In this document: positions 1 through 60,874 of the stretch, piece by piece
How positions within the stretch are numbered: position 1 is the stretch's first letter
Layout of the letters: each line of letters begins with the position of its first letter
Notes under the pieces: model-generated
Told to the model about the DNA's origin: nothing
The model's input: only the letters and a program-made list of their open reading frames with translations
The model's database searches: none
Translations under genes and position numbers: made by a program
DNA from: Bacteroidaceae bacterium
GTDB lineage: Bacteria > Bacteroidota > Bacteroidia > Bacteroidales > Bacteroidaceae
NCBI GenBank assembly: GCA_017451645.1
Contig: JAFTNZ010000015.1
Span: 1 to 60,874, forward strand
Reading direction: 5' to 3'
DNA: 60,874 nt

Positions 1-113
1 CAACACATCTGCACGAGGGCGGCTATCCAATGTTTGGGAAGCGCTTCGCGGTCGGTTGTCCCATTGACAACCGGTACGGAAATGGTCTGTGCAGCAGCGC
101 TTTTTACCTCCAT
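1..113 (-). CDS. N-terminus of probable NusG-like (UpxY-type) antiterminator, cut by window edge
   Basis: A leftward reading frame starts at the ATG on 113-111 and stays open to the window edge, giving 37 residues. It contains KHWIAALVQMC at residues 27-37, which resembles the start of the NusG N-terminal domain in Bacteroides capsule-locus antiterminators, whose members often begin near an HW..A.VQM stretch. Such proteins normally head polysaccharide operons and let RNA polymerase read through them. The position fits: a probable invertible promoter lies 21 bp upstream and glycosyltransferase genes lie beyond it. The family call rests on a short stretch and on context. The reading frame itself is more secure than the name. 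Confidence 0.45.
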   Translation of the reverse strand, partial: MEVKSAAAQTISVPVVNGTTDREALPKHWIAALVQMC

Positions 114-133
114 AATGGCTCACTTGATAGTCG

Positions 134-338
134 ATCTCCTACTAGGAGACGGACTGTTAGCCATTCATCTGATTAACAGAGGATTATCATTTCTTACAAG
201 GGGATTTTACTTAGAAAAAGGGCCAAAATGCCTCAAAAAGGACTTTTATCATTCCCGATTTTTTTAACTGAAAAGTGCTAAGAATCAGAAAAAAACTGTA
301 TCTTTGCGCCATAAACAGTCCGTCTCCTAGTAGGAGAT
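134..338. repeat. Probable invertible promoter segment bounded by 23-bp inverted repeats
   Basis: Bases 134-156 and 316-338 are perfect reverse complements (23 of 23), enclosing 159 bp. Each arm carries the near-palindrome GTCTCCTAGTAGGAGAC. The enclosed DNA has no credible gene but holds a -7 box TATCTTTG at 299-306, now pointing right, away from the leftward NusG-like gene. Flipping the segment would point it at that gene with a leader of roughly 45 nt. This matches the known layout of phase-variable capsule promoters in Bacteroides. No recombinase gene lies in the window. Inversion itself is inferred. Confidence 0.6.
299..306 (+). promoter_or_regulatory. Promoter -7 box inside the invertible segment
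   Basis: TATCTTTG matches the Bacteroidetes -7 consensus TAnnTTTG. I see no good -33 TTTG at the usual 19-21 bp spacing. In the present orientation transcription would start near 313 and run straight into the hairpin and T-tract at 316-352, so it would be aborted. Confidence 0.5.
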
Positions 339-352
339 GGACTGCTTTTTTT
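316..352 (+). terminator. Hairpin with T-tract at the right inverted repeat
   Basis: Bases 316-344 form a stem of 13 pairs (one G-T) around a 3-nt loop, and a run of eight T follows a single C. The T-tract lies outside the repeat, so it would stay in place after inversion. Only a rightward transcript would be terminated. The left arm, read leftward, has no T-tract after it. Confidence 0.55.
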
Positions 353-450
353 AGGCATCATATTCTTGCTTAATGCAATTTAAAGCATTAATAAATAATT
401 GGTTACGCACACTTTCTCAGATGCGCAAAAAGTGTTTTTTTTTAGGAAAT

Positions 451-1614
451 TTAGAGAGAGAAAAGTTCTTCCCACTTTTCCGTTGTCCTGTCGATGGAAA
501 ATGTGGTAGCATAGGCCAGAGCCTGCTCTTTCATCTTGCCCAAATCGGCCTCTTCGGCCATATAACGCAGGCACTCGGCCAAGTGGCTGATGTTGCCGTT
601 TTCAAAAAAGACGGCTACTCCCCTATCGTCCAGCAGTTCGTGGGTTACAGGCAGGTCGGATGCTATGATGGGCAGCCCATGTGACATGGCTTCCAACAAG
701 ACTAATCCGAACCCTTCCCATCGGGAACTGAGGACATAGACGCTGGATGAAGCATAGTGTTTCTGAATCTCTTTGGTGAATGGGGACAGAATGACCTTCC
801 CCTCCAAATGATGTTCTGATATGAGGCGTTGGTAGAGAGGTAATTCTGGGCCTTCGCCAACAAGCTCCAGGCTCCACCCCGTATGCCGATGGGAGAACAG
901 GGCAAATGCCTGAATAAGCAAGTCGAAACCCTTGTGCCCATGAGAAAAACGCCCTACTCCGATGAAGCGTTTGTGAGAGGAACTACCCTCCCCTTGCGGA
1001 CTGACCGTCAATGGATTGTAGATTACCGTTGTGGGCAGGCCCATCCGGGTGGCGAACAGCTGACGGTCGGAACTACTCAGAACGACAATCCTGTCGAGGT
1101 GCTTCATCTGAAAACTGAAGTGCTTCTCTAACCCCGGCAGGTATGGGGACGACTTCTTGAACAGGGCTTCGTAGGAATTGTGAATCCATGCCACACTCTT
1201 TGCACTGATGCTTGAAGATATGGAGGCCAAGTGCAGGGACAAAAATGCATGTACGGCTATGACCACATCGTATCCGCCACTGTTTATCTTCTCTGCAAGA
1301 GCCTTCCGGTAGGTGGGAAGAAAGGAGCTGCGGGCATAAAGGAAAGAGGTGGTGGGGGTGTGGGGAAGCATCTTCTTGAACATGAAGCTGTATCCTTTGC
1401 AAAGCAGGTGTTCGATGGGAGAGACTTTGCCATACCGGATGTAGTCGAACTTTACATCCGAATCGGCATACCCATACATGGACATGTCTGTGGCTGTATC
1501 CAGCGACAGGATGGTGACATCGTGCCGCATTGCCAATTTCTTTGCAATTTCGGCAAGCACCCGTTGCACTCCACCATACGAAAACACTGTGTCGCTATAG
1601 AATAACAATTTCAT
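451..1614 (-). CDS. GT4-family glycosyltransferase
   Basis: This 387-residue protein has the two-Rossmann GT-B layout of GT4 enzymes, which transfer a sugar from an NDP-sugar to a growing glycan on the cytoplasmic face. The N-terminal acceptor domain carries SYGGVQRV near residues 12-19. The donor domain carries GVGRFSHGHKGFDLLI near residue 227 and the E-x7-E motif EGFGLVLLEAM near residue 310. Length is normal for the family. It runs towards the NusG-like gene but is separated from it by the invertible segment, so it is probably a separate unit. A weak -7-like box, TAAAGTTA on the + strand, lies upstream at 1651-1658. The sugar and acceptor cannot be told from sequence. Confidence 0.9.
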   Translation of the reverse strand: MKLLFYSDTVFSYGGVQRVLAEIAKKLAMRHDVTILSLDTATDMSMYGYADSDVKFDYIRYGKVSPIEHLLCKGYSFMFKKMLPHTPTTSFLYARSSFLPTYRKALAEKINSGGYDVVIAVHAFLSLHLASISSSISAKSVAWIHNSYEALFKKSSPYLPGLEKHFSFQMKHLDRIVVLSSSDRQLFATRMGLPTTVIYNPLTVSPQGEGSSSHKRFIGVGRFSHGHKGFDLLIQAFALFSHRHTGWSLELVGEGPELPLYQRLISEHHLEGKVILSPFTKEIQKHYASSSVYVLSSRWEGFGLVLLEAMSHGLPIIASDLPVTHELLDDRGVAVFFENGNISHLAECLRYMAEEADLGKMKEQALAYATTFSIDRTTEKWEELFSL

Positions 1615-1778
1615 GAGTCGTCAAATGTCCTTTTTTTTCGTTTCAGCGCGTAAAGTTACAGCTTTCTTTCCAATGCCGCGCTATCTTTGGCCGATATTTC
1701 TCCAAAGTACGGTGTTTTTTTCTTCCCTGTCTGAGAAAAAATGTGAAGGTTATGTCCCGACAAATGAAATATAATGTG

Positions 1779-1814
1779 TACATTTGCATGGGCGAAAGTT
1801 TTTTCGTAAGTTTG
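1779..1814 (+). promoter_or_regulatory. Two candidate -7 boxes upstream of the AAA-ATPase/glycosyltransferase operon
   Basis: TACATTTG at 1779-1786 and TAAGTTTG at 1807-1814 both fit TAnnTTTG and lie 62 and 34 bp before the ATG at 1849. Either could start the operon that runs to 8076. The remainder of the 234-bp gap (1615-1848) shows nothing else. Confidence 0.5.
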
Positions 1815-1848
1815 CAAGCGATATATATAATATAAGGTATAGACAACG

Positions 1849-3438
1849 ATGAAATACCCGATAGGAATACAGAGTTTTGATCAAATCAGAGAAGACGGAT
1901 ATGTCTATGTTGATAAAACCGCACTGATTTATGCACTGATAAAGACAGGAAAGATTTATTTCCTCAGCCGTCCACGACGGTTTGGGAAAAGTCTGCTCAT
2001 TTCCACTCTTGAATGTTACTTCAAAGGACGAAAGGAACTGTTCAAAGGACTGGCTATTGATGAACTTGAACAGGAATGGAAGGAATATCCTGTATTTCAT
2101 CTGGATTTCAATGGAGACAATTTTACTGAAGGAGGAATCCTACAAAAAAAGATAGAGGGACACATTGCTGAATGGGAAAGTTTGTATGGGAAATCACCAA
2201 ACAAACAGACATTGGGAGAACGTTTTGCTTACGTATTGAAGCAGGCACACAAACAATATGGGCGGCGTGCCGTAGTGCTCATTGATGAATATGACAAACC
2301 GATGCTGGATGTACTCGATACAGGATATGCCACCATGATAGATGGCGAAAAACGTCCGTTGGAAGATGTACACCGAGAAATTCTGAAAGGTTTTTATTCC
2401 GTATTCAAGGCTGCTGACGAAGACTTGCAGTTCGTTCTATTGACAGGAGTAACCAAATTCTCACAAGTAAGTGTGTTCAGCGGTTTCAACCAACCGGCAG
2501 ACATCAGTATGGACGGCAGATATGATGCTCTTTGTGGCATTACGGAAGAAGAACTCTACCATTACTTCGATGAACCAATCAAAGAATTGGCAAAGGCATA
2601 CAATGTAAATGTGGATGAAATGAAACAATTGCTGAAAAAGCAGTACGACGGTTATCATTTCAGTGGACAACTTTTAGACATTTATAATCCTTTCAGTATC
2701 CTAAATGCGTTTTCTGCAAAGAGAATTGCAAGTTTTTGGTTTAAAACGGGTTCACCAAGCTATTTGCTCCGATTGCTTGCCCACCATCAAGAGAATATCA
2801 ATGAATTGGCTGGAAAATTCTATCCTGAACAAATGTTTGTGGATTACAAAGCGAACATAGAGCTGCCCCTTCCCATGTTGTACCAAAGTGGTTATCTGAC
2901 CATTAAAGGGTGCAACTTGCGTCGGAATACTTTTTTGTTGGATTTCCCAAACAACGAAGTGCAAGAGGGATTTATAACTGCACTCAGTAGCAGTTATTTC
3001 AAGTCGGCTGTCGAAGTCAACAATTGGACGCAAAACGTTGTTGATGCCTTAGAGTATGGTGATTTGGAGGGGTTCCGTAAATTGCTCACTTCATTCTTGG
3101 CAGACATACCCTACTCCATGCGACGCAAAGAAACGGAAAGGGAACGTGAGCGTTATTTTCATTACACCTTCTACCTGCTGATGCGCATGGTCAGTTGCTA
3201 CACGATATATACTGAAAAACAGCAAAGCGAAGGTCGTGTGGATTGCATCGTTGAGACTCCTGATTACGTTTATATTTTTGAATTCAAACTGGATGGAACA
3301 GCAGAAGAAGCCTTGCAACAAATTGAAGACAAAGGATATGCAGAACCATATTTGTCTGACAAGCGGAAACTCTATAAGGTGGGAGTGAACTTCTCATCGG
3401 AGAGTGGAACGGTAGATGGGTGGGAAATGAAGGAATGA
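1849..3438 (+). CDS. AAA-ATPase-like protein with C-terminal PD-(D/E)XK nuclease-like domain (DUF1703 type)
   Basis: This 529-residue protein begins MKYPIGIQSFDQIREDGYVYVDKT, the standard opening of the AAA-ATPase-like/DUF1703 family. It has a Walker A (SRPRRFGKSLL, about residues 39-49), a Walker B (VVLIDEYDKP, about 141-150) and a C-terminal nuclease-fold signature with D in GRVDCIV and EFK in YIFEFKLDG (about 468-492). Biochemical function of the family is not established; copies are very numerous in Bacteroidales and Clostridia and may be selfish or regulatory. The gene ends 3 bp before the next ATG, so it looks operon-linked to four glycosyltransferases, an unusual partner. All core motifs look intact. 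Confidence 0.88.
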   Translation: MKYPIGIQSFDQIREDGYVYVDKTALIYALIKTGKIYFLSRPRRFGKSLLISTLECYFKGRKELFKGLAIDELEQEWKEYPVFHLDFNGDNFTEGGILQKKIEGHIAEWESLYGKSPNKQTLGERFAYVLKQAHKQYGRRAVVLIDEYDKPMLDVLDTGYATMIDGEKRPLEDVHREILKGFYSVFKAADEDLQFVLLTGVTKFSQVSVFSGFNQPADISMDGRYDALCGITEEELYHYFDEPIKELAKAYNVNVDEMKQLLKKQYDGYHFSGQLLDIYNPFSILNAFSAKRIASFWFKTGSPSYLLRLLAHHQENINELAGKFYPEQMFVDYKANIELPLPMLYQSGYLTIKGCNLRRNTFLLDFPNNEVQEGFITALSSSYFKSAVEVNNWTQNVVDALEYGDLEGFRKLLTSFLADIPYSMRRKETERERERYFHYTFYLLMRMVSCYTIYTEKQQSEGRVDCIVETPDYVYIFEFKLDGTAEEALQQIEDKGYAEPYLSDKRKLYKVGVNFSSESGTVDGWEMKE

Positions 3439-3441
3439 GTT

Positions 3442-4584
3442 ATGAAGATAGTGTATCTATATACGGCTTTGGTGACCGTGGGAGGCGCTGATAGAGTTGT
3501 TACGGAAAAAGCAAACTATTTGGCTGAAGTGTTGGGGCATGATGTTTATATTATCACTGATTCGCAAAACGGTCGCCAACCTGTATTCCCACTATCCACA
3601 AAAGTCAAGCACATTGATTTAGACATAAACTTCGACAAGCAATATCATCATGGGTTACTGGTGAGGGCATACTACTACTTCAGCCTGATGTACCTCTATA
3701 AGAAACGGTTGGGCAAATTGTTGAATGAAATAAAAGCGGATGTTGTAATCACGACCTTGGGACGCGATTTGGACTTTCTGACAACGTTGGAAGATGGAAG
3801 CAAGAAAGTAGGAGAATCACACATCGCCAAACAATACACCCGCAATTTCCATTTGATGGAATCACGGGGATTTCCCTACAGACAAATAGCCAAATATTGG
3901 AGAAGAAAGCAAGAAAAGGCAGTCAGGAGATTGGATGCATTTGTCGTGTTGACACAATACGATGCGGAAAGTTGGAGCAAAATTAAAGCAGCCGAGATAA
4001 TCCCCAATTCTCTCCCTTTCTACACTGAAGAATCAAGTACGTTGGATAAGAAACAAATTATTACGGTAGGGAGACTGAGCGAACAAAAAGGATTTGATCT
4101 GTTGATTTCGGCTTGGTCATGCATTGCCCGACAACACTCGGACTGGAAGATTCATCTGTATGGAGAAGGTGAATTGGAAAATGAATTGAGAAAGTCAGTC
4201 GCCCAAAATGGAATGGAAGACAGTTTTCTTATTCATAAGCCTGTGAAGGATATTAAAGAGAAATATCTTGAAAGTTCCATCTACGTGATGAGTTCGCGTT
4301 TCGAAGGTTTCGGAATGGTGCTGATTGAGGCTATGGCTTGTGGAGTGCCTTGTGTCTCATTTGATTGTCCGCATGGGCCTTCATACATAGTGAAGGATGG
4401 TGAAGATGGGATATTGGTAGAAAATGGAAATGTTGAAAAATTGGCGGATGCCATTTCTTCGTTGATTGTGGATAAAGAGAGGCGCATGGCAATGGGAAAA
4501 GCGGCTAAAAGAAACATTGCAAGATATAGCCAAAAGGACATCATGCGGCAATGGGAGAACCTTTTTTATAAGTTGACATCATGA
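3442..4584 (+). CDS. GT4-family glycosyltransferase
   Basis: This 380-residue enzyme has TVGGADRVVTEKANYLAE at residues 12-29, GRLSEQKGFDLLISAW near 211 and SSRFEGFGMVLIEAMACG near 285, all typical of GT4. It starts 3 bp after the ATPase stop codon and overlaps the next gene by 4 bp (ATGA). It is clearly paralogous to the product of 5726-6871: both share the AGG/VGG..RV..KANY.A.VLG opening, the DGSKKVGE.HI motif and the SFDCP.GP donor-site loop. The two may have arisen by local duplication with a third enzyme in between. Donor and acceptor are unknown. Confidence 0.9.
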   Translation: MKIVYLYTALVTVGGADRVVTEKANYLAEVLGHDVYIITDSQNGRQPVFPLSTKVKHIDLDINFDKQYHHGLLVRAYYYFSLMYLYKKRLGKLLNEIKADVVITTLGRDLDFLTTLEDGSKKVGESHIAKQYTRNFHLMESRGFPYRQIAKYWRRKQEKAVRRLDAFVVLTQYDAESWSKIKAAEIIPNSLPFYTEESSTLDKKQIITVGRLSEQKGFDLLISAWSCIARQHSDWKIHLYGEGELENELRKSVAQNGMEDSFLIHKPVKDIKEKYLESSIYVMSSRFEGFGMVLIEAMACGVPCVSFDCPHGPSYIVKDGEDGILVENGNVEKLADAISSLIVDKERRMAMGKAAKRNIARYSQKDIMRQWENLFYKLTS

Positions 4585-5729
4585 AAATACTTTTCCTCAT
4601 ATATCACGGTTTCTCAGAACATAGCGGCATCAGCAAGAAGATTCACTATCAGATCGAGGGGCTTCGGGAGAATGGCCACGAAGTACACGTATGCACCTAC
4701 TATATCCGTGAAGACGGACATCGGGTAAGGATGGTGGATGATGACATCGTGATTCAAGATTTCGGTTGTGGCCGATGGGCTGCCATCAAGCAACGTTTTT
4801 CGTTCAAGGCGCTGACTGATTATGTGATAGAGAATGGATTTGAATTTGTCTATGCCCGTTCTTTCCACAATGCCAACCCGGCAACGGTAAAGATGTTCAA
4901 ACGATTCAAGGAACAGGGCATTCCTTCGGTAATAGAAATTCCCACTTACCCCTACGACCAAGAATATGCAGGCACAACTTCGTGGGAGAACAGGCTGAAG
5001 CTGATGCTGGACAAACTCTATCGCAAGAAACTGGCGGCCCAGACGGATGCCATCGTCACTTTCACGAATGATAAAGAGATATTCGGCCAACGAACCGTCT
5101 GTATCTCCAATGGCATCGACTATGACCACATACCCATGCAAAAGCCCCTCCCCCATCCGGAAAATGAAATACACCTGATAGGTGTGGCCGAAGTGCACTA
5201 TTGGCACGGATATGACCGGCTGATAGCGGGATTGGGTGAGTACTACAAACAAAAACGCGGAACGGATGTTTATTTCCATATTGTGGGGGGAGTGGCTGAT
5301 TCGGAGATGTATGACTCTGTGCATGCGCAGGGCTTTCATGGGCTGATAGAGAAATACGGGATAGAGAAGCAGGTGATTTTTCATGGCCCCAAGTTTGGAG
5401 AAGAGCTGGACAAACTGTTCAACCGGGCGGATTTCGCTATAGGGAGTCTTGCCCGACACCGAAGTGGGATAACTCACATAAAAACGCTGAAGAACCGCGA
5501 ATATGCGGCACGGGGCATTCCTTTCGTCTATTCGGAAACAGACGAGGACTTTGAACAGATGCCATATATCATCAAAGCACCTGCAGATGAATCGCCTGTG
5601 GATGTGGGGGAAATCGTCAGGTTCGTGACGGGACGGAGAATACCGGCAGGCGACATCAGAGCCTCTATCGGACACCTGACTTGGAGTGAACAGATGAAAA
5701 AAGTAGTTGAAAATATACGAAGACGATGA
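4581..5729 (+). CDS. Glycosyltransferase, GT-B/GT4-like
   Basis: This 382-residue protein opens MKILFLIYHGFSEHSGISKK, the usual first strand and glycine-containing loop of a GT4 acceptor domain, and has a central ISNGIDYDHIP stretch near residue 175 before the donor domain. The donor domain is divergent: GVAEVHYWHGYDRLIAGL replaces the normal GR...KG..LI pattern, and the E-x7-E region is replaced by SLARHRSGITHIKTLKNREY. It overlaps both neighbours by 4 bp, so translation is probably coupled. It belongs to the same glycan pathway by position; the divergent donor site suggests a different donor or geometry. Confidence 0.82.
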   Translation: MKILFLIYHGFSEHSGISKKIHYQIEGLRENGHEVHVCTYYIREDGHRVRMVDDDIVIQDFGCGRWAAIKQRFSFKALTDYVIENGFEFVYARSFHNANPATVKMFKRFKEQGIPSVIEIPTYPYDQEYAGTTSWENRLKLMLDKLYRKKLAAQTDAIVTFTNDKEIFGQRTVCISNGIDYDHIPMQKPLPHPENEIHLIGVAEVHYWHGYDRLIAGLGEYYKQKRGTDVYFHIVGGVADSEMYDSVHAQGFHGLIEKYGIEKQVIFHGPKFGEELDKLFNRADFAIGSLARHRSGITHIKTLKNREYAARGIPFVYSETDEDFEQMPYIIKAPADESPVDVGEIVRFVTGRRIPAGDIRASIGHLTWSEQMKKVVENIRRR

Positions 5730-6871
5730 GCAGACGAATTGCCTATTGTACCCCGTCGCTCTACATCGCCGGAGGCGTGGAGCGGGTGTTGGTAACCAAA
5801 GCCAACTATTTTGCCGACGTACTCGGATATGAAATATACATCATCCTGACGGATGGCAAGGGAAAAGCGCCTTATTATCCTTTGTCGCCGAAAGTGAAGG
5901 TCATACACCTGGACATCAACTTCGAGGAGCTTTGGCACTTGTCGTTTTTAAGAAAAATACCTGTCTATCTGAAAAAACAACGGGTGTTCAAGCGGAAACT
6001 GACCGAGGTCCTGATGGAGATAAAGCCCGACATCACCGTTTCGTTATTAAGACGAGAAATCAATTTCATCACTTCCATCAAAGATGGTAGCAAGAAGGTG
6101 GGGGAAATCCATATCAACAGAGACAACTACCGGAACTTTACGGACAAGGAGGACAACCTCTTCAAACGCATTTTTGCCTATTTCTGGGACAAACAGTTGT
6201 TGGGAAAGTTGAAGCACCTGGATGCTTTTGTCTGCCTGACGGAAGACGACAAGGCCAAATGGATGGAGCTGGATAACGTAAGAGTAATCCCCAACCCTCT
6301 CCCCTTCTATCCCGAAAAATGCAGCGACGGTAGAGAAAAAAGGGTGATTTCCGTCGGGCGGTATGCATACGAAAAGGGGTTTGACAGATTGGCCCGGATA
6401 TGGGCATTGGTAGCAAAAGATTTTCCTGACTGGAGCCTGCATGTATATGGTAGTGGGGATGCAGAAGAACTGAAGGAAGATGTCAATCGTCTGCAGATAG
6501 CTGACTCATTTTTCATTCACGGTCCCACATCTGATATCGCAAATGTCTATTGCTCAAGCTCTTTATATCTGCTCACTTCCCGCTTCGAGGGATTCGGTAT
6601 GGTGTTGGCCGAGGCTATGGCTTGTGGTCTTCCGGTCGTGTCGTTTGATTGCCCCTATGGCCCGAGAAACATCATCACGCATGGAGAAGACGGTTTTCTG
6701 ATACAGGATGGTGATATAGAAGCATATGCCTCGCAAGTGGCACGATTGTTGGAGTGCAGTGGACAGAGATTGACGATGGGAAGCAAAGCGCGGAGCAACA
6801 TCGGGCGGCTGAAGATTGAATACATATCTCGCCGTTGGGAAGAGCTGTTTGATGAGATTTTGTCTGAATAA
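5726..6871 (+). CDS. GT4-family glycosyltransferase, paralogue of the 3442-4584 product
   Basis: This 381-residue enzyme has AGGVERVLVTKANYFADVLG near residues 15-34, GRYAYEKGFDRLARIWAL near 213 and TSRFEGFGMVLAEAMACG near 285, giving an intact E-x7-E donor site. Its similarity to the enzyme encoded at 3442-4584 runs from end to end by eye. It begins within the stop codon of the preceding gene (ATGA overlap) and ends 17 bp before the next start. It probably adds one sugar in the glycan made by this operon; specificity is not predictable. Confidence 0.9.
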   Translation: MSRRIAYCTPSLYIAGGVERVLVTKANYFADVLGYEIYIILTDGKGKAPYYPLSPKVKVIHLDINFEELWHLSFLRKIPVYLKKQRVFKRKLTEVLMEIKPDITVSLLRREINFITSIKDGSKKVGEIHINRDNYRNFTDKEDNLFKRIFAYFWDKQLLGKLKHLDAFVCLTEDDKAKWMELDNVRVIPNPLPFYPEKCSDGREKRVISVGRYAYEKGFDRLARIWALVAKDFPDWSLHVYGSGDAEELKEDVNRLQIADSFFIHGPTSDIANVYCSSSLYLLTSRFEGFGMVLAEAMACGLPVVSFDCPYGPRNIITHGEDGFLIQDGDIEAYASQVARLLECSGQRLTMGSKARSNIGRLKIEYISRRWEELFDEILSE

Positions 6872-6888
6872 ACAATATATGATGGTAT

Positions 6889-8076
6889 ATGCCCTACAAG
6901 ATACTGTATATAGCTAATGTACGTCACAGGATAACGGAAGATGTGAACCGTGGGATGCTGTTGAAACTGAACTGGCTGGTGGGACACACCGATTACGAAT
7001 GCTATTGGGCAATGACCGGCAAACAGGAGAAGCAAATGGCTCAAAGCGAGTTGCTCAGGCCTGAAGTGAGCATCGTCCGGCTCGATGTGGAGGAGTATCC
7101 CACCATCGGACAGGCAAGTCGGGTAGAAAAACTGGTGCGTTCGTGGAAATGGCGTAGAGAATACAAGTCCGGCTTGGCGAAAGTGTATAGAAAATATGCC
7201 CCCGATATTGTAGTGACGACATTGAAACATAAGAATGACATTCTTTATGCAACAATCGGAAAAGGTATCAATGTCGTGGAGATGCTGACTGATGAAGACC
7301 AGCTTTTTCTTGCTGAGGAGAACATTGGGACATTCTCCAACCGCCTGATGGCTTATCTGTGGAGAGTCTATCGGATGTCTTCGATTTACAGGCGTTTGAA
7401 AAAGATACAGGTGATAGTTGTGCCATCCGACGGATTGGTCAATAAGTGGAAAGGAAATTTGTCTTGTGTCCTCCATATACCTACACCCTTGTCAGACATT
7501 CCGGATTCTATATCCGATGGCGAAGCAAAGCAAGTGATGGCGGTAGGAACGTTTGATGACGAACGCAACTTTGAGCAATTGCTCTGGGGATGGCGGCGTC
7601 TGGTGGCCGTTTATCCCGAATGGAAGCTCCGTGTCTATGGTAGTGGCGACCCCTCCTCTTTTGTGGAATTACTGAAAAAGCTGAAAATGAGCAGGTGTGT
7701 CAAATATTCTCCAATTCCTGCAAATTTGGATATGGCTTATCGTCAGGCTTCAATTTATGTGCAAGATGTCAGATTTGACCCTCAAGGATATGGCCTGATG
7801 GAGGCTATGTCATACGGTTTGCCATGCATTGCTTCTGATGCTCCTTATGCGCCCAGAGATATCATTTCCGATGGGGTGAATGGTTTTTTGTCGCCTGAAG
7901 GGCATAGCATGGATTTTTCTATCAAATTGGGTCTGATAATGCGCAAAGCATCGTTGCGGAAGAAGATGGGAGAGGAAGCTCACAGTACTTCCAAAGAGTA
8001 TCATTTGGACAAAATCATGCCTCGATGGAAACAGCTTTTTGATGATGTGATATTGTCTATGAAAAAAAAGAAATGA
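6889..8076 (+). CDS. GT4-like glycosyltransferase with altered donor motif
   Basis: This 395-residue protein has the GT-B layout, with VGTFDDERNFEQLLWGW near residue 220 and RFDPQGYGLMEAMSYGLP near 300. In the other two intact enzymes the E-x7-E motif reads EGFGMVLxE; here the aligned stretch is DPQGYGLME, so the first acidic residue is Asp rather than Glu. The following SDAPYAPRDIISDGVNGFL loop resembles its neighbours. It is the last gene of the operon, followed by a terminator at 8241-8273. It may have shifted donor use or weaker activity. Confidence 0.85.
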   Translation: MPYKILYIANVRHRITEDVNRGMLLKLNWLVGHTDYECYWAMTGKQEKQMAQSELLRPEVSIVRLDVEEYPTIGQASRVEKLVRSWKWRREYKSGLAKVYRKYAPDIVVTTLKHKNDILYATIGKGINVVEMLTDEDQLFLAEENIGTFSNRLMAYLWRVYRMSSIYRRLKKIQVIVVPSDGLVNKWKGNLSCVLHIPTPLSDIPDSISDGEAKQVMAVGTFDDERNFEQLLWGWRRLVAVYPEWKLRVYGSGDPSSFVELLKKLKMSRCVKYSPIPANLDMAYRQASIYVQDVRFDPQGYGLMEAMSYGLPCIASDAPYAPRDIISDGVNGFLSPEGHSMDFSIKLGLIMRKASLRKKMGEEAHSTSKEYHLDKIMPRWKQLFDDVILSMKKKK

Positions 8077-8240
8077 GTGAGTGAACAAACTCTTCCGTAC
8101 GTTGTTCTTTACATAGGATTCAAGAGTTGTGAAAACCTTGGAGCCAGCCTGAATGAAACCTTCATTTCTTGATTATTATAGATTACATTCATTATCAGAG
8201 CGTTGATATGTGATTCTTTTTCAAAACCTGACCTGATGAG

Positions 8241-8273
8241 CCTTTCTGCATTGTGAAATGCGGGAAGGTTTTT
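8241..8273 (+). terminator. Rho-independent terminator of the glycosyltransferase operon
   Basis: A 12-bp stem (8241-8252 with 8257-8268, including two G-T pairs), a GTGA loop and TTTTT end the rightward operon. The rest of the 221-bp gap 8077-8297 shows no gene. Confidence 0.7.
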
Positions 8274-8297
8274 CCCTTTTCAGGTAAAGAAGCTTTG

Positions 8298-9368
8298 TCA
8301 TTCGGGCATTGTCAACTCCATTATCACCGGATTATGGTCGCTCCAATCGCGTGAAGGCGAGTAATAATCCATCCCCTCTAACTTTTGGGAGTGGAAGATG
8401 TAGTCGATGCGCATCAGTCCTTTGGCTCCCCTGTAGGTGTACATGTATCCGCTTCCGGCACTCTTGAATCCATCCTTCAGTTTGCCTTTCAATCTTTTAT
8501 AAGTGTATGATGCCGGTGTATCATTGAAGTCACCGCACAGGATAATCGGTGTCTGTGTGTCCTTCACAATGTCGGAGATGATGTCAGCCTGTTCGGCCCG
8601 TCGTATGTATTCGTATTCCATACGTCCGGTCACCATATTCATCCGTTGTCCTTCGCTGATGGCTATTCCTTGATTTTCCATTTTTGCGGCTTGTCTCAAG
8701 GCACTGTTTATGCCGGTTGTCTGCATGTGCACGTTGATGATTCTGATGGTCTTGTCATGTCCCGTTTCGATGTCCACCCATTGTGCACAATTGTTTGATT
8801 CGCGGAAGGTGATGTAGTCTTTCTTGATGATGGGAAGTTTGCTGAATGTGGCGATGCTTCCTGAGATTGCCTGATAGGGGAAACGGTCGGCCAGAAACTT
8901 GCATATCCGTTCGGGGCGTCCGTTGACATAGTCCTTATATTCCTGAAGGCAGACAACACTGATGTTTTCATCTTCAAGAAAACTTTTTATCTCGTCGGCT
9001 GAATCATCCTGATTGTCGTCGATGAAGTTGCGTACGTTGAATGTCATCAGCTTCAGTGCGTTGCCTCCATTGGCAGCAATGTCATCATTCACTTTGATTT
9101 GGATGGTTGCGGAGATGTAATGGTAGTTCACGGCCAGTGCCACCAGAGGGAATGCTACCCATATCTTCCACCGGCAGAGCCAATAAAGGAACACTCCTGC
9201 ATTGATGATGAGCAGGATGGGGAGTATGAGTCCCAATCCGGCCATGAACAGGTTGTATTTCGGATTCACATTGCCGGCAAATGCCCCCAATATGGTGAGG
9301 ATCATCAGGATGAAAGTAAGTACTATGGATATGAAATAAGCGAATTTATAAAGTGCAAGTTTTCCCAT
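8298..9368 (-). CDS. Membrane-anchored endonuclease/exonuclease/phosphatase (EEP) family protein
   Basis: This 356-residue protein starts with three hydrophobic segments (about residues 8-30, 40-65 and 70-86) followed by an EEP domain. The catalytic motifs are all present: TFNVRNF near residue 108, CLQEYK near 144, NVHMQ near 211, GDFNDTP near 278 and SDHNPV near 344. EEP enzymes are metal-dependent phosphodiesterases acting on nucleic acids, phosphoinositides or sphingomyelin-type lipids. The membrane anchor and the RIDYIF motif match the common Bacteroidetes paralogues of unknown substrate. A -7 box on the minus strand at 9411-9418 supplies its promoter. Confidence 0.88.
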   Translation of the reverse strand: MGKLALYKFAYFISIVLTFILMILTILGAFAGNVNPKYNLFMAGLGLILPILLIINAGVFLYWLCRWKIWVAFPLVALAVNYHYISATIQIKVNDDIAANGGNALKLMTFNVRNFIDDNQDDSADEIKSFLEDENISVVCLQEYKDYVNGRPERICKFLADRFPYQAISGSIATFSKLPIIKKDYITFRESNNCAQWVDIETGHDKTIRIINVHMQTTGINSALRQAAKMENQGIAISEGQRMNMVTGRMEYEYIRRAEQADIISDIVKDTQTPIILCGDFNDTPASYTYKRLKGKLKDGFKSAGSGYMYTYRGAKGLMRIDYIFHSQKLEGMDYYSPSRDWSDHNPVIMELTMPE

Positions 9369-9410
9369 CTTTGTAGCTTCAGTGTAAAATGATATTTCTC
9401 AAATTGTCGG

Positions 9411-9460
9411 CAAATATACAAAAAAAACGTTGCACAATTCAATTAAATACCTTATTTTTG
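9411..9460. promoter_or_regulatory. Divergent promoters for the EEP gene and the receiver gene
   Basis: On the minus strand TATATTTG (complement of 9411-9418) serves the EEP gene. On the plus strand TATTTTTG at 9453-9460 lies 20 bp after TTG at 9430-9432, a good -33/-7 pair for the receiver gene. The plus-strand promoter overlaps the upstream in-frame TTG, which supports the ATG at 9484 as the true start of that gene. Confidence 0.6.
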
Positions 9461-9483
9461 CTTCGAATATTAAATTATGTCCT

Positions 9484-9840
9484 ATGAAAACCATTTTGAT
9501 AGCTGAAGATACAGATAGCAATTACCTGTTGCTGAACATTGTTTTACGCAAAAAATACAATCTTATCCGCGCTTTGGATGGCGAAGAAGCCGTCAGATTG
9601 TTTCGGGAGTATCATCCGGACCTCATCCTGATGGACATGAAAATGCCTGTCATGGACGGGTTGACTGCTACTCGTGAGATTCGCAAGGAAAATCAGGATA
9701 TTGTTATCATTGCACTGACGGCCAACGCCTTTGATAGTGACAAACAGAAGTCGATAGATGCCGGTTGTACCGACTACATGGCCAAGCCCATCATTGCCTC
9801 TGAGTTGTTGGCTCTGTTGGGCAGTTATCTTTCTGAATGA
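9484..9840 (+). CDS. Stand-alone CheY-like response-regulator receiver
   Basis: This 118-residue protein is a single receiver domain without an output domain. It has the acidic pair E8-D9, the phosphoacceptor D51 in LILMDMKMP, T79 in ALTAN and K101 in AKPI, so it should accept phosphate from a histidine kinase. The ATG at 9484 is preferred because a promoter covers the region of the longer open frame. No kinase is adjacent; a receiver-kinase hybrid is encoded at 26022-27188 but nothing links the two. It probably works by protein-protein contact or in a phosphorelay. Confidence 0.88.
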   Translation: MKTILIAEDTDSNYLLLNIVLRKKYNLIRALDGEEAVRLFREYHPDLILMDMKMPVMDGLTATREIRKENQDIVIIALTANAFDSDKQKSIDAGCTDYMAKPIIASELLALLGSYLSE

Positions 9841-9854
9841 CGATAATCAGGTAG

Positions 9855-11057
9855 TCAGGCACCTCTTTTGCTCCTTTGGGCTTTTTCCCACACACCGCTT
9901 CCCTTTTTCTTTTGTAGATAAAAGAAGCCTCTGATGACGTTCACGTTCATAAAAAGGAAGTAGTAGGGTACGTAAAGCAACTTGTTCTTTATCTGCATGG
10001 TAGAGAGCACGTGTCCCCAGTATCCCATCAGGTAGAATAGTATCTGCATCATCAGGATGCTCAGGTAGAGAATGGCAGCATATCCGGTGGTCGTGAAGGC
10101 AAGCACCGCATTGAGCGGGAGCAGGGCAAAGAGTGCGATGGGGGTGATTGACCAGCGCATGACGCGGTGCGAGACATATTGGAAGGAAACGATGCCGTGC
10201 TTGAAGATATTCATTAGCGGGCGGAGCCTCCAGATGCTTTGTAATCCTCCGGCGGCAATGCGCACTTTGCGCTTTTGTTCCTCCTGCATGTTTGCCGATC
10301 CGTCTTCGATGGCATAGGCTTCGGCACAGTAGGCTATTTTATAACCCTTTTCCACGATGCGCATCGACAGGATGAAGTCGTCGAGCAATGTGTCGCTTTC
10401 CATCTTCTCAAATAGTTCTCTCCTTACGGCAAACAGCTCACCGGCGGCTCCCATAGCCGAGTATAGTTGTCCGTCCAGTCGTTTCAAGGCCGACTCATAT
10501 TTCCAGTACAGCCCCTCTCCTCCTCCAGCGGCTCCGTCTTTCTCTTTGGCGGCTATCCGTTTTTCTCCTGCCACGCACCCTACTTTCGGGTTGGTGAATT
10601 GCCGGATGATTTCTTTGACGGCTTCACGGTTTATCATCGTGTTGGCATCCGTAAAGATGACGATGGGCGTCTTCACATAGTCAATGGATCGGTTCAGGGC
10701 GGCGGTCTTACCCCGTCGTTCGGGGGTATAGAGCACTTCCACCCGTTGGTAGGCGGCCAGCAGGTCGTTGGTGTGGTCGTTGCTTCCATCCGTCACCCAC
10801 ATGAGTTTCAGTTTTTCTTCCGGATAGTCGAGTGCCAGTGTGTTTGCTATTTTTTCGGTCACCACTTCTTCTTCGTTGTATGCGGCCACCAGCAGAGTCA
10901 CTTCCGGCCATTCGTTGTCGGGGGGCAATTGCGGCTTTTGCTCCGGTTTTATCCATTCCTTCACCTTCACCATCAGGTAGAGCACGACACCATATCCCAC
11001 GTAGGTGTAGATAACGATGGCCATGCATATCCAGAAGATTATCTCAATGCTTTTCAT
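9855..11057 (-). CDS. Membrane GT2-family glycosyltransferase
   Basis: This 400-residue protein has an N-terminal membrane helix (about 5-28), a GT2 domain (about 50-280) and three or four C-terminal helices. Visible motifs are LVAAYNEEEVV (57-67), VTDGSNDHT (88-96), the DxD-type TDAN at about 136-139, LLDDFILSMRI near 228 and EEQKRKVR near 260, the position of the Q/RxxRW motif in processive synthases. This layout suits polymerisation or flipping of a beta-linked sugar across the inner membrane. It is the third gene of a leftward operon after the flavoprotein and another GT2. Confidence 0.87.
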   Translation of the reverse strand: MKSIEIIFWICMAIVIYTYVGYGVVLYLMVKVKEWIKPEQKPQLPPDNEWPEVTLLVAAYNEEEVVTEKIANTLALDYPEEKLKLMWVTDGSNDHTNDLLAAYQRVEVLYTPERRGKTAALNRSIDYVKTPIVIFTDANTMINREAVKEIIRQFTNPKVGCVAGEKRIAAKEKDGAAGGGEGLYWKYESALKRLDGQLYSAMGAAGELFAVRRELFEKMESDTLLDDFILSMRIVEKGYKIAYCAEAYAIEDGSANMQEEQKRKVRIAAGGLQSIWRLRPLMNIFKHGIVSFQYVSHRVMRWSITPIALFALLPLNAVLAFTTTGYAAILYLSILMMQILFYLMGYWGHVLSTMQIKNKLLYVPYYFLFMNVNVIRGFFYLQKKKGSGVWEKAQRSKRGA

Positions 11058-11104
11058 AAGTTAGTTCATTTTTTGTTGATGTTATGTATACGTCCGGTTT
11101 GTTT

Positions 11105-11962
11105 TCAGTTCTTTCTTTTTATCAGGTTGTCTTCATTGTCCTCGTAGGAATCCTTTTGTGTGAAGAGGTTACCGATGTTTCTGACGGCTTTCATCAGGCG
11201 CACCCTGAAACTGTTGGCGAAAGAGCCGTCGGCTCCTACTGTGCCATATCCGGTGACGGCCCGGGCCCGGCTGTTGTGTATGAAGGCTATCTTACCGTGT
11301 TTTTTCAGGGCTAAAGCCAGTGATCCGTCCTCTCCTCGCACGATGTCGGTACGTATGCCGATGGCTTTTGCCGGCTCTGTGTGATAGGCGAACACGAGGC
11401 CGCGTACGCTCAACTCCGGTCGGTTGAAGTGTTGTATCCACAGGTAGATGTCTCTGGCGGTTTCGTAGGCTTTCAGTGCCATCCATGAGTGCTCTTTATC
11501 GGGGATATAGCTCCAGGCCGAACACACTCCCACGATGCCTTTCTGCATCATTTTGTCCACCATTGTTTCCACGTAGCGGGGCGGGTACATGGTGTCAGCA
11601 TCAATGTTGATGTGGTATTTCCCCCGTGCATGTTCCAATCCGCATTGGCGGGCATATCCGCAACTGTGCTTTGTCTCGGTGAAATGGGTGACCCCCGTAC
11701 GGGCAAAGATTTCGGCGGTCTTGTCTTGCGAGTCGTTGTCCACACCGATGATTTCCACGGGGTAGCGGCATTCCATTTCACTCAGCGACCACAGGCAGGC
11801 AAGCAAGTGTTTCTCTTCGTTGTAGGCGATGACGGAGACCGTCACCAGTGGCTTTTCACTTTCCAGCCTACGAATGTTTTTCTTCACTTTGTCCACTACC
11901 TCTTCGGGCACTTCGCCGAAGGATTTTCCATATACCGACAAGTATTTTTTGTACCAGTTCAT
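11105..11962 (-). CDS. Soluble GT2-family glycosyltransferase
   Basis: This 285-residue protein carries VTVSVIAYNEEKHL near residues 40-53, VDNDSQDKT near 74, and the DxD motif in NIDADTMYPP near 118, typical of inverting GT2 enzymes. No membrane segment is obvious. It overlaps the upstream flavoprotein by 4 bp (ATGA) and lies 47 bp before the membrane GT2, so the three probably form one transcript. Acceptor unknown. Confidence 0.88.
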   Translation of the reverse strand: MNWYKKYLSVYGKSFGEVPEEVVDKVKKNIRRLESEKPLVTVSVIAYNEEKHLLACLWSLSEMECRYPVEIIGVDNDSQDKTAEIFARTGVTHFTETKHSCGYARQCGLEHARGKYHINIDADTMYPPRYVETMVDKMMQKGIVGVCSAWSYIPDKEHSWMALKAYETARDIYLWIQHFNRPELSVRGLVFAYHTEPAKAIGIRTDIVRGEDGSLALALKKHGKIAFIHNSRARAVTGYGTVGADGSFANSFRVRLMKAVRNIGNLFTQKDSYEDNEDNLIKRKN

Positions 11963-13572
11963 GATTTATTGTTTTGGGGGTTCTCCTCAATCCTTATCCC
12001 CATCCTCTGTGCTACGGCTTCGGCACACCGTTCACCGTCTATGGCGGCAGAGACAATGCCTCCTGCGTAGCCCGCTCCTTCTCCGCAGGGGAAGAGGCCG
12101 CTGAGGGTTGTGTGCTGAAGTGTTTCGCGATCGCGCACGATACGTACAGGCGATGAGGTGCGTGTTTCCATCCCTATCATCAGGGCCTCTTGAGTGAGGA
12201 ATCCGTGCGACACCCGGTCGAATTGCTTGAAACCTCGCATCAGTCGGTTGGTGATGAACTGGGGCATACAGAAGTGCAGGGGAGCCGATACGACACCTGG
12301 CGAATAGGAAGTGTCGGGGAGGTCGAAGCTCAGTTTCTGACGGGTGAAGTCGGTCATGCGTTGGGCGGGAGCCGTCTGCCTCATGCCTCCGGCAAGCCAG
12401 CATTCGCGCTCCAGTTTTTCCTGAAAGTGCATCATCACCAGCGGATCGTCGGGATTGATTTTTTCGCTCACCAGTTTTTCGGCCATCACGTCTTCAGGGT
12501 GTATTTCCACCACCATTCCCGAGTTGCTCCAGTGTCCGCCCCGATTGCTGGGCGACATACCGTTGACCACCACTTGCTCGGGGCCTGTAGCTGCCGGCAC
12601 CACGAATCCTCCGGGACACATGCAGAAGCTGTACACACCGCGTCCATCCACTTGGGTGACGAAACTATATTCGGCGGCGGGCAGATATTTTCCCCGTCCG
12701 TGCGGGTTGTGGTAGCGTATTCGGTCAATGAGTTGTGCCGGATGCTCCAGTCGCACGCCTACGGCCAGTCCTTTGGCTTCAAGTTTTACCCCATGGCCGG
12801 CCAACCAGCGGAACACGTCGCGTGCCGAGTGGCCGGTGGCCAGTATCACGGGGCCTTCCAGTTCTTGCCCTTGCCGGGTGACGATGCCCACTACATGCTC
12901 TTGGCGGATGATGAGTGCCTCCATACACGTTTCGAAGTGCACTTCACCGCCCGAGGAGATGATGGTCTTGCGCATGTTTTCGATGACAATCGGCAACTTG
13001 TCGGTGCCGATGTGCGGATGCACGTCCGAAAGGATGCTCGGGCTTGCACCGTGTTGGCAGAACACGCGCAAGATTTTCTCCGCATTGCCGCGCTTTTTGC
13101 TTCGGGTGAAGAGTTTGCCGTCGGAGTAGGTGCCTGCCCCACCCTCCCCAAAGCTGTAGTTCGACTCGGGGTCCACCTTGTGTTCGCGCGAGATGAGGGC
13201 AATGTCGCGTCGGCGTGTGTGCACATCCTTGCCCCGCTCGACCACGATGGGGCACAATCCCAGCTCGATGAGCCGCAGGGCGGCAAAAAGTCCTCCGGGA
13301 CCTGCCCCCACGACAATGACCTTGGGCTTGCCCTCCACCATCGGATAGCGGATGGGGGGGAAAATGTCCCTTGGGGGCATCTCGTTGATGAACACGCGCA
13401 CACCCAGATTGATGTAGATGGTGCGTTGGCGGGCATCGATGCCGCGTTTCAGTGTGCGGACGGCTTTGATGGTGCGCACATCCAACCCCTTTTCGTGGGC
13501 AATGTAGCGGATGATGGATTGTTCATTGGCGGCCTGTTCGGGCAACAGGCGGAGCTGGTATTCTTGTATCAC
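11959..13572 (-). CDS. FAD-dependent dehydrogenase, COG2509 family
   Basis: This is an NAD(P)/FAD-type oxidoreductase of the uncharacterised COG2509 family. After a short N-terminal alpha/beta domain it has the dinucleotide-binding motif VIVVGAGPGGLFAALRL, then ILATGHSARDVF and a C-terminal GLFPCGEGAGYAGGI FAD motif. I start it at the GTG on 13572-13570 (537 residues) because the upstream ATG at 13617 overlaps the -7 box TATATTTG (complement of 13607-13614) and so should not be in the mRNA. The protein then begins with its usual QEYQLRLLPEQA strand. The substrate is not known; linkage to two GT2 genes may be incidental. Confidence 0.85.
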   Translation of the reverse strand: MIQEYQLRLLPEQAANEQSIIRYIAHEKGLDVRTIKAVRTLKRGIDARQRTIYINLGVRVFINEMPPRDIFPPIRYPMVEGKPKVIVVGAGPGGLFAALRLIELGLCPIVVERGKDVHTRRRDIALISREHKVDPESNYSFGEGGAGTYSDGKLFTRSKKRGNAEKILRVFCQHGASPSILSDVHPHIGTDKLPIVIENMRKTIISSGGEVHFETCMEALIIRQEHVVGIVTRQGQELEGPVILATGHSARDVFRWLAGHGVKLEAKGLAVGVRLEHPAQLIDRIRYHNPHGRGKYLPAAEYSFVTQVDGRGVYSFCMCPGGFVVPAATGPEQVVVNGMSPSNRGGHWSNSGMVVEIHPEDVMAEKLVSEKINPDDPLVMMHFQEKLERECWLAGGMRQTAPAQRMTDFTRQKLSFDLPDTSYSPGVVSAPLHFCMPQFITNRLMRGFKQFDRVSHGFLTQEALMIGMETRTSSPVRIVRDRETLQHTTLSGLFPCGEGAGYAGGIVSAAIDGERCAEAVAQRMGIRIEENPQNNKS

Positions 13573-13606
13573 GGTGCGAGAAATGTTTTGGCTTCTTATT
13601 TTTATG

Positions 13607-13614
13607 CAAATATA
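13607..13614 (-). promoter_or_regulatory. -7 box for the COG2509/GT2 operon
   Basis: The minus strand reads TATATTTG here. It overlaps the farthest-upstream in-frame ATG of the flavoprotein, which argues for the downstream GTG start. Confidence 0.55.
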
Positions 13615-13698
13615 CAAAAATAAAAAGGGGAATGCAAGTTTTTAGCCCATTTTTTGCAAAAAAAACAGGGAAAAATTTGCGGATATAAAAAAAAAACG

Positions 13699-13706
13699 TA
13701 ACTTTG
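13699..13706 (+). promoter_or_regulatory. tRNA promoter -7 box
   Basis: TAACTTTG fits TAnnTTTG and ends 18 bp before the mature tRNA. Confidence 0.55.
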
Positions 13707-13724
13707 CACCGCTATTCGGCAAAT

Positions 13725-13798
13725 GGGGCATTAGCTCACTTGGCTAGAGCGCTTGACTGGCAGTCAAGAGGTAACGAGTTCGATTCTCGTATGCTCCA
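13725..13798 (+). tRNA. tRNA-Ala (anticodon GGC)
   Basis: A complete cloverleaf can be drawn. The acceptor stem pairs GGGGCAT with ATGCTCC and contains the G3-U70 pair that marks alanine tRNAs. The anticodon stem CTTGA/TCAAG holds the loop CTGGCAG with anticodon GGC, and the T arm contains GTTCGATTC. The discriminator is A at 13798. The sequence after it begins CA, so the CCA end is not fully encoded. Confidence 0.95.
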
Positions 13799-13908
13799 CA
13801 GAGTTGAAGTTTTTTATGATTGAAGGAGGACTGGGTCACGTGTTGGCACAGTTCTTTTTTTATATCCATATAACATCCGTACGAACGAATGGAAGGAGGA
13901 ATTTTGAT

Positions 13909-14214
13909 ATGCTGATATACAACACTACTTATCAGACAACGAACGACGAGGCACGCAACTTCGTCATTTGGATGCACGAGGTGTATATCCCCCGTGCCGA
14001 GGCTGAAGGATTGCTGGCCAACCCGCGCCTTACGCGCATACTCAGCCACAAGGAGGAAGAGTCGGAATGCTTCTCCCTGCAATGGGAGGTGGCCGACTCG
14101 CGCACCCTGCATCAGTGGCACACACACCACGGTATGGCTCTGCAAGAGGAGATGAAGCGCCTGTTCAAGGACAAGGTTGCAGGTTTTTCCACGCTGATGG
14201 AGGTTATCGGATGA
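13909..14214 (+). CDS. DUF4286 family protein
   Basis: This 101-residue protein, [18 protein letters not shown] onward, matches the small Bacteroidetes DUF4286 family, a ferredoxin-like fold of unknown function. The ATG at 13909 follows a strong GGAAGGAGGA at 13891-13900, one of the few clear Shine-Dalgarno sequences in the window, and the conserved part of the family begins there, so the longer open frame back into the tRNA is not used. Its stop overlaps the ruvC start (ATGA), so it is co-translated with ruvC. Confidence 0.85.
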
Positions 14215-14777
14215 ACCAGCCGCTCAAAGAAAAAATAATCTTAGGCATCGACCCTGGCACAAACGTCATGGGATACGGTGTACTGAAGGTGCTCGCGGGC
14301 AAGCCCGAGGTGATGGCGCTCGGAGTCATCGACCTGCGTAAGATGGCCGACCCCTACCTCAAGCTGGGGCACATCTTCCAGCGCGTGACAGGCATCATCG
14401 AAGGTTATCTGCCCGACGAGATGGCCATCGAAGCCCCCTTCTTCGGGAAGAACGTACAGTCAATGCTCAAGCTCGGGCGTGCACAAGGTGTGGCCATGGC
14501 CGCCGCAATCGGACGAGACATCCCCATCACCGAATATGCTCCCCTGAAGATAAAAATGGCCATCACCGGCAACGGACAGGCCAGCAAAGAGCAGGTGGCC
14601 GGGATGCTCCAGCGCATTCTGAAGATTGAGCGGCAGGATATGAGTCCCTTTCTCGACGCCACTGATGCCCTCGGGGTAGCATATTGCCACTACCTGCAGA
14701 TGGGGCGTCCTGCCGTCACCAAAGGCTATCGCGGGTGGAAGGACTTCCTACAGAAGAATCCTGACCGGAAAGTGTGA
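14211..14777 (+). CDS. ruvC: Holliday junction endonuclease RuvC
   Basis: This 188-residue protein has the RuvC fold with acidic catalytic residues in [14 protein letters not shown] (first Asp), [11 protein letters not shown] (Glu) and [12 protein letters not shown] (C-terminal Asp pair). It cleaves Holliday junctions together with RuvAB during recombination and repair. It overlaps DUF4286 by 4 bp, and the ABC ATPase follows 41 bp later, an arrangement often seen in Bacteroidetes. Confidence 0.96.
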
Positions 14778-14818
14778 GACTTTATTAGCATTCTGATTCT
14801 GACTATTTTCTTTGTATC

Positions 14819-16270
14819 ATGCCAATCATCAGTATAGCGGGCGGCATTGCCCGCCATCCGCACCATCGGATGGAGCACCCCATCAACTTTTCGCTTGAGG
14901 CCGGCGAACAACTGGCTATCGTAGGCCCTAACGGAGGGGGAAAGAGCGAACTTGTAAACACACTCATCGGAGCCTATCCACTGCTCGGGAGCGAAGTAAC
15001 CTACGACTTTTCGCCACGAAGCTCGTCCATGGCCTCGGATAACATCCGCTACATGGCCTTCCGCGACAACTACGGCGACACCGCTGAAGGCAGCTACTAC
15101 TACCAGCAACGGTGGAACAGTCAGGATGCCGGACTCTACCCTACCGTGGCCGAACTCCTCCCCGAAGGGGGCGACCCTGCCATGCGTGAAAAACTCTATA
15201 AGCTCTTCCACATCGATGAGATGTTGCACAAGTCGTCCATCCTGCTCAGCAGCGGCGAGATGCGCAAATTCCAGCTGACCAAAGCACTGGTGGGCAACCC
15301 CCGTGTACTCATCCTCGATAATCCCTTCATCGGACTCGATGCCGACACACGCCGTCAGTTGGGGCATCTTCTGCACGAACTGGTGCTGACCACCGATCTA
15401 CAACTCATCCTCGTCCTCACACTCCCGAAAGACATCCCTCCCTACATCACCCATGTGGTGACCGTCGAGGGGATGACGGTGGGAGAAAAACTGACCCGCG
15501 AAGCCTTCATCTCCGCCCTGTCCGGAAAAGATACACCGCACCTCGATGAAGAAAAACGGCAACGCATCGCCAGCCTTCATACTCCCGAACAGGAGGTAGA
15601 TGCCGAGCGTGTGATAGAAATGCACGGAGTGGGCATACACTACGGTGCACGCACCATTCTCGATGGGCTCGACTGGTGTGTACGACGGGGGGAATGTTGG
15701 GCTCTTTCGGGAGAAAACGGTGCGGGGAAGTCCACCTTGCTGAGCCTCGTCTGTGCCGACAATCCACAATCCTATGCCTGCCACATCACCCTCTTCGACC
15801 ACCGCCGGGGGTCAGGAGAGAGCATTTGGGACATCAAGCGCCACATCGGCTACGTGTCGCCCGAAATGCATCGCGCCTACCTCAAGCGCCTGCCCGCCAT
15901 CGACATTGTGTCCTCAGGTTTGTACGACACGGTGGGGCTCTACCGTCGTCCGCGCCCCGAACAGCTGGAGGTGTGTGAGTGGTGGATGGACATCTTCGGC
16001 ATCCTGCCTCTGCGCGACCGCGACTTCCTCACCCTCTCCAGTGGCGAACAGCGCCTTGTGCTCCTTGCGCGCGCCTTTGTCAAAGACCCCGCTCTGCTAG
16101 TGCTCGACGAACCTCTTCATGGCCTTGACAACCGACACCGCCAGTGTGTGAAGGACATCATCGATGCTTTCTGTTCGCGCAAGGGGAAGACGCTCGTCAT
16201 GGTCACTCACTACGAGGAAGAGCTGCCCACCTGCATCACTCACCGGCTGAGGTTGAAGAGAGCGAGGTAG
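14819..16270 (+). CDS. Tandem ABC ATPase, ModF-like
   Basis: This 483-residue protein contains two ABC nucleotide-binding domains and no membrane segment. The first has Walker A GPNGGGKSE (about 39-47), signature LSSGEMRKF and Walker B VLILDNPF, where the catalytic Glu is replaced by Asn. The second has GENGAGKST (about 297-305), LSSGEQRLV and LLVLDEPLHGLD. This resembles ModF/PhrA-type soluble double ATPases. Lack of the linker typical of ABC-F factors argues against a ribosomal role. Function in Bacteroidetes is unknown. Confidence 0.85.
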   Translation: MPIISIAGGIARHPHHRMEHPINFSLEAGEQLAIVGPNGGGKSELVNTLIGAYPLLGSEVTYDFSPRSSSMASDNIRYMAFRDNYGDTAEGSYYYQQRWNSQDAGLYPTVAELLPEGGDPAMREKLYKLFHIDEMLHKSSILLSSGEMRKFQLTKALVGNPRVLILDNPFIGLDADTRRQLGHLLHELVLTTDLQLILVLTLPKDIPPYITHVVTVEGMTVGEKLTREAFISALSGKDTPHLDEEKRQRIASLHTPEQEVDAERVIEMHGVGIHYGARTILDGLDWCVRRGECWALSGENGAGKSTLLSLVCADNPQSYACHITLFDHRRGSGESIWDIKRHIGYVSPEMHRAYLKRLPAIDIVSSGLYDTVGLYRRPRPEQLEVCEWWMDIFGILPLRDRDFLTLSSGEQRLVLLARAFVKDPALLVLDEPLHGLDNRHRQCVKDIIDAFCSRKGKTLVMVTHYEEELPTCITHRLRLKRAR

Positions 16271-16454
16271 CCACGCACACACAACCCTCATATCACACCG
16301 GCGGGGAATTCACTATGCAAATGATTGTATATTGTCCGCATTATTTATCGTTTTTTTTAATGGATTTATTCCTCGGTTTACGGTTGCTTCCGCAAGCATA
16401 GGGGGTGATGGCCCACATCCCCAAGAGGTATGGGGGAGAGGGTTTGAGGGTGGC

Positions 16455-16500
16455 ATTGCCGATGAAAATTTTCGGGCGCACGGAGAAAATTTTTTTGGAA
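16455..16500 (+). repeat. Dispersed repeat family A, copy 1
   Basis: The stretch begins ATTGCCGATGAAAATTTT, continues with a G-rich ACGGA segment and ends in a T-run preceded by GAGAAAA. A second copy in the same orientation lies at 60224-60266. Confidence 0.65.
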
Positions 16501-16567
16501 GATAGGGGAAAATATGCCCCGATTGGGGGAGGGGTGAGTCATGCTGGTAGGGGATGAGATGCACGCA

Positions 16568-16743
16568 CACAGTTATCACAAATCACAGATAACAGTTACA
16601 AAAAAGTGAAATCACAACTGAGTCTGTAATGTAAAGAATATTTTATAATATATATAATTATTATATATATATTATAAGTTTTCACATCAACTTCTTCGGT
16701 TTCCGTTTTTACTAACTGTTATCTGTGATTTGTGATAACTGTG
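16568..16743. repeat. 31-bp perfect inverted repeat around an AT-only palindrome
   Basis: Bases 16568-16598 and 16713-16743 are exact reverse complements. Each arm also contains its own GTTATC...GATAAC hairpin. The 114-bp core includes an almost pure A/T near-palindrome at about 16642-16677. No coding frame is present. Confidence 0.85.
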
Positions 16744-17015
16744 ACGAGCAGTGAGCCATATGGTCCCTTCGACTATCGCTCAGGGTGACAATTGACGAAA
16801 TATGAGTGATCATGCGGACTCAACCCATAATCCCACAACTCTGCACCCACAACTCAGTGATTCTCCGTCTGCTCCGTGTATTCCGTGTGCCATAAATCGC
16901 GAATAGTCCTTACAACTTTCCAAAAACGGAATGTTAAAAGAGTGACGAGTGACAAGCTACAAGCACATTCGGCTGAAAATCAACTTGTCGCTGGTAGCCC
17001 GTAACTCGTGGCTGA

Positions 17016-17083
17016 TGTTAAATCTCCGCCAAAACGCCCTCCCCTCTTGACATCCATGGGCACAGAATGGTATATTTGCAATG
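17016..17083 (+). repeat. 68-bp promoter-bearing dispersed repeat, copy 1
   Basis: Nearly identical to 60706-60773; differences cluster in one short stretch. It contains TTGACA (17047-17052) and TATATTTG (17071-17078), with 21 bp between TTG and the -7 box, a complete Bacteroidetes-type promoter pointing right. Sequence after the repeat differs between the copies. Confidence 0.8.
17071..17078 (+). promoter_or_regulatory. -7 box inside the 68-bp repeat, copy 1
   Basis: TATATTTG, 21 bp after the TTG of TTGACA at 17047. A transcript from here would cross a short frame at 17097-17309 (70 codons, MARRNNTDGADKCKC start) and run antisense to the outer-membrane protein gene. I do not call the short frame a gene. 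Confidence 0.55.
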
Positions 17084-17412
17084 CAATCGGGCGGAAATGG
17101 CACGCAGAAATAACACGGATGGGGCAGACAAATGTAAATGTACTTATAGAAAAGAAAATGTCGGGGGAAAATGTGATTCAGAAGCAGACAATCATCCTGA
17201 CGGCTATCGGGGGCACAAGTCAGGGGGGAACAGCAGGTATGACAAAATGGGATACAGAATAACTGGGGAATTTCATCAGAAAAGCAATGAAACTCCCCAG
17301 TCGGTTTGAAAATTAAAAGTGTATGTCTGCTTGTTATGGGATAATCTGTAAACGAGGAGGAGTTTATTTTGCATTAATCGGACTCCTCCCCATCAACTTC
17401 TCTTCAACAGCG

Positions 17413-17913
17413 TCAGAATTTGTATGTCACACCGGCATTGAGCATAAACCAAGTATCGTCGATATCTCCACCCGCACTGTTGTACTTGAATTCGACATTG
17501 ATGCCTATTACATCAGTGATTGCATATTCTGCACCTGCACCAGCCTGCCACATGAATTCGTTTACAGAATCCATGCCATCAACATCAAAGCTGAGGTTAG
17601 CAAAACCTACACCCACGGTGGGATATACTACGAATTTTTCACCGATGGGGAACAGATAGTGGCCGTTGATGGTGTAATCCATGGCCGTCAAATCATCCTT
17701 TGCCAGAGTGTAGTTGAAGTTGGCTTCCAAACGGATGGGAGCTGTGATGTTGTAACGGAATTTTGCACCCAAACCGAAATTGTTGAAATCGCTTGCTTTG
17801 TCCCACATACGGTAGTTAGCGTTCAAACCTACTGACATGTCGCCAGCTTCCTGTGCATTGGTTCCACACACCATACTGACCAATGCCATTACTGTCAAGA
17901 AAAATTTCTTCAT
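17413..17913 (-). CDS. Small outer-membrane beta-barrel protein (porin-like)
   Basis: This 166-residue protein has a signal peptide MKKFFLTVMALVSMVCGTNA (cleaved before QEAGD) and alternating beta-strand pattern ending in the C-terminal aromatic ...GVTYKF, the usual signature for insertion by BAM. The size suits an eight-stranded OmpA/OprF-like barrel. No periplasmic domain follows. It is probably a structural or small-pore envelope protein. It appears to be monocistronic. Confidence 0.85.
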   Translation of the reverse strand: MKKFFLTVMALVSMVCGTNAQEAGDMSVGLNANYRMWDKASDFNNFGLGAKFRYNITAPIRLEANFNYTLAKDDLTAMDYTINGHYLFPIGEKFVVYPTVGVGFANLSFDVDGMDSVNEFMWQAGAGAEYAITDVIGINVEFKYNSAGGDIDDTWFMLNAGVTYKF

Positions 17914-18017
17914 TGTTTTACATTTTTTGTTAGTCTTTCTCTACTCTGTTTTGGCTTTTCGAGTTCTGCCTTTTTGTATCTGTGTGATTATTCTAAAATT
18001 TCTTGTATAATTCTTTT

Positions 18018-18989
18018 TCAATATTCGAAGATGTATTCTGTGACACCGGAGTTGTTTTCAGTTTCTATAACTTTGGTGACATAACCGTCCTCGTCGAATT
18101 CATAGTCATAAGTGTATTTGTGGTTATTTCCTTCTGTGATTTCTTTCACAAGATTGGGAGTTGATTTGAACACAAAGGATGCATAGGGAAACATATAGTG
18201 AGCATCCGTAATGAAAAATCCGTTCTTGTTTTTGTACGATGTATATTTGAATGTCAAGACATCTGTATAGGCACTTTCTCCCTCTTGCTTTTCTCTTGAA
18301 GTGTAGGTGGTAAGATTCCCATTTTCGTCGTAAGTGAATTTGTCAAGTGACGTGTAACTTTTTTCATACCAATATTGGTTTTGCTTTAGCCATGCAAGGT
18401 CTTCATCGGAGTACGTGATCTTGTCTTCGATGTACATTTCCGTTAGCCGGTTGTTCGCGTCGTAAGTGAAAGTGCCCGATTTTTCGTATGAAGGTGTGAT
18501 TTTTTTGTCCTCATCAACCCATATTGATGCCTGATATTTGCCTACCAAAGATTGCGGATAGCCATGTTCTCCTAAATTCATGACCACGGGAACACCCTGT
18601 CCGCTCCCGTCTGGTGTCACCGTGTTCATCACAATCTCATCTTTTTTGTAATCGAATGCATAAACTTCGGTATATTTGTCAATTTCATCGTCTGAATAAT
18701 ACTCATAATTAGTCATCGTCATGGATGTGAGTTTGTTGTCTGTCGACGTGAAAAAGGCTTCTGACGTGAGTCTCTTCTCTCCATTTTTCAACAATTCGTA
18801 TCCGGAAATCTTTTGGGCAAACCTATCTGTATCGTAACCTGCCGCAATGGTATTGGAGGAAACCGAACCACTCAATTTCTCATCGTCTTCACTACATGAA
18901 ATGAATCCGGCAGTACTGGCTGTTGTAAAAAAAATGGCCAATAATCCAACCCCTTTCTTAATCTTTTTATCAATATTCTTCATAATCAT
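18018..18989 (-). CDS. Exported lipoprotein with YD-like repeats (DUF4595-like)
   Basis: This 323-residue protein has a lipoprotein signal with GFISCSEDDE at about residues 28-37; Cys32 would be lipidated, and the acidic SEDDE that follows is typical of surface export in Bacteroidetes. The body has repeated units such as FTYDANNRLTEMY, FTYDENGNLTTYT and YEFDEDGYVTKV, like DUF4595/YD-repeat proteins. The first two Met codons are close; the second, at 18983, is equally plausible. A -7 box lies at 19098-19105, leaving a leader of about 100 nt. Function unknown. Confidence 0.8.
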   Translation of the reverse strand: MIMKNIDKKIKKGVGLLAIFFTTASTAGFISCSEDDEKLSGSVSSNTIAAGYDTDRFAQKISGYELLKNGEKRLTSEAFFTSTDNKLTSMTMTNYEYYSDDEIDKYTEVYAFDYKKDEIVMNTVTPDGSGQGVPVVMNLGEHGYPQSLVGKYQASIWVDEDKKITPSYEKSGTFTYDANNRLTEMYIEDKITYSDEDLAWLKQNQYWYEKSYTSLDKFTYDENGNLTTYTSREKQEGESAYTDVLTFKYTSYKNKNGFFITDAHYMFPYASFVFKSTPNLVKEITEGNNHKYTYDYEFDEDGYVTKVIETENNSGVTEYIFEY

Positions 18990-19097
18990 TAATGTATTTA
19001 TTATTTGTTATTTGTTATTTGTTTCTGTTCTACTATATTCTATTCATGGCTTTTCGATTCGGATGCGTTCATCTTCACGAAAATTCCATTTCGGGTG

Positions 19098-19105
19098 CAA
19101 AGATA
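19098..19105 (-). promoter_or_regulatory. -7 box for the lipoprotein gene
   Basis: The minus strand reads TATCTTTG. The leader between it and the start codon contains short tandem AACAAAT units near 19000-19025. Confidence 0.55.
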
Positions 19106-19209
19106 GATGAAATAATTATGGATGTGGTGATTAGATTGTTGTAGGATGCGAACGTATGTGTTGCGAAATATGCAACAAATGGTTCATAATATTTAACAAG
19201 TGCTATAAA

Positions 19210-19416
19210 TCAATTGTTTAATTCGTTGGATAAATCAACAAAGAAATCGTGATTCAAAATGATAGAAATCCGTTTCAAAACAGATGTATCGATACTCTGT
19301 TTTTGAAAAATGCGATAGATGTTGGAGCGATCGCATGATAACTTGCGAGCTAACCAGGAAACACTACGCTCCTGACGTATCAACTCTTCTTTGATTAGTT
19401 CACCAATGTCTTTCAT
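19210..19416 (-). CDS. Small XRE-like helix-turn-helix protein
   Basis: The 68-residue product MKDIGELIKEELIRQERSVS... carries a helix-turn-helix pattern (SVSWLARKLSCDRSNIYRIF, about residues 20-39) followed by LKRISIILNHDFFVDLS, as in the short Bacteroidetes XRE-type regulators. The frame is open for 73 more codons upstream, but that part shows no family resemblance and an unlikely composition, so I start at the ATG on 19416. It may regulate nearby genes; no operator could be assigned. Confidence 0.7.
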   Translation of the reverse strand: MKDIGELIKEELIRQERSVSWLARKLSCDRSNIYRIFQKQSIDTSVLKRISIILNHDFFVDLSNELNN

Positions 19417-19800
19417 TGATAGCTTTTCTGTGTTTGTTTGTGTAAAAAAAAGGCGCAACCATCCATCCTTATTTAAAACTCTCAGGTTACCGCCAAGTGA
19501 CCTCGTACACATAAATAAGCATAAAACAGTCCACGCCCATTGCGTGAACTCATATACACTTATTCTCTGAGTACTTCTGAATGATTTGGCGGTATTCGAG
19601 AGTCTGAGAATAAGAGCTATAAGCTCAATATCCAATAAGTAATAGAATGGGAAACGCTTTTCCTTTGTTCTACTGATTTTATATATTTCGTAGTTGTTTG
19701 CCTTACGGCTTTATTTTTCTTTTTTTTCCTTAAAAAGCCCCCTTGTCCCACTTCGCGTGGGACAGGGGAGCTGAATCAGTCAAAAAACAGACAGGAGGGA
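19417..19800. other. Intergenic stretch between the XRE gene and nifJ
   Basis: Apart from the nifJ terminator at 19730-19768 and the weak upstream frame of the XRE gene, I see no supported feature here. Confidence 0.5.
19730..19768 (-). terminator. Terminator of nifJ
   Basis: Bases 19740-19768 form a GC-rich 12-bp stem (GTCCCAC with GTGGGAC at its core) and the minus strand continues GGGCTTTTT. It lies 32 bp after the nifJ stop. Confidence 0.8.
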
Positions 19801-22800
19801 TTACTCGCTCCAATCCATCTTGGTCATGCGAACGTAAGAGGCGTAGCGCTTCTTGGCCATCTCTTCACAAGCAGCGAAGAGGTCGGCAGCTTCTGCGGGG
19901 AATTGCTTCATCACAGAGGCGAAACGTACCTCACCCTTCAGGTAGTCTTGGAAGCCATCCCACTGAGGCTCCTTAGAGTCGAGTGAGAACGGATTCTTAC
20001 CCTCAGCCTCGAGAGCGGGGTTGTAGCGCCACAAGTGCCAGTAACCGCATGCTACAGCAGCAGCTTCCTCAGCCTGTGCCTTACCCATACCCTTCTTCAA
20101 ACCGTGGTTGATACAGGGTGCGTAAGCGATGATGATAGAAGGACCGGGATATGCCTCTGCCTCACGGATAGCCTTCAAGCACTGAGCCTGGTCGGCACCC
20201 ATAGCAATCTGAGCTACATAAACGTAACCATAGGTAGTGGCAATCATACCGAGGTCTTTCTTGCGAACGCGCTTACCTGAAGCAGCAAACTTGGCGATGG
20301 CTCCGAGCGGAGTAGCCTTAGATGACTGACCACCGGTGTTAGAGTAAACCTCAGTGTCGAGTACGAGGATGTTCACGTCTTCACCAGAAGCAATCACGTG
20401 GTCGAGACCGCCGTAACCGATGTCGTAAGAAGCACCGTCGCCACCGATAATCCACTGAGAACGCTTAACGAGGTAGTGGCTCAGTTCGGCCAACTTGGCG
20501 CACTTGTCGCAACCGTTGGCAACACCAGCTTCAATCATGGGCTTCAGCTTGGCGGCAGCTGCCTTAGAGGCTTCTGCATCTTCCTTACCGTCAATCCACT
20601 CCTGAGCGGCGGCCTTGAACTCAGCAGGTGTGCAATCGCAAGCGATGGCCTCTGTCAAGATAGCCTCTACGCGGGCCTTCATCTTCTTGTTGGCTAAAAC
20701 CATACCAAGACCGAACTCGCAGAAGTCCTCGAACAAAGAGTTTGCCCAAGCAGGACCTTGCCCCTTTTCGTTAGTAGTATAAGGAGTTGAAGGAATTGAA
20801 CCTGAGTAGATAGAAGAACATCCGGTAGCGTTGGCCACGATTTCACGATCACCGAAGAGCTGAGAAATCAGCTTCACGTACGGAGTTTCACCACAACCTG
20901 AGCAGGCACCTGAGAACTCGAACAAAGGAGTAGCGAACTGAGAGTTCTTCGGACTTTGTTTGATGTCAACAAGGTCTTGCTTGCTCTTCACGTTCTTCAC
21001 GCAGTAATCCCAGTTAGCAGCTTCGCCGAGCTCGCCTTCCAGGGGAACCATCTTGAGGGCAGGACCAGTCTTGGGGAATCCGGGACATACGTCAACACAG
21101 TTACCGCAACCCAAGCAATCCATAACGCCTACCTGCATGCGGAACTTCATACCCTTCATAGTGGCAGGAGCCTTCACCTCGATAGTAGCGGCGTTCAAAC
21201 CGGCTGCTTCAGTTTCATCCATAACAAACGGGCGGATACAAGCGTGAGGACAAACGAAAGCACACTTGTTACACTGGATACAGTTTTCTGCAGTCCAAGT
21301 CGGAACAAATGCTGCTACACCGCGCTTCTCGTAAGCGGCAGTACCCTGAGGCCATGTACCATCTTCAATACCCTTGAAGGCAGAAACGGGGAGCAAGTCA
21401 CCATTCTGAGCGTTGATAGGACGAACGACTTCGTTGATGAATGCGGGATCGTTGTTAGCCTCTTTCTCGTCAGCGGGGAGGTTAGCCCAAGCGGCATCAA
21501 CGGGGAGCTGCTTGTACTCGCCACCACGGTCAACGGCTGCGTAGTTCTTGTTAACGATATCTTCACCCTTCTTGCCATAAGACTTCACGATGAACTTCTT
21601 CATCTGCTCGATAGCGAGGTCAACGGGGATAACCTCAGTGATGCGGAAGAATGCACTCTGGAGGATGGTGTTGGTACGGTTGCCAAGACCGATTTCCTGA
21701 GCAATCTTAGTAGCATTGATATAGTAAACGGTGATGTTGTTTTCAGCGAAGTACTTCTTCACATTGTTAGGCAAGTTAGCGGCCAACTCATCGCCTTCCC
21801 AGATAGTGTTCAACAGGAAGGTTCCGTTCTTCTGAAGACCACGTGTTACGTCGTACATCTTCAGGTAAGCCTGTACGTGGCAAGCTACGAAGTTGGGTGT
21901 AGTCACCAAATAAGTTGAACGGATAGGAGTGTCACCGAAACGGAGGTGAGAGCAAGTGAAACCTCCTGACTTCTTGGAGTCGTAAGAGAAGTATGCCTGG
22001 CAATGCTTGTTGGTGTTGTCACCGATAATCTTCACAGAGTTCTTGTTGGCACCTACAGTACCGTCGGCACCAAGACCGAAGAATTTGGCCTGGAACATAC
22101 CTTCGCCACCCATGGCAATCTCTTCCTTCTGAGGAAGTGAAGTGAAGGTAACGTCATCAACGATACCGATAGTGAAGTGGTTCTTCGGCTCGTTCAATGC
22201 GAGGTTCTCATATACAGAAAGAATCTGTGCAGGAGTAGTATCGTTTGAACCGAGTCCGTAACGACCACCCACGATAACGGGAGCATCAGGCTGTCCGTAG
22301 AAGCACTCCTTAACATCGAGGTAAAGAGGTTCGCCGTTAGCACCGGGCTCTTTAGTGCGGTCGAGAACTGCAATGCGCTTAGCAGTCTTAGGCACAGCAG
22401 CCAAGAAGTGCTTAGCAGAGAAGGGACGATAGAGGTGTACGCTTACCATACCTACCTTTTCGCCCTGAGCGGTCAGATAGTCGATAGCCTCGCGAGCTGC
22501 TTCAGTAGCAGAACCCATGAGGATGATAACGCGCTCAGCATCTTCAGCACCGTAGTAGTTGAAGAGGCCATACTTACGACCGGTGATTTCAGAAATCTTG
22601 TCCATGTACTCTTCTACGATAGCGGGCACGTTTTCGTAGTAGTTGTTGCAGGATTCGCGATGAGCGAAGAATGTATCGGGGTTTTCGGCCATACCGCGGG
22701 CAACGGGCTTCTCGGGAGTGAGGGCACGGTTACGGAATTCAGCCAAAGCCTGCTGGTCGATCAGCGGAGCGAGGTCTTCGTTCTCGAGCATCTCAATCTT

Positions 22801-23349
22801 CTGGATTTCATGAGAAGTACGGAAACCGTCGAAGAAGTTCAAGAAAGGAACACGGCTCTTGATAGTAGCCAAATGAGCTACACCGGCCAAGTCCATAACT
22901 TCCTGCACTGAACCTTCGGCCAACATGGCGAAGCCTGTCTGACGACAAGACATTACGTCCTGATGGTCACCAAAGATACAGAGGGCATGAGAAGCCAATG
23001 TACGAGCTGACACGTGGAATACGCAGGGAAGGAACTCACCGGCAATCTTGTACATGTTAGGGATCATCAAAAGAAGACCCTGAGATGCGGTGTAAGTTGA
23101 AGTCAACGCACCTGCCTGAAGTGAACCGTGAACAGCACCAGCGGCACCACCTTCAGATTGCATTTCCTGTACCAACACAGTTTCGCCGAAGATATTCTTG
23201 CGGCCCTGTGCAGCCCACTCATCTACGTATTCTGCCATAGTAGATGACGGAGTGATGGGGTAGATAGCTGCTACTTCGCTGAACATATACGAGATATGAG
23301 CGGCAGCCTGGTTACCATCACACGTGATAAACTTTTTTTCTTTAGCCAT
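19801..23349 (-). CDS. nifJ: Pyruvate:ferredoxin (flavodoxin) oxidoreductase
   Basis: This 1182-residue protein is the single-chain homodimeric PFOR that converts pyruvate and CoA to acetyl-CoA, CO2 and reduced ferredoxin in the cytoplasm of anaerobes. It shows YPITPSSTMAE near residue 31, a 2[4Fe-4S] ferredoxin domain with CIQCNKCAFVCP and CLGCGNCVDVCP (about 690-760), a cluster/TPP region with CSGCGETPYV, and the TPP-Mg motif GGDGASYDIGYGG. Length matches the family. Its terminator is clear. No standard -7 box was found upstream in the AT-rich leader. Confidence 0.98.
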   Translation of the reverse strand: MAKEKKFITCDGNQAAAHISYMFSEVAAIYPITPSSTMAEYVDEWAAQGRKNIFGETVLVQEMQSEGGAAGAVHGSLQAGALTSTYTASQGLLLMIPNMYKIAGEFLPCVFHVSARTLASHALCIFGDHQDVMSCRQTGFAMLAEGSVQEVMDLAGVAHLATIKSRVPFLNFFDGFRTSHEIQKIEMLENEDLAPLIDQQALAEFRNRALTPEKPVARGMAENPDTFFAHRESCNNYYENVPAIVEEYMDKISEITGRKYGLFNYYGAEDAERVIILMGSATEAAREAIDYLTAQGEKVGMVSVHLYRPFSAKHFLAAVPKTAKRIAVLDRTKEPGANGEPLYLDVKECFYGQPDAPVIVGGRYGLGSNDTTPAQILSVYENLALNEPKNHFTIGIVDDVTFTSLPQKEEIAMGGEGMFQAKFFGLGADGTVGANKNSVKIIGDNTNKHCQAYFSYDSKKSGGFTCSHLRFGDTPIRSTYLVTTPNFVACHVQAYLKMYDVTRGLQKNGTFLLNTIWEGDELAANLPNNVKKYFAENNITVYYINATKIAQEIGLGNRTNTILQSAFFRITEVIPVDLAIEQMKKFIVKSYGKKGEDIVNKNYAAVDRGGEYKQLPVDAAWANLPADEKEANNDPAFINEVVRPINAQNGDLLPVSAFKGIEDGTWPQGTAAYEKRGVAAFVPTWTAENCIQCNKCAFVCPHACIRPFVMDETEAAGLNAATIEVKAPATMKGMKFRMQVGVMDCLGCGNCVDVCPGFPKTGPALKMVPLEGELGEAANWDYCVKNVKSKQDLVDIKQSPKNSQFATPLFEFSGACSGCGETPYVKLISQLFGDREIVANATGCSSIYSGSIPSTPYTTNEKGQGPAWANSLFEDFCEFGLGMVLANKKMKARVEAILTEAIACDCTPAEFKAAAQEWIDGKEDAEASKAAAAKLKPMIEAGVANGCDKCAKLAELSHYLVKRSQWIIGGDGASYDIGYGGLDHVIASGEDVNILVLDTEVYSNTGGQSSKATPLGAIAKFAASGKRVRKKDLGMIATTYGYVYVAQIAMGADQAQCLKAIREAEAYPGPSIIIAYAPCINHGLKKGMGKAQAEEAAAVACGYWHLWRYNPALEAEGKNPFSLDSKEPQWDGFQDYLKGEVRFASVMKQFPAEAADLFAACEEMAKKRYASYVRMTKMDWSE

Positions 23350-23433
23350 AATCTAATATAAATTAATAGGTTTGTATTATTTTTCTTTATAATCTTTATA
23401 ATTTTATAATAAAAATATGTTCATTTTTCTTTC

Positions 23434-24618
23434 TCAGAAGAGGAAACCGAAAAGCCATAGCGGTATTTGGTTGCCATGCCCTACTTCCGCCTTGTGCATC
23501 GCGTAGCAGATAGAGGGATTGTTCTTTGGAATCCGATACCCTTCAGGGCAGATGCGGAAAGAGAGTTTTTCGTCGACAAGGAATGAAGTGCCCTTGTCCC
23601 CTTTATTCACCTTGTGGTCCTTCCATAACATGTTCAGGAAGAACGTTTCGAGCACGTGTTGTTCATCTACCTTCACTGGATAGATGCTATACATCAGGTT
23701 GGTGTTGTGCATCATGATACGGGCAGGCTTTTTGGGAAATTCGTCTCCCTTGCTATAGACCATATTGATGAGCCGTGCATCGGCCAGGTACTTGATATAG
23801 TTCATGACGGTGGCTCTCGATGTCTTTATATCAGTGGCCAATTGGCTGACATTGGGGGCTACAGGACCATCTACAGCAAGCAGATAGAGCAATTTTTTGA
23901 TTTTGGAGAGGTATTTCAACTCAATCTGTTTGATGAGCAGGATGTCTACCTCTATCATCATGTTCATTGTCTTGAGCAGATTTTCCGAAAAATTCCGTTT
24001 TTCGAGGAAAAAGGGGTAGAACCCGTGATGCAAATAGTCCTGAAAATAATCCGACGGACGGACTTTCGGGAGTATGGTCTTGATGATGTGCTCGTGATTG
24101 TTGAGGATATCATCGAGTGTGTATGCCGGGAAATTGCACCCCGTTTGCAAATTGAGGAATTCGCGGAAAGAGAATCCGCGCAGATTGTACGACTTTACTA
24201 TGCCGTTCAGCTCAGGATTCTCCTCCTTGAGTCGCATGACAGACGAACCGGTGAAGACAATCTTCAATCCTGGATAACGGTCGTAGCATTGGCGGAGTTC
24301 GCGACTCCAATCGGGTTGTTTGAAGACTTGGTCAATGAGTAACACACGTCCGCCCCGCTTTTGGAATTCTCCGGCAAAATCGGCAATGCCCCTTCCCTGA
24401 AAATAGAAATTGTTCAGATTGATGTAAAGACAAGAGCGGTCGGTGCCATATTTCTCTTTGGCATATTGAAGCAGGAAGGTGGTTTTCCCCACCCCACGGG
24501 TTCCCTTGATACCTATCAGACGGTCGCTCCAATCGATTTCATCCATCAAGTCGCGTCGTACCAACGTGTTGCTGATATGCTCTACAAGGTAGTTATGTGT
24601 GCGGTAAAAAACTTCCAT
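23434..24618 (-). CDS. AAA ATPase with DUF4143-type C-terminal domain
   Basis: This 394-residue protein has Walker A GTRGVGKTT (about 39-47), a Walker B-like VLLIDQV (about 92-98), sensor-like FTGSS, a winged-helix stretch near 255-285 (VSQLATDIKTSRATVMNYI) and a DUF4143-like C-terminus. Gln replaces the usual acidic residue after the Walker B Asp, so hydrolysis may be weak. Such ATPases are numerous in Bacteroidales with unknown role. It is probably its own unit, upstream of nifJ on the same strand with an 84-bp gap. Confidence 0.85.
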   Translation of the reverse strand: MEVFYRTHNYLVEHISNTLVRRDLMDEIDWSDRLIGIKGTRGVGKTTFLLQYAKEKYGTDRSCLYINLNNFYFQGRGIADFAGEFQKRGGRVLLIDQVFKQPDWSRELRQCYDRYPGLKIVFTGSSVMRLKEENPELNGIVKSYNLRGFSFREFLNLQTGCNFPAYTLDDILNNHEHIIKTILPKVRPSDYFQDYLHHGFYPFFLEKRNFSENLLKTMNMMIEVDILLIKQIELKYLSKIKKLLYLLAVDGPVAPNVSQLATDIKTSRATVMNYIKYLADARLINMVYSKGDEFPKKPARIMMHNTNLMYSIYPVKVDEQHVLETFFLNMLWKDHKVNKGDKGTSFLVDEKLSFRICPEGYRIPKNNPSICYAMHKAEVGHGNQIPLWLFGFLF

Positions 24619-24728
24619 TCCCGAGATATTTTATCCTTGTTCATGTAATTCGTGTGCAAAGGTAATAAGAATTCCATTATTTGCAAAGTGGGGTTAGCAA
24701 AATATTTATTTTAATCTTAACTTTTTTG

Positions 24729-24736
24729 TATCTTTG
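24729..24736 (+). promoter_or_regulatory. -7 box for the 24768-25970 gene
   Basis: TATCTTTG lies 31 bp before the ATG at 24768 and inside the longer open frame, which rules out the upstream Met as start. Confidence 0.6.
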
Positions 24737-24767
24737 CGGCCAATTAACAGATTTTAGCGCATATGGC

Positions 24768-25970
24768 ATGAATATATATATCTTCAATCCCGATAATGAC
24801 TTGGCATTGGCTAACGGTGACACCAACTATCTGCCCCCACGCAATGTGAGGCTAATGACGGTGGATCTGGCCATGCTTCCCGCGTGGTATTCACAACCGT
24901 CGGACAAGGTTATCCTCCCTGATAGCGAGGCGATTTGCAGTTTTAGTAAAACTTTACCAAATCATGCATGCCTGTTTGAAAATAAATGGATTACGGATTC
25001 TGAAGCCATCCCGGATGCTACGCTTTGCCCTTGGGGGTGGAATCCGGCATTGGTCAAGCGATTGGCCTCGCGTGGGGTCAGTACTGAACGGTTGCCTTCA
25101 GAAGACGTGATGAGGGTTTGGAGGCAATTGTCGAGCCGGAGCAATGCCGTATCAGTGTTGGCCGCCATCAAAGAACGTTTGGGAGGAAAGCATCCGTTGA
25201 TGGGCGAGTCGTGGATGTGTAACACCGAAGCAGAGGTGGCTTCGTTGGTGAATACCCTCCCACACACGATGTTGAAGGCGCCTTGGAGCGGTAGTGGCAA
25301 GGGATTGAGGCGTGGTATGGCTGGAGGCTATCGTTCTCCGTTGAGCGGATGGTGTGTACGGACGTTGGAGCGACAGGGAGCTGTTGTCGTAGAGCCTTTG
25401 TATGATAGTAAGGTGTGCGATTTTGCCATGGAGTTTTATGTACACACTCAGGAAAAAAAAGCCGAATTTGTGGGGTATTCTCTCTTCGTTACCAATGCCA
25501 ATGGGGCCTACGAAGGCAATATCCTGATGAATGATGCGGAGATTGAGGAGTATCTTATACACTCTGTTCCCTGTGAGACGCTATACGCTGTGCGCGATGT
25601 GTTGGCTGACGAACTTGTCCGTCGTTTCGCCCCCTCTGGATATCAGGGTTATGTGGGAGTGGATATGATGATTTGCTCTTCATCACTTTTGCATCCGTGT
25701 GTGGAGATAAATCTGCGTATGAACATGGGGGTGGTGAGTCACCTGCTTTACGAACGTTGGATGATGCCTGGCACAAAGGGGCGTTTTGTAGTTGAATACT
25801 ACCCTACTCCTGAGAAGTTAGCCGACATGCATCACCAACGGATGGAGCAACATACACCCGTATGGGCAACCGATGGACGTATCTGCTCCGGCTACTTGCC
25901 ACTCACCCCCATTGGAAAGCAAACACACTATTTGGCGGCCATGATGGTAGGTGATGAATTCTGCAGATAG
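24768..25970 (+). CDS. Conserved Bacteroidales protein, ATP-grasp-like
   Basis: The 400-residue product begins MNIYIFNPDNDLALANGD. I recognise it only as a conserved Bacteroidales protein. LKAPWSGSGKGLRRG near residue 198, VVEPLYDSKVCDFAMEFYV near 235 and PCVEINLRMNMGV near 325 look like the nucleotide-binding loop, central strand and metal-binding E-x-N of an ATP-grasp ligase, so a ligase activity is plausible but unproven. The start follows from the promoter at 24729-24736. It has no operon partner. Confidence 0.65.
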   Translation: MNIYIFNPDNDLALANGDTNYLPPRNVRLMTVDLAMLPAWYSQPSDKVILPDSEAICSFSKTLPNHACLFENKWITDSEAIPDATLCPWGWNPALVKRLASRGVSTERLPSEDVMRVWRQLSSRSNAVSVLAAIKERLGGKHPLMGESWMCNTEAEVASLVNTLPHTMLKAPWSGSGKGLRRGMAGGYRSPLSGWCVRTLERQGAVVVEPLYDSKVCDFAMEFYVHTQEKKAEFVGYSLFVTNANGAYEGNILMNDAEIEEYLIHSVPCETLYAVRDVLADELVRRFAPSGYQGYVGVDMMICSSSLLHPCVEINLRMNMGVVSHLLYERWMMPGTKGRFVVEYYPTPEKLADMHHQRMEQHTPVWATDGRICSGYLPLTPIGKQTHYLAAMMVGDEFCR

Positions 25971-26021
25971 AAAGGGTTAGCCTTCGCCCTGTCGTCCTCA
26001 GAATAGCAGAGACGTTAATAG

Positions 26022-27188
26022 CTATTCACTTGTCACTTCATTGGCAAGTGGAATGGTAAAACTGAATGTAGAACCTTCTCCTAAAACGGATTCCAAATAG
26101 ACTTCTCCACCATTTTTTCGGGCGAAATCCTGACAGAGGAGCAACCCTAAGCCTGAACCTTCTTCATTATTAGTGCCGTATTTGCTGAAATGCGTGGCTG
26201 TATGGAATAATTTGGCCTGATCTTCTTCGCTGATTCCACACCCAAAATCGCGTACGCTCACACGGGCAAATGAATCTCCTTCAGACTTGACAGATACAAT
26301 GATACGTTCGCCTGAATTGCTGAATTTGATAGCATTGCTCAGAAAATTACGGAGTACGGTTTTGAACATGTCGATGTCGGCATAAACGTTCAAAGCCTCG
26401 CAATTACCCATCTCGATGCGTATGTTTTTGGCTTCGGCTACCATGCGGAATACCTCAATGACGGAGATTACAATCTCGTCTACAAGGAATTTTTGTGCAA
26501 CAACATTCAGTCTTCCTACTTGACTTTTTGTCCATTTCAACAAATTGTCCAACAGGGCAAATACCTCTTCTGCCTGTGTGTTTACCATCGAGAGCATATT
26601 GTGTACATCTTCGCCTACGGTGTCAGGTGAAACCGTTTCCGTGAGCATGTTGAGCACCATCTTTACCGTGCTCATGGGTGAACGCAAATCGTGAGCTATT
26701 ACCGAATAGAGCTTGTCGCGACCTGCAATAGTGCGTTGCAACTCTTCGTTTTGCTGGCAAATGAGGCGTTTGGCAGCTACCAACGAAAGTTGGTATTTTA
26801 CACGGACAATGAGCACCTCTTTATTGAAAGGTTTGGATATGAAATCGTTTGCTCCCATACGGAAACCACGCACAATATCCTCGGAAGTATTGAGAGCTGT
26901 CAGGAAAATAATGGGTATTTCCGATGTGTCAGTCTCCGAACGTAGTATCTGTGCGGCCTCATATCCGGTCATACCTGGCATCATCACATCAAGCAAGATG
27001 AGGTCAGGATGCTCCGTATGTGCTATTTCAATGGCCGTTTTACCATCTGACGCCGTGACAACTTGAAATTTCTCGTTACTCAGCATCACTTTCAGTAGCA
27101 ATACGTTGGGCATAACATCGTCCACTACCAATATTTTATAGTCTGACGGATTGATGTCCACCGTCATATTGTTCGTATATTCAGCCAT
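26022..27188 (-). CDS. Receiver-histidine kinase hybrid
   Basis: This 388-residue protein has an N-terminal receiver (about 18-135; DD pair in VVDDVMPN, phosphoacceptor in LILLDVMMP, K in ISKPFN) followed by a HisKA domain with SVIAHDLRSPMS (about 162-173) and a HATPase domain with NFLSNAIKFS, DFGCGI and GSGLGL. No sensor or membrane segment is present, so it is cytoplasmic and receives its signal through the receiver. It lies 58 bp downstream of the UDP-glucuronate decarboxylase gene on the same strand and may share its transcript. Confidence 0.92.
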   Translation of the reverse strand: MAEYTNNMTVDINPSDYKILVVDDVMPNVLLLKVMLSNEKFQVVTASDGKTAIEIAHTEHPDLILLDVMMPGMTGYEAAQILRSETDTSEIPIIFLTALNTSEDIVRGFRMGANDFISKPFNKEVLIVRVKYQLSLVAAKRLICQQNEELQRTIAGRDKLYSVIAHDLRSPMSTVKMVLNMLTETVSPDTVGEDVHNMLSMVNTQAEEVFALLDNLLKWTKSQVGRLNVVAQKFLVDEIVISVIEVFRMVAEAKNIRIEMGNCEALNVYADIDMFKTVLRNFLSNAIKFSNSGERIIVSVKSEGDSFARVSVRDFGCGISEEDQAKLFHTATHFSKYGTNNEEGSGLGLLLCQDFARKNGGEVYLESVLGEGSTFSFTIPLANEVTSE

Positions 27189-27246
27189 AATGACTTTTTT
27201 TCTATGCTATAATATGTATCTCCTTTTTTCAATCGAACCTATGATG

Positions 27247-28191
27247 TCATATTTTGTCGATGATTGTCCGGAAGTATTCAATCATGTGTCCCAATCCTTC
27301 ATCCAACTGGACCTTGGGTTCCCATCCGAGCATTTTTTTTGCCAACGTAATATCCGGTTTTCGTTGACGCGGATCGTCATGCGGTAGGGGCTCATATATG
27401 ATTTTTGACTTTGAACCTGTCAGTTTGACGACTTTCTCTGCCAATTCGAGCATGGTGAACTCACCAGGATTGCCAATATTGATGGGGCCAATGAAGTGAT
27501 CAGGTGTATTTTCCATCATCCTCACCATACCCTCTACCAAATCGTCCACATATTGGAAACTGCGTGTCTGGTGCCCGTCGCCATAAATGGTCAGTTCTTT
27601 TTCCTTCAATGCTTGCACCACGAAGTTCGACACTACCCTTCCGTCATGTGCCAGCATCCGGGGACCATATGTGTTGAATATGCGGATGATTTTTACCCGT
27701 ACTCCATGCCGGCGGTGATAGTCCATAAAGAGCGTCTCAGCACAACGCTTCCCTTCATCGTAGCACGAGCGGATGCCTACAGGATTGACATTTCCCCAAT
27801 ACTCTTCGGGTTGCGGATGTATGGCGGGGTCTCCATATACTTCGCTGGTTGAAGCCTGTAAAATCTTTGCATTGGTGCGTTTGGCCAGACCGAGCATATT
27901 AAGAGAACCCACAACTGCAGTTTTGGTCGTCTGTATGGGGTCATGCTGATAGTGTATGGGAGAAGCCGGACATGCAAGATTGTAAATTTCATCTACCTCA
28001 GCCCAATAAGGATTGACGATGTCATGACGAACCAATTCAAAGTTGGGCTTTCCTATCAAATGCCACACATTCTCTTTACTTCCTGTATAGTAGTTGTCCA
28101 AACAAATGACATCGTGTCCATCGTTTACCAACCGTGTGCACAGATGCGAGCCTATGAATCCAGCTCCACCACTGACTAAGATTCTTTTCAT
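27247..28191 (-). CDS. UDP-glucuronic acid decarboxylase (UDP-xylose synthase type)
   Basis: This 314-residue extended SDR enzyme converts UDP-glucuronate to UDP-xylose. It has the NAD motif GGAGFIGS (8-15), [10 protein letters not shown] (113-122) and the catalytic Tyr144/Lys148 in CYDEGK. The [15 protein letters not shown] segment and [11 protein letters not shown] are hallmarks of the UXS subfamily rather than of epimerases. It would supply a nucleotide pentose for surface glycans, though it lies 19 kb from the glycosyltransferase operon. A -7 box is at 28247-28254. Confidence 0.93.
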
Positions 28192-28246
28192 CCTGATTCT
28201 TTTCTATAACAATTGGTTTATGGTGTTTTCACAATTAATTTAGGAG

Positions 28247-28304
28247 CAAAAGTAGATATTGTTTTTCATTTTTGCAACTTTTTGGTGAGAAATGTTTAAA
28301 TTTG
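28247..28304. promoter_or_regulatory. Divergent promoters for the decarboxylase gene and thiD
   Basis: The minus strand has TACTTTTG (complement of 28247-28254) for the decarboxylase. The plus strand has TAAATTTG at 28297-28304 for thiD. The two -7 boxes are 42 bp apart. Confidence 0.55.
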
Positions 28305-28336
28305 CTGTCAGAAAGTTGAAATAAAACAAAAGATAT

Positions 28337-29176
28337 ATGGAAGGAGTCAATCAAATCTACAAATATCCTGTAGTCTTGAGCATTGCTGGTTCTGATTGTA
28401 GCGGGGGAGCTGGAGTTCAAGCTGACACGAAAGCCATATCGGCTTTGGGAGGATATGCCGCAACAGCTATCACGGCTATTACTGTACAAAATACTTGTGG
28501 GGTTAGCGCTATTTGGCCTGTACCATCGGATTTGGTGGAGGGGCAGATACGCGCCGTAATGAATGACCTGCATCCTGTAGTGGTCAAAATTGGCATGGTG
28601 GTTGATGTGGACATTGCTCGTACTGTAGCACATTGCTTGCGCGGCTATACGGGAATTGTAGTGTATGACCCCGTGATGGTGTCAACCAGCGGACACACAC
28701 TTCTTGAAGAGAATGCTATCAATATTATCAAAGAAGAACTGTTCCCTTTATGTACTCTCATAACTCCTAATTTGCCTGAAGCTCAGGTGTTAACAGGCAG
28801 GCACATTGATTCTCTGTCGGATATGTATCGAGCAATGGAAGACTTGCGTCGATGGGGGGATTATGCGGTGTTACTGAAAGGTGGGCATATAAGAGGTGGC
28901 GAAATGTTGACAGATCTTCTGCTGATGCCGGAAATGAAAGAGGCGGTTGCATTTGAAACTCCCCGTATAGATTCTCAGAATACGCATGGGACAGGGTGCA
29001 CCCTTTCATCCGCAATAGCTGCCTTATGTGCGCAAGGCATGCCACTTACTGAAGCTGTCTTTTCTGCTAAGAACTATGTATTTGAATGTATTCGCCAAGG
29101 AGCTGACGTAATCATCGGTGAAGGCCATGGACCACTCAACCACTTTTGGGAACCGAAAAAAATGAAAAAATATTGA
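28337..29176 (+). CDS. thiD: Hydroxymethylpyrimidine/phosphomethylpyrimidine kinase
   Basis: This 279-residue ribokinase-fold enzyme phosphorylates HMP and HMP-P in thiamin synthesis. It has SIAGSDCSGGAGVQADTK near residues 14-31, GGYAATAITA, and the anion-hole motif THGTGCTLSSAIAA (about 217-230) with the catalytic Cys. Length is standard. It has its own promoter and no other thiamin gene is nearby. No TPP riboswitch can be seen in the short leader. Confidence 0.95.
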   Translation: MEGVNQIYKYPVVLSIAGSDCSGGAGVQADTKAISALGGYAATAITAITVQNTCGVSAIWPVPSDLVEGQIRAVMNDLHPVVVKIGMVVDVDIARTVAHCLRGYTGIVVYDPVMVSTSGHTLLEENAINIIKEELFPLCTLITPNLPEAQVLTGRHIDSLSDMYRAMEDLRRWGDYAVLLKGGHIRGGEMLTDLLLMPEMKEAVAFETPRIDSQNTHGTGCTLSSAIAALCAQGMPLTEAVFSAKNYVFECIRQGADVIIGEGHGPLNHFWEPKKMKKY

Positions 29177-29226
29177 AGGTGTATCATAATGCAATCATAC
29201 CAATGGATTGAATCATGTACACCTTC
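29174..29226 (+). terminator. Possible terminator between convergent thiD and nagB
   Basis: A 9-bp stem (GAAGGTGTA with TACACCTTC) with a loop of about 30 nt follows the thiD stop. The T-tract is poor, so this is a weak call. Confidence 0.35.
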
Positions 29227-29248
29227 TATACTTTATATGTATTATAAT

Positions 29249-30058
29249 TTACAAATATTTATCAACCAAGCCTTCTAATTTTTCTTTGTCCTTGAAGTAT
29301 TTATATGTGCCCACTTTGATTTCATCACAAGCCGGTTCATCACAAACAATAATTCCGTGTGGGTGCATCTGCAGGGCGCTCACCGTCCACATATGGTTGA
29401 TGCTTTCTTCTATGGCATGTTTCAAAGCACGTGCTTTCTTGTGTCCGTTACATAACACTAAGACCTCACGTGCGGACATCACGGTGCCGACTCCTACTGT
29501 CAATGCTTGACGGGGCACTTGTGATATGTCACCATCAAAAAAACGGCTGTTAGCAAGAATGGTGTCTGTTGTCAACGTCTTGATTCGTGTTTTTGATGAA
29601 AGCGATGAGCCGGGTTCGTTGAAGGCTATATGGCCATCAGGGCCAATTCCCCCGAGAAAAAGGTCTATTCCTCCTAAATCGGAAATCAAACGTTCATATT
29701 TGTCACACTCTTCCATCAAATCAGGAGCATTTCCATTGAGGATATGTACATTTTCTCGTTTGATATTGATGTGGTTGAAGAAATTCTTCCACATGAATGA
29801 ATGGTAACTTTCGGGATGATCTTCTGCCAAACCTACATATTCATCCATATTGAAAGTCACAACATGTTCAAAAGAAACTTTTCCCTCGCGGTTCATACGG
29901 ATAAGTTCGTTGTACATACCCAACGGAGAAGAACCGGTAGGGCAACCTAATATGAAAGGATTCTCTGAAGTCGGATGCTTTTGGTTGATTTTTTCCACCA
30001 CATAATTGGCAGCCCATCGTGAAATCAGTGTATAATCATCAAGTATAATAACCCGCAT
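29249..30058 (-). CDS. nagB: Glucosamine-6-phosphate deaminase
   Basis: This 269-residue enzyme converts glucosamine-6-phosphate to fructose-6-phosphate and ammonia. Visible are GCPTGSSPLGMY near residue 38, TFNMDEYVGL near 68 with the catalytic Asp, and GGIGPDGHIAFNEP (about 135-148) with the ring-opening His. Length is as in E. coli NagB. A -7 box TACTTTTG (complement of 30089-30096) with TTG 20 bp upstream gives the promoter. No nagA is adjacent. Confidence 0.97.
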   Translation of the reverse strand: MRVIILDDYTLISRWAANYVVEKINQKHPTSENPFILGCPTGSSPLGMYNELIRMNREGKVSFEHVVTFNMDEYVGLAEDHPESYHSFMWKNFFNHINIKRENVHILNGNAPDLMEECDKYERLISDLGGIDLFLGGIGPDGHIAFNEPGSSLSSKTRIKTLTTDTILANSRFFDGDISQVPRQALTVGVGTVMSAREVLVLCNGHKKARALKHAIEESINHMWTVSALQMHPHGIIVCDEPACDEIKVGTYKYFKDKEKLEGLVDKYL

Positions 30059-30088
30059 ATTTTCTCTTCAATTTTAGAAATTCGAGTG

Positions 30089-30096
30089 CAAAAGTA
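30089..30096 (-). promoter_or_regulatory. nagB promoter -7 box
   Basis: The minus strand reads TACTTTTG, 31 bp upstream of the nagB ATG, with a TTG about 20 bp further up. Confidence 0.6.
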
Positions 30097-30143
30097 ATCA
30101 AATCTTCATATATTGACAAGAAAATATCCTATTTTTGAAAACT

Positions 30144-30267
30144 TTTTTCCCCTAACGGGTGTTTCTGAAGAGTGTTTTTCATAGTAATAGATTTTAGATC
30201 TTTTGGGGAAGCTCGCTTGTGACAAGCCACCAACCCCCTTTCAGGCAGAAGCGTCTGCCTGTTTTTT
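30144..30267 (+). ncRNA. Candidate small RNA divergent from nagB
   Basis: A plus-strand -7 box TATTTTTG (30130-30137) would start a transcript near 30144. It would end at a perfect 8-bp hairpin (CAGGCAGA, loop AGCG, TCTGCCTG, 30242-30261) with six T, about 124 nt later. No ORF fits inside, and no rightward gene exists that this terminator could serve. An internal GCTTGTGACAAGC palindrome adds structure. The -33 element is weak: TTGACA lies only 14 bp from the -7 box. Confidence 0.4.
30242..30267 (+). terminator. Strong orphan rightward terminator
   Basis: Perfect 8-bp stem, AGCG loop and T6. The flanking genes are both leftward, so it must end a non-coding transcript or act otherwise. Confidence 0.75.
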
Positions 30268-30305
30268 CAAATTGCTAACATTGTAGTGAGAGAGGAAAGT
30301 TCCGT

Positions 30306-32198
30306 TTATCCCTCTATTTCTCCTAATTCGAACCAACGTGTTGTCTTTTGGTCAAGTTCTTCGGTAAGCAGAGGCAAGCGTTTTGACTTTTCTGTCAGTT
30401 CTTCTACCGAAAGAGTGCCGCTACAGAGAGCCTTCTCGATGACGCTTTTTTCTGCTTCGAGAGTGGCTATTTCTTGTTCGAGTTGTTCGTATTCACGTCG
30501 TTCTTTGAAAGTCATTCGTTTGCGTTCGGTTGGAGGAACTTTCTGTTTTACAGGTGGATTTTCCTGACTTTTGTGATGGACGACGTCATGTTCTTGTTGT
30601 TTGCGTTCTTCTTTCCACTCGCGATAACGGCTATAGTTGCCTGGAAAGTCGCGTATATCACCCTGTCCTCGGAAAATGAGAAGATGGTCAACCACCTTAT
30701 CCATAAAGTAGCGGTCGTGGCTGACCACAATGACACATCCTTTGAAGTTTCGGAGGTATTCTTCGAGAATTTGCAGGGTGATAATGTCCAAATCGTTGGT
30801 TGGCTCATCGAGTACCAAGAAGTTGGGATTGCGCATCAACACCGTACATAAATAAAGTCTTCGTCGCTCACCGCCACTGAGTTTCTCTACATAATCGTAT
30901 TGCTTCTCTGGGGAAAATAGAAAGTGTTGGAGCATTTGTGAGGCCGTGAGTCTGTTCCCGTCACCCAAGTCAATGACTTCCGCAATGTTTCGTACCACAT
31001 CTATTACCTTCTTGTCCGTTGTGAATTCTGATTCACCAATGCGGATACCTTCTTGAGAATAATATCCGAAGCGGATAGTCTCGCCTATGTCAAGTGTACC
31101 AGAATCAGGAGCGACCAATCCCATAAGCAGTTTGATAAAAGTAGATTTTCCTGTACCGTTTTCTCCCACAATACCCATTTTTTCGTAGCGTGAAAATGTA
31201 TAGGAGAAATTATCCAGGATAATGCGGTCACCGAATTTCTTGCAGAGATTTTCTGCCTCGAAAATTTTTGACCCGATATAGGATGCTTTCGTTTTCAGAA
31301 CGACATTTGCTTCAGCGATACGGTGTTTGGCCACTTTTTCCAATTCATAAAATGCTTCTTCACGATAGCGGGCTTTATGTCCGCGCGCTTGTGGCTGGCG
31401 GCGCATCCACTCCAATTCTTTGCGGTAGAGATTGGTTGCACGCGTTATCTCTGCATTGGCCGTTTCTATGCGTTCTTGGCGCTTTTCGAGGTAGTAACTA
31501 TAGTTTCCTCGATAAACATAGGTCTGCTGGTTGTCTATTTCTATGATTTCCGAACACACACGGTCTAAAAAATAACGGTCGTGTGTTACCATTAACAATG
31601 TGATATTGCTTCGGCGGAGATACTCCTCCAACCATTCGATCGTTTCAAGGTCAAGGTGATTGGTCGGCTCGTCGAGAAAAAGTATGTCTGGTTGCGTTAT
31701 GAGCACGTTGGCTAATGCTACACGTTTTATTTGTCCGCCTGACAATTCGCCAATTGGCTGATTGAAATCACAGACTTTCAGTTGTGAGAGTATCTGTTTG
31801 ACTTTATTCTCATAATCCCATGCATTCTCTTGATCCATTCGCGTAAGTAGTTCTTCCAATTTGGGGTTATCAGGAGTAGCTATGCAACACTCATATTCTT
31901 TGATGAGTTGGGTGATGGGACTTGCATGATAAAAGCACGCTTCGATGACGGAAAGTTCTGATGGATAAACAGGTACCTGTTTGAGGTATCCTACGCGAGT
32001 ATCCCTACGGAAGGTGATTTGTCCTTCATCATAGTCCTCGTGTCCTGCCAAAATCTTTAGCAGTGTTGTTTTCCCTGTACCATTTTTTGCTATCAGACCT
32101 ACTCGTTGTCCTTCTGTCAATCCAAAGGAAATACGATGAAAGAGCAGATGGCTACCGAATGATTTGGTGAGTTCTTCTACTTGAAGTATAGGATTCAT
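30306..32198 (-). CDS. ABC-F family ATPase, Uup-like
   Basis: This 630-residue protein has two ABC domains joined by a long charged linker and no membrane segment. Walker A motifs are AKNGTGKTT (about 38-46) and GENGTGKST (about 343-351); signatures LSGGQIKR and LSGGERRR; Walker B LFLDEPTNHLD and LVLDEPTNDLD. The C-terminal 90 residues form a predicted coiled coil (KERREYEQLEQEIATLEAEK), which marks the Uup branch. ABC-F proteins act on the ribosomal E site or on DNA structures. It lies 79 bp downstream of the DUF3805 gene. Confidence 0.9.
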   Translation of the reverse strand: MNPILQVEELTKSFGSHLLFHRISFGLTEGQRVGLIAKNGTGKTTLLKILAGHEDYDEGQITFRRDTRVGYLKQVPVYPSELSVIEACFYHASPITQLIKEYECCIATPDNPKLEELLTRMDQENAWDYENKVKQILSQLKVCDFNQPIGELSGGQIKRVALANVLITQPDILFLDEPTNHLDLETIEWLEEYLRRSNITLLMVTHDRYFLDRVCSEIIEIDNQQTYVYRGNYSYYLEKRQERIETANAEITRATNLYRKELEWMRRQPQARGHKARYREEAFYELEKVAKHRIAEANVVLKTKASYIGSKIFEAENLCKKFGDRIILDNFSYTFSRYEKMGIVGENGTGKSTFIKLLMGLVAPDSGTLDIGETIRFGYYSQEGIRIGESEFTTDKKVIDVVRNIAEVIDLGDGNRLTASQMLQHFLFSPEKQYDYVEKLSGGERRRLYLCTVLMRNPNFLVLDEPTNDLDIITLQILEEYLRNFKGCVIVVSHDRYFMDKVVDHLLIFRGQGDIRDFPGNYSRYREWKEERKQQEHDVVHHKSQENPPVKQKVPPTERKRMTFKERREYEQLEQEIATLEAEKSVIEKALCSGTLSVEELTEKSKRLPLLTEELDQKTTRWFELGEIEG

Positions 32199-32277
32199 AT
32201 ATGACTATAATTCGAGTGTGTTGTATTTAAATCAATGATTTGACGGTGTGGGTGAGATATGTGTATTAGACATTCTA

Positions 32278-33099
32278 TCACTGTTCCCTTAGCTTTTCGT
32301 AAATGTCTTTCAACTTTTTCTCTTTACATGAACGGACAAGAGCGACGGGATCTACAATGTGCTTTCTTGATTCATTGAGTTGAAGAGTTGAAGAAGCGGT
32401 ATAGAGCAATGCTGGGTATTCGCGTGTCTTGTCGATGACTGTCACCCACTCTACTCCATCAATGTCATCTACCAAAAAACAACCGAGTACAAGACCTGTT
32501 ACTTCGAAATCTTTTACCGTTTTTACTCCTTTATCCGCCAATTTTTGTAAAAGTTCGATGCTGGTTTCTATTGTGGATGAAGAAAAGTCGCGTTTCAGTT
32601 CTTGCTTTACGGTCTTGAGAGCACATTCATAAGCTTCGTTGATGAGTGCCACCTCCATCAGGCGCACGGGGATGATTTCATGCAGACACGGCTTCTTCGG
32701 GTTCAATATTTGTAAAGTAGATAGCAATGCTTCGGCTTCTTCTAATTTACCTTTTTCGTCCATTGTGAAGGAACAATAGACAACCATATTGCGTTCGCCT
32801 GTTACCCAAAAATGTGAAGTATAGTGCCTACCCTCCTCTTCAAAAGACTCAAAACTATAGATAAAATGCCGATTGTTTATCGTCACCTTGCGTGCATTAG
32901 CGTATTGGCATAACTCATCATGCATTGCTTCCTCTGCAAAATGTGGTGAAGCGTCGAGAGCGGCAGAAATGCGAAAATTACCGCTCCACACATCGGGGTT
33001 ATAAAAGAGAAATCCGTTTTCCTCTGAATCTTGAAATTCATGCCAATTTTCCGGGTAGCTGAATGCAAACCACGAACCTGGAGAAATGTATTTTTTCAT
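32278..33099 (-). CDS. DUF3805-family protein
   Basis: The 273-residue product begins MKKYISPGSWFAFSYPENWHEF, the typical start of the Bacteroidetes DUF3805 family. I chose this ATG rather than the one 57 bp upstream because the conserved region begins there and the extra residues are low-complexity. No signal peptide or catalytic motif is evident. It is probably co-transcribed with the downstream ABC-F gene. Function unknown. Confidence 0.75.
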   Translation of the reverse strand: MKKYISPGSWFAFSYPENWHEFQDSEENGFLFYNPDVWSGNFRISAALDASPHFAEEAMHDELCQYANARKVTINNRHFIYSFESFEEEGRHYTSHFWVTGERNMVVYCSFTMDEKGKLEEAEALLSTLQILNPKKPCLHEIIPVRLMEVALINEAYECALKTVKQELKRDFSSSTIETSIELLQKLADKGVKTVKDFEVTGLVLGCFLVDDIDGVEWVTVIDKTREYPALLYTASSTLQLNESRKHIVDPVALVRSCKEKKLKDIYEKLREQ

Positions 33100-33320
33100 A
33101 AAAAACAATCTGATGAAATATTTTAAGAATGCGAAAATACAATTCTTTTTTCGCATTCATAACCAAAAGTGAATTAAAAAAACGTAATCAGTGTATTTTT
33201 AAATTTGCGTTTACATGTCAGAGAACAGAAAAATCCTACATAGGCATCTGTTTTTTTGTTGCTTTCCACAAAATAAGTGAATTCTTTGTTTTCACTGACC
33301 CGTAATTGATTTTTTTTATA

Positions 33321-33460
33321 TACATTTGCACCGTTAAAGCAGAAATGTGGTACAACACATCTGTTACATAGTTCCAAGTGGGGCATCTATCGGATGTGGT
33401 TCATACTCTGAATATAAAGTATTTGATATTACTAATTTATTAACAGTAAAGACTATAGAC
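33321..33460 (+). promoter_or_regulatory. fucO promoter and 126-nt leader
   Basis: TACATTTG at 33321-33328 implies a start near 33335 and a long leader up to the ATG at 33461. I recognise no known riboswitch in it. The rest of the gap (33100-33320) holds a weak minus-strand -7-like box TATTTTCG (complement of 33132-33139) for the DUF3805 gene and nothing else that I can see. Confidence 0.55.
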
Positions 33461-34615
33461 ATGATTAACAGATTTGTATTGAATGAAGTGTCATACTTCG
33501 GCCCGGGTGCACGAGAGGTGTTGCCCCAGGAAATTAAAAGATTAGGATTGAATAAGGCTTTTGTTGCCACGGACAAAGATTTGTTGAAATTTGGTGTTGC
33601 AGACAAAGTATTGAAGGTACTGGAAAACGCAAATATCCCCTATGTCGTATTCAGTGACATCAAACCAAATCCCACAGTAAGCAATGTGAATGCTGGGGTG
33701 AAGGCTTTTGCTGAATCTGGAGCGGACTTTATTCTTGCAATAGGAGGCGGTTCGTCAATCGATACCTCTAAAGCTATAGGTATTATTACCAACAACCCTG
33801 AGTTTGCAGATGTAGTGTCTTTGGAAGGTGTGGCTCCTACGAAGAAGAAATCGGTACCCATTATAGCTTTGCCCACTACAGCTGGTACGGCGGCTGAGGT
33901 GACTATAAATTATGTGATTACCGATGAAGTGAACGAAAAGAAAATGGTGTGTGTGGATCCTAACGATATTCCTGCTATCGCTATCGTGGATGCCGAATTG
34001 ATGTACACTCTTCCCAAAAGTTTGACCGCATCGACGGGTCTTGATGCCTTGACACATGCTATTGAAGGACTGATTACCAAGGGAGCTTGGGAGATGAGTG
34101 ACATGTTTGAAATCAAAGCAATCGAAATGATTGCACGTTATTTGGAGACTGCCGTTAACGAACCGAATAATGCAGAAGCAAGAAATGGTATGGCCGTGGC
34201 TCAGTATATAGCCGGTATGGCATTCTCTAACGTTGGTTTGGGTGTAGTACACGGTATGGCTCATCCGCTCGGAGCTATTTTCGATATACCTCATGGTGTA
34301 GCCAATGCTTTATTGCTCCCCACCATCATGGAGTTCAATGCACCTGCTGCACTTGATAAATATGTTGACATTGCCAAAGCTATGAAGGTATATAAGGAGG
34401 GTATGACCCGCGAAGATGCAGCTCAAGCCGCTTGTGATGCCGTGCGTCAGTTATCTGTCCGAGTGGGAATTCCTCAACATCTGTCGGAAATAGGAATCAA
34501 GGAAAGCGATCTTCCGAAATTGGCAAAGTCAGCTTTTGCTGATGTCTGCACACCTGGAAACCCTCGTGAAGTGACAGAAGAAATTATTCTCGAACTTTAC
34601 AAGCAAGTACTGTAA
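33461..34615 (+). CDS. fucO: Lactaldehyde reductase / iron-dependent alcohol dehydrogenase
   Basis: This 384-residue group III (iron) alcohol dehydrogenase reduces L-lactaldehyde to 1,2-propanediol, the last step of fucose or rhamnose fermentation. It has GGGSSIDTSKA near residue 96, TTAGTAAEVT near 138, and the metal site in GLDALTHAIEG (Asp, His), VHGMAHPLGA and FDIPHGVANAL. Length matches FucO. I start at the ATG on 33461 because the upstream part of the frame overlaps the promoter. It is monocistronic with a terminator at 34651. No fucose catabolism genes are adjacent. Confidence 0.92.
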   Translation: MINRFVLNEVSYFGPGAREVLPQEIKRLGLNKAFVATDKDLLKFGVADKVLKVLENANIPYVVFSDIKPNPTVSNVNAGVKAFAESGADFILAIGGGSSIDTSKAIGIITNNPEFADVVSLEGVAPTKKKSVPIIALPTTAGTAAEVTINYVITDEVNEKKMVCVDPNDIPAIAIVDAELMYTLPKSLTASTGLDALTHAIEGLITKGAWEMSDMFEIKAIEMIARYLETAVNEPNNAEARNGMAVAQYIAGMAFSNVGLGVVHGMAHPLGAIFDIPHGVANALLLPTIMEFNAPAALDKYVDIAKAMKVYKEGMTREDAAQAACDAVRQLSVRVGIPQHLSEIGIKESDLPKLAKSAFADVCTPGNPREVTEEIILELYKQVL

Positions 34616-34650
34616 TATAAGAAAGAACTATCAGAACATTAGTAAATTTT

Positions 34651-34690
34651 GAAGGTATGTCTCCATGAAAAGATATACCTTCATCTTTTT
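34651..34690 (+). terminator. Terminator of fucO
   Basis: An 11-bp stem (GAAGGTATGTC with GATATACCTTC, one G-T pair) is followed by ATCTTTTTA. Confidence 0.65.
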
Positions 34691-34758
34691 ATATGTGTTC
34701 TATACCATATGCATGAGTTAATTCACGTTAACTTTTCGTCTATTCAAGCGATAATGCT

Positions 34759-34766
34759 TACATTTG
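34759..34766 (+). promoter_or_regulatory. -7 box for the polyprenol-mannose synthase/pyrC operon
   Basis: TACATTTG lies 39 bp before the ATG at 34805. Confidence 0.6.
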
Positions 34767-34804
34767 CACGTTATTTTGAAAAGCGAACTATAATATAGAA
34801 AGTT

Positions 34805-35548
34805 ATGCCAACATCAGACAGTCTTGTCATCATTCCGACGTACAACGAAAAGGAAAATATAGAAAATATTGTCCGTGCCGTTTTAGGCCTTAAAAAGGAT
34901 TTTCATATATTGGTCATTGAAGACGGGTCGCCTGACGGCACTGCTGATATCGTGAAGCGTCTGCAGACGGAGGAGTTTGCAGATTGTCTCTTTATGATAG
35001 AACGAACAGGAAAGTTGGGGCTTGGTACAGCTTATATCACCGGATTCAAATGGGCAATTGCAAACGGCTATGACTATATTTTTGAGATGGATGCAGATTT
35101 TTCTCATAATCCCAATGACTTGCCGAGACTTTATGCCGCTTGTGCTGATGAGGGATTTGATGTAGCCATCGGTTCGCGCTACGTTAGCGGTGTCAATGTA
35201 GTCAATTGGCCTATGGGACGAGTGCTGATGAGTTACTTTGCATCGAAGTACGTGCGCATGATTACAGGGGTAAATATTCACGATACCACGGCTGGATTCA
35301 AGTGCTATCGTCGTCGTGTACTCGAAACCATCAATCTCGACAGTATCCGTTTCAAAGGCTATGCTTTTCAGATTGAGATGAAGTACACCGCCTATAAGTG
35401 CGGATTCAAGATAAAGGAGGTACCTGTCATTTTTATCAATCGTGAATTGGGAACCTCCAAAATGAGTGGAGGCATCTTTTCTGAGGCTGTCTTTGGAGTG
35501 ATTCGTCTCCGTTGGGATGGTTGGTTCAAAAAATACCCAAAAGCGTAA
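34805..35548 (+). CDS. Polyprenol monophosphomannose synthase-like GT2
   Basis: This 247-residue GT2 enzyme resembles dolichyl-phosphate mannose synthase, which loads mannose from GDP-mannose onto a polyprenyl phosphate. It shows VIIPTYNEKENI (8-19), VIEDGSPDGTADIV (37-50), the DxD motif MDADFSHNP (about 96-104) and DTTAGFKCYRR near 162. No C-terminal membrane helices are present, as in soluble DPM1. It begins an operon whose next gene, pyrC, starts 15 bp later. It would provide lipid-linked mannose for protein O-glycosylation or other envelope glycans. Confidence 0.92.
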   Translation: MPTSDSLVIIPTYNEKENIENIVRAVLGLKKDFHILVIEDGSPDGTADIVKRLQTEEFADCLFMIERTGKLGLGTAYITGFKWAIANGYDYIFEMDADFSHNPNDLPRLYAACADEGFDVAIGSRYVSGVNVVNWPMGRVLMSYFASKYVRMITGVNIHDTTAGFKCYRRRVLETINLDSIRFKGYAFQIEMKYTAYKCGFKIKEVPVIFINRELGTSKMSGGIFSEAVFGVIRLRWDGWFKKYPKA

Positions 35549-35563
35549 ATTATAGACACGATT

Positions 35564-36904
35564 ATGCGTACCATTATACAAAATGCAATCATTATCAATG
35601 AGGGACGTTCTTTTATCGGAAACTTGGTCATTGAGGGCGATTGTATTGCTGAAATTTGTGAAGGATGTCTGCCAAATCACATACATGGTGATAAAGTTAT
35701 TGATGCACAGGGGATGTACCTTTTGCCAGGGATTATTGATGATCATGTACATTTTCGAGATCCTGGACTCATCCACAAGGCTGATATGACGAGTGAAAGT
35801 CGTGCCGCAGCAGCTGGAGGCGTTACATCTTATATGGATATGCCTAACACTTTACCGCAAACTACGACATTGGAAACTTTAGAAGAAAAATTTGTTTCGG
35901 CGGCGAAATATAGTTTGGTCAACTATTCATTTTTTTTCGGAGTGACCAATGATAATGTTTCCCTTTTGCCGTACCTTGATTCCAGACGAGTGTGTGGTGT
36001 GAAACTTTTTATGGGTTCGAGTACGGGAAATATGTTGGTGGACAGAGATGAATCCCTCCGGCAGGTATTCGCTGGCACGGATATGCTTATCATGGCACAT
36101 TGTGAAGATCAGAACATCATTCAATCCAATACGGAGTTGGTAAAATTAATGTATGGAGACGATCCTGATGTAAGTTTCCATCCTATGGTGCGTAATGTAG
36201 AGGCATGTTATCAATCAACTAAGAAAGCTGTTTCTTTGGCCAAGGAAACGGGTGCCCGTCTCCACATCGCTCATGTTAGTACGGCGCGAGAACTCCAGTT
36301 GTTATCTTCAACTCCGCTCAACACGGACAAGCGTATTACCGCCGAGGCTTGCGTCGCACATCTCTATTTTACAGATGCCGATTATGCTCGTCTTGGTACA
36401 CGCATCAAGTGTAACCCTGCCATTAAAACGGAGGCTGATCGCAATGCCTTGCGTGTAGCACTTACTAATGGCTGTATCGATGTCATCGGTACTGACCATG
36501 CTCCTCATCTGCTTAGTGAGAAGCAGGGTGGATGTCTGAAAGCTGTTTCCGGAATGCCTATGGTGCAATTCTCTTTGGTGACAATGCTTGAACTGGTTGA
36601 TCTGGAAATACTCACTCTGGTGCAATTGGTGGAGAAGATGTGTCACGCACCAGCTACTCTATTTCGTATTGAAAAACGTGGATACCTGCGCGTTGGATAT
36701 AAGGCTGATTTAGTGTTAGTGAAGCCTCACTCACCTTGGAAAGTTTCAAAAGAAAACATATTGAGTAAATGTGGATGGAGTCCCTTAGAAGGGCATACAT
36801 TTGATTGGCAGGTAAAGTACACTTTCGTCAACGGCCAACAAGTATATGCTTGTGGTGAGGTGGACGAGAGTGTACGTGGTGAGGAATTACAGATGAGAGA
36901 ATGA
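35564..36904 (+). CDS. pyrC: Dihydroorotase
   Basis: This 446-residue amidohydrolase closes carbamoyl-aspartate to dihydroorotate in pyrimidine synthesis. It has the metal-binding HVHFRDPG near residues 61-68, AHCEDQN near 178, HIAHVST near 232 and GTDHAPH (about 306-312). KLFMGSST near 146 replaces the carboxylated-lysine segment of some classes. Length fits the larger dihydroorotase/hydantoinase class. It lies in an operon after the polyprenol-mannose synthase and before the MetH-activation-like gene. Confidence 0.95.
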   Translation: MRTIIQNAIIINEGRSFIGNLVIEGDCIAEICEGCLPNHIHGDKVIDAQGMYLLPGIIDDHVHFRDPGLIHKADMTSESRAAAAGGVTSYMDMPNTLPQTTTLETLEEKFVSAAKYSLVNYSFFFGVTNDNVSLLPYLDSRRVCGVKLFMGSSTGNMLVDRDESLRQVFAGTDMLIMAHCEDQNIIQSNTELVKLMYGDDPDVSFHPMVRNVEACYQSTKKAVSLAKETGARLHIAHVSTARELQLLSSTPLNTDKRITAEACVAHLYFTDADYARLGTRIKCNPAIKTEADRNALRVALTNGCIDVIGTDHAPHLLSEKQGGCLKAVSGMPMVQFSLVTMLELVDLEILTLVQLVEKMCHAPATLFRIEKRGYLRVGYKADLVLVKPHSPWKVSKENILSKCGWSPLEGHTFDWQVKYTFVNGQQVYACGEVDESVRGEELQMRE

Positions 36905-36932
36905 AAACAATGACAACAATGACAATTTACCT

Positions 36933-37844
36933 GTGACTCAGAAAGATTATCAATACTCTGTTCATGAAGTTGTAGAGTATATTAATTGGACTTATTTTTT
37001 TCATGCATGGGGCTTTGCCCTGCGATTTGCTACAATAGCTGATGTCCATGGGTGCGATGCGTGTCGGGCTACATGGTTGGCTTCTTTTCCGGAGGAGGAA
37101 CGTTTGCGGGCTGCCGAAGCCATGCAATTGTACAAAGAGGCAATGAGGATGCTTGGAGAAATGGAGGCAGGCGGTTGTCACATTCATGCCCGTTGCCGTC
37201 TGTATGAAGCTGGAAGCGAAGGTGATGATTTGATTTTCTTGTGTGGAGATGAGTGTCTGCGTTTTCCTTTGCTTCGTCAGCAAATGATCAAACAAAAAAA
37301 AGAGCCACATCTTTGCATCAGTGATTTCGTGCGTCCTCTTGCTTCAGGAAAGGGTGACCGTATAGGAGTTTTTGCCGCTACAGTGGATGCAGATTCGGTA
37401 CTCCTTCATACAGAAGATTCCTATCGACATTTGCTTGTCCAAACATTGGCTGACCGTTTGGCGGAAGCATCCGCTGAGCGGATGCATCAGGATGTACGCA
37501 CTTCTTTTTGGGGATATGCACCTACAGAAGAATTGACCATTGCACAAATGCATCGCGAAGAATTTCAGGGCATACGTCCTGCCGTCGGTTATCCTTCTTT
37601 ACCCGATTTGTCTGTTATATTTTTAATTGATAAATTATTAGATTTGAAAGATTTGAATATTACTCTTACAGAAAATGGAGCTATGATTCCCCATGCTTCG
37701 GTGAGTGGTCTTATGTTATCACATCCACAAGCGTGTTATTTCTCCGTGGCTCCTGTCACAAATGAACAACTCGCTGATTATGCCTATCGACGCGGCATTA
37801 ATGTTGATGAAATCCGCAAATTTCTCAGGCCTTATATGCTTTAA
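36933..37844 (+). CDS. Stand-alone MetH activation-domain-like protein
   Basis: This 303-residue protein matches the C-terminal AdoMet-binding activation domain of B12-dependent methionine synthase: VEYINWTYFFHAWGF near residue 14, RPAVGYPSLPDLS near 214 (the AdoMet-binding RxxxGYP), and IPHASVSGLMLSHPQACYFSVAP near 250. It lacks the homocysteine, folate and cobalamin domains. The start is GTG at 36933, 28 bp after pyrC. In Bacteroidetes the activation domain can be split from MetH; it would reactivate oxidised cobalamin using AdoMet and a flavodoxin-type reductant. The partner metH is not in the window. Confidence 0.8.
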   Translation: MTQKDYQYSVHEVVEYINWTYFFHAWGFALRFATIADVHGCDACRATWLASFPEEERLRAAEAMQLYKEAMRMLGEMEAGGCHIHARCRLYEAGSEGDDLIFLCGDECLRFPLLRQQMIKQKKEPHLCISDFVRPLASGKGDRIGVFAATVDADSVLLHTEDSYRHLLVQTLADRLAEASAERMHQDVRTSFWGYAPTEELTIAQMHREEFQGIRPAVGYPSLPDLSVIFLIDKLLDLKDLNITLTENGAMIPHASVSGLMLSHPQACYFSVAPVTNEQLADYAYRRGINVDEIRKFLRPYML

Positions 37845-37865
37845 ATTCTTAAAACTTCGAGAAAA

Positions 37866-39041
37866 ATGATACACCGCATTTCTGCTATTTTACTGTTTTT
37901 ACTCTTGATTACAGATCTTTATATTTATCGCGTTTACATTTGTCAGTTAACAGTTCGGCGCTGTTTACGCTTTGCCTGGTGGATTCCATCCTTATTGTTG
38001 GTCATCTTTTTTTGTAGTTTGTTGGTGGGAGATAATTTTACACCAGCTCGGATTACAGCCACAAGCAGATGTATGACCCTTTATCTTTTGTTGACCATTC
38101 CCAAAACACTTTTTGTGCTGTGTTCACTGATTGGGAGCACAGTGATGAGGGTATTTGGAAAAAGTGTCCAAAAGATTATAGTTATTCTTTCCTCTATTGT
38201 AGCCTTTGGGGGAGTTGTTTTGATCGGCTACGGAAGCACCATAGGGTGGCATAGATTTGAAGTCAAAGAAGTGGAGTTTTTCCATCCTGATGTTCCATCC
38301 GCTTTCGATGGATACCGTATCGTACATATCAGCGATTGGCATATAGGTACTATTGCCGGCCACCCTGAGCGCATTATTGAAGCTATAGATATAGTTAATG
38401 CCCAACATCCCGATCTTGTTGTTTTTACCGGTGATTTGGTCAACAATGAAGTTTCCGAATTAGATGGTAAAGAGCATATTTTTAATCGTATAAAAGCTAC
38501 TGATGGCGTTATTTCTATTCTTGGGAATCATGACTATGGTACTTATCGTCAATGGGAAACAAAGCAAGCCGAATTGGATAATCTGAACGCTTTGAAAGAG
38601 TGGGAAAGGAAAAATTTCGGGAGACTTTTGCTTAATGAAAAACATTTGATTGCACATGCTGGAGATACCATTGCCATTATTGGGGTTGAGAATGATGGAA
38701 ATCCTCCTTTCCCCTCACTCGGAGATTTACCGAAAGCAATGGAGGGTACTGCTCCTTATTTCAAAATCCTTCTTAGTCACGATCCTACCCATTGGCGCAG
38801 AAGGGTGCTTCCTGATACAGACATCCCCCTCACTCTTTCAGGACATACCCATGCCATGCAATTTCGTATTGGAAACTGGTCTCCTTCTGCGTGGTTTTAT
38901 CCCGAATGGAGCGGATTTTATTACGATGGTCTCCGTGCTCTTTATGTCAATCAGGGGTTGGGAGGAGCCATGCTTGCCTTTCGTTTCGGTGCATGGCCGG
39001 AAATTACAGTGCATACTTTACGACGTTCTTTTTCTGATTGA
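37866..39041 (+). CDS. Membrane-anchored metallophosphoesterase
   Basis: This 391-residue protein has about four hydrophobic segments in its first 130 residues and a calcineurin-like phosphoesterase domain with SDWHIG (about 155-160), GDLVNNE, GNHDYG, LLSHDPTHW and SGHTHAMQ, a full two-metal site. The layout matches the YkuE/YaeI-type membrane phosphoesterases, some of which act on UDP-diacylglucosamine or other lipids. It follows the preceding gene by 21 bp and probably ends the operon that starts at 34805. Confidence 0.9.
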   Translation: MIHRISAILLFLLLITDLYIYRVYICQLTVRRCLRFAWWIPSLLLVIFFCSLLVGDNFTPARITATSRCMTLYLLLTIPKTLFVLCSLIGSTVMRVFGKSVQKIIVILSSIVAFGGVVLIGYGSTIGWHRFEVKEVEFFHPDVPSAFDGYRIVHISDWHIGTIAGHPERIIEAIDIVNAQHPDLVVFTGDLVNNEVSELDGKEHIFNRIKATDGVISILGNHDYGTYRQWETKQAELDNLNALKEWERKNFGRLLLNEKHLIAHAGDTIAIIGVENDGNPPFPSLGDLPKAMEGTAPYFKILLSHDPTHWRRRVLPDTDIPLTLSGHTHAMQFRIGNWSPSAWFYPEWSGFYYDGLRALYVNQGLGGAMLAFRFGAWPEITVHTLRRSFSD

Positions 39042-39080
39042 AAAAGCGATGAAATGATTGTAATTTCGAAAATATATGCG

Positions 39081-39088
39081 TACCTTTG
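39081..39088 (+). promoter_or_regulatory. plsC promoter -7 box
   Basis: TACCTTTG overlaps the start of the longer open frame (ATG at 39076), so translation should begin at the ATG on 39133. Confidence 0.6.
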
Positions 39089-39132
39089 CCCAAACAAAGG
39101 TATTGTGTCTGAAAAATAGCGACGACAAACGT

Positions 39133-39846
39133 ATGAAAATATTATATTGGATTTACCAACTGTTCATTGCTGTGCCCCTTTTATTGGTTTCTACAATTTT
39201 TACCGCGTTGATTACCAGTATCGGGTGTCTTTGTGGTATGGGATATATCTTCAGTTACTATCCTGCCAAGTGTTGGGGATGGTTTTTCTGTCGTATATTA
39301 CTTCTTCCCGTTAAGGTGAAAGGTCGTGAAAACATAGACAAACACACCTCTTACGTGTTTGTCGCTAACCATCAGGGGGCATTCGATATTTTTCTTGTAC
39401 TTGGTTTCCTTGGTCGTCACTTCAAGTGGATGCTCAAGGGTAGTCTTCGTCACGCTCCTCTCATCGGACGGGCTTGTTACGATGCGGGATATATTTTTGT
39501 TGATAAATCAGGTCCCAAGAAACTGAAGGCAACCATTGATCGTGCGCGCAACATCTTGCAGGGTGGTACTTCGCTTGTGGTCTTCCCTGAAGGAAGTCGT
39601 TCGTGGGATGGACAAATGATTCCTTTCAAGAAAGGAGCTTTTCAATTGGCCGATCAGTTACAGATGCCAGTAGTACCCGTTACCATCAGTGGCTCGTATG
39701 ATGTTTATCCGCGATGGCATAAGGGGTTTGTCCGTTGGCACCGTATGAGCCTCGAAATTCACCCGCCTATTTTGCCACAAGGCGAAGGTCCAGAAAACAT
39801 CCAAGCTACTATGCAAAAAGCATATGATGTCATTAAGGGAAAATGA
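39133..39846 (+). CDS. plsC: 1-acyl-sn-glycerol-3-phosphate acyltransferase
   Basis: This 237-residue enzyme adds the second acyl chain to lysophosphatidic acid at the inner membrane. It has an N-terminal hydrophobic region (about 3-45), the catalytic H-x4-D in ANHQGAFDIF (about 76-85) and FPEGSRS (about 150-156), the glycerophosphate-binding motif. The start was chosen from the promoter position. GH35 begins 37 bp after the stop, so the two may be co-transcribed. Confidence 0.93.
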   Translation: MKILYWIYQLFIAVPLLLVSTIFTALITSIGCLCGMGYIFSYYPAKCWGWFFCRILLLPVKVKGRENIDKHTSYVFVANHQGAFDIFLVLGFLGRHFKWMLKGSLRHAPLIGRACYDAGYIFVDKSGPKKLKATIDRARNILQGGTSLVVFPEGSRSWDGQMIPFKKGAFQLADQLQMPVVPVTISGSYDVYPRWHKGFVRWHRMSLEIHPPILPQGEGPENIQATMQKAYDVIKGK

Positions 39847-39883
39847 ATATTGGAATTATAAACCCAAAACTATAAAATTTACA

Positions 39884-42241
39884 ATGAAAAACAGACTTTT
39901 GCTTTTACTCGTGGCCTCTTTGTTGGTGACGGGTAGTGTATTCGGAAAAAATCAATCCGAAACATTTGAAGTGGGAAAAAATACTTTCCTGCTCAATGGC
40001 AAGCCTTTCGTGGTAAAGGCAGCCGAGATGCATTATCCGCGTATCCCTCGCCCCTATTGGGAGCATCGGATCAAAATGTGCAAGGCATTAGGTATGAATA
40101 CAATCTGCCTCTATGTTTTTTGGAATATTCATGAGCAGGAGGAGGGTAAGTTCGATTTCACCGGAAACAATGACATTGCAGCTTTCTGCCGTTTGGCTCA
40201 GAAACATGGCATGTACGTCATTGTCCGTCCTGGGCCATACGTCTGTGCTGAGTGGGAAATGGGAGGGTTGCCTTGGTGGTTGCTCAAGAAGAAAGATATC
40301 CGCTTGCGTGAGCAAGATCCCTACTTTATGGAGCGCGTGGAGATTTTCGAAAAGGAGGTAGGAAAACAGTTGGCAGATTTGCAACTTTCCCGTGGAGGAA
40401 ACATCATTATGGTGCAGGTAGAGAATGAGTACGGCTCTTATGGTACGGATAAGCCCTATGTTTCAGCTATTCGCGATATTGTTCGCCGTGCCGGTTTCAC
40501 TGATGTTGCTCTTTTCCAGTGCGATTGGGCAAGCAATTTTACCAACAATGGACTCGACGACCTTATTTGGACAATGAACTTTGGTACGGGGTCGAATATC
40601 GATCAGCAGTTTGCCAAACTGAAGGAATTACGTCCAGAATCTCCCTTGATGTGTTCTGAATTCTGGAGTGGATGGTTTGATAAATGGGGAGGCCGGCACG
40701 AGACGCGTACCGCCAGAGACATGGTGGCAGGTATGCGCGAAATGTTGGAAAAGAATATTTCTTTCAGCCTCTATATGACACATGGTGGAACCTCCTTCGG
40801 CCATTGGGCAGGTGCCAATTCGCCAGGTTTTGCGCCCGACGTAACATCTTATGATTACGATGCGCCCATCAATGAATATGGCCATGCTACCCCAAAATTC
40901 TATGAATTGCGTGAAATGATGGCTGAGTTTTCTGACAAGAAACTCCCGGCCGTGCCCAAAAGTCCGATGCCTCTCATTTCATTCCCCAAGGTGAAGTTGG
41001 AGCAATTCGTTTCCATTGACCGGGGAATCAATCGTCGTGTTGAGAGTCGGGAAGTGAAGACATTTGAAGAACTCAACATGGGATGGGGTGTTGTAAAATA
41101 CTCTACCGTCCTGCCTGAGATAAAGAATCAGAGCCTCTTGACGTTGAAAGACGGGCATGACTACGCACAAGTTTACATCAATGGAGAATACATCGGTAAG
41201 ATAGACCGTGTGCTTCACGAAACTTCAATCACACTCCCCTCTGTAAAGCAGGGTGACGTGCTCGTTATCCTTGTTGAAGGCATGGGCCGTATCAACTTTG
41301 GTCGTGCCATCAAGGATTTCAAGGGTATTACTGACCAAGTGCTCATCACCACCGAGGTGGGTGGACACGCTACCACTTACGACCTGAAGAATTGGGAAAT
41401 GGCCACAATTCCCGACGACTATGCGACGGCAGTAAACGCCATCGAAGGTCCCATGACACTGGAGATGCGTCATGATGCTTTGCAGGGCAAAATGGGATAT
41501 TATCGCGGCTATTTCAATCTCAGCAAAGTGGGTGATACCTTCATTAATATGGAATCATGGGGAAAAGGACAAGTTTATGTCAACGGTCACGCAATAGGTC
41601 GTTTTTGGAACATTGGCCCCCAGCAGACGCTCTATATGCCCGGTTGTTGGTTGAAGAAGGGCAAAAACGAAATCATCGTGCTGGATGTAGTGGGCACAGA
41701 TAATCCGGTAGTGGAGGGTCTTGACAAGCCTATCATTGACAAACTTAACAACACCAAGCCTAAGACTCATCGCAAAGAGGGACAGAACCTCTCTCTTGTT
41801 GGCGAGAATCCTGTAGCGACGGGAAGTTTTGCACCCGGCAACGGATGGCAGGAAGTGAAATTTGATGCTCCCGTCAACGGACGTTATGTTTGCATCGAAG
41901 CAATCGATGCACACGATGGTAAGGATGTGGCCTGTATAGCCGAATGCTATCTGCTCGACCAGAATGGCGAACGTCTGAGCCGCGAACCATGGACCATTTC
42001 ATACGCAGACAGTGAAGAGACCAATCGGGGAAATCGTGCAGCAGACAAACTGTATGATTTGCAGGAATCTACCTATTGGAGCACTGTAGGCGGAGTAGCT
42101 TTCCCTCATACGGTGATTATCGACCTCGGTAGTGTGCAGACACTCACTGCATTCCAATACCTCCCCCGCATGGAGAAAGAAGTTCCGGGAGGTATCAAGA
42201 ACTATCGTATATATGTGAAGAAAGACAGCTTCAAATACTGA
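39884..42241 (+). CDS. GH35 beta-galactosidase
   Basis: This 785-residue secreted enzyme has a signal peptide MKNRLLLLLVASLLVTGSVFG and a GH35 TIM barrel. The acid/base Glu lies in MVQVENEYGSYG (about residues 176-187) and the nucleophile in MCSEFWSGWFDKWGG (about 253-267). Beta-sandwich domains follow, and the last 130 residues (NGRYVCIEAIDAHDG, TVIIDLGSVQTLTAFQYLP) look like an F5/8-type discoidin carbohydrate-binding module. It should cleave terminal beta-galactose in the periplasm. No SusC/SusD pair is nearby. I start at the ATG on 39884 because the signal peptide begins there. Confidence 0.93.
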   Translation: MKNRLLLLLVASLLVTGSVFGKNQSETFEVGKNTFLLNGKPFVVKAAEMHYPRIPRPYWEHRIKMCKALGMNTICLYVFWNIHEQEEGKFDFTGNNDIAAFCRLAQKHGMYVIVRPGPYVCAEWEMGGLPWWLLKKKDIRLREQDPYFMERVEIFEKEVGKQLADLQLSRGGNIIMVQVENEYGSYGTDKPYVSAIRDIVRRAGFTDVALFQCDWASNFTNNGLDDLIWTMNFGTGSNIDQQFAKLKELRPESPLMCSEFWSGWFDKWGGRHETRTARDMVAGMREMLEKNISFSLYMTHGGTSFGHWAGANSPGFAPDVTSYDYDAPINEYGHATPKFYELREMMAEFSDKKLPAVPKSPMPLISFPKVKLEQFVSIDRGINRRVESREVKTFEELNMGWGVVKYSTVLPEIKNQSLLTLKDGHDYAQVYINGEYIGKIDRVLHETSITLPSVKQGDVLVILVEGMGRINFGRAIKDFKGITDQVLITTEVGGHATTYDLKNWEMATIPDDYATAVNAIEGPMTLEMRHDALQGKMGYYRGYFNLSKVGDTFINMESWGKGQVYVNGHAIGRFWNIGPQQTLYMPGCWLKKGKNEIIVLDVVGTDNPVVEGLDKPIIDKLNNTKPKTHRKEGQNLSLVGENPVATGSFAPGNGWQEVKFDAPVNGRYVCIEAIDAHDGKDVACIAECYLLDQNGERLSREPWTISYADSEETNRGNRAADKLYDLQESTYWSTVGGVAFPHTVIIDLGSVQTLTAFQYLPRMEKEVPGGIKNYRIYVKKDSFKY

Positions 42242-42260
42242 TGTTGTTAATTGTTTTTTA

Positions 42261-42289
42261 GGCACGGATTACCGTGCCTATTTTTTTTT
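42261..42289 (+). terminator. Terminator of the GH35 gene
   Basis: Perfect 7-bp stem GGCACGG/CCGTGCC with loop ATTA, then TA and nine T. Confidence 0.85.
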
Positions 42290-42310
42290 GACACACCACC
42301 CTCCTATATT

Positions 42311-42383
42311 TCAGGCGCGGGTCACGTGTTACATGGATAAAACCTCCCATGTCATTCACGTAATCCGCGCCTGAGTTTTTTTG
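42311..42383 (+). terminator. Second, very long hairpin with T-tract
   Basis: TCAGGCGCGG (42311-42320) pairs with CCGCGCCTGA (42365-42374). Inner arms ACGTG and ACATGG pair with CACGT and CCATGT, giving a 64-nt interrupted hairpin, followed by G and a T-run. It may back up the first terminator or be a REP-like element next to it. Confidence 0.6.
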
Positions 42384-42406
42384 ATATGATGGGAACTATT
42401 CTCTTA

Positions 42407-44098
42407 TCAGTCTTCCATCAACTTGCGGTAACGGGTGCGCTTGGGTTCTTCTTGGCCAAGGCGTTTCATTTTGTTTTCCTCGTATTCAGAATAAGAGCCT
42501 TCGAAATAGAACACATTACCATCGCCCTCAAAGGCAAGGATGTGCGTACAGATACGGTCAAGGAACCAACGGTCGTGGCTGATGATGACGGCACATCCGG
42601 CAAACTCGTCAAGACCTTCTTCAAGAGCACGCAGGGTGTTCACGTCAATATCATTGGTAGGCTCGTCGAGCAAGAGCACGTTACCCTCTTCCTTCAAAGC
42701 CATGGCCAGATGCAGACGGTTACGTTCACCACCGGAGAGCATACCGCAGAGTTTTGTCTGGTCGGCGCCGGCAAAATTGAAGCGGCTCAAATAAGCACGG
42801 GCATTCACATCGCGTCCCCCCATGCGGATAAGTTCGCTACCACCGCTCACCACATCATAGACACTCTTCTCAGGGTCAATATCCTTGTGTTGCTGGTCAA
42901 CGTATGCCAGCTTCACCGTTTCGCCCACCTCAAAGGTGCCACCATCCACTTGTTCGAGTCCCATGATAAGGCGGAAGAGTGTGGTCTTTCCTGCACCATT
43001 AGGTCCGATGACACCCACAATGCCGTTGGGCGGAAGCATGAAGTTGAGGTCGTTGAAGAGCACCTTGTCACCGAAGGCCTTGCTCACATTAATTGCTTCG
43101 ATAACCTTGTTTCCCAAACGGGGACCGTTGGGGATATAGATTTCCAGCTTCTCCTCCTTGGCTTTCTGGTCTTCATTAAGCAACTTGTCGTATGAGTTCA
43201 GACGAGCCTTACCCTTTGCCTGACGGGCTTTGGGCGACATGTTAATCCACTCCAACTCGCGTTGAAGGGTCTTGCGACGCTTGCTGGCGGTCTTCTCCTC
43301 CATCTCCATGCGTTTGGTTTTCTGGTCAAGCCAACTGCTGTAGTTTCCCTTCCAGGGGATACCTTCGCCACGGTCGAGTTCGAGAATCCATCCGGCTACA
43401 TGGTCAAGGAAGTAACGGTCGTGAGTTACGGCAATGACCGTACCCTCGTATTGTTGGAGGTGTTGCTCCAACCAATCGATACTTTCAGCATCAAGGTGGT
43501 TGGTAGGCTCGTCGAGCAACAGGATGTCGGGTTTCTGAAGAAGCAGACGGCATAAGGCTACACGGCGACGCTCACCACCCGAAAGGAATTTTACCAACTG
43601 GTCATCGGGAGGACAACGCAAAGCATCCATCGCACGCTCAAGTTTTGAATCGAGATTCCATGCATCGGTACTGTCAATCACATCCTGCAACTCGGCTTGG
43701 CGGGCAAAGAGGGCATCCATCTTGTCAGGGTCCTCATAGTATTCAGGAAGTCCGAACTTATTGTTGATTTCTTCATATTCAGCCAATGCATCCACGATGG
43801 GTTGCACACCCTCCATCACGATTTCCTTCACCGTCTTGTCAGGGTTGAGCTGAGGTTCCTGAGGCAGGTAACCCACACTGTATCCGGGTGAAAATACCAC
43901 TTCGCCCTGATAACTCTTCTCAAGACCGGCAATAATCTTCAGCAAGGTACTCTTTCCCGAACCGTTAAGACCGATGATACCGATCTTGGCACCATAGAAG
44001 AAAGAGAGGTAAATGTCTTTCAGTACTTGTTTGTTGGCTTGGAAGGCTTTCGATACGCCCACCATTGAAAAAATGATTTTCTTGTCGTCAACGCTCAT
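42407..44098 (-). CDS. ettA: Energy-dependent translational throttle protein EttA (ABC-F)
   Basis: This 563-residue ABC-F factor has Walker A GLNGSGKST (about 43-51) and GPNGAGKTT (about 353-361), signatures FLSGGERRRVA and MLSGGERNRLH, Walker B LLLDEPTNHLD and LLLDEPTNDID, and the arm/P-site tether region with MEEKTASKRRKTLQRELEWI and KARQAKGKARL between the domains, specific to EttA. It gates early elongation at the ribosomal E site in response to ADP/ATP. Length matches. It is monocistronic; a 41-bp-arm inverted repeat lies upstream at 44120-44210. Confidence 0.95.
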   Translation of the reverse strand: MSVDDKKIIFSMVGVSKAFQANKQVLKDIYLSFFYGAKIGIIGLNGSGKSTLLKIIAGLEKSYQGEVVFSPGYSVGYLPQEPQLNPDKTVKEIVMEGVQPIVDALAEYEEINNKFGLPEYYEDPDKMDALFARQAELQDVIDSTDAWNLDSKLERAMDALRCPPDDQLVKFLSGGERRRVALCRLLLQKPDILLLDEPTNHLDAESIDWLEQHLQQYEGTVIAVTHDRYFLDHVAGWILELDRGEGIPWKGNYSSWLDQKTKRMEMEEKTASKRRKTLQRELEWINMSPKARQAKGKARLNSYDKLLNEDQKAKEEKLEIYIPNGPRLGNKVIEAINVSKAFGDKVLFNDLNFMLPPNGIVGVIGPNGAGKTTLFRLIMGLEQVDGGTFEVGETVKLAYVDQQHKDIDPEKSVYDVVSGGSELIRMGGRDVNARAYLSRFNFAGADQTKLCGMLSGGERNRLHLAMALKEEGNVLLLDEPTNDIDVNTLRALEEGLDEFAGCAVIISHDRWFLDRICTHILAFEGDGNVFYFEGSYSEYEENKMKRLGQEEPKRTRYRKLMED

Positions 44099-44119
44099 AA
44101 TCGTTTTCTATATTAACGG

Positions 44120-44210
44120 ACCCTCCCCCCTGCCCCTCCCAAGTGAGGGGAGTGAATAGTACGGCAAAAACTATCTACTCCCCTCCCTTGGGAGGGGTAA
44201 GGGGGAGGGT
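44120..44210. repeat. Inverted pair of GC-rich REP-like palindromes
   Basis: Arms 44120-44160 and 44170-44210 match as reverse complements at 36 of 41 positions with a 9-bp spacer. Each arm contains its own CCCCTCCCAAGGGAGGGG-type palindrome. Related single units occur inside the DUF3987 gene (49688-49731, 50021-50070). Transcripts of both flanking leftward genes would form a strong hairpin here; it could also end the nucleotidyltransferase transcript. Confidence 0.85.
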
Positions 44211-44226
44211 CTTCTATTTTTCTTTC

Positions 44227-45138
44227 TTAAAACAACTTCGCAGGATATTCACCGGCATCGATGAGAGCCTGAATCTTGTCAACCACACCCTGACGGTCGG
44301 CAGCATATGTCACACCGAACCACTTGCTGGTAGTGTCGAGCACCTCTACGGTAGCGGTATTCTCGTTGATGAGTTTGTTCACCATCAATGGGATAAAGAA
44401 TTCGGCCTTCAGGTTCTCCATGTTCTTCGGGTCGCTCAAGAACTCGATGAAATACTCCTCAGAGTGCTTGAAGTAGTCGGGAGTGAATCCCCACATGTTC
44501 ATTGACACGGGAGTGTTGTCTTCAACGGCAATCCACTGACCCTCCTCATCCTTATAGCAGATGGGGCCGTCAACGCGCATGATTTCGGTACGCTCGACCA
44601 CAGTAGTCAGGTGTCCTTGCTCGTTCTTTTCGCAGATACCACGAGCTACAGAGCCATTCTCTGAGAGAGTATTACCTACACGGAAGCCCACCATGCAATA
44701 CTTGTTCTCTTGTCCTTCGGGCAACTCACTCAACCATTTTCCGATAACGGCAAAAGCATCGCGGCTATAGAAGTCGTCGGCATTGATAACGGCGAAAGGC
44801 TCTTTGATGACGTCCTTACCCATCAGCACGGCATGGTTCGTACCCCAAGGCTTCACGCGCTCGGCGGGGCAAGTGAATCCTTCGGGCAGATCGTCGATGG
44901 CCTGAAATACGAGCTCTACGGGGATATGGTTCTCGTACTTGCTGATAATCTTCTCGCGGAAGTCTTGCTCAAAGTCTTTACGGATAACGAACACGATCTT
45001 TCCGAATCCGCCACGGATAGCGTCAAAGATAGAGTAATCCATGATGGTCTCACCATTGGGGCCCAGTCCGTCCAACTGCTTCAAGCCTCCATAACGGCTA
45101 CCCATGCCGGCAGCCAATACAAACAACGTAGGTTTCAT
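44227..45138 (-). CDS. Sugar-nucleotide-type nucleotidyltransferase
   Basis: This 303-residue protein has the NTP-transferase fold: VLAAGMGSRYGGLKQLD (7-23) is the nucleotide-binding G-x-G-x-R...K motif, and NADDFYSRDAF near residue 119 is the metal-binding region. The PWGTNHAV segment also fits. Such proteins activate a sugar-1-phosphate with NTP; the substrate is not clear. It has its own -7 box (45213-45220). Confidence 0.85.
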   Translation of the reverse strand: MKPTLFVLAAGMGSRYGGLKQLDGLGPNGETIMDYSIFDAIRGGFGKIVFVIRKDFEQDFREKIISKYENHIPVELVFQAIDDLPEGFTCPAERVKPWGTNHAVLMGKDVIKEPFAVINADDFYSRDAFAVIGKWLSELPEGQENKYCMVGFRVGNTLSENGSVARGICEKNEQGHLTTVVERTEIMRVDGPICYKDEEGQWIAVEDNTPVSMNMWGFTPDYFKHSEEYFIEFLSDPKNMENLKAEFFIPLMVNKLINENTATVEVLDTTSKWFGVTYAADRQGVVDKIQALIDAGEYPAKLF

Positions 45139-45212
45139 GTCTTATTTCTGTTTTTAAAAAGGTTTTTTAAAAAGGTGTCACTCTTTATCTCATTCATTCA
45201 AGTTTCACTCTG

Positions 45213-45281
45213 CAAATATACGTTTAATTTCTCAGGTCTGCAAAATTATCTGCCATATTCTAAAAAAATGCATTATCTTTG
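45213..45281. promoter_or_regulatory. Divergent promoters for the nucleotidyltransferase and the acetyltransferase
   Basis: The minus strand reads TATATTTG (complement of 45213-45220) and the plus strand TATCTTTG at 45274-45281. Confidence 0.6.
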
Positions 45282-45303
45282 CAGGCAGATAGCGGCCGTC
45301 GGA

Positions 45304-45319
45304 TAGCGACCGGTCGCTA
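45304..45319. promoter_or_regulatory. 16-bp perfect palindrome in the acetyltransferase leader
   Basis: TAGCGACCGGTCGCTA lies about 16 nt after the expected transcript start and 22 bp before the ATG. It is nested between ATAGCG (45289-45294) and CGCTAT (45321-45326), which could form an outer stem. It could be a repressor site or a leader hairpin close to the ribosome site. Confidence 0.5.
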
Positions 45320-45341
45320 ATCGCTATAAACTGATGAAAAC

Positions 45342-45896
45342 ATGCAGAACGAGATAGAGAAGATGAGAAACGGCCAGTTGGCCGATTTCAATCGTCCCGA
45401 ACTTCAAGAAAGCCTTCGCCATGCGAAAATTCTGTTGGCCCGCATGCGCACGATGAGTATTTACGATGTCGGCTACCGTCCGTTGTTGGAGGAACTGATA
45501 CCGGATATCCCCCAATCATCCGTAGTGATGCCGCCTTTTCATTGCGATCATGGCCATGGCATCAAGTTGGGCGAGAGTGTGTTCGTCAATGCCGGATGCA
45601 CCTTCCTCGATGGTGCCTGCATACGCATCGGCGACCACACACTGATAGGTCCCAATGTGCAAATCTATACTCCACACCACCCTATCGACTACATTGAGCG
45701 ACGTGAGAATAAGGAGTATTCTTTCCCCGTCACCATCGGGGCCGATTGTTGGATAGGAGGCAATGTCACCATCTGTCCGGGTGTCACCATTGGCAACCGT
45801 TGCATCGTGGCGGCAGGCAGTGTGGTGACGAAAGATGTGCCCGACGGATGTATGGTGGCCGGAAATCCTGCACGGGTGAAAAAACAGCTTGTATAA
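45342..45896 (+). CDS. Maltose/galactoside O-acetyltransferase-like protein
   Basis: This 184-residue protein has an N-terminal helical Mac domain followed by a left-handed beta-helix of hexapeptide repeats (IRIGDHTLIGPNVQIYTPHHPID, then ITIG-type repeats). The catalytic His is expected in TPHHP near residue 109. It transfers acetyl from acetyl-CoA to a sugar hydroxyl. The queA start lies 29 bp after its stop, so the two are probably co-transcribed. Confidence 0.9.
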   Translation: MQNEIEKMRNGQLADFNRPELQESLRHAKILLARMRTMSIYDVGYRPLLEELIPDIPQSSVVMPPFHCDHGHGIKLGESVFVNAGCTFLDGACIRIGDHTLIGPNVQIYTPHHPIDYIERRENKEYSFPVTIGADCWIGGNVTICPGVTIGNRCIVAAGSVVTKDVPDGCMVAGNPARVKKQLV

Positions 45897-45924
45897 ATCC
45901 ACACTTTTTTTGAATCGTACAAAA

Positions 45925-47190
45925 ATGGACAAACAGACGACACAACAGATACAGATCAGTGCATACAATTATCCGTTGCCGGACGAACGGATAGCCAAAT
46001 TCCCTTTGCCCGAACGGGACAGCTCCAAACTGTTGGTGTATCGCGGTGGCGGGATAGCCACCCACACCTTCACCGACCTTCCCGGGCTGCTTCCCGAAAA
46101 GAGTCTGGTGGTGTTCAACAACACGAAGGTGATACAGGCCCGGCTCTACTTCCGCAAGCCCACGGGTGCACTCATCGAGGTCTTCTGTCTTGAGCCGGCC
46201 TTGCCTCACGACTATGCGCTCTCCTTCCAACAACGGAGCCGGTGCAGTTGGCTCTGCATGGTGGGAAACCTCAAGAAGTGGAAGGAGGGTACATTGAGCC
46301 GCATCGTCCGGGTGAAGGGGCATACGCTTACACTCACCGCCACGCGGGGCGAAAATCGGGGCACCAGCCATCTTGTCACCTTCGAATGGGGCAGTGCCGC
46401 TACAGAATCCTCTGCGGAGGTGGCCTTTGCAGAAGTGCTGGAGGCCGTGGGCGAACTCCCTATCCCACCCTACCTCAACCGCGACACCGAAGAGAGCGAC
46501 AAACACACCTATCAGACCGTCTATTCTAAGATAGAGGGCAGTGTGGCTGCCCCCACCGCCGGACTCCATTTTACCGACCGGGTGATGGAGGCGCTCGACC
46601 ATCGGGGCATTGCACGCGAGGAGGTGACCCTCCACGTGGGGGCAGGCACATTCAAGCCGGTGAAGAGCGAAGCCATTGGCGACCACGAGATGCACACCGA
46701 GTACATTTCTGTCAGCCGCCGCACCATTGCCCGGCTCATGGCCCACGGGGGAAATGCCACCGCCGTAGGCACCACCAGCGTGCGCACCCTCGAAAGCCTG
46801 TATTATATCGGTGTCACGCTGAGCCGCCATCCGGATGCCACCGAAGAGCTGCTCCACGTGCCCCAATGGATGCCCTACGACTATGCCGCCGAGGTCAGAG
46901 CCGGACACACCCGCGAACTCTCCCCTATGGAGGCCCTGCAAGTCATCGATGCCTATATGGAGCGCCATGCCATCGAAGTGCTGCACACCAGCACACAGAT
47001 TATCATCGCTCCAGGCTATACTTACCACTACGTGCGCCGCATGGTGACCAACTTCCACCAGCCTCAGAGCACCCTTCTGCTACTCGTCTCAGCCTTTGTG
47101 GGCGACGATTGGCAACGCATCTACGACTATGCCCTCAGCAACGGATTCCGCTTCCTCAGCTACGGAGATTCCAGCCTGTTGATGCCATAA
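45925..47190 (+). CDS. queA: tRNA preQ1(34) S-adenosylmethionine ribosyltransferase-isomerase
   Basis: This 421-residue protein matches QueA, which moves the ribosyl part of AdoMet onto preQ1 in tRNA to make epoxyqueuosine. It has PLPERDSSKLLVY near residue 27, VVFNNTKVIQARL near 60, APTAGLHFT near 209 and HVGAGTFKPV near 235. It is longer than E. coli QueA (about 350), as is usual in Bacteroidetes. I use the ATG at 45925; the upstream part of the frame overlaps the acetyltransferase. Confidence 0.93.
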   Translation: MDKQTTQQIQISAYNYPLPDERIAKFPLPERDSSKLLVYRGGGIATHTFTDLPGLLPEKSLVVFNNTKVIQARLYFRKPTGALIEVFCLEPALPHDYALSFQQRSRCSWLCMVGNLKKWKEGTLSRIVRVKGHTLTLTATRGENRGTSHLVTFEWGSAATESSAEVAFAEVLEAVGELPIPPYLNRDTEESDKHTYQTVYSKIEGSVAAPTAGLHFTDRVMEALDHRGIAREEVTLHVGAGTFKPVKSEAIGDHEMHTEYISVSRRTIARLMAHGGNATAVGTTSVRTLESLYYIGVTLSRHPDATEELLHVPQWMPYDYAAEVRAGHTRELSPMEALQVIDAYMERHAIEVLHTSTQIIIAPGYTYHYVRRMVTNFHQPQSTLLLLVSAFVGDDWQRIYDYALSNGFRFLSYGDSSLLMP

Positions 47191-47250
47191 GCCCCGTCAC
47201 TGACAGCCATGCAAAGGGAGGCTCGCGTACCCCATTAATCACCAACCATT

Positions 47251-47799
47251 ATGATGCAAGACAACAACCAGGAGATGTTTCCCATCGTGGATGAAGAAGG
47301 AAACATCGTGAGTGCCGCCACACGCGGCGAATGTCATGGAGGGAGCAGACTGCTCCATCCCGTGGTGCACCTCCACCTGTTCAACTCAAGCGGAGAACTC
47401 TATCTGCAACGCCGCCCTTTGTGGAAAGACATCCAGCCAGGCAAGTGGGACACCGCCGTAGGCGGACACATCGGTTTGGGCGAGAGTGTAGAGCAAGCCT
47501 TAGTGCGCGAGGTGCGCGAAGAGCTGGGCATCTGCCTGGAAGATTCTCCACTCACCTCTTCACTCACCTCTTCACTCACCCCCTCACCTGTCCGGTTGAC
47601 ACACTATGTGTTTGAGAGCGAGCGGGAGCGCGAACTTGTCTTTGTCCACAAGCTCATCTACGATGGCCCCGTCAGCCCCAGTGAAGAGCTTGATGGCGGG
47701 CGCTTCTGGAGCATCAGTGAAATCAGGGAGAACATCGGCAAGGGCCTGTTCACCCCCAATTTTGAAAGCGAATTTGATAAGATAGTGGATAGTGACTAG
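47251..47799 (+). CDS. Nudix hydrolase, IDI-like
   Basis: This 182-residue protein has a complete Nudix box GGHIGLGESVEQALVREVREELGI at about residues 71-94, and the VHLHLFNSSGELYLQRR strand typical of the isopentenyl-diphosphate isomerase-like subgroup. A 12-bp tandem repeat (47549-47580) adds SLTSSLTSSLT in the loop after the box. The last four codons and stop lie in a palindromic repeat (47790-47805). It may follow queA in one transcript. Substrate unknown. Confidence 0.9.
   Translation: MMQDNNQEMFPIVDEEGNIVSAATRGECHGGSRLLHPVVHLHLFNSSGELYLQRRPLWKDIQPGKWDTAVGGHIGLGESVEQALVREVREELGICLEDSPLTSSLTSSLTPSPVRLTHYVFESERERELVFVHKLIYDGPVSPSEELDGGRFWSISEIRENIGKGLFTPNFESEFDKIVDSD
47549..47580 (+). repeat. 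12-bp in-frame tandem repeat in the Nudix gene
   Basis: Unit CACTCACCTCTT is present 2.7 times and encodes SLTS steps; a copy-number change would keep the reading frame. Confidence 0.8.
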
Positions 47800-47805
47800 T
47801 CACTA
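47790..47805. repeat. 16-bp perfect palindrome spanning the Nudix stop codon
   Basis: TAGTGACTAGTCACTA covers the end of the Nudix gene and the end of the convergent P5-like gene. It shares AGTCACTA with the tandem repeat at 48346-48380. Confidence 0.7.
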
Positions 47806-48240
47806 ACTCAACTCCCATCCCCTCTCGATGCTCTCCCTGTCCACCTCGTCGGGGCGGATGCCACACTCCACGCACGTCATGGCCATGAGGATGCGGGCGA
47901 ACACGCGGTGTCCCTCCTTCGTGCGGGGCGATGGCAAGGGCTGACGCCCTGCCACCTTGTAGTTCAAGAGCCTTATCACCGTGCGCAGATACGCTCTGGT
48001 GTCGTTGCCGTCCTCCGGCGGAGCCCATCGGTGGATGATGTTCTCTAAGGTATAAGACTTTCCCTCCTGACGCAGGCGCAATCTGTACGTCTCCATCAGC
48101 TTCCATGCCGCGCGGTAGCCGAAGGCCATCGAGGTGAATTCCTCAAACTCCTTGTCCGTCACCTTTTCTCGTCTGCCCACCCACCGGCTCGTGCCGCGAC
48201 GGATGTTGAGCGGGTTGTTGTTTCTGATTCCTCTTGTCAT
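47803..48240 (-). CDS. Phage structural protein P5-like / muralytic protein
   Basis: This 145-residue protein begins MTRGIRNNNPLNIRRG and continues with FGYRAAWKLMETY and NIIHRWAPPEDGNDTRAYL, the pattern of the P5-like/transglycosylase proteins found in phages and Bacteroidales mobile elements; they are thought to cut or bind peptidoglycan. No signal peptide is present, so a holin, lysis or passive release would be needed to reach the wall. I start at the ATG on 48240. It is the downstream partner of the VirE/DUF3987 gene, after a 139-bp repeat-filled gap. Confidence 0.8.
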   Translation of the reverse strand: MTRGIRNNNPLNIRRGTSRWVGRREKVTDKEFEEFTSMAFGYRAAWKLMETYRLRLRQEGKSYTLENIIHRWAPPEDGNDTRAYLRTVIRLLNYKVAGRQPLPSPRTKEGHRVFARILMAMTCVECGIRPDEVDRESIERGWELS

Positions 48241-48249
48241 GATTATCAT

Positions 48250-48411
48250 TTACGATTTTCGATTTACTATTTACGATTTATTTACGATTGGGGGATTTAG
48301 CTATTTAGCGCCGCATGGCCACTCGTCACTCGTAGCTCATAGCTAGTCACTCGTAGCTAGTCACTCGTAGCTAGTCACTATCCATATTCAATTGTCCATT
48401 GTCCATTGTCC
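48250..48411. repeat. Low-complexity repeats between the P5-like and DUF3987 genes
   Basis: The stretch holds ATTTACGATT-type repeats (48250-48295), a 14-bp tandem repeat GTCACTCGTAGCTA (48346-48380, 2.5 units) and a 7-bp tandem repeat (GTCCATT units, 48389-48411). The 7-bp repeat also forms the 3' end of the DUF3987 coding sequence. Confidence 0.8.
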
Positions 48412-50778
48412 GCCTCGCTTTTTGTATTTCTCGCTTTTCACATAGAGGTTGCTCTCCTCGCCATCAAGTGTCACATATCCGCGTTGCCTCCATTTTGAAA
48501 GTTGCTCTGTAGCATCCTTCTCCTTTCCGAGGCGTACGCGCACCTCTTCCAGTTGTTGGCGGGTGAACCGGTCGGGCAACATCTCCAGCATGTTGGCGCG
48601 TCCGGGTGTGGTGCGGATTATCTCCTTCTCCACTTCCTCCTGCATCCGTTTGCCGTAGAAGTGCATCTTGCACCACAGGTCGTACTCCTTGCTCCAGCGC
48701 ACGAACTCCTCGATGGTCTTGCTCCACTTGTATCCGTGGGCAATGTAGAGCGTCATGGCCTTCAGGTAAGCGATTACGTTGGCACGGTGCGAGAGCATCT
48801 CGTACACCTCATCGTCGGTCAGCATCACCACCTCGGCACTCTCCTTCAGCAGTGCGCGTGCCAGTGCCTCCGCCTTCGCACACTCCACCAGGCCCGATGC
48901 CGCATTCAGCCTGTCGATGTAGGGTTTCAATTCCGCCTCGTACTCCGCGTTGTAGGTGCCATAGACGGGTATCTCGCCCATTCGTTGTGGCGGGATGGTG
49001 CAGAAGTTCAGTCGCGAGAGCGTGCCATCCGTCAGAGCCGTGCGGAAGAATTGTCGGCCCCGTTCGATGGTGGCGCTTGCATTCCAGTTCCATCGGATGG
49101 GCACCATGGCCGTGACCGATGCCGCCCCCACGCGCTCCTGTCCGTAGAGTCCCTGGTCGAAAGCCAGTCGGATGATTTGGCTCACCTGGTTGCCCCTTGC
49201 CGAGGTCTTCAGGTTGTTCAGCAGCTCCAGCTCATCCATCTGTGTGTAGAGGAATTTCCCCTGTGCATCGGCCAATCTCTGTACGAAGGCCGCGTTCGTC
49301 ATGTCCGGCACAAGCATCTGTATGCAGAGCCCTTCTGGACGCTTCGGCTTCTCCTTGTTCGCCCCCTTGGTGCTCAGGCTTGCCTTCCACTCCTGTTCGC
49401 GCAGGCGGTTCAGTGCATCGCGCTCCACAATGTCCTTCATGATGAGTTCGATGGGCTTGTTCACGGCACTCTTTCCGCTCGACATCTTGGCCAAGAGCAC
49501 ACACATGAAGGTAGCCTCCCTCTCCACATTGTCGATGTAGCGGAACTTCACCCCTCCGAGATGGGCACCCAGCGGAGGAAACACCGCATGAGCCACCGCC
49601 GCCTTCATCGCCTCGGGCACGTTGCGTGTGAGCAGTTCGATGAGGGGAGGGAGTTTCTTGGGTATTTGGGGACAGGCAGAAGCCCCGGACCCTCCCCTTT
49701 GCCCCTCCCAAGGGAGGGGAGTGGAATGCTCGGCCTTCAACGCCTGTAGCACCCTTGTCAACTTCATGGGCATGTACTTGCGCGGCTCGCGCAGGGCATT
49801 GTCGATGCACTGCATCTTCTCCTCCTGCGGAAAACCGTCGTAGTTGGGGATAGCCCGGTTCAACAGCTCCCTGTCAAACCCAAAGATGTGCCTCAATGAG
49901 CACGCGAGGTCAAATATTTTCGTATTTCGGTCACCCTGCGTAGGTGGCTGGCCATCGCTCGTCAGCTCCCAATATTTGGCGACAATTTCGCTACTGCTCA
50001 AGCCGTGATAGGCAGGAATGGCAGACCCTCCCCCTGCCCCTCCGCAAGGGAGGGGAGTAGAATGTTCGGCTTGCATGGTTTCCCCCTGTTTATCAGAGTC
50101 GGAGCTATTGTCTGAACTCCTGAACTTCTGCAACTCCTGAACTCCTGAAAAACTATCCACTCCTTCCCCTTGGGGGAGGCCGGGATGGGGTTCGTCGTCA
50201 CCATCTACTGGAAGGCCGGGATGGGGTCCCCTGAACAGCTTCTCGCTCACCCACAACGTATGCCCCTCCGTCACCATGTAGATGCAGCGGCTTACATCCT
50301 TCAGCGAAGGGTCGGCTTGGAAGCCAACGTCCTTTGAGAATCGCTCCTGTGCCTCCTGCGGTGTCATCCCTTCGGGCAGGGTGATTAGCACGTGCGTGCC
50401 TCGGCGGACCGACTCCTCCACAAGGAGGATTTCCCACATCCCCTGTTCGTTCAGTTGTAAGGCTTTTTTAAGTATTTCCTGCGAGTGCCCCTTCTCGTCG
50501 AAGTCCAGCATCAGGCGCGGCAAGGGTCGCATGGCATCCGCTTTCGCCCGGTGGTTGTCCTTGAACTCGGCACACATGGGTGTCCACACCGGCAGGCGGT
50601 GTTTCAATTGTTCGTCGCCCGCTTCGATGCGTCGGCACATCTCGGCCAGCCAGGGTGCTTTGCGCAATTCCTCCCACTCTTTGCGTGTGGCAGGCACGGC
50701 AGGGGCGCCATGCCCCTTGCCGATGCAAGTAAAAACATCACTCGTAGCTTGTAGCTTGTCACTCGTCACTTTCTTCAT
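48388..50778 (-). CDS. VirE/DUF3987 primase-helicase-like protein with repeat-derived termini and linkers
   Basis: This 796-residue protein has a BT4734-like N-terminal domain (about 15-180; PRLMLDFDEKGH), a VirE-N-like helical domain (about 255-345; TKIFDLACSLRHIFGF) and a C-terminal DUF3987 domain (about 370-740) with a P-loop-like LLAKMSSGKSAVNKP near 427-441 and YTQMDELELL near 515. Such proteins are common in Bacteroidales mobile islands and resemble primase/helicase modules of integrated elements. Its first 14 residues (KKVTSDKLQATSD), its tail (GGQWTMDN) and linkers at about 182-250 and 348-366 are encoded by repeats that are intergenic elsewhere in the window. The ATG overlaps the upstream gene's stop by 4 bp. 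Confidence 0.85.
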   Translation of the reverse strand: MKKVTSDKLQATSDVFTCIGKGHGAPAVPATRKEWEELRKAPWLAEMCRRIEAGDEQLKHRLPVWTPMCAEFKDNHRAKADAMRPLPRLMLDFDEKGHSQEILKKALQLNEQGMWEILLVEESVRRGTHVLITLPEGMTPQEAQERFSKDVGFQADPSLKDVSRCIYMVTEGHTLWVSEKLFRGPHPGLPVDGDDEPHPGLPQGEGVDSFSGVQELQKFRSSDNSSDSDKQGETMQAEHSTPLPCGGAGGGSAIPAYHGLSSSEIVAKYWELTSDGQPPTQGDRNTKIFDLACSLRHIFGFDRELLNRAIPNYDGFPQEEKMQCIDNALREPRKYMPMKLTRVLQALKAEHSTPLPWEGQRGGSGASACPQIPKKLPPLIELLTRNVPEAMKAAVAHAVFPPLGAHLGGVKFRYIDNVEREATFMCVLLAKMSSGKSAVNKPIELIMKDIVERDALNRLREQEWKASLSTKGANKEKPKRPEGLCIQMLVPDMTNAAFVQRLADAQGKFLYTQMDELELLNNLKTSARGNQVSQIIRLAFDQGLYGQERVGAASVTAMVPIRWNWNASATIERGRQFFRTALTDGTLSRLNFCTIPPQRMGEIPVYGTYNAEYEAELKPYIDRLNAASGLVECAKAEALARALLKESAEVVMLTDDEVYEMLSHRANVIAYLKAMTLYIAHGYKWSKTIEEFVRWSKEYDLWCKMHFYGKRMQEEVEKEIIRTTPGRANMLEMLPDRFTRQQLEEVRVRLGKEKDATEQLSKWRQRGYVTLDGEESNLYVKSEKYKKRGGQWTMDN
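49688..49731. repeat. REP-like palindrome inside the DUF3987 gene, copy 1
   Basis: Same family as the arms at 44120-44210. It encodes AEHSTPLPWEGQRGGSG, the linker before the DUF3987 domain. Confidence 0.8.
50021..50070. repeat. REP-like palindrome inside the DUF3987 gene, copy 2
   Basis: Encodes AEHSTPLPCGGAGGGSA, almost the same peptide as copy 1, in the same frame and orientation. Confidence 0.8.
50105..50232. repeat. Further repeat cluster inside the DUF3987 gene
   Basis: Contains a (GAACTCCTGAACTTCTG)-type repeat (about 50114-50148) encoding GVQELQKFR, and a CTCCTTCCCCTTGGGG...GGATGGGGT unit (50151-50191) that recurs in inverse orientation at 60784-60832. A shorter partial copy follows at 50203-50228. 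Together they encode GPHPGLPVDGDDEPHPGLPQ and what follows. Confidence 0.7.
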
Positions 50779-51158
50779 TTCAAATCCTCTTTAAGTGTTA
50801 CAAAAAATGCATCAATCGAAGGCCTCTCGCGCTCTCTGATTTCGCACACCTTGTACATGGGCAGCTCCCGTCTGAAAGCCCACCGTTCGACAAGGCCGCC
50901 CCCGTTTGTGCGTTGGATGGTGCAGTGCTCCGTTGCAAACAGGGTTTCGTATCGTGGCCCTTGCGACCCTATGTTGTAGGGTGTTGTCCGCATCTGTCCG
51001 CTCTCGTCCAACACTGTGCGCCCTTTGAAGCTCACCACCTTGCCGTTGGTCACCTCCTCACCTTTTTCTGTATCCCAAGGGCAAGGCATCACTGTCACTT
51101 TGTTATCACTGAAGATGGCTACGGTGTCCATCTGTACGTTGTTGAAAATCTGCTTCAT
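50775..51158 (-). CDS. Unknown small protein of the VirE cassette
   Basis: The 127-residue product MKQIFNNVQMDTVAIFSD... is not recognised. It is polar with mixed beta character, no signal peptide and no clear motif; ATEHCTIQRTNGGGLVERWAFRREL lies near residue 75. I use the ATG at 51158 because the part upstream (residues rich in Arg and Phe) looks non-coding and the first residues, MKQIF, resemble the start of the next gene upstream (MKKIF). It overlaps the DUF3987 start by 4 bp, so the two are co-translated. Confidence 0.65.
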   Translation of the reverse strand: MKQIFNNVQMDTVAIFSDNKVTVMPCPWDTEKGEEVTNGKVVSFKGRTVLDESGQMRTTPYNIGSQGPRYETLFATEHCTIQRTNGGGLVERWAFRRELPMYKVCEIRERERPSIDAFFVTLKEDLK

Positions 51159-51257
51159 TTGTCGAATGATTGTGAAGGGAAAGAAGCACAGAAATGCCGG
51201 CCGGGCTTGCTCTTCGCGAAGACTTCTCCGCTTCACTCCATTCGGGTTAAAAAATAA

Positions 51258-51536
51258 TTACTTGTTTAATTTGATGATGTCCGTGGCTAACACATCCTGA
51301 TACCACACTCCGTTATATTCGCTGGCATTGAATGATAGCGAAGCATGTACGATTTCACCCGGATAATACTTCGTTGTTGCCAATGTTCCCAATAAAGTGC
51401 AAGCAAATACATTCTCATACTTACCACCTGGTTCTTGTAGCACCAGTGTCGATTTTCTTAGTATGCCTCCTTCCACCTTTTGGCTTTGCACCATAATAGG
51501 TTCGGTTTGTGCAACCACCTTAAAAATTTTTTTCAT
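51258..51536 (-). CDS. DUF3127-like OB-fold protein, possible ssDNA-binding
   Basis: This 92-residue protein has a VFACTLLGTLA strand (about 43-53), a PGEIVHASLSFNASEYNGVWYQDVLA stretch (about 58-83) and short beta strands. The S-x-E-Y-N-G-x-W-Y-x-D-V pattern is typical of DUF3127, an OB-fold family related to single-strand DNA-binding proteins. It is the first gene of the cassette, followed by the 127-residue gene after 99 bp. It could bind DNA for the DUF3987 protein. The family call is by motif only. Confidence 0.6.
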   Translation of the reverse strand: MKKIFKVVAQTEPIMVQSQKVEGGILRKSTLVLQEPGGKYENVFACTLLGTLATTKYYPGEIVHASLSFNASEYNGVWYQDVLATDIIKLNK

Positions 51537-51776
51537 TGTTATATAGCTTCCGCTTATCTAAGGAAGGCCCGCAACTTTGCTGCTCATCTCGGAAGACGTT
51601 GCAAATCTCCGAAGCGATTATGCGATTGCAGAAAATAAAATAATGCAATTCAGTCGAATCGCATTATTTCCAATGTAAATAGTTGATAGTAAGAGTGAAA
51701 AAAATATCAAAAAAAATGCGACTGACTTCTGTTTAAAATCAATCGCATCCCTAAAAATCGCAAAAGTGTCTATTCT
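51537..51776. other. Intergenic region with operator-like palindrome and terminator
   Basis: Contains the terminator at 51708-51748 and an imperfect palindrome at 51639-51668 (AATAATGCAATTC with GAATCGCATTATT, one mismatch) about 100 bp upstream of the DUF3127-like start. GCGATT is repeated several times. No TAnnTTTG box is present for the cassette. Confidence 0.5.
51708..51748 (-). terminator. Terminator of the 51777-53195 gene
   Basis: On the minus strand a 10-bp stem (ATGCGATTGA with TCAGTCGCAT, one G-T pair) is followed by eight T. Confidence 0.75.
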
Positions 51777-53195
51777 CTATTTTATGTATTCTTTTGTCCA
51801 GTCATAAAAGGGTTGTTTTTTACCTTGTCCGATATAGTTCGCCAAAGTACGTAGCTTCTTTTTTTTCGTTTCCTCCTTTTCTTTTCCTTCATATATTTTG
51901 TTTGCTATATCAGCATAATTGCAATTAAAAACACCTCCATCAACCAAAGAACCAAATATAAAGCAAATCACTTTCATACGTTTTTGCTTATTTGCCCAAT
52001 CAGTTGCAATTGCATCGCGATGTCTACTATTCATTAACTCGTTGATGTAACTTTCAAGCCAATTCAGATTATAATCTTCTGACAAAAGCGTCTCACAAGA
52101 TTTGAAATACTTATTGTTCATGTTGATAATCACAGCTTCGTAATTCAGTTCTTTGGGCTTACTCTTTGGCATCTTTTCCTCTTGTATCAGCTGCATGATC
52201 AAAATAAACTGAATAAACTGATCCTTGTTTTCCTGCGATAATGTTTGTCTGTTGTTAAACAAGAACCTCCCTATATTTTCTTTGTTAGGTTCATATATTG
52301 GTAAACAATTCTTTGATTTGGATTTACAATCAATCAATTCAACCAATCGCAGATATTGGCTGTTACAATCGATTCCCTCTGTATCAAATTCATCGAACTT
52401 GATATCTTCTTTGAATGCTTTCAATTCAGCTCTTGACTTCACTCTTTCGACCTTTTCCAAAATATTTGTTTTGAAAAGTTTTATCATATTTTCAATCAAA
52501 TAATCATCTAATCGACTTATTTTGGCATCCTTTGTTCCTTTCTTTAAATGAAGTGATTTCCATAATTCAAAGGTAGTATTGATTTCTGCCCTAATTTTCA
52601 AAATACGCATAGGTGAAAAAGTCGTATCGTACAAATCTTCACACAACGCTTCATCCGGATTAGATAAAACATTATCCAATTCACCCATTTTTGAACGCAA
52701 CGTGTTGATTGATGACATTATCATAAACTCTAAAACGCCATCAGATATAATAGATTTTGCTCCAAGTGATTCCATTATTTTACCGAATGCAACATCATCA
52801 ATTGATTCTTTTAGCAACATATTTTTATCGTTGAAATCAAAAGAATTCGTTACACTTTTTATGTAATCAGCAGTAACCATATTATTACCTAATATAGGAT
52901 AGGAGGAGCGCTCTTTGTTAGAGACCATCAGACTTTGCCCTTCCTCTTTTATATCCCATCGTCGGTCGTTGCTGATCTCTTTATAGGAGAAATCTACGCC
53001 TACATTCACCAACAATTCTGAATCACTTTTTTCGATATAGTATTCAATCTCCTCAATAGCCACTCTTAGCTTATCCAACAACAATAAGCTATATAAGCGC
53101 TTTCCCATTTCAGAAAAGTGTCTTGTTCGAAAACCTTTGATTGTCTCAAAAAGGTCTTCATATCGTTGCAATTGTAGAGATTTTGAACCTTCCAT
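51777..53195 (-). CDS. AT-rich orphan gene, unknown function
   Basis: The 472-residue product is not recognised. It is mostly helical and charged, with no signal peptide. Its last third (KRMKVICFIFGSLVDGGVFNCNYADIANKIY, then a Lys-rich helix and YIGQGKKQPFYDWTKEYI) looks like a compact domain with a possible helix-turn-helix. The ATG at 53195 has AGAGAGG upstream; the open frame extends 75 bp further to a TTG but lacks such a signal. Composition is clearly more AT-rich than hsdR and the DUF3987 gene on either side, suggesting separate acquisition. It lies downstream of the type I RM operon on the same strand. Confidence 0.65.
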   Translation of the reverse strand: MEGSKSLQLQRYEDLFETIKGFRTRHFSEMGKRLYSLLLLDKLRVAIEEIEYYIEKSDSELLVNVGVDFSYKEISNDRRWDIKEEGQSLMVSNKERSSYPILGNNMVTADYIKSVTNSFDFNDKNMLLKESIDDVAFGKIMESLGAKSIISDGVLEFMIMSSINTLRSKMGELDNVLSNPDEALCEDLYDTTFSPMRILKIRAEINTTFELWKSLHLKKGTKDAKISRLDDYLIENMIKLFKTNILEKVERVKSRAELKAFKEDIKFDEFDTEGIDCNSQYLRLVELIDCKSKSKNCLPIYEPNKENIGRFLFNNRQTLSQENKDQFIQFILIMQLIQEEKMPKSKPKELNYEAVIINMNNKYFKSCETLLSEDYNLNWLESYINELMNSRHRDAIATDWANKQKRMKVICFIFGSLVDGGVFNCNYADIANKIYEGKEKEETKKKKLRTLANYIGQGKKQPFYDWTKEYIK

Positions 53196-53461
53196 ATCCC
53201 TCTCTTGTTGTATGTTATCGAAAACGGAAGGCAGGTATTTGGAAATGAAAATCACTATCAGGGTCGCCAAACCCTTTACAAGAATTTCACATAACCATCA
53301 CTGCCTCCGTTGTAGCATCTACTACACGGAAGTGCAATGGCGTCAATGATTCTTCTTGTAAGTTCTTGAATTGGCGATTCGATAGTGAAGAATAATGTCG
53401 CTTAGCTTACACTTTTTCTATGTATGTATGTATAATCTTTTTCTTGCTTTCTTTAAACGGT
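53196..53461. other. Gap between hsdR and the orphan gene
   Basis: No supported gene. Several short minus-strand frames without starts can be read here; they may be remnants of a lost gene. No clear terminator follows hsdR and no -7 box precedes the orphan gene. Confidence 0.4.
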
Positions 53462-56400
53462 TTACAAATTAAAATATTTATTGAAGAAGGCCTGCAATTT
53501 TTCAATCACCGTACGCTTCTTTTCGTTTCTCTTTCCTCCACCGCCAAACAGTGGCATGGGTGGCAACAGTTTGGTGATGCCGGTGCCGATAGTGCTCAGC
53601 TCGCCATCTTCGAAAGCACGAGCGATGAAAGTCTCCGTTTCGGTAGGTTTCAACCGCTCTTCGTCGATGATGCGTTGCAGGTCGGCCGTGCGCTGTTCGT
53701 TCACGTAGTTTTCCCAATTGCCAAACACATCGTCGCTGTCCGATGGGGTCATCCGTTCGATGAATTGCTCTATCAGCTCGCGCTTGTTGCGCAGGTCGGG
53801 GCTGGCATTGATGGCCTTCTGTATCTTCACCACCACCTCCTTGTCCTGACAATTGCTTTGGTGATATTCGGCTACCAAGGCAAGGATGTATTCAATGCCT
53901 ATCTGCACCTGTTTCACCAGCTCGATTTCAAACACCACATCGTCGTTCACCTTCTCCTTGTCGGCGCTTTGTTCGTGCTTGAACTCGTCGCGCAGGTCAA
54001 TGTACCACGAGGTGTAATCCTGTATCTGATAATCGTTCAATATCAGGTTGGCCGAGGCAAACTCGTCGAACGAACTCAGCAGGTTGCGAAGTTTCAGCAA
54101 GGCACTGAACAGGCGCACAAACTCCTTCTTCTCCTCCAACGTGCGCAGCAGGGTGATGCTGTCAAGGCCGAATTTCTCCAACAGGATTTCTTCAATCTCC
54201 TTGTAGCCCAACTGATGCACACCTTTTTCATCGTCGTAGCCGTTGTAGTAGTCCTCAAACGGACGCATGGTAATCAGTCCGCTGGCATTTTCGTCACCAA
54301 AGAGGGCGAAGCAATCCTTCACCTGCTTCTCCAGATTGCGGAAGCACACCACATTGCCGCAGTCCTTCACGGCATTCAGTATACGGTTCGTTCGGCTGAA
54401 GGCTTGCAACAGGCCGTGCATCTTCAGGTTCTTGTCCACCCACAGGGTATTCAGGGTTTTGGCATCGAAGCCTGTCAAAAACATGCCCACTACGATGAGG
54501 ATGTCAATCTCCTTGTTCTTCATTCGCAGTGAGATATCCTTGTAGTAGTTGGCAAAGCGCTGGGCATCCACGCCGTATGTGGTGCCGAACACCTTGTTAT
54601 ATTCGTCGATGGCACGAGCCAGGAAAGCCTTGCTCTCTTCGTCCAGGCGGTCGGTGCCTTCGGGGTTTTCGTCGTTCAATGTGCCCGTGCCATCGTTTTC
54701 GGCCTCGTTGGCGGCATAGGTGAATATGGTGGCAATGCGTAGTTGTTCATCCTCGGGCTTGTCGGCCTGTTGGCGCATGAATTCGTCGTAGTACAGCCGT
54801 GCCTTCTCGGTGCTATCTACGGCAAAGATGGAGTTGAATCCCTTGGTGGCTATCTTTGTGCGCTGCTCCTCCACCTTCTTTTGGCGTGCCTTGGCCATCT
54901 CCACCACATTTTGCGTCACGCTCATCTTGTATCCCTCGTTGCGCTTCGTCTTGCGGGCAAAGTTGTCGAGGATGTACGCCACGTTGTTGGCAATGTATCG
55001 GGGGTCTTTCAACAGTTCTTCCGAGTCGATGCCCCACACCTCGTCATCCTCCATGCCCTCGCGCTTGCGCATGGTGCGCACGTAGTCAATCTTGAACTTC
55101 AGCACGTTCTTGTCGTTGATGGCATTGATGATGGTGTAGCTATGCAATGGTTTGGTGCGGTTGCCCTCGTCGTCGGGTTCGCCACCGAAGAGTTGTGCCG
55201 TGGTGGCCAGTTGCTTGTCCTTGGTGGTGCCGCTGGCATTCTTGGCAAAGATGGGGGTGCCGGTGAAACCGAATATATAGTATTTCTTGAATTTCTTTGT
55301 AATGAGCTGGTGCATGTCACCGAATTGCGAGCGGTGGCACTCGTCGAATATCAGCACCACATTCTTCTCCAGGCAATCAATCTCCTTGCTGCCCTTCAGC
55401 AGGTTGCTCAGCTTCTGTATGGTGGTGATGATGATGCGGCTGTCGGGGTCGTTCAACTGGCGCAGCAGGATGGACGCATTGGCATTGCTGTTGGCCGCAT
55501 CCTTCTCAAAGTTGTCGTACTCCTTCATCGTCTGGTAGTCGAGGTCTTTACGGTCAACCACAAACAGCACCTTGTCCACCATGGGCAACCGCGATGCCAG
55601 CTGTGCCGTCTTGAACGAGGTCAGCGTCTTGCCGCTTCCCGTCGTGTGCCAGATGTAGCCACCGGCGCGGCGTGTGCCTTGCAAACGGCGGTTGTGGGCA
55701 TATTGTATCTTCAGCAGGATGCGCTCCGTAGCCGCTATCTGATAGGGGCGCATCACCATCAGGTTCTTATCCACGGTGAACACGCAGTATTTCGTCAGGA
55801 TGTTGAGCAGCGCTTCCTTGGCCAGGAAGGTTTTGGTGAAGTCCTCCAAGTCGTTGATGATGCGATTTTCGGCATCGCCCCAATAGCTGGTGAACTCAAA
55901 CGAGTTGCTCTGTGTCTTCACCCTTGTCTTCTGCTTGGCAGCCTCCTGCACATGGGCATAGCGGGTGGTGTTGCTGTAGTATTTGGTAAAGGTACCGTTC
56001 GAGATGACGAACAGCTGCACATAGTCGAACAGCCCGTTGTCTGCCCAAAACGTCTCGCGCCCGTAGCGGTTTATCTGGTTGAACGCCTCCTTGATATCGA
56101 CTCCACGGCGCTTCAGCTCCACATGCACCAGTGGCAGGCCGTTCACCAGTATGGTCACGTCGTAGCGGTTCTTGGCCGTGCCTCCCGTGGGGGTGTACTG
56201 GTTGAGCACCTGCACGGTGTTGTTGTGTATGTCGCGCTTGTCTATCAGGCGGATGTTCTTTGTGTCGCCATTGTCCAGCAGGATGTTTACAATGGGGTCA
56301 CGCTGTATGCGTTCGGTTTTGTCTTCGATGTTGAGATTTTCGTTGGCTATCTCCTGTGTGAACAGGCGTTTCCATTCTCCATCGCTCAGGCGGATACCGT

Positions 56401-56614
56401 TCAGCTTTTCCAACTGTACACGCAAGTTTTCTATCAACCCTTGCTCAGTGGTGATGTGCAGCCGCTCATACCCCTGTGCCACCAGCTGACGGATAAAGCC
56501 TTCCTCCAACGCTGCCTCGCTTTGGTAGCGTTGTGCATCCTTCGGCTGCTCCTCGTAGCAGGTCATCACCGTCAGGTTGCTTTGTTGGATAACGATGTTG
56601 AAATTCTCAATCAT
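53462..56614 (-). CDS. hsdR: Type I restriction enzyme R subunit
   Basis: This roughly 1050-residue subunit cuts and translocates DNA with HsdM and HsdS. It has the N-terminal nuclease core RYDVTILVNGLPLVHVELKRRG (about 153-174; D..ELK), Walker A HTTGSGKTLTS near 327, DECH box LIFDECHRSQFG near 423, motif III GFTGTPIF near 453, and helicase motif VI LLQAFSRTNR near 735. All look intact. I choose the ATG at 56614 because GGAAGAG sits 6 nt upstream; a GTG at 56620 would overlap the previous stop by 4 bp. Confidence 0.95.
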   Translation of the reverse strand: MIENFNIVIQQSNLTVMTCYEEQPKDAQRYQSEAALEEGFIRQLVAQGYERLHITTEQGLIENLRVQLEKLNGIRLSDGEWKRLFTQEIANENLNIEDKTERIQRDPIVNILLDNGDTKNIRLIDKRDIHNNTVQVLNQYTPTGGTAKNRYDVTILVNGLPLVHVELKRRGVDIKEAFNQINRYGRETFWADNGLFDYVQLFVISNGTFTKYYSNTTRYAHVQEAAKQKTRVKTQSNSFEFTSYWGDAENRIINDLEDFTKTFLAKEALLNILTKYCVFTVDKNLMVMRPYQIAATERILLKIQYAHNRRLQGTRRAGGYIWHTTGSGKTLTSFKTAQLASRLPMVDKVLFVVDRKDLDYQTMKEYDNFEKDAANSNANASILLRQLNDPDSRIIITTIQKLSNLLKGSKEIDCLEKNVVLIFDECHRSQFGDMHQLITKKFKKYYIFGFTGTPIFAKNASGTTKDKQLATTAQLFGGEPDDEGNRTKPLHSYTIINAINDKNVLKFKIDYVRTMRKREGMEDDEVWGIDSEELLKDPRYIANNVAYILDNFARKTKRNEGYKMSVTQNVVEMAKARQKKVEEQRTKIATKGFNSIFAVDSTEKARLYYDEFMRQQADKPEDEQLRIATIFTYAANEAENDGTGTLNDENPEGTDRLDEESKAFLARAIDEYNKVFGTTYGVDAQRFANYYKDISLRMKNKEIDILIVVGMFLTGFDAKTLNTLWVDKNLKMHGLLQAFSRTNRILNAVKDCGNVVCFRNLEKQVKDCFALFGDENASGLITMRPFEDYYNGYDDEKGVHQLGYKEIEEILLEKFGLDSITLLRTLEEKKEFVRLFSALLKLRNLLSSFDEFASANLILNDYQIQDYTSWYIDLRDEFKHEQSADKEKVNDDVVFEIELVKQVQIGIEYILALVAEYHQSNCQDKEVVVKIQKAINASPDLRNKRELIEQFIERMTPSDSDDVFGNWENYVNEQRTADLQRIIDEERLKPTETETFIARAFEDGELSTIGTGITKLLPPMPLFGGGGKRNEKKRTVIEKLQAFFNKYFNL

Positions 56615-56616
56615 AG

Positions 56617-57039
56617 TCACTCTTCCGAATAATCTTTATAACTCTTTTTTCTTATCCTCTTTGGTTTCGAGTAGGTATCGTCTGCATACTCGCGTCGCAT
56701 ACCGTCGCTGATGCATTGATTGGCATAATAATTCACCATGTTTTGTAATATTGCGTGGATACCTTCTTTGTCCTCCAATACAAAATTGGGGAGCGGAGTC
56801 AATCCGCCAAACAACGTGATATAGATTCTATACCCATTCGCCTTGGCATAGAAGTAGGGATCTCTTTGTTTCTCCAAAAACTCGAGACGAAAATTCTCTT
56901 GCACCTCCGTGAAGGCAAAAGTTCGGATGGCACCCACCAAATGTGGACGGTCGGTGCTAATAATCAAATCGCGTGCATCAACGGCATCACGTCCGCCACG
57001 AACACGGACAAACTCTAAATAATCACTAATTCCTTTCAT
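56617..57039 (-). CDS. Unknown protein inside the type I RM operon
   Basis: The 140-residue product MKGISDYLEFVRVRGGRDAV... sits between hsdS and hsdR. It is not recognised; it has no membrane segment, and its Lys/Arg-rich C-terminus (KPKRIRKKSYKDYS) may touch nucleic acid. Its stop abuts hsdR and its start is 28 bp after hsdS. It may assist or control the restriction complex, or be an accessory defence or anti-defence gene carried in the operon. Confidence 0.65.
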   Translation of the reverse strand: MKGISDYLEFVRVRGGRDAVDARDLIISTDRPHLVGAIRTFAFTEVQENFRLEFLEKQRDPYFYAKANGYRIYITLFGGLTPLPNFVLEDKEGIHAILQNMVNYYANQCISDGMRREYADDTYSKPKRIRKKSYKDYSEE

Positions 57040-57067
57040 CTTTTTTACAGATTTAATTTATGAGTGT

Positions 57068-58231
57068 TCATTCAAACGTTAATAATTTCTCCCTATAGTA
57101 TTCATATTGTTGCTTCCGTAGCTTGATTTCTTGTTCAAGCGATTGGATAAGGTTTTCGAATGCATCGAGTTTTTCGACGATTTGTTGTTGCTTGACAAGG
57201 GATGGAAGAGGAAACAAGTATTTTCTTAATCCAGCCATATCAACCGAAGCAAATCCACCTTGTACGATATTATTTTTACACCATTCATCAATGATATAGA
57301 ATATATAATATGTATATTTATAATTTACTTTATTTTCGTACTTTTGTTTTGGATAAAAAGCTGTAAAGCGTTGGTTTGATAAAGCAGGTACAGTCAATAA
57401 AGCATGTACACCAATTGTTGCGGATGTTGCAAGAATTATTGAATTCATAGGGAATAATCCATTCTTTTTTACCGCTATCGGTGTTATATGCAATGTTGAA
57501 TCACTTAAAATATTACCATTTTCACGAATATCTTCCATTCTAAACCATGGCAAAGTACCATCTTTCCAAAATTCATCATTTTTGGTTGATGGAGTATAGC
57601 CACCGCGCATTTCAAAGACTTCGCTTAAAGGCAATTTTTCCACTCCTTCAAAATCCAACAACTGATTGCGATAATGCTCGTATTGCTTGCGACGCATATC
57701 CAACTCGCTTTCAAGGTTGGAGATAAGGGTGGTGAAGGTATCGAGGATTCCAACAATGCGAATTTGTTCTTCAGCCGAAGGCATTGGAATTTTCTTCTCA
57801 CTCATTTTTTTCGGTGAAAGATGCATTATTGTTGTTCCATTTACACATTGCATCTTCTCTTTTTCAAATAACTGAGAATTTATATAATACATTAAAAAAT
57901 CCGAATTAGGACTATTTCTCAATATTATAGCATCACTACCCAACGATACATTATTTGTCACCTTTATTACAGAAGATTTACCAATTTGTGCTTCTTTGGT
58001 TGTACTTGATACCGGTAATACTAAATCATTGTATTTTAAAGGAGTAGCATTTTCTGCCAATTCAGAAGAAACACATGATTTTATAGATGTTATATAATCA
58101 CCATAAGTTGTATACAATTCACCATAAAGAATAACTGGACACTCGCCTGTCCCTACATCATTCTTAGAAAGAGAACAACCTTTGATTATTTCACAAACAT
58201 CCCCCAACTTCTTCCACTCAACCGCACTCAT
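57068..58231 (-). CDS. hsdS: Type I restriction enzyme specificity subunit
   Basis: This protein of about 387 residues has two target-recognition domains, each ending in a coiled-coil spacer: MRRKQYEHYRNQLLDFE near residue 185 and LRKQQYEYYREKLLTFE at the C-terminus. TRD1 begins VEWKKLGDVCEIIKG and TRD2 begins EKLPLSEVFEMRGGYTPST. It sets the two-part DNA target of the complex. The gene is AT-richer than hsdM and hsdR, as is common. The ATG at 58231 follows GGAGGA by 6 nt; a GTG at 58237 would overlap hsdM by 4 bp. No second hsdS or recombinase is present, so phase shuffling is not indicated. Confidence 0.94.
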   Translation of the reverse strand: MSAVEWKKLGDVCEIIKGCSLSKNDVGTGECPVILYGELYTTYGDYITSIKSCVSSELAENATPLKYNDLVLPVSSTTKEAQIGKSSVIKVTNNVSLGSDAIILRNSPNSDFLMYYINSQLFEKEKMQCVNGTTIMHLSPKKMSEKKIPMPSAEEQIRIVGILDTFTTLISNLESELDMRRKQYEHYRNQLLDFEGVEKLPLSEVFEMRGGYTPSTKNDEFWKDGTLPWFRMEDIRENGNILSDSTLHITPIAVKKNGLFPMNSIILATSATIGVHALLTVPALSNQRFTAFYPKQKYENKVNYKYTYYIFYIIDEWCKNNIVQGGFASVDMAGLRKYLFPLPSLVKQQQIVEKLDAFENLIQSLEQEIKLRKQQYEYYREKLLTFE

Positions 58232-58233
58232 AT

Positions 58234-59790
58234 TCACTCCTCCAACAACTTTACAATATCATCCACTTGCTGACGCAGACGGTTTACGATAGAAACCACC
58301 TCTGTCAACTCTTTATTCACTTTCGCAATATCAATCTTTTCCCGTGTGTCGGGTTGCTCCACATAGCTCGACACACTGAGGTTGCAATCGTTGGCAATAA
58401 TGTTTGCATTGCTCACCAAGCGGCTGAAATACTGCTCGTCCTCGCGCTTTTCCAATGCCTCGGCTATGCGGTCTTGATGGCAAGGACGCAGGTAGTTCTT
58501 GTTGCCCTCCTTCTCAAACTCGCCCGATGCATCGATAAATTGCACGTGGTTGTCCACCTTGGTGCCCTTGCGAAGCACAATGATGCAGGTGGCAATGCTC
58601 ACGCCAAAAAAGAGGTTGGCAGGCAACTGAATGACGGCATCCACATGATTGTGCTCCAACAGATACTTGCGGATTTTCTGCTCGGCACCGCCGCGATAGA
58701 GCACACCGGGAAACTCCACGATGGCGGCCACACCGCTCTCGCTCAGCAGATGTAGCATGTGCATGGTAAAGGCAAGGTCGGCTTTCGACTTGGGGGCAAG
58801 GATGCCTGCCGGGGCATAGCGGTCGTCGTTGATCAGGATGGGGTTGTCCTCACCCTCCCACTTGATGCTGTAGGGCGGATTGCTGACGATGGCATGAAAA
58901 TCCATGCCCATGTGGCGCGGGTCGGTCAAGGTATCGCCCAACTGGATGTCGAATTTATCGAAGCTGATGCCGTGAAGGAACATGTTGATGCGGCAAAGGT
59001 TGTAGGTGCTGGGGTTAATTTCTTGCCCATAAAAATGCAGGTCGGGATTGTCATGACCGATGGTTTTTGCAAACTTCAACAGCAGTGAGCCACTTCCACA
59101 GGCAGGGTCATAAACACGACGAATGTCACGATTCCTTATCAAACAGATGCGTGCCAACAATTCGCTGACGGCAGGGGGTGTGAAGTATTCGCCACCACTT
59201 TTTCCGGCACTGGCCGCATACATCTGCATCAAGAACTCGTAAGCGTCGCCAAAGGCATCGATGCTGTTGTCGGTCAACCTGTCGGAAAGGTTCATATTGT
59301 TTACCGCTTTCAGTACCTTGGCAAGCAGTTCGTTTCGCTTTGTCACGGTGCGCCCCAGCGAGGTGCTATCCACCAAGAAATCACCGAACAGGCCGCGCAG
59401 GTCGTCCTCCGATGCCTGCCCCTGTGCCGATGCTTCGATGGCGCGGAAGGCACTGCTGAGTGTCTCGTTCAGGTTCTCGTCGGTGTCGGCATTGCGGGTG
59501 ACATTGGTGAAGAGTTGCGAGGGCAGGATGAAGTATCCCTTCTCCTCCACCACCATGTCGCGTGCCTCCTCGGCTTCGGCATCGCTCATCAGTGTATAGT
59601 CAAAGTCGGCATCGCCCGCATCGTGCTGCAAGCGGTTGATATACTCCACAATACTCTCGGAGATGTAACGGTAGAACAGTGTGCCAAGCACATAGCTCTT
59701 GAACTCCCATCCATCTACCGAACCGCGCAGGTCGTCGGCTATCTTCCAGATGGTGCGGTGCAGTTCGGCACGTTGCTGGTCGCTGCTCAT
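58234..59790 (-). CDS. hsdM: Type I restriction-modification methyltransferase subunit
   Basis: This 518-residue N6-adenine methyltransferase has the HsdM N-terminal helical domain (IWKIADDLRGSVDGWEFKSYVLG, about 11-33), AdoMet motif I YDPACGSGSLLLKF near 232 and catalytic motif IV NPPYSIKW near 302. It methylates the target and forms the core of the complex. The ATG at 59790 follows an ideal AAAGGAGG by 7 nt, so the longer frame (20 extra residues) is not the start. The start codon overlaps the stop of the upstream ORF (ATGA). Confidence 0.96.
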   Translation of the reverse strand: MSSDQQRAELHRTIWKIADDLRGSVDGWEFKSYVLGTLFYRYISESIVEYINRLQHDAGDADFDYTLMSDAEAEEARDMVVEEKGYFILPSQLFTNVTRNADTDENLNETLSSAFRAIEASAQGQASEDDLRGLFGDFLVDSTSLGRTVTKRNELLAKVLKAVNNMNLSDRLTDNSIDAFGDAYEFLMQMYAASAGKSGGEYFTPPAVSELLARICLIRNRDIRRVYDPACGSGSLLLKFAKTIGHDNPDLHFYGQEINPSTYNLCRINMFLHGISFDKFDIQLGDTLTDPRHMGMDFHAIVSNPPYSIKWEGEDNPILINDDRYAPAGILAPKSKADLAFTMHMLHLLSESGVAAIVEFPGVLYRGGAEQKIRKYLLEHNHVDAVIQLPANLFFGVSIATCIIVLRKGTKVDNHVQFIDASGEFEKEGNKNYLRPCHQDRIAEALEKREDEQYFSRLVSNANIIANDCNLSVSSYVEQPDTREKIDIAKVNKELTEVVSIVNRLRQQVDDIVKLLEE

Positions 59791-60128
59791 AAGGTACCTC
59801 CTTTCTCCTCCTTCGCCGGTATCAGCGGTTCGCTCTTCCCGTCTTCCCAATCGAGGATTTCACCGGTGAAGGAGCCGGTGGAGTCGGTGCGGGTGTCGGT
59901 GTCGGTGTCGGGATTTTGTGATGTGTTGAAGGGGATGGCCTCGGTGCACGAGGCGAAGGTCAGGGGGAGGGGCAGGAGGCACCACAGGGCAGATACAAAA
60001 AGAGCGGCCTTCCGCACGAAGACAGGTGCAGAGGGCCGCTCGGTATGGGCGTCAAACGCGTCAGAAGGGTCTGAAATTACCCCCCCCGTTTTGTTTATTT
60101 TGTTTACTATGTTGCTATGGTTGTTCAT
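59787..60128 (-). CDS. Small lipoprotein-like ORF heading the type I RM operon
   Basis: The 113-residue product starts at the ATG on 60128. Its first 35 residues are polar, then comes a Lys/Arg-flanked hydrophobic run ending LPLPLTFASC (about residues 49-60), which looks like a lipoprotein signal placed unusually far from the N-terminus. After the Cys are a (DT)n-like run and FTGEILDWEDGKSEPL. It overlaps hsdM by 4 bp and lies directly behind the operon promoter, so it would be made with the RM complex. It could be a truncated or leader gene; function unknown. Confidence 0.5.
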   Translation of the reverse strand: MNNHSNIVNKINKTGGVISDPSDAFDAHTERPSAPVFVRKAALFVSALWCLLPLPLTFASCTEAIPFNTSQNPDTDTDTRTDSTGSFTGEILDWEDGKSEPLIPAKEEKGGTL

Positions 60129-60151
60129 GTCACATTGTATGATTGATTCCG

Positions 60152-60159
60152 CAAATGTA
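60152..60159 (-). promoter_or_regulatory. Promoter of the type I RM operon
   Basis: On the minus strand TTTG is followed after 19 bp by TACATTTG (complement of 60152-60159), a textbook Bacteroidetes promoter. Transcription would start near 60145, so the first ORF must begin at the ATG on 60128. Confidence 0.75.
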
Positions 60160-60223
60160 CCGATAATTTTTCGCACCGCAAAGGGGATGGCTCAAAATTT
60201 TACACGAGTGCTTGAAGAGGGGG

Positions 60224-60266
60224 ATTGCCGATGAAAATTTTTTGTGGACGGATGAGAAATTTTTTA
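60224..60266 (+). repeat. Dispersed repeat family A, copy 2
   Basis: Same orientation and near-identical first 18 bases as 16455-16472, followed by the same ACGGA..GAGAAA and T-run pattern. Confidence 0.65.
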
Positions 60267-60345
60267 AGGGTGGAGCAAAAAAATCCATTTCAATGCCGAG
60301 ATATACGACAGGGGGCCATGTGCTATAGCAAAAATACCAAAGTGG

Positions 60346-60519
60346 TGGACAATGGACAATGGACAATTAAATATGAAGGGTATATCATTTGCTGTTCGAA
60401 TGTAAATATGTAAATATATTTCATTATATTATGTATATAATATAATAATTCTATTTTGAAGTGACAAAGGGACAAAAACAGATAGTATGCAAAATTAATT
60501 GTCCATTGTCCATTGTCCA
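60346..60519. repeat. 24-bp inverted repeat of 7-bp units around an AT-rich core
   Basis: GGACAAT units at 60346-60369 face GTCCATT units at 60496-60519 as an exact 24-bp inverted repeat. The 126-bp core includes a long A/T-only stretch. The same 7-bp unit ends the DUF3987 gene at 48389-48411. Confidence 0.85.
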
Positions 60520-60558
60520 TTGTCGTTTGTCTGTCTTTCCTGAAAAATTGAATATCAA

Positions 60559-60582
60559 AAGGATAATTTTAGAATTATCCTT
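60559..60582. repeat. Perfect 10-bp-arm hairpin
   Basis: AAGGATAATT, loop TTAG, AATTATCCTT. It is not followed by a T-tract on either strand. Confidence 0.7.
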
Positions 60583-60705
60583 ACAAATCCTAATTTTACA
60601 ATTGTTAATATGCATTTTTTGATTATGGCAGATGGCGATGGCAGATGGCTTTTTATATCGCTGATTATAAAGCTATAACCATTGCCAATAGCCATCGTGT
60701 GAAAG

Positions 60706-60773
60706 TGTTAAATCTCCGCCACTCCGCCCCACCCTCTTGACATCCATGGGCACAGAATGGTATATTTGCAATG
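60706..60773 (+). repeat. 68-bp promoter-bearing dispersed repeat, copy 2
   Basis: Matches 17016-17083. TTGACA is at 60737-60742 and TATATTTG at 60761-60768. Here the repeat is followed by a REP-like unit and then the window ends, so its target gene, if any, is outside. Confidence 0.8.
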
Positions 60774-60783
60774 TGAACAATGG

Positions 60784-60832
60784 GAGACCCCATCCCAGCC
60801 TTTCCCAAGGGGAAGGAGTAGATAGTGCTGCA
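60784..60832. repeat. REP-like unit after the promoter repeat
   Basis: Its reverse complement matches 50151-50191 closely (about 34 of 39 positions), including the CTCCTTCCCCTTGGG core. Confidence 0.65.
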
Positions 60833-60874
60833 GAACTTGACACTCCTGACCCGGCAATTGTTGAAGCCGGCACA

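Follow-up and report, generated by a model that had tools for sequence, protein, structure and literature searches.

The window, a stretch of 60,874 nucleotides, is the whole of contig C5 (JAFTNZ010000015.1) of a Bacteroidaceae assembly (GCA_017451645.1; 2.5 Mb in 38 contigs, 72.6% complete). Its left end contains the start of a leftwards-transcribed gene (ATG at 113–111), of which only 37 codons are present because the contig begins at base 1. To the right lie a short leader, a pair of inverted repeats enclosing a promoter box, and a leftwards-transcribed glycosyltransferase gene (Table 1). These are followed by an AAA-ATPase-like/PD-(D/E)XK gene (1849–3438) and four group-1 glycosyltransferase-family genes (3442–8076), all rightwards transcribed.

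The 37-residue fragment gives no family match on its own; it aligns with the start of P0002, a protein of a genus relative, at 63% identity across 35 residues, and P0002 reaches 134.2 bits against the UpxY model (cut-off 100). The probable antiterminator gene proposed to the left of the element in an earlier reading of the sequence without database searches (the sequence-only reading) thus has an UpxY-like start. Complete UpxY proteins are encoded at the corresponding elements of two relatives, G005 and G002.

The 23-bp perfect inverted repeats of that reading (134–156 and 316–338) are exact reverse complements, and the arms extend to 30 nt with one mismatch (97% complementary). The pair scores 27, whereas no more than 14 was reached when window positions 1–700 were dinucleotide-shuffled 1000 times. 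Each arm is a palindrome of TCTCCTA and TAGGAGA around one central base, C in the left arm and G in the right. The box was correctly taken to face right, away from upxY, and follows the −7 consensus TAnnTTTG (PMC7366714). The same form is present in two further copies of the element (C12 and C16, see below) and in G005. A sigma-70-type promoter scan left the window promoter unmarked, as expected of a Bacteroides-type box.

Table 1. Features at the left end of the window (coordinates are those of the window).
Feature	Coordinates	Strand	Basis
UpxY-like transcription antiterminator gene, 5′ end, 37 codons, cut by contig start	1..113	-	homology to P0002
15-nt leader, proximal repeat to upxY start codon, without T-tract in read direction	114..128	-	sequence; identical in C5, C12 and C16
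Proximal inverted repeat, palindromic, core 135–149; proposed recombination site	129..158	.	repeat and core scans
155-bp inter-repeat segment, at present in OFF orientation	159..313	.	reversed relative to upxY flank in copy C16
−7 box TATCTTTG (TAnnTTTG), pointing right, away from upxY	299..306	+	sequence; consensus PMC7366714
Distal inverted repeat, palindromic, core 323–337; proposed recombination site	314..343	.	repeat and core scans
Predicted intrinsic terminator from distal repeat: 13-pair stem 316–344, C, T7 (346–352)	316..352	+	terminator scan, fold
GT4-type glycosyltransferase gene, convergent with element	451..1614	-	Pfam Glycos_transf_1 and Glyco_transf_4

Three copies of the element in one assembly

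The repeat core TCTCCTASTAGGAGA (one mismatch allowed) is found at six sites in the assembly, all of them exact and forming three pairs, and the same search with the core written backward gives none. One pair is that of the window, at the start of C5, and the others are at the ends of contigs C12 and C16. The exact core is present in one of 399 family genomes, namely its own; a scan of viral contigs gave 12 stretches with a single match each and no pairs, which we take as chance matches. Relative to the same gene start, the box points away in C5 and C12 (OFF) and toward upxY in C16 (ON). When turned alike the inter-core segments have pairwise identities of 96.5, 91.3 and 89.0%. The gene-side DNA (upxY start, leader and part of the repeat) is identical over 141 bp between C5 and C16 and over 119 bp with C12; the 100-base distal flanks are just 48–52% identical in a forced global alignment.

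Related inverted-repeat pairs thus occur twice more in the genome with both orientations represented, these being seen between paralogous loci of one assembly. The three copies in two orientations strongly support the proposal that the element is a phase-variable (invertible) promoter now in its OFF state, and by its sequence it very probably belongs to the invertible UpxY promoters, a kind already known. Three copies with terminal inverted repeats could also be those of a small transposable element (MITE). We regard this as extremely unlikely and have set it aside: the upxY flank outside one repeat is common to all copies and always on the same side, a promoter box lies inside, and the arrangement recurs in G005 and G002 with repeats of different sequence.

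The upxY gene is cut off by the contig end in each copy, before the upxZ gene and capsule operon that would be expected to follow it in a Bacteroidales invertible UpxY locus, and no continuation of the gene was found in the 38-contig assembly. The shared lengths of 141 and 119 bp resemble what we take to be assembler word lengths (MEGAHIT defaults), so that upxY is probably a collapsed repeat.

A tyrosine recombinase gene beside one copy

The sequence-only reading had suggested looking for the palindrome near recombinase genes, and the C16 pair does adjoin one. Its product P0001 (321 aa) is a tyrosine recombinase by its Phage_int_SAM_5 and Phage_integrase domains; the window copy has no such gene beside it. 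Its catalytic residues, which we assign as R169, K195, Y266, R269, H292 and Y301, are invariant in nine aligned proteins (P0001 included) with the exception of R169, for which the protein at locus L040 has C.

Repeat pairs with a box near the arm accompany 11 of the 18 loci with strong P0001 homologues (E 3e-55 or better, own locus included) versus none of the 12 with weak homologues; the remaining seven strong-homologue loci are without such a pair, and six further matches with E < 1e-50 lie outside the 18 loci. The neighbouring gene scores above the UpxY cut-off at four loci (L023, L024, L031 and L040), has SNF2-related and TerD domains at two (L025 and L038), and a DUF3575 domain at L027. 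The half-sites at these loci, in our reading of the sequences, appear to share a TCTCyT-like form.

Several of these loci have features of their own. At L025 (genome G014) and L038 (G005) the P0001-like recombinases and repeat pairs with a box lie beside SNF2/ResIII helicase-like and TerD-domain genes, and these are possibly phase-variable defence or stress genes. At L027 (1246–1467; G005) there are two copies of the right-hand site, separated by 20 bp, beside the tyrosine recombinase and DUF3575 genes, which recalls the duplicated repeats of a B. fragilis strain (PMC3090145). In L023 (G007) the DNA separating the recombinase gene from the promoter element contains a second perfect 23-bp inverted pair (1287–1310 and 1460–1483), which encloses no box. 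Identical arms are found in the invertible UpxY elements of L031 (2450–2668; G008) and L095 (1062–1281; G121), in genomes assigned to two genera, suggesting recent transfer or contamination.

The next match to P0001 in its own assembly has an E value of only 3.5e-8 (27% identity), so that one enzyme probably serves all three loci, although at 72.6% completeness a further invertase could be missing, outside the known contigs. The assembly also encodes one serine recombinase (Resolvase domain, contig C34). The sole repeat pair within 1.5 kb of its gene scores 11 and contains no box, and the arms of the window element are palindromic, as is expected at tyrosine-recombinase sites. That this protein makes the flip, in the manner of the serine-family master invertase Mpi that serves the B. 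fragilis sites, is very unlikely: the arms also do not contain ARACGTTCGTN, the motif given for Mpi sites (PMC8375218).

A predicted terminator on the distal side

As proposed in the sequence-only reading, a T-tract lies outside the right repeat, directly after the stem and a single C, and none follows the left repeat in the direction of a left-facing transcript. The distal repeat therefore has the form of an intrinsic terminator, a GC-containing stem followed by a T-tract, and is predicted to act as one. Window positions 310–352 fold at −22.4 kcal/mol (z −7.3), and the distal hairpins of C12 and C16 at −26.8 and −20.4 kcal/mol. The proximal hairpin (C16 as it stands; in C5 the form predicted after inversion) has an internal mismatch, no T-tract and a stem of −13.1 kcal/mol, this value being the centroid for C16, where the whole 61-nt stretch reaches −15.7 kcal/mol.

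We scored repeats as terminators by one fixed and rather loose rule (stem of at least five pairs, three G-C pairs, five T in eight). Among the five closest elements (C5, C12, C16, G005 and G002; three species) the rule is satisfied by the distal repeat in 5/5 and by the proximal repeat in 0/5; in the folds given above, stem stability is likewise greater on the distal side. The distal flanks of C5, C12 and C16 have little sequence in common, yet each is T-rich right after the stem. In G005 and G002 the repeat sequence is not that of the window, so that the arrangement has persisted through changes of the site. The claim that a right-facing transcript ends after about 40 nt consequently stands in part: hairpin and T-tract are predicted here and kept in C12, C16 and two other species, and termination itself is a prediction. 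We lean towards this terminator step of the OFF state. It may also shield the glycosyltransferase gene at 451–1614 from antisense reading.

In all three copies of this assembly the nearest distal gene is convergent with the element, and the hairpin could instead be the terminator of that gene (in the window, the glycosyltransferase gene). The T-tract, however, is on the strand leaving the element and not on that of the distal genes, where the C5 hairpin has an A-tract before it, TTTATGG after it, and no T-tract. This reading, very unlikely for that reason, was set aside.

A stronger competitor is that the element is an ordinary invertible UpxY promoter whose arms are recombination sites only, the T-tract being AT-rich flank or part of a longer site for the recombinase or an accessory protein, and non-terminating. 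A terminator scan of window positions 1–2000 overall found two, with 2.1 expected, which is not significant. When the distal flanks are shuffled the rule is still satisfied in 148 (C5), 76 (C12), 6 (C16), 106 (G005) and 500 (G002) of 500 cases, so that a palindrome like this one will quite often have a T-rich tail by chance alone. Part of the T-rich stretch of G002 is inside the arm, the C12 tail is only TTATTTT, and C16 is scored as the inner seven pairs with five T because a mismatch splits its stem. The inner flanks of the arms carry ACTGTT as well, and part of the T run may therefore belong to a longer palindrome.

With five more distant elements of the genus added (G003, G007, G008, G011 and G013), the counts become 6/10 distal and 1/10 proximal. 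Among these five, G008 alone has a distal terminator, and neither repeat scores as a terminator in G003, G007 or G011; in G007 a separate hairpin is visible by eye a few bases further out. In G013 (L033 2540–2600) it is the T-rich stretch after the likely gene-side repeat that scores as a terminator, the reverse of the window, an assignment of sides that rests on a 65-residue frame cut by the contig end and lacking a family match. This gene-side hairpin might be an attenuator in the leader.

A control set was drawn from one genus (g3), since just three of 30 loci from a family-wide search with the UpxY model had a repeat pair with any box inside; partly from its Mpi-type sites, this genus is probably Bacteroides. 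From 109 UpxY upstream regions among the matches listed in 60 genomes (29 search loci and 80 fetched), 37 with no pair having a box near the arm were dropped and 72 counted. Distal terminators are found in 6/72 and proximal ones in 1/72 (4/48 and 1/48 for distinct arms), the distal ones dividing into 5/40 for GTTAC-type and 1/32 for Mpi-type elements. A distal terminator is thus not a general part of such switches, 66 of the 72 managing without one. Comparison of the five closest elements (5/5) with the distinct control arms (4/48) gives a Fisher p of 4e-5, a value that is overstated because the five are related. By orientation the control elements are 57 OFF, 14 ON and one both, a ratio that may be skewed, since the state was assigned from a box lying no more than 45 nt from an arm.

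A scan of genome contigs with P0002 gave four relatives: L052 (100% identity), L053 (water buffalo cecum), L054 (Porphyromonadaceae) and L055. L054 has an OFF-facing pair without a T-tract after the distal repeat (by eye, and outside the counts above). In the window, ACACTTT and AAAGTGT followed by a T run (409–443, by eye) form a second possible right-facing terminator between the element and the glycosyltransferase gene, with a loop of ~13 that is beyond the limits of the terminator scan.

The chance frequency of T-rich flanks and the absence of a distal terminator from 4/10 genus elements and most control elements make arms that are recombination sites and nothing else a serious possibility, short of probable. 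Against it stand the one-sidedness of the terminator in the closest set, that of stem stability, and the T-rich sequence straight after the stem in three flanks that otherwise share so little.

Relation to known invertible promoters

The Mpi-controlled capsule promoters of B. fragilis and those of B. intestinalis are described as short and invertible, lying between inverted repeats at several loci per genome, with operons that often begin with upxY; in B. intestinalis the approximate transcript start is within the proximal repeat (PMC8375218, PMC12632263). The window element resembles these in its invertible promoter between repeats, with a TAnnTTTG box just before upxY (37 codons in the window), its likely upxY-led operon and its multiple loci. 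The earlier statement that known Bacteroides capsule promoters have the same layout therefore holds for repeats, box and UpxY; it does not extend to an OFF-side terminator in the repeat, which only 6/72 have. No description of such a terminator for a Bacteroides invertible promoter was found in the accessible parts of the open-access literature.

Other properties set the window element apart. The repeat motif is TCTCCTASTAGGAGA, in place of the ARACGTTCGTN / GTTCGTTTAA described for the Mpi and B. intestinalis systems, and the recombinase class probably differs from that of the Mpi system, a tyrosine recombinase with catalytic residues being encoded beside copy C16. In the 32 control elements with arms that we label CGTTCG-like the repeat is 212–437 nt before the UpxY model match, whereas that of the window is 15 nt before the ATG, and 1/32 has an OFF-side terminator. 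The 40 control promoters that we label GTTAC-type are closer, with palindromic arms near the gene (90–103 nt before the UpxY model match), UpxY and a TAnnTTTG box; they have a different arm sequence, and each of the five with a distal terminator has just five or six T in eight. By its sequence, then, the window element is not Mpi-type, and its layout is that of a UpxY-type invertible promoter.

Tsr19 of B. fragilis, a tyrosine recombinase driving an invertible promoter for a large capsule (PMC3090145), offers a likeness, by description alone, in combining such an enzyme with an invertible surface-polysaccharide promoter. A dependence of termination on orientation is described for CwpV of Clostridioides difficile, where a predicted intrinsic terminator at a repeat stops the transcript in only one of the two orientations (PMC2784873). 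In that system the start site lies upstream of the repeats whichever way the segment is turned, and it is the gene itself that the terminator blocks; in the window it is the promoter that would flip, and the outward transcript that would be blocked.

Proposed mechanism and implications

Taken as a whole, window positions 129–343 are likely, on the sequence evidence, to be an invertible promoter switch of a UpxY-led operon, whose product is most likely a capsule or another surface glycan. The 155-bp segment would be flipped by a tyrosine recombinase acting on the two palindromic repeats, P0001 being the most likely candidate. In the ON state the box would point toward upxY and the mRNA would start within the proximal repeat or immediately ahead of it; the hairpin of this repeat is weaker and has no T-tract, and would let transcription continue into the gene. 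In the present OFF state the transcript would copy the distal 13-pair hairpin and T7 and stop at ~40 nt. UpxY-like proteins are reported to keep transcription of their own operon from ending prematurely in its untranslated region (PMC7315117). In the window this region would comprise only the repeat and 15 nt, so that UpxY would have to act further downstream or on the hairpin.

In its full form we give this reading a probability of about 0.4. One palindrome would serve as recombination site, as OFF-state terminator on the distal side only, and, in its mismatch-weakened proximal form, as the 5′ leader hairpin of the ON mRNA; and P0001 alone would serve as master tyrosine invertase for three or more upxY promoters located on different contigs, a tyrosine counterpart of the serine invertase Mpi of B. 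fragilis.

To the phase-variable UpxY loci already known, the element contributes a repeat sequence that is new and, in P0001, a tyrosine invertase likely to serve several loci, the host belonging to a Bacteroidaceae genus. If the OFF-side repeat does terminate, the wrong-way transcript is silenced by the very switch that produces it, and this would be part of the reason why a genome can carry numerous invertible promoters with no damage to adjacent genes; inverton maps could be examined for such an OFF-side terminator.
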